A DNA stretch of 10,469 nucleotides from a candidate division TA06 bacterium SM23_40 (GTDB lineage: Bacteria > LJUI01 > SM1-40), in contig LJUI01000085.1 of assembly GCA_001303705.1 (NCBI GenBank), positions 1 through 10,469 of the forward strand, written 5' to 3'. Both the position numbers and the translations under genes were made by a program. Positions 1-10,469 of the stretch are shown in pieces. Under the pieces are notes generated by a model. The model was not told the origin of the DNA. It saw only the letters and a list, made by a program, of their open reading frames with translations, and made no database searches. Within the stretch, counting starts at the first letter, position 1. Every line of letters begins with the position of its first letter.

Positions 1-41
1 GATCAACTGCCCGCGTAAACGCCGCCATAAGAAGCCCAAAC

Positions 42-70
42 AGGATAGACAATCCGCCCCCTCCTGTCAA
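42..70 (-). promoter_or_regulatory. sigma-70-like promoter reading out of the left edge
   Basis: On the minus strand TTGACA (70-65) is followed after exactly 17 nt by TATCCT (47-42). This gives a consensus -35 and a 4/6 -10, with a start point expected near 35. An ATG at 28-26 opens a frame running off the edge (MAAFTRAVD). It would have only about 7 nt of leader and no Shine-Dalgarno sequence, so it may be leaderless, or the promoter may serve an RNA gene or a later start outside the window. The promoter lies downstream of the dehydrogenase gene and its hairpin, so a new transcription unit probably begins here. Confidence 0.5.
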
Positions 71-128
71 GCCCTTTACCCACAACCCGGGTCCCACCCC
101 CGGGAGGCGCCCCGGGAGGGGAATGCAG

Positions 129-153
129 ACGGGGCCTCAGGTCGAGGCCCCGT
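129..153 (-). terminator. GC-rich hairpin downstream of the dehydrogenase gene
   Basis: ACGGGGCCTC and GAGGCCCCGT form a perfect 10-bp stem around a 5-nt loop, 39 nt past the dehydrogenase stop codon. On the minus strand no U-tract follows (CTGCATTCCCC), so it is not a textbook intrinsic terminator. Its place between that gene and the next promoter fits a transcript 3' end or an mRNA-stabilising structure. Confidence 0.45.
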
Positions 154-191
154 TGCTGTGAGAAGCCTGATCGCCAACTCACCTCGCTGCA

Positions 192-1778
192 TTACGGGAA
201 GATCCCTCGCTCTGTGTACACTTTCTCCAGTCGTTTCAGAGCTACAATGTACGCGGCCGTGCGCCAGCCGGTATCGAATTCCTCCGCCGTCTGACCGACC
301 CGCTCGTAGGCATCGACGATCTTCTTGTGCAGTTTTGCGTCGACCTCCTCGAGTTCCCAGAACTCGCTCCGCTTGTTCTGGAGCCACTCGAAGTAGCTCA
401 CGATCACGCCACCGGAGTTGCAGAGGATGTCGGGAATGACGTCGACGCCCCGGCTCTCCAGTATCCTGTCGCCGTCCGGATCGGTCGGCCCATTGGCCCC
501 TTCGGCAACCACCTTGACGTTGAGCAGCGGAGCGGTCTCCGCCGTGATCTGATTCTCGAGGGCTGCGGGCACGAAGATATCGGCCTCCGTCTGCAGGAAC
601 GTCTTGTGGTCGATGGGACGCGCCCCGGGGTAGCCAGCGATGAGCCCGCTGTCTCTCCTCGCGAACTCAGCCAGATCATCGGGATCGATCCCATCGGGGT
701 TGGCAAACGACCCGCTCACGTCCTCGACGGCGACGAGCCTCGCACCAAGCTGTTTCATCAGGCGTGCTGTCCAGGAACCGACGTTGCCGAACCCCTGGAC
801 GAAGTAGGTCGCACCACTCAGATCGAAGTCATGGTCCTTCGCCCACTCCTGGATGAGATAGACGATGCCCTGCCCAGTTGCTTTCTCCCGACCCTGGCTT
901 CCGGACGACTCGATCGGCTTGCCCGTCACGACGTGGATGCTTCGCTGCCGGTCCTGCGGCGGCATTGTCGAGAGATACGTGTCGAGAATCCATGCCATGA
1001 TCTGTGGATTCGTGTTCACATCGGGCGCAGGGATGTCGTACTCGGGCCCGATGTTGTTGCCCAGGGCGAACGTGAAGCGGCGTGTAATCCGCTCCAGCTC
1101 CTCGCGCGTAAACTGTGACGGATCGAAGGCGATTCCTCCCTTCGCTCCGCCGAACGGGATATTCGTGATCGCGGCTTTCCAGGTCATCCACGTCGCGAGC
1201 GCCCTGACCTCATCAAGGTCGACTGAAGGATGGAACCGAAGCCCTCCCTTGAACGGCCCGAGGACATTGTTGTGTTGCACGCGGTACCCGGTGAACATCT
1301 CAACGCTCCCGTTGACTCTCACCGGGAAGTGGACGACGATCTCATTCTGCGTTGTGGCGAGGATCTTCCGTATCGCCGGGTCAAGTCCCATCCTATCCGC
1401 GGCAGCGTTGAACTGTCTGGCAACGTTCTCGTACACGCTCGCCTGACGTATCGTAACATAGTGCTCGCAGCGCCAGACGCCCGCTTCAGGCCTCGGCAGA
1501 CTGCAACTCTCGCGGATCGCGCAGTACCTGCAGAGTCCGCGGAAGACATCTGCTTCCTCGTCCAACCCTGGCTTCCCGGGCTGATGGTAGAGCAGCTTCC
1601 ACTCCCTGCTCGTATCGAGAATACGCCCTCTCTTCCTCGGCATTCGTGTCTCGCGGCCATCTTGTGCCTGATCTTTCACTCGCGCCTCGCTCGATCCAGC
1701 TTTCCCGATCGGACTCCGTTGAGCGCGGAATCCCGGCGCCTTCTCGGTGTCCACCGTGCTGATCTTCTCTCTCTCCAT
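192..1778 (-). CDS. gdhA: Glu/Leu/Phe/Val dehydrogenase (glutamate dehydrogenase) with N-terminal Cys4 extension
   Basis: This 528-residue protein belongs to the family that interconverts glutamate and 2-oxoglutarate plus ammonium with NAD(P). Its catalytic body starts near residue 111 and has the family's usual length of about 418 residues. Visible signatures are GPFKGGLRFHP (K177), TWKAAI (K201), the catalytic-lysine loop PFGGAKGG (K213), PAPDVNT (D253) and the dinucleotide-binding motif QGFGNVG (328-334). An acidic residue after the second Rossmann strand (E352/D353) hints at NAD over NADP; this is inference. The first 110 residues are extra: a charged, probably disordered stretch of about 60, then C83-x2-C86-x5-C92-x11-C104 followed by EHY, a likely metal-binding knuckle. 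The start at 1778 is set by a strong Shine-Dalgarno; an in-frame ATG at 1820 lacks one. A sigma-54 promoter precedes the gene. The exact amino-acid substrate is not provable from sequence alone. Confidence 0.9.
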   Translation of the reverse strand: MEREKISTVDTEKAPGFRAQRSPIGKAGSSEARVKDQAQDGRETRMPRKRGRILDTSREWKLLYHQPGKPGLDEEADVFRGLCRYCAIRESCSLPRPEAGVWRCEHYVTIRQASVYENVARQFNAAADRMGLDPAIRKILATTQNEIVVHFPVRVNGSVEMFTGYRVQHNNVLGPFKGGLRFHPSVDLDEVRALATWMTWKAAITNIPFGGAKGGIAFDPSQFTREELERITRRFTFALGNNIGPEYDIPAPDVNTNPQIMAWILDTYLSTMPPQDRQRSIHVVTGKPIESSGSQGREKATGQGIVYLIQEWAKDHDFDLSGATYFVQGFGNVGSWTARLMKQLGARLVAVEDVSGSFANPDGIDPDDLAEFARRDSGLIAGYPGARPIDHKTFLQTEADIFVPAALENQITAETAPLLNVKVVAEGANGPTDPDGDRILESRGVDVIPDILCNSGGVIVSYFEWLQNKRSEFWELEEVDAKLHKKIVDAYERVGQTAEEFDTGWRTAAYIVALKRLEKVYTERGIFP

Positions 1779-1786
1779 GATCGCTT

Positions 1787-1793
1787 CCTCCTT
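1787..1793 (-). promoter_or_regulatory. ribosome binding site fixing the dehydrogenase start
   Basis: AAGGAGG lies 8 nt before the ATG at 1778-1776. The in-frame ATG at 1820 would add 14 residues but has no purine-rich site at a suitable distance, so 1778 is preferred. Confidence 0.8.
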
Positions 1794-1852
1794 GCAGTGT
1801 CTACCGCATCTTGTTCCCATCGATAACAGAACCTCTCTCTGCTACCTCTCTA

Positions 1853-1870
1853 CTGCAAGTTCTGTGCCAA
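1853..1870 (-). promoter_or_regulatory. sigma-54 (RpoN) -24/-12 promoter of the dehydrogenase gene
   Basis: The minus strand reads TTGGCACAGAACTTGCAG, matching the sigma-54 consensus TGGCACR-N4-TTGCW at every defined position, with the invariant GG (1868-1867) and GC (1856-1855) separated by 10 nt. The predicted start is near 1843, giving a leader of about 65 nt before the ATG at 1778. Sigma-54 promoters need an AAA+ activator, and one is encoded by the preceding gene (2218-3573). A second, poorer GG-N10-GC match (TGGCACATGTGAGGCA) lies about 54 nt upstream and could be a tandem promoter or chance. Confidence 0.85.
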
Positions 1871-1920
1871 GCACATGTGCGGCGTCCAGACAGACGCTCA
1901 CTCTCCTTGCCTCACATGTG
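1871..1920. promoter_or_regulatory. paired CACATGTG palindromes, candidate activator sites
   Basis: GCACATGTGC (1871-1880), a perfect 10-bp palindrome, abuts the -24 element. CACATGTG recurs at 1913-1920. The centres are 41 bp apart, close to four helical turns, at about -33 and -74 from the predicted start. Same-face repeats just upstream of a sigma-54 promoter look like binding sites for the regulator encoded next door. The proximal site would overlap the polymerase footprint, so it could instead repress or belong to another regulator. Confidence 0.5.
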
Positions 1921-2089
1921 CCATGCTCCGTATCTCACTAATCCACAGTTTGTTAGGGAAGATAGCGAAGAAGTTTCTAGAGGAATCAGCCGCCCGACGC
2001 GTACCGGCAGGCAGGATGATCAGAAGAGAAGAACCGGGGAAATCTGAACCGGTGGGGAAAAGCGCCCCGCATGGAGTTGCGCGGAGCAC
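1921..2089. other. intergenic stretch without recognised features
   Basis: This is the rest of the 439-base gap between the dehydrogenase and the response regulator. I see no RNA gene, plausible coding frame or clear sigma-70 promoter in it. It separates the regulator operon from the sigma-54 promoter. Confidence 0.5.
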
Positions 2090-2128
2090 CCGAAGATTAG
2101 GGCCGAAGATTCGAGCCGAAGGTTGCTG
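2090..2128. repeat. 13-bp tandem repeat, three copies
   Basis: CCGAAGATTAGGG, CCGAAGATTCGAG and CCGAAGGTTGCTG are three adjacent 13-bp units sharing CCGAAGRTT. They lie just beyond the regulator's 3' hairpin. No function is evident; they resemble the other short intergenic duplications in this window. Confidence 0.6.
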
Positions 2129-2141
2129 AATGAAAGGGTTC

Positions 2142-2163
2142 AGGCACGCCCTGTGGCGTGCCT
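2142..2163 (-). terminator. hairpin after the two-component operon
   Basis: AGGCACGCC and GGCGTGCCT form a perfect 9-bp stem with a 4-nt loop, 54 nt past the response-regulator stop. The following minus-strand sequence GAACCCTTTCATTC is only mildly U-rich, so this is a candidate intrinsic or Rho-assisted terminator of the kinase-regulator transcript. Confidence 0.6.
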
Positions 2164-2217
2164 CATGGTCGGTATGACAGGTACACAACTGACGAAGGCG
2201 CCCTGACGCCCCCACTC

Positions 2218-3573
2218 CTAGAGAGCATCCCCCTTGCCGACCTTCCTCAGTTTCTCTCGGAGCGTCTTCCGGTCGATCCCGAGTATCTCCGCCGCCCGGG
2301 TCTTGTTGCCGTCGACACTCGCCAGGACATTGAGGATGTGCTCCGCCTCCACCTCCGCGAGGCTGCGGGTGAGACCTCCCGCCGCCCCCGCGGAGAAACG
2401 CATCAGCGACGGCAGGTCAGGAACGTCGATCAGATGGGTCTCAGCCATCACCACCAGACGCTGGATCACGTTCTCCAGCTCCCGCACATTGCCCGGCCAA
2501 TGGTAGATATTGAGCACCTGGAGCGCTTCGTTCGAGAACTGAGGGGTCGGTTTTCCGAACTCCTCGGCCGACCGCTGGGCAAAATGGTTTACCAGGATGA
2601 GAATGTCATCTCCTCTCTCCCGCAGAGGAGGGATCTCGATCGTGATGACGGCCAGCCGATAGTACAGATCCTCCCGGAAGATCCCCTTCTGGACCAAGCC
2701 CAGGAGATCTTTATTAGTGGCAACGACGACTCTCACGTCAACCTTCTGCGGGGTCCTCGAACCGACCATGCAGACCACTTTGTCCTGGAGCACGCGGAGG
2801 AGCTTTGCCTGCGTGGCGAGGCTCGTATTACTGATCTCATCGAGGAAGATCGAGCCCCCGTCGGCAGTCTGAAAGAAACCCGCCCTCGTCTCCGTGGCGC
2901 CGGTGAACGCCCCCTTGACGTAACCGAAGAGCTCGCTCTCGAGGAGCTGCTCAGGTATGCCGCCGCAGTTCACCGGCACGAACGGTGCTGATGCCCGCGG
3001 GCTGCTGTAGTGGATAGCACGGGCCACGAGCTCCTTTCCGGTGCCGCTCTCACCCGTGATCAAGACGGTAGCCGAGGTGGATGCGGCCTTGCCGATTGCA
3101 CCATAGACTCCGTGCATCGCCTCGGAATCGCCGATAATGCCCCCGGGGGTCTGCGGCGTCCGATGCGATCTGGCACGGGCAGCAGTGCGCACGCGGAGCT
3201 TGTCGAGCGCCTCCTCTACGGCCGAGAAGAGCTCCTCGTCGGTGAACGGCTTCACGAGATACGCCTCAGCACCCGTCTTGACCGCCTCGACCGCCCCCTC
3301 GACAGAGGGGTACCCCGTTATCATCATCACTTCGGTCTCTTTGAGGTTCTCCCGGACATGTCTCACGAGATCGAGGCCGCTCGCGCCCGGCATCTTGAGA
3401 TCGGTGATGACAAGATCAACGGACGTCGAGTCGAGAACCCCGATAGCATCTGCCACGCCCGTCGTCGTCAAGACCCGATACCCCTTCGAGGTGAGGTTTC
3501 TCCGGAGGAGTTCCAGAGTATCCGGAGCATCGTCGACCACCAGAATGCGCTCTTTCTTCTCAGAAGGATCCAT
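2218..3573 (-). CDS. sigma-54-dependent response regulator (NtrC family)
   Basis: This 451-residue cytoplasmic transcription activator has the standard three domains. The receiver domain (about 8-125) has acidic residues D14/D15, phospho-acceptor D58 (in VITDLKMPG), T86 and K108 (KPF). The AAA+ sigma-54 interaction domain (about 145-375) has Walker A GESGTGKE (174-181), the sigma-54-contacting loop GAFTGA (221-226), Walker B SIFLDE (241-246), arginines in FREDLYYRL (299-307) and WPGNVREL (359-366). A Fis-type helix-turn-helix covers about 412-443 (NKTRAAEILGIDRKTLREKL). All catalytic residues are present, so it should be active. It lies 15 nt downstream of the kinase gene; its GAGGAA ribosome site overlaps the kinase stop, which points to co-translation. 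Its target is not shown by homology, but the sigma-54 promoter before the next gene is the obvious candidate. Confidence 0.95.
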   Translation of the reverse strand: MDPSEKKERILVVDDAPDTLELLRRNLTSKGYRVLTTTGVADAIGVLDSTSVDLVITDLKMPGASGLDLVRHVRENLKETEVMMITGYPSVEGAVEAVKTGAEAYLVKPFTDEELFSAVEEALDKLRVRTAARARSHRTPQTPGGIIGDSEAMHGVYGAIGKAASTSATVLITGESGTGKELVARAIHYSSPRASAPFVPVNCGGIPEQLLESELFGYVKGAFTGATETRAGFFQTADGGSIFLDEISNTSLATQAKLLRVLQDKVVCMVGSRTPQKVDVRVVVATNKDLLGLVQKGIFREDLYYRLAVITIEIPPLRERGDDILILVNHFAQRSAEEFGKPTPQFSNEALQVLNIYHWPGNVRELENVIQRLVVMAETHLIDVPDLPSLMRFSAGAAGGLTRSLAEVEAEHILNVLASVDGNKTRAAEILGIDRKTLREKLRKVGKGDAL

Positions 3574-3588
3574 AGCAGTTACTCTTCC

Positions 3589-5343
3589 TCAGCCGTTCTT
3601 CTGCTCGTCCTGCGGCCCGGCCACAGGGAGCCGAATCTCGAACCGCGTCCCGCGGCCAACCTCGCTCTCCACGTTGATCGAACCACCGTGCGAAGTGACG
3701 ATTCCATGAACCACAGGGAGCCCGAGGCCTGTTCCCTCAGTCACATCTTTTGTCGTGAAGAAGGGGACGAAGATCTGCTTCACCACATCTTCGCTCATGC
3801 CAGCGCCCGTGTCCTCAACGGTGATGGCCACATGGTCCTCCCCCTCGGCTCGCGTTGTCACTCTCAGCGTGCCCCCGCCCGGCATCGCCTGAATCGCGTT
3901 CACGACCAGATTGACCAGAACCTGATGAAGCTGCGATCGATCAGCCGTGATGTCGGGCAGGTCCGGCGCCAGCAAGCGCACTACGTCTATCCCCTCCTTG
4001 GCGCACCGCGACTCGAGAAAGTAGAGCCCTTCTTCGACGATCCTGTTGACATTGACCTTGCTCTTCTGCGGCGGCATCTGCCGCGAGAAGAGCATGAGTT
4101 TCCTCACGACCTCCCGGGCGTGGAGCGAAGCCTTCTCTATTCGTTCGATATCATCTGCCGCTTGCCGAGGGAGATCCCGAGACTTCTTGGTGAGCTGCGC
4201 GAACCCGAGAATGCTTCCCAGAGGCTCATTCAGTTCATGCGCCACGCCCGCTGCAAGCTGCCCGATCGTCGCCAGACGATCAGCATGCCGGAGCTGTTCC
4301 TGGAGCCGCGCCTTTTCTTCCTCAGTCTGCCGCCGTTCAATGATGAGCGCAACCTCTCTCGCCACGGTCTGGATCAAGTTGCGCTCCTCCCGGAGAAAGG
4401 GCCCCTCGTCCAGCTTTGGCTTCTCCTCAGTGTACACGACTTCAACAATGCCCCGTGGCTCCCCGCCAACAAGGATCTCGGCAGTCTGCTTATGAGGACC
4501 ATCGCGGAATCCTGACGTCGCGTAGGACTGCCCATCCAGCATGATCCTTCCCTGGGTGACCTCGGGATATTGCCAGGCAGGCGGCAGAAGTTCGGCGATA
4601 CTCAGAAGGATCTCGTCGAGCGATCTCTCCGGACGCTCCGCTACACGGGCGATACCATAAAGACACGTGAGCTCCTTCACGCGCTCGCGCAGCGCGGCCC
4701 TTGTGCGGTGGTTGAGAAGCGTCACACCGAGCGTCTGGGCGAACCCCTCATAAAACGCTAGCTCATACTCCGTGAAGAAGTATTGCTGACTGCTCTTCAG
4801 CTGCAGGGCACCGATTATCTCCTCGCCAACCAGGAGCGGAATGATGGCGAGCGAGCTGAACTCTGTTTTGAGGTTCAGCCGCCGGAGACTAGCGGGTACC
4901 TCCGCCACAGAACTGAAGAGCGCGGGGTTCTTGGCGTCGCCGATCCAGAAGCTTCCCTGCTTCGTGAAGAAGGGGAGAGATGCGTCGACCGCCGCCTGGA
5001 TGACCGACCGGCAGAGCCGTTCCAAGCCCGAGTCGGCGGTGGTGTCGGCAATCGCAGCGCTGTCATCGTCCTGAACCGACGGGATGATCTCGAAACTGAA
5101 CTCGTCCCCGCTCCGACGCATCACCTCGTACCGAGGAGGTTCGCCGCCAGCCTTCAGCCACAGCTCGATCTCATCGCACCCGAAGAAATCGATGAGCATT
5201 GCCGACACTTCGCGGAGAAACTCGACGTTCGGGTCGCCTCGGCCCGCGCTGTGCAGTATCTTATTGGAGAGCGCGCGCAAGCCCCCGATCAGCGTCCGCG
5301 CGGGGATGTCGGTTATGATTTCGCCCGGCTTCTTGCTGTCCAT
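3589..5343 (-). CDS. soluble GAF-domain sensor histidine kinase
   Basis: This 584-residue kinase has no membrane segment, so it should sense a cytoplasmic signal. An N-terminal GAF-like region covers about 25-215. A second sensory segment covers about 215-340, beginning KELTCLYGIARV and containing PPAWQYPE; this segment type is familiar from many bacterial and archaeal kinases, with ligand unknown to me. A short coiled coil (336-355) leads to the H-box GVAHELNEPLGS (phospho-accepting H369). The ATPase domain has the N-box NLVVNA (N482), DTGAG (511-515), PFFTTK (527-532) and GTGLGL (537-542). The ATG at 5343 is preceded by GGAGG at 7 nt; a GTG 33 nt earlier has no comparable site. It is the partner of the response regulator 15 nt downstream. 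The NtrB-like kinase core fits a sigma-54 partner. Confidence 0.93.
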   Translation of the reverse strand: MDSKKPGEIITDIPARTLIGGLRALSNKILHSAGRGDPNVEFLREVSAMLIDFFGCDEIELWLKAGGEPPRYEVMRRSGDEFSFEIIPSVQDDDSAAIADTTADSGLERLCRSVIQAAVDASLPFFTKQGSFWIGDAKNPALFSSVAEVPASLRRLNLKTEFSSLAIIPLLVGEEIIGALQLKSSQQYFFTEYELAFYEGFAQTLGVTLLNHRTRAALRERVKELTCLYGIARVAERPERSLDEILLSIAELLPPAWQYPEVTQGRIMLDGQSYATSGFRDGPHKQTAEILVGGEPRGIVEVVYTEEKPKLDEGPFLREERNLIQTVAREVALIIERRQTEEEKARLQEQLRHADRLATIGQLAAGVAHELNEPLGSILGFAQLTKKSRDLPRQAADDIERIEKASLHAREVVRKLMLFSRQMPPQKSKVNVNRIVEEGLYFLESRCAKEGIDVVRLLAPDLPDITADRSQLHQVLVNLVVNAIQAMPGGGTLRVTTRAEGEDHVAITVEDTGAGMSEDVVKQIFVPFFTTKDVTEGTGLGLPVVHGIVTSHGGSINVESEVGRGTRFEIRLPVAGPQDEQKNG

Positions 5344-5397
5344 ATCCCTGCCTCCGGCCTCCTCCCCGGGCCCCACGCCCGCGAGAAGATCCGCCCA

Positions 5398-5427
5398 TCC
5401 CTGGCGATTTAGTCCCTAGCGATTTAG
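5398..5427. repeat. 15-bp tandem duplication in the kinase leader
   Basis: TCCCTGGCGATTTAG (5398-5412) is followed directly by TCCCTAGCGATTTAG (5413-5427), with one mismatch. It lies in the predicted 5' leader between the promoter near 5500 and the kinase start. It may be a binding site for a regulator or an incidental slippage product. Confidence 0.6.
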
Positions 5428-5470
5428 AACGCACTCCGATCACTCGTAAAACAGAACGGCAGACACACTT

Positions 5471-5506
5471 AGCGTGCCAACCACATCTTACACTGGCTGG
5501 CACGCT
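5471..5506. promoter_or_regulatory. inverted repeat, candidate operator of the two-component operon
   Basis: AGCGTGCCA (5471-5479) and TGGCACGCT (5498-5506) are perfect 9-bp inverted arms 27 bp centre to centre. One arm lies in the -35/-10 spacer and the other at the predicted start point of the kinase promoter. This is the geometry of a repressor or autoregulatory site. The TGGCACG core resembles a sigma-54 -24 element on both strands, but neither strand has a -12 GC at the right distance. Confidence 0.5.
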
Positions 5507-5513
5507 CGGTCAA
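5485..5513 (-). promoter_or_regulatory. sigma-70-like promoter of the kinase-regulator operon
   Basis: Minus-strand TTGACC (5513-5508), a 17-nt spacer and TAAGAT (5490-5485) give a 5/6 -35 and a 4/6 -10. The predicted start near 5478 leaves a leader of about 135 nt. The inverted repeat at 5471-5506 overlaps it. Confidence 0.5.
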
Positions 5514-5560
5514 GTGGCAAACAATCACTCTGGGAACACCCCCGTCGGGGATCCACCCAT

Positions 5561-5824
5561 CGGGGACGTTGGTAGGTTCAGAAGGCTATAAGGGACACCC
5601 CGTCGGGGACGTTGGTAGGTTCAGAAGGTTAAGGACGCGCTTCCGGGGACGTACCCTGGTAATGAAGGTTATTCGGTTCCAGGCAAGGGGCGGCCCCACA
5701 TCAAAACCCGTTCCGAAACGGGGTGGGTAGGCCGCCCTGTTGAGAACGCATCGAGAACCTGGCTATCGGGAACTCTGAGAGCGGGACGGTTGTCGGTAAC
5801 CTACAGAACCTACCAACGTCCCCG
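5561..5824. repeat. REP/MITE-like cluster of GGGGACGT repeats
   Basis: A 25-bp sequence starting CGGGGACGTTGGTAGGTTC occurs identically at 5561-5585 and 5604-5628. A diverged 25-bp version (CGGGGACGT, then GGTA and GAAGG) is at 5644-5668. The first 19 bp recur inverted at 5806-5824. Looser copies of the core are at 5536-5549 and 5831-5838. The outer direct and inverted copies bound about 220-265 bp containing a long hairpin, as in a small non-autonomous element or a REP/BIME cluster mobilised by a Y1 (RAYT) transposase. No transposase lies in this window. The cluster ends 20 bp after the alkyltransferase-like gene stop, so its inverted end lies in that gene's 3' untranslated region. Confidence 0.65.
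5689..5736. repeat. long imperfect hairpin inside the repeat cluster
   Basis: GGCGGCC (5689-5695) pairs with GGCCGCC (5730-5736). Inside, CCAC pairs with GTGG and CCCGTT with AACGGG around a CCGA loop, with a bulge of about 7 nt on the left arm and 3 nt on the right. The bulged stem is typical of the structures recognised by REP-associated or IS200/IS605-type transposases. It could also act in transcript termination. Confidence 0.6.
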
Positions 5825-5844
5825 GAGGTTCGCGTCCCCAGAGG

Positions 5845-6336
5845 TTATAGTTGTTGGAGGTGTCGTTCGAAGTTCTTGATGCGCGGGGGGGTCTTGCCTT
5901 TGCGCGGCAGGATGGTGTGTCCTTCCTCGCGCAGGCGCGCCGCCTGCCCTCTCACGCCTCCGGGGAACTTGGGATTGAGGCTGCCGTCTGATTTGAGGAC
6001 TCGCCAGTACGGCGTCACCCGCTTCTTCCCGATCCTCAGATCCTCTTCGGCGGTCTCGGCAGCGATCCGGATGCAGATACCGGTGGTGAGCGGGCAGGTC
6101 GAATCTGCCTTGAAATCCCGCGCCAGACGATCTCTGATCTCTTGCACTGTCGTGAGCTTCCGCTTGTGGACCTTGCGGGTGAGTCCGTCGACAAGGGACG
6201 GTGTCGGCACGAGCACTCTCCTCCCGCCGAACCGCTTGTCCCACGCCGGAGGACCGTCAACCACCTTCGGCAGCCCCTCCGGTTGATGTTCTAGTTTCTC
6301 TCGCCATGTCTTCTTCGATTTCAGACTCTGCGGCAT
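5845..6336 (-). CDS. MGMT-family alkyltransferase-like protein lacking the acceptor cysteine
   Basis: This 163-residue basic protein resembles the DNA-binding domain of O6-alkylguanine-DNA alkyltransferases. A helix-turn-helix-like LTTVQEIRDRLARDF (61-75) and TPYWRVLKSDGSLNPKFPGG (108-127) align with the family's TTYGQIA and PCHRV...GG segments. The catalytic PCHRV becomes PYWRV (109-113), so the acceptor cysteine is absent. Alkyltransferase-like proteins have PWHRV and bind alkylated guanine without removing it, flagging damage for excision repair. C81 and C88 are elsewhere and cannot stand in by position. I chose the ATG at 6336, after GAGGGAG; an upstream in-frame ATG at 6372 adds 12 residues, but its GGGAGG lies only 2 nt away. 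It stands alone, with repeats on both sides. The family call rests on remembered patterns. Confidence 0.7.
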   Translation of the reverse strand: MPQSLKSKKTWREKLEHQPEGLPKVVDGPPAWDKRFGGRRVLVPTPSLVDGLTRKVHKRKLTTVQEIRDRLARDFKADSTCPLTTGICIRIAAETAEEDLRIGKKRVTPYWRVLKSDGSLNPKFPGGVRGQAARLREEGHTILPRKGKTPPRIKNFERHLQQL

Positions 6337-6419
6337 CGTCTCCCTCTCGATTACCCTCCTCGAGGTCTCCATTGCCTCCCACTTGTCTCACGCCGACCAC
6401 TCTTTACTATCCCCACATC

Positions 6420-6551
6420 CCCTCATATTCCGAACTCCCTCATATCCCGGACTACTGGCACCACGCCGCGCTCCGAATCTCGAGCTATCACCGCCGACCC
6501 CGGACTCCACATCTCAGGCTATCACCGCCGACCCCGGGCTCCGCATCTCAG
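6420..6551. repeat. two short tandem duplications upstream of the alkyltransferase-like gene
   Basis: CCCTCATATTCCGAACT (6420-6436) is followed by CCCTCATATCCCGGACT (6437-6453), a 17-bp duplication. A 34-bp unit beginning GCTATCACCGCCGACCCC occurs at 6484-6517 and 6518-6551 with two mismatches, preceded by a partial copy (6469-6483). Together they fill most of the 280-base gap between the membrane ferredoxin stop and the alkyltransferase-like start. I found no convincing promoter or terminator in the gap. Confidence 0.65.
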
Positions 6552-6616
6552 ACTCTCACCAGTCAGACTCTCAGCACCGACTGTACGCTCTAAGCTCCGA
6601 ACCACCGCCTCCCGCT

Positions 6617-7555
6617 CTACACCCTGAAGTGCAGCGCATCCTCAGGGCACACCTCGATGCACCGGCCACACGCATGACAGTCGGGCCGCGACCTCCTGCC
6701 CTCCAGAATCGCCGGGACCGCGGGACAGGGGCTCTTCTTGATGCATACGTTGCATTCGGTACACGCGTCCTTCTTGACCTTCACCCTCACCAACGACAGA
6801 TGCTCGAGAACCCACGTGAAGAGGCCGAGCGGACAGACAAGATAACAGAACGGCCTGAAGATGAATACCCCCGCCACCAGTGCCACCAGCAACGCAGCTA
6901 CTGGCAACAGCTCGAAGCTCCAGTGGAAGAAATGAAACGGATTGAAGTAGTCGTATATGCTTGTCCCCAGGGAGAAGACGACTACCAGGAAGACAACGAA
7001 GAGAATGACACGAATCGAATTGGTGATCCAGAAGGGGAGTTTCACCTTCAACCTCTTCGATACCGGAATCCTGTGAAATGCCTCCTGAATCGCGCCGATC
7101 GGGCAAGCCCAGCCGCAGAAGAGTTTGTTCCCCACTATGGTGAGCAGGGCGACCGATACCGCTATCGAGATGAAGACGACCGGCACAGCACGCCCCGCGT
7201 TCATGAACTGAAATGGTCTCGTCATGGTGCAGATCGGACTGGGATGTACGCTCATTCCTCTGGCAAACTGCCCCAACGGCAATATCGAAACGATCCCGAA
7301 GACGAAGAAAATGACGACGAGCATCGCCAGCCGCAGGTTCCGCGTTACCGATGACCGCATCAGGAGCACGAGCCCGATCAGGCAGAAGATGGCGCCGACC
7401 CACACGCGCGGCAGGAGCCAGATCTCCAAGAACCCGGGCGGCCTCCTGGCACCAGCTCCCTGTGCCCAGAGAGGCGCTGCCAGTAACAGGAACGGTACAA
7501 CTGTAGTGAGTGTCTTCGCCAGTAGTCGGACCTGAAGATTTTGATTGCCTTGCAT
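6617..7555 (-). CDS. NapH/CcoG-type polytopic membrane 4Fe-4S protein
   Basis: This 312-residue inner-membrane electron-transfer protein has an N-terminal hydrophobic segment (about 15-30) ending ALWAQ-like (AAPLWAQGAGA), which may be a cleaved signal. About five further membrane segments lie near 44-66, 75-95, 122-143, 177-198 and 215-240. FCGWACP (C147, C151) and FCYLVCP (C237, C241) are the paired CxxxCP signatures of the NapH/NosR/CcoG/MauN group. A C-terminal ferredoxin domain has C265-x2-C268-x2-C271-x5-C277-P, wider than the usual x3, and a canonical C293-x2-C296-x2-C299-x3-C303-P. Such proteins pass electrons between quinol and periplasmic or extracytoplasmic reductases. The start at 7555 follows AGGAGGGGAG; the same frame extends 27 codons upstream without a better site. 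No partner reductase is adjacent, so its acceptor is unknown. Confidence 0.88.
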   Translation of the reverse strand: MQGNQNLQVRLLAKTLTTVVPFLLLAAPLWAQGAGARRPPGFLEIWLLPRVWVGAIFCLIGLVLLMRSSVTRNLRLAMLVVIFFVFGIVSILPLGQFARGMSVHPSPICTMTRPFQFMNAGRAVPVVFISIAVSVALLTIVGNKLFCGWACPIGAIQEAFHRIPVSKRLKVKLPFWITNSIRVILFVVFLVVVFSLGTSIYDYFNPFHFFHWSFELLPVAALLVALVAGVFIFRPFCYLVCPLGLFTWVLEHLSLVRVKVKKDACTECNVCIKKSPCPAVPAILEGRRSRPDCHACGRCIEVCPEDALHFRV

Positions 7556-7670
7556 CTCCCCTCCTCTGCCGTTTGTGAGCCAGGGATCCAGGGATCGTAG
7601 GGAGTCGGGCTGTGACGAGGCCCGCTCCGCTATCACCTACCCCACGCTCTCGTTCTTGGCCTCACCACAG

Positions 7671-7693
7671 CCCGACATTGTCGACATTGTGGG
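7671..7693. repeat. 9-bp direct repeat with flanking CCC/GGG, candidate operator
   Basis: CGACATTGT is repeated directly (7673-7681, 7682-7690). The junction contains the palindrome TGTCGACA, and the unit is bounded by CCC and GGG. It lies about 120 bp upstream of the membrane ferredoxin start and just past the MT1 terminator, so it could be a regulatory site. I found no convincing -35/-10 beside it. A separate 8-bp palindrome GCGATCGC lies at 7705-7712. Confidence 0.35.
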
Positions 7694-7730
7694 AAACAAC
7701 CGGAGCGATCGCCAGGTTCCGCAGATGCCC

Positions 7731-7760
7731 AAAAAAAATGGACCACACGCACCGTGGCCC
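7731..7760 (-). terminator. intrinsic terminator of the MT1 transcript
   Basis: The minus strand reads GGGCCAC (7760-7754), a 7-nt loop, GTGGTCC (7746-7740), then A and eight T residues (7738-7731). The 7-bp stem has one G-U pair. This is a standard Rho-independent terminator. It lies past the 21-bp array, so that array is transcribed as part of the MT1 3' untranslated region. Confidence 0.8.
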
Positions 7761-7761
7761 G

Positions 7762-7950
7762 CGCGGTCTATATGACGCCACGAACAGCCTGCGTGACACA
7801 GCGAACAGTCTGTGTGACACTGCGAATAGTCTATGCGACGCAACGACCGGTCTGCATAACGCGACGACCGGCCTGTGTGACGCAGCAAACAGTCTGCGTA
7901 ACGCGACGACCAGCCTGCGTGACACGACGACCGGCCTGTGTGACGCAGCG
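7762..7950. repeat. 21-bp minisatellite, nine copies
   Basis: Nine consecutive 21-bp units fill this stretch, the first (7762-7782) more diverged. A typical unit is AACAGTCTGCGTAACGCGAC plus G. Differences are mainly C/T and G/A transitions, with length kept exactly. Because 21 is a multiple of three, several frames stay open. In the plus frame it would encode heptads such as NSLRDTA and TGLCDAA. The array lies between the MT1 stop (7964) and its terminator, so a transcribed non-coding role or simple slippage is more likely than translation. Confidence 0.9.
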
Positions 7951-7963
7951 CAGAGATGGTACC

Positions 7964-8647
7964 TCATACCGCCCCAGCCGTCAACTTCTCTGCCTTCACC
8001 ACCAGGACCGCACCGCTGTACAGACGCCTCTCGGTGACGTTCCTGAAACCCGCCTCCCTCACCTCTACTGCGACCCCGCGCCTCAGAAAATCCCTCCGCG
8101 TCCGCAGCTGGAACCGCCACGGCAGCCAGTACCACCACCACAAGCAGAGGTACAAACGTGTCAGTGGACTGCGGGGCCAGTCCACTTCCACGATGGCGAC
8201 CGACCCTCCCTCCCTCAGCACGCGCCGGGCCTCCCGGAGCACAGTCATCCACCTGTCCCGCTCCATGTTATGGAGGGCGTGGGGAATCACAACTATATCG
8301 AACGTACCGGAACGGAACCCGGTATCTGACGCATCCCTCACAAGGAACTCGATGTATGGAAGCCGGCTTTGCCGCCTGGCGATCTCGATCGCCTCAGGCC
8401 ACGTGTCGATGGCATCGACTTTCGAACGACTCCCGACCACTTCTGCAATGACGCGAGTGGTCTCGCCCCTCCCGCAGCACATCTCGAGGATGCGGTCGCC
8501 CGGTTTCATGCCAGTCGCCCAGATCGATGCCAGTCTCCACCTGACATAGTGACGTGCGGGGATATTGCTACACCTCGCCAAGAGACCGAGGTACCGCCAG
8601 TGAATGGGACGCACGATCCGTTCGAACGGGCCTGTGCCCGATGTCAT
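7964..8647 (-). CDS. class I SAM-dependent methyltransferase (MT1)
   Basis: This 227-residue protein has a UbiE/Methyltransf_11-like Rossmann fold. Motif I is ILEMCCGRGET (53-63), the ribose-binding acid is D81 (VDAIDTW), an acidic residue follows at D105, and IPHALHNME (121-129) and VLREGGSVAIVEVD (143-156) form the later core. An aromatic, partly hydrophobic segment LYLCLWWWYWLPW (165-177) may touch membrane or bind a hydrophobic substrate. It is clearly paralogous to MT2 (9687-10385), sharing MCCG, IPHALH, LREARR, WYWLP and EVREAGFR. The substrate is unknown. Two ATGs in a row (8650, 8647) are possible starts. I chose 8647 because it matches the repeated ATGACATCGGG units upstream and has GAAGG 6 nt before it. 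Its first six codons (MTSGTG) belong to the 23-bp array. Confidence 0.82.
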   Translation of the reverse strand: MTSGTGPFERIVRPIHWRYLGLLARCSNIPARHYVRWRLASIWATGMKPGDRILEMCCGRGETTRVIAEVVGSRSKVDAIDTWPEAIEIARRQSRLPYIEFLVRDASDTGFRSGTFDIVVIPHALHNMERDRWMTVLREARRVLREGGSVAIVEVDWPRSPLTRLYLCLWWWYWLPWRFQLRTRRDFLRRGVAVEVREAGFRNVTERRLYSGAVLVVKAEKLTAGAV

Positions 8648-8742
8648 CATGTGCCTTCGCCCGATATCATCGTGTGCCTGTACCCGATGTCATGGTGTAC
8701 CTGTGCCCGATGTCATACAGCGCCTCCCGGTTTCATCGCGTC
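8631..8742 (-). repeat. 23-bp tandem array forming a chain of overlapping micro-ORFs before MT1
   Basis: Four 23-bp units occupy 8631-8722 (core ATGACATCGGGCACAGG on the minus strand), with a shortened fifth at about 8723-8742. Each unit carries an ATG, at 8736, 8716, 8693, 8670 and finally 8647/8650. The resulting short frames are MKPGGAV, MTSGTGTP, MTSGTGTR and MISGEGT. Each ends in a TGA overlapping the next ATG as ATGA; the last TGA overlaps the MT1 ATG pair (ATGATG). The gene's own initiation region has been duplicated in place, giving a leader of linked micro-ORFs. Whether they are translated is unknown. Confidence 0.75.
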
Positions 8743-9001
8743 TCCGCGGCGCGCCGCACCTCTACCGCACTCCGAGGCTCCCCCGGACATCGCAGTCCGA
8801 TCTCGTGTTCTACCACCACGCGCGGTCGAAGCGCCGTGCCCGTGCACTACTCTCATGTCCCGACGCCAAGATCAGTCCCATCAGGCCAAATCGACCCCCA
8901 CGCCGACACGCTCCCACGCCCAAACCACTCCCCGGAAGCGCCGATCATTTGCCAGACTCCCAACTCGAGCTCACTCTCCGATCGCCCGAATCACCCTCCC
9001 T
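8743..9001. other. intergenic region between the lipoprotein and MT1 genes
   Basis: There is no gene here. A perfect 12-bp palindrome GCGGCGCGCCGC (8746-8757) lies just upstream of the micro-ORF leader and could be an operator or part of a hairpin. A degenerate unit of about 17-19 bp occurs at 8982-9000 and 9001-9017 (TCGCTCAAATCACTCCC form), with a further copy at 8917-8932; the last adjacent copy runs into the lipoprotein's final codons. No clear terminator or promoter is seen, so MT1 may be transcribed from the MT2-lipoprotein operon. Confidence 0.5.
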
Positions 9002-9009
9002 CGCTCAAA

Positions 9010-9690
9010 TCACTCCCTCGTACAGCTCGCGTACGAGAAGTATTCGCCGGCGTTGCCTCGCACGACCACGAAATAGATGCCCGCGGGAGACAGGTTTCCC
9101 ACGCTGTCCTTGCCGTCCCACGTAACCGGATTGAGCCCTGCCGGCCACCATGTGTCGACAATCGTGCGCACCAACTGGCCGCCGACGTTGAACACCTCAA
9201 CCTCGAGGCGCATTTCCTGGAATGTCAGGATTGCGATTGTGATGGCTGTCTCGAACGGATTCGGATATGGAAGGGCAACGGTCAGGCCGAGTGTCTGGTT
9301 AACGCAGGCGGCCAACCTGAGCGTATCACACGTGACATCGCCTTCAGACGCCACCTCCAGCGAGTCGCTAGCGAGAAAGACCTCGTCGGTTACCCTCACC
9401 ATCACGACATAGGTCCCGATGTCCACGTTATGAAACTCGTACTCCGCCCCGTCCGTGTGGGTCGAATCTACCGCACTGCCGCCCTGCATCAGCAGGACGG
9501 CGACGCCATCGAGTGGTGACTCGGCACTCCCCAGATTATTGCCCAGTGAGTCGGTCAGCACCTGCTCTATCCAGACCTGTCCCTCGATCGATCTTCCCGC
9601 ACCCGGTCTGGTCGGCTCTCCTTCGTCCTCGCAGCCGGAGAGGAGGGCCACCGCCACGAGCGCGAGCAAAGCGACGAGAACTCGCTTCAT
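9010..9690 (-). CDS. lipoprotein with FlgD/T9SS-like C-terminal domain
   Basis: This is a 226-residue exported protein. Residues 1-19 are a signal peptide ending in the lipobox LLSGC (acylated C20), then an acidic linker. Residues 34-125 look like a carboxypeptidase-regulatory-like beta-sandwich (IEGQVWIEQ, PLDGVAVLL, GTYVVMVRV). Residues 138-212 match the FlgD-like Ig/type 9 sorting C-terminal pattern: LPYPNPFETAITI, VEVFNVGGQLVRTI, WDGKDSVGNLSPAGIYFVVV. A lipobox with a sorting-type tail is unusual, since those tails normally sit on soluble secreted proteins; here it may be only a structural domain. The ATG at 9690 overlaps the MT2 stop (ATGA) and follows GAGGGGG, indicating translational coupling; an upstream in-frame start at 9723 lacks support. 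The specific role is unknown. Confidence 0.8.
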   Translation of the reverse strand: MKRVLVALLALVAVALLSGCEDEGEPTRPGAGRSIEGQVWIEQVLTDSLGNNLGSAESPLDGVAVLLMQGGSAVDSTHTDGAEYEFHNVDIGTYVVMVRVTDEVFLASDSLEVASEGDVTCDTLRLAACVNQTLGLTVALPYPNPFETAITIAILTFQEMRLEVEVFNVGGQLVRTIVDTWWPAGLNPVTWDGKDSVGNLSPAGIYFVVVRGNAGEYFSYASCTRE

Positions 9691-10385
9691 GGTACACCCC
9701 CTCGTATAGATGCCTCCTTGCATCCCTGGACCGCCTGCAGCGCACCACGGAATAGCGAGACCTTCGTGACATCGCGGAAGCCCGCCTCCCTCACCTCATC
9801 GGCGACCCCGTATCGCACCATGTCGCGCCGCGTCGGCGTCTCGAAATTGAACGGAAGCCAGTAGAACCACCAGAGCGCGACAAAGAGACGCATGAGGCGG
9901 CCCGGAGGCCGGTCCAGCTCCAGCACGGCCACTGACCCTCCATCACGGAGAATCCGCCGCGCCTCTCTCAGCACGGCCAGCCGCCCGTCTCTCCACATCT
10001 CATGAAGGGCATGAGGGATCACGACCCTGTCGAACTCTCCGTCACGGAAGTCTGTCTTCGAAGCATCCATCACCATGAAGTCGACATTCGGGTGAGAGTT
10101 CTTCCCGTTCGCCACGCGTATCTGCCCGCCTGAGAGGTCGATGCCCGTAATCTTCGACTTCTCTCCCAGCTTCTCGGCGATCACAAACGTCGCACCGCCC
10201 GTGCCGCAGCACATGTCGAGGATCCTGTCCCCTCGCTTCAGTTCGATCACGTCGACCAGAGCCCTCCGAGCCCTTCCCTGCCCGCCCTGCGGAATAAACC
10301 ACAACTTCGCGAGAAGATCGTAGCGTCGGCTCGCAATGTCGTCATAGTACCGTACATACCAGCTCGGCCGTCCTGTCTGCGACAT
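9687..10385 (-). CDS. class I SAM-dependent methyltransferase (MT2)
   Basis: This 232-residue methyltransferase is paralogous to MT1, about half identical in the core by eye. Motif I is ILDMCCGTGGAT, followed by the acidic ITGIDLSGGQI at strand 2, then VIPHALHEM, LREARRILRDGGSVAVLELD and the hydrophobic aromatic ALWWFYWLP. The last part, YGVADEVREAGFRDVTKVSLF, matches the MT1 C-terminus closely. The fold fits small-molecule or lipid/quinone methylation; the substrate is not determinable. The start is taken at the ATG 10385; a GTG directly before it (10388) is an alternative, and the ribosome site is weak. A two-codon ATG-GCG-TGA frame overlaps the start (TGATG). The stop overlaps the lipoprotein ATG, so the two form an operon. 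Confidence 0.82.
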   Translation of the reverse strand: MSQTGRPSWYVRYYDDIASRRYDLLAKLWFIPQGGQGRARRALVDVIELKRGDRILDMCCGTGGATFVIAEKLGEKSKITGIDLSGGQIRVANGKNSHPNVDFMVMDASKTDFRDGEFDRVVIPHALHEMWRDGRLAVLREARRILRDGGSVAVLELDRPPGRLMRLFVALWWFYWLPFNFETPTRRDMVRYGVADEVREAGFRDVTKVSLFRGALQAVQGCKEASIRGGVP

Positions 10386-10405
10386 CACGCCATCGCCTGA
10401 TTACT

Positions 10406-10431
10406 ACAGTGAAGAAGTACCGTGGAGAAGT
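10406..10431. repeat. 13-bp tandem duplication upstream of MT2
   Basis: ACAGTGAAGAAGT (10406-10418) is followed directly by ACCGTGGAGAAGT (10419-10431), with two mismatches, about 20 bp upstream of the MT2 start. It would lie in the promoter or leader of the MT2-lipoprotein operon. No clear -35/-10 pair was found in the remaining bases to the window edge. Confidence 0.5.
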
Positions 10432-10469
10432 CCCGTCCAAAGACACGCCGACTCACCCGCGCAAGACCG

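Follow-up and report, generated by a model that had tools for sequence, protein, structure and literature searches.

The start of a methyltransferase gene in the window (the whole stretch of DNA analysed here, 10,469 nucleotides, corresponding to all of contig C33) is overlapped by a short tandem repeat whose copies contain further start codons, which raises the question of whether this arrangement controls the gene or arose without any such role. We consider it probable that the array is an ordinary minisatellite, produced by slippage, that by chance takes in the methyltransferase start region; the chain of micro-ORFs that it carries is most likely an innocuous side effect of DNA slippage, not a control device. 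The gene (7964-8650, minus strand) encodes a class I SAM-dependent methyltransferase (Methyltransf_25/UbiE-like), a protein for which no NCBIfam model scored above its cut-off, and it begins downstream of the array with two consecutive ATG codons at 8650 and 8647. Extended upstream of 8650, the reading frame runs into a stop within 13 codons, which leaves little room for an earlier start.

The array was detected by TRF at 8630-8716 (period 23, 3.8 copies, 82% matches, score 125) and, as a tandem repeat, is far beyond chance. Read on the minus strand, its copies begin at 8716, 8693, 8670 and 8647 with the unit ATGACATCGGGCACAGGCACACG, extending from upstream of the methyltransferase gene into its coding sequence. 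Copy 1 (8694-8716) opens the micro-ORF MTSGTGTP (8716-8690) behind GGAGG at 6 nt, a Shine-Dalgarno motif stronger than any other in the chain; copy 2 (8671-8693) opens MTSGTGTR (8693-8667), with AGG(T) 5-6 nt ahead of its ATG; and copy 3 (8648-8670) opens MISGEGT (8670-8647), with AGG at 6 nt and a TGA stop that overlaps the ATG at 8650. The coding copy, ATGACATCGGGCACAGG (8631-8647), covers the opening 17 nt of the methyltransferase, counted from the ATG at 8647, and these are identical to copy 1. The gene's own start region is tandemly duplicated, as the first-pass annotation had proposed. Aligned with each other, the copies show differences at 9 of 23 columns. Upstream of them lies a degenerate 20-bp copy, ATGAAACCGGGAGGCGCTGT (8717-8736), likewise of a length that is 2 mod 3, which encodes MKPGGAV (8736-8713) and places GGGAGG 6 nt ahead of the next ATG. 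The four 23-bp units described earlier were thus recovered, and the degenerate fifth is weaker: of its first 11 bases, 9 agree with the unit, a score reached by 7% of shuffles (p 0.07, not significant alone), and its homology to the 23-bp unit is uncertain. Eleven bases of this copy, ATGAAACCGGG (8726-8736), recur exactly at 8499-8509 inside the methyltransferase, as codons for MKPG. Two other readings of the array were discarded: a continuous repeat protein in another frame is ruled out by the 23-bp period, and the sigma-70-like promoter matches inside the array follow from the repeated sequence itself and are not evidence of a promoter.

Chain tracing on the minus strand joins the ATGs at 8736, 8716, 8693, 8670 and 8650 by four ATGA links. 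The micro-ORFs opening at the first four are 7, 8, 8 and 7 codons long, and the TGA of each shares its ATGA with the next start, the last link reaching 8650, the first ATG of the gene's ATGATG; the predicted series of 7-8-codon frames ending in an overlap with the methyltransferase start therefore exists as described. With GGAG 5 nt before 8736 added to the motifs given above, most ATGs of the chain are preceded at 5-6 nt by a Shine-Dalgarno-like motif; in the sampled genome, 39% of all ATGs have a motif of at least 3 matching bases. The best-spaced motif at the gene start itself is an AAGG 6 nt before 8647, and none is well placed for 8650. The linkage follows from simple arithmetic, since an ATG followed by A, when duplicated at a period that is 2 mod 3, automatically yields ATGA-linked micro-ORFs; each extra 23-bp copy would add another coupled micro-ORF with the protein unchanged, as had been noted from the sequence.

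In bacteria and archaea, overlaps of the ATGA type couple translation with a strength that varies from gene to gene, often with the aid of a Shine-Dalgarno motif (PMC6728339, PMC12548453), and overlaps of 4 nt are common between genes of this genome, with 30 same-strand neighbour pairs in the sample described below. The chain resembles termination-reinitiation systems and synthetic bicistronic designs in its stop/start overlaps and in the Shine-Dalgarno-like motif inside each upstream frame; at the level of sequence, an upstream stop overlapping a downstream start is present. Known cases, in contrast, couple real genes or a single designed leader, whereas here a series of 7-8-codon frames is predicted. 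Ribosomes entering at the GGAGG before copy 1 could reach the gene by successive termination and reinitiation, and such traffic along the chain is plausible. As for the array itself, slippage or unequal exchange would have duplicated the start region, and the expansion was probably tolerated: the last copy retains its ATG and, 6 nt ahead of it, the Shine-Dalgarno-like AAGG, which gives ribosomes a direct entry point. What speaks against the minisatellite reading is that all four links survive and most of the ATGs have motifs at 5-6 nt, as a working chain would need, and that the degenerate copy, too, has a length of 2 mod 3.

One function that such a chain could serve is that of a fixed translational leader, in which micro-ORFs at constant copy number load ribosomes onto the gene in the manner of a synthetic bicistronic design. 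The strong GGAGG before copy 1, the AGG-type motif within each unit and the stop/start overlaps would suit this role, and short ORFs "delivering" ribosomes to a coupled gene have been discussed (PMC12548453). We nevertheless regard it as unlikely, because folding shows no sign of structure that would need opening (RNA folding of 8590-8760 is no better than that of shuffles, z -0.15) and because an upstream paralogue manages without an array. This paralogue (9687-10385, minus strand) lies two genes upstream, is 49% identical to the methyltransferase over the whole alignment and starts at the same place without the repeat array; its stop overlaps the ATG of the next gene (9690) by ATGA. No orthologous locus was found in contig scans and whole-genome searches, in which the source genome is alone in its phylum and which returned only distant methyltransferases of about 25-35% identity.

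The first-pass annotation went further and proposed a possible slippage-driven rheostat, a selected contingency device in which changes in copy number vary the number of reinitiation steps and set methyltransferase output in graded steps while leaving the protein unchanged. Its arithmetic is right, every unit has both a start codon and a Shine-Dalgarno-like motif, reinitiation after termination at ATGA overlaps is well established (PMC6728339), and 4-nt overlaps are, as noted above, common in the genome. If true, a repeat would here control a gene in graded steps that leave the frame untouched, whereas classical phase variation works by on/off frameshifting. The proposal is nonetheless improbable, and three observations count against it: the chain is automatic from the period, the genome has an equal chain with no gene at its end, and intergenic arrays occur genome-wide. 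Although the chain is the sole four-link example in the 752 kb of genome scanned, first-order Markov sequences yield about 1.1 four-link chains per 752 kb, and chain length alone is not beyond chance. When tandem duplication was simulated by adding three copies at real ATG starts of the same genome that follow a Shine-Dalgarno motif, an uninterrupted ATGA-linked chain resulted in 30% of cases for periods that are 2 mod 3 and a full chain in 10% for all periods from 15 to 45 bp; seven random substitutions, representing the divergence seen here, left the chain intact in 27% of trials. The chain thus forms and persists at rates expected without selection, and nothing in this single genome points to selection on the links. 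The divergence of the copies to about 82% matches suggests that the array does not turn over rapidly, and the AAGG of the last copy would let initiation bypass the chain. A phase-variable contingency locus would carry recent, near-identical copies, unlike the copies found here; another duplication in the genome, 32 bp long with 97% identity, looks far younger than this array.

The equal chain lies on contig C160 (14480-14629; L131 1495-1644), where a 23-bp array of 6.4 copies provides six start codons and a longer series of 8-codon frames, each linked to the next by ATGA or GTGA. It lies between two genes, one alcohol dehydrogenase-like and one phosphoglycerate-mutase-like, in antisense orientation; its final frame lacks a Pfam match and is not called as a gene, leaving no supported gene at its end. 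Its unit resembles that of the window weakly (p about 0.05 given the shared ATGA). Across 386 genomes, a search for exact arrays of the 23-bp ATGA pattern gave 11 matches in 5 genomes, that is, in 4 of the 385 besides the source genome, and a reversed control pattern gave 8 matches in 7 of the 386, with no clear enrichment of ATGA arrays. The arrays in those four genomes are mostly away from gene starts, and in several of them the array adjoins hairpin-like repeats or the ends of genes in opposite orientation. A candidate for a second gene-start case, in genome G172, was set aside: its chain enters a 184-codon frame with a VOC/glyoxalase domain, the true start of which is probably downstream, since the domain starts at residue 62 and a GTG with GGAG 7 nt upstream occurs about 170 nt further on. 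Counter to a downstream start, some plasmid-borne relatives align with the frame from residue 6; no orthologue was found among 117 relatives. As a caution, a tandem duplication of 2 mod 3 over an ATGA makes chains of coupled micro-ORFs for free, and conservation or expression data are therefore needed before such chains are read as regulation.

The closest system described so far is the mycobacterial MIRU, whose copies also form tandem variable-number arrays with units of, for example, 77 and 53 bp, likewise 2 mod 3. In these elements a small ORF couples to the downstream gene through an overlap of -4 nt (PMC12548453), an arrangement that the four ATGA links reproduce. MIRUs, in contrast, are dispersed, apparently mobile and present at many loci, whereas the window unit occupies a single locus and is built from the gene's first codons: in a whole-genome search it was found, at 0-1 mismatches, nowhere but at its own array, and a dispersed repeat family was therefore rejected. 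The unit is accordingly not a MIRU, although if translated it would work like one. In marine Beggiatoaceae, direct repeats of the heptamer TAACTGA upstream of start codons are suspected of a post-transcriptional role (PMC4679880); they share with the present array their position just upstream of start codons and differ from it in being one conserved heptamer at 169 loci rather than a locus-specific 23-bp unit.

Whether the copies could have been made by misassembly of metagenomic reads was also considered. The genome is fragmented (2.88 Mb in 189 contigs, about 90% complete), and the 97%-identical 32-bp tandem duplication mentioned above breaks the ftsK frame on another contig, through either an error or a real allele. 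Misassembly would, however, be expected to give identical copies, and the differences at 9 of 23 columns allow short reads to be placed uniquely, which makes an artefact at the methyltransferase start highly improbable. The ftsK duplication itself (L066 12060-12125, contig C48) splits the gene into an FtsK_4TM part and an FtsK motor part, and could be a recent frameshifting duplication present as a real allele or an assembly error.

The genomic background was surveyed in a sample of 752 kb (26% of the genome), with arrays called by TRF and genes by a simple home-made codon-usage caller; the contigs were picked at intervals of the contig numbering, several being already known to carry methyltransferase matches. 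The sample contains 611 called genes and is 85% coding, with a GC content of 60%; a Shine-Dalgarno match of at least 4 precedes 73% of called starts, a figure raised by the caller's bias towards starts of this kind. Although intergenic DNA makes up only 15% of the sample, 44 of its 74 arrays are intergenic, so that array density is about tenfold higher in intergenic DNA (44 in 113 kb) than within genes (24 in 640 kb). The periods of coding arrays are mostly multiples of three, and those of intergenic arrays are spread by remainder modulo 3 as 16/14/14, with 2 mod 3 not favoured. Arrays of non-triplet period reach 46.5 per Mb, about 4-5 times the 10 per Mb found in a comparison set of 400 kb (twenty 20-kb stretches from 17 other genomes, unrelated and unmatched in GC). 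The window array fits this background of bacterial intergenic minisatellites or VNTRs, consisting of imperfect head-to-tail copies of a unit within 10-100 bp, in a genome with many unrelated arrays of this kind, mostly intergenic; it differs in running into coding sequence and in having copies that contain start codons. Other arrays in the sample, several in number, also abut or enter predicted gene starts. With its unusual wealth of intergenic minisatellites, the genome as a whole may deserve more attention than the methyltransferase locus. On contig C116 (L082 3747-3873), an in-frame 42-bp tandem repeat lies over the start of an AMP-binding/acyltransferase gene and offers several alternative in-frame ATGs. 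The window holds two more intergenic arrays, at 7773-7949 and 6477-6560 (periods 21/63 and 34 bp, respectively), one of which sits just past the methyltransferase stop.
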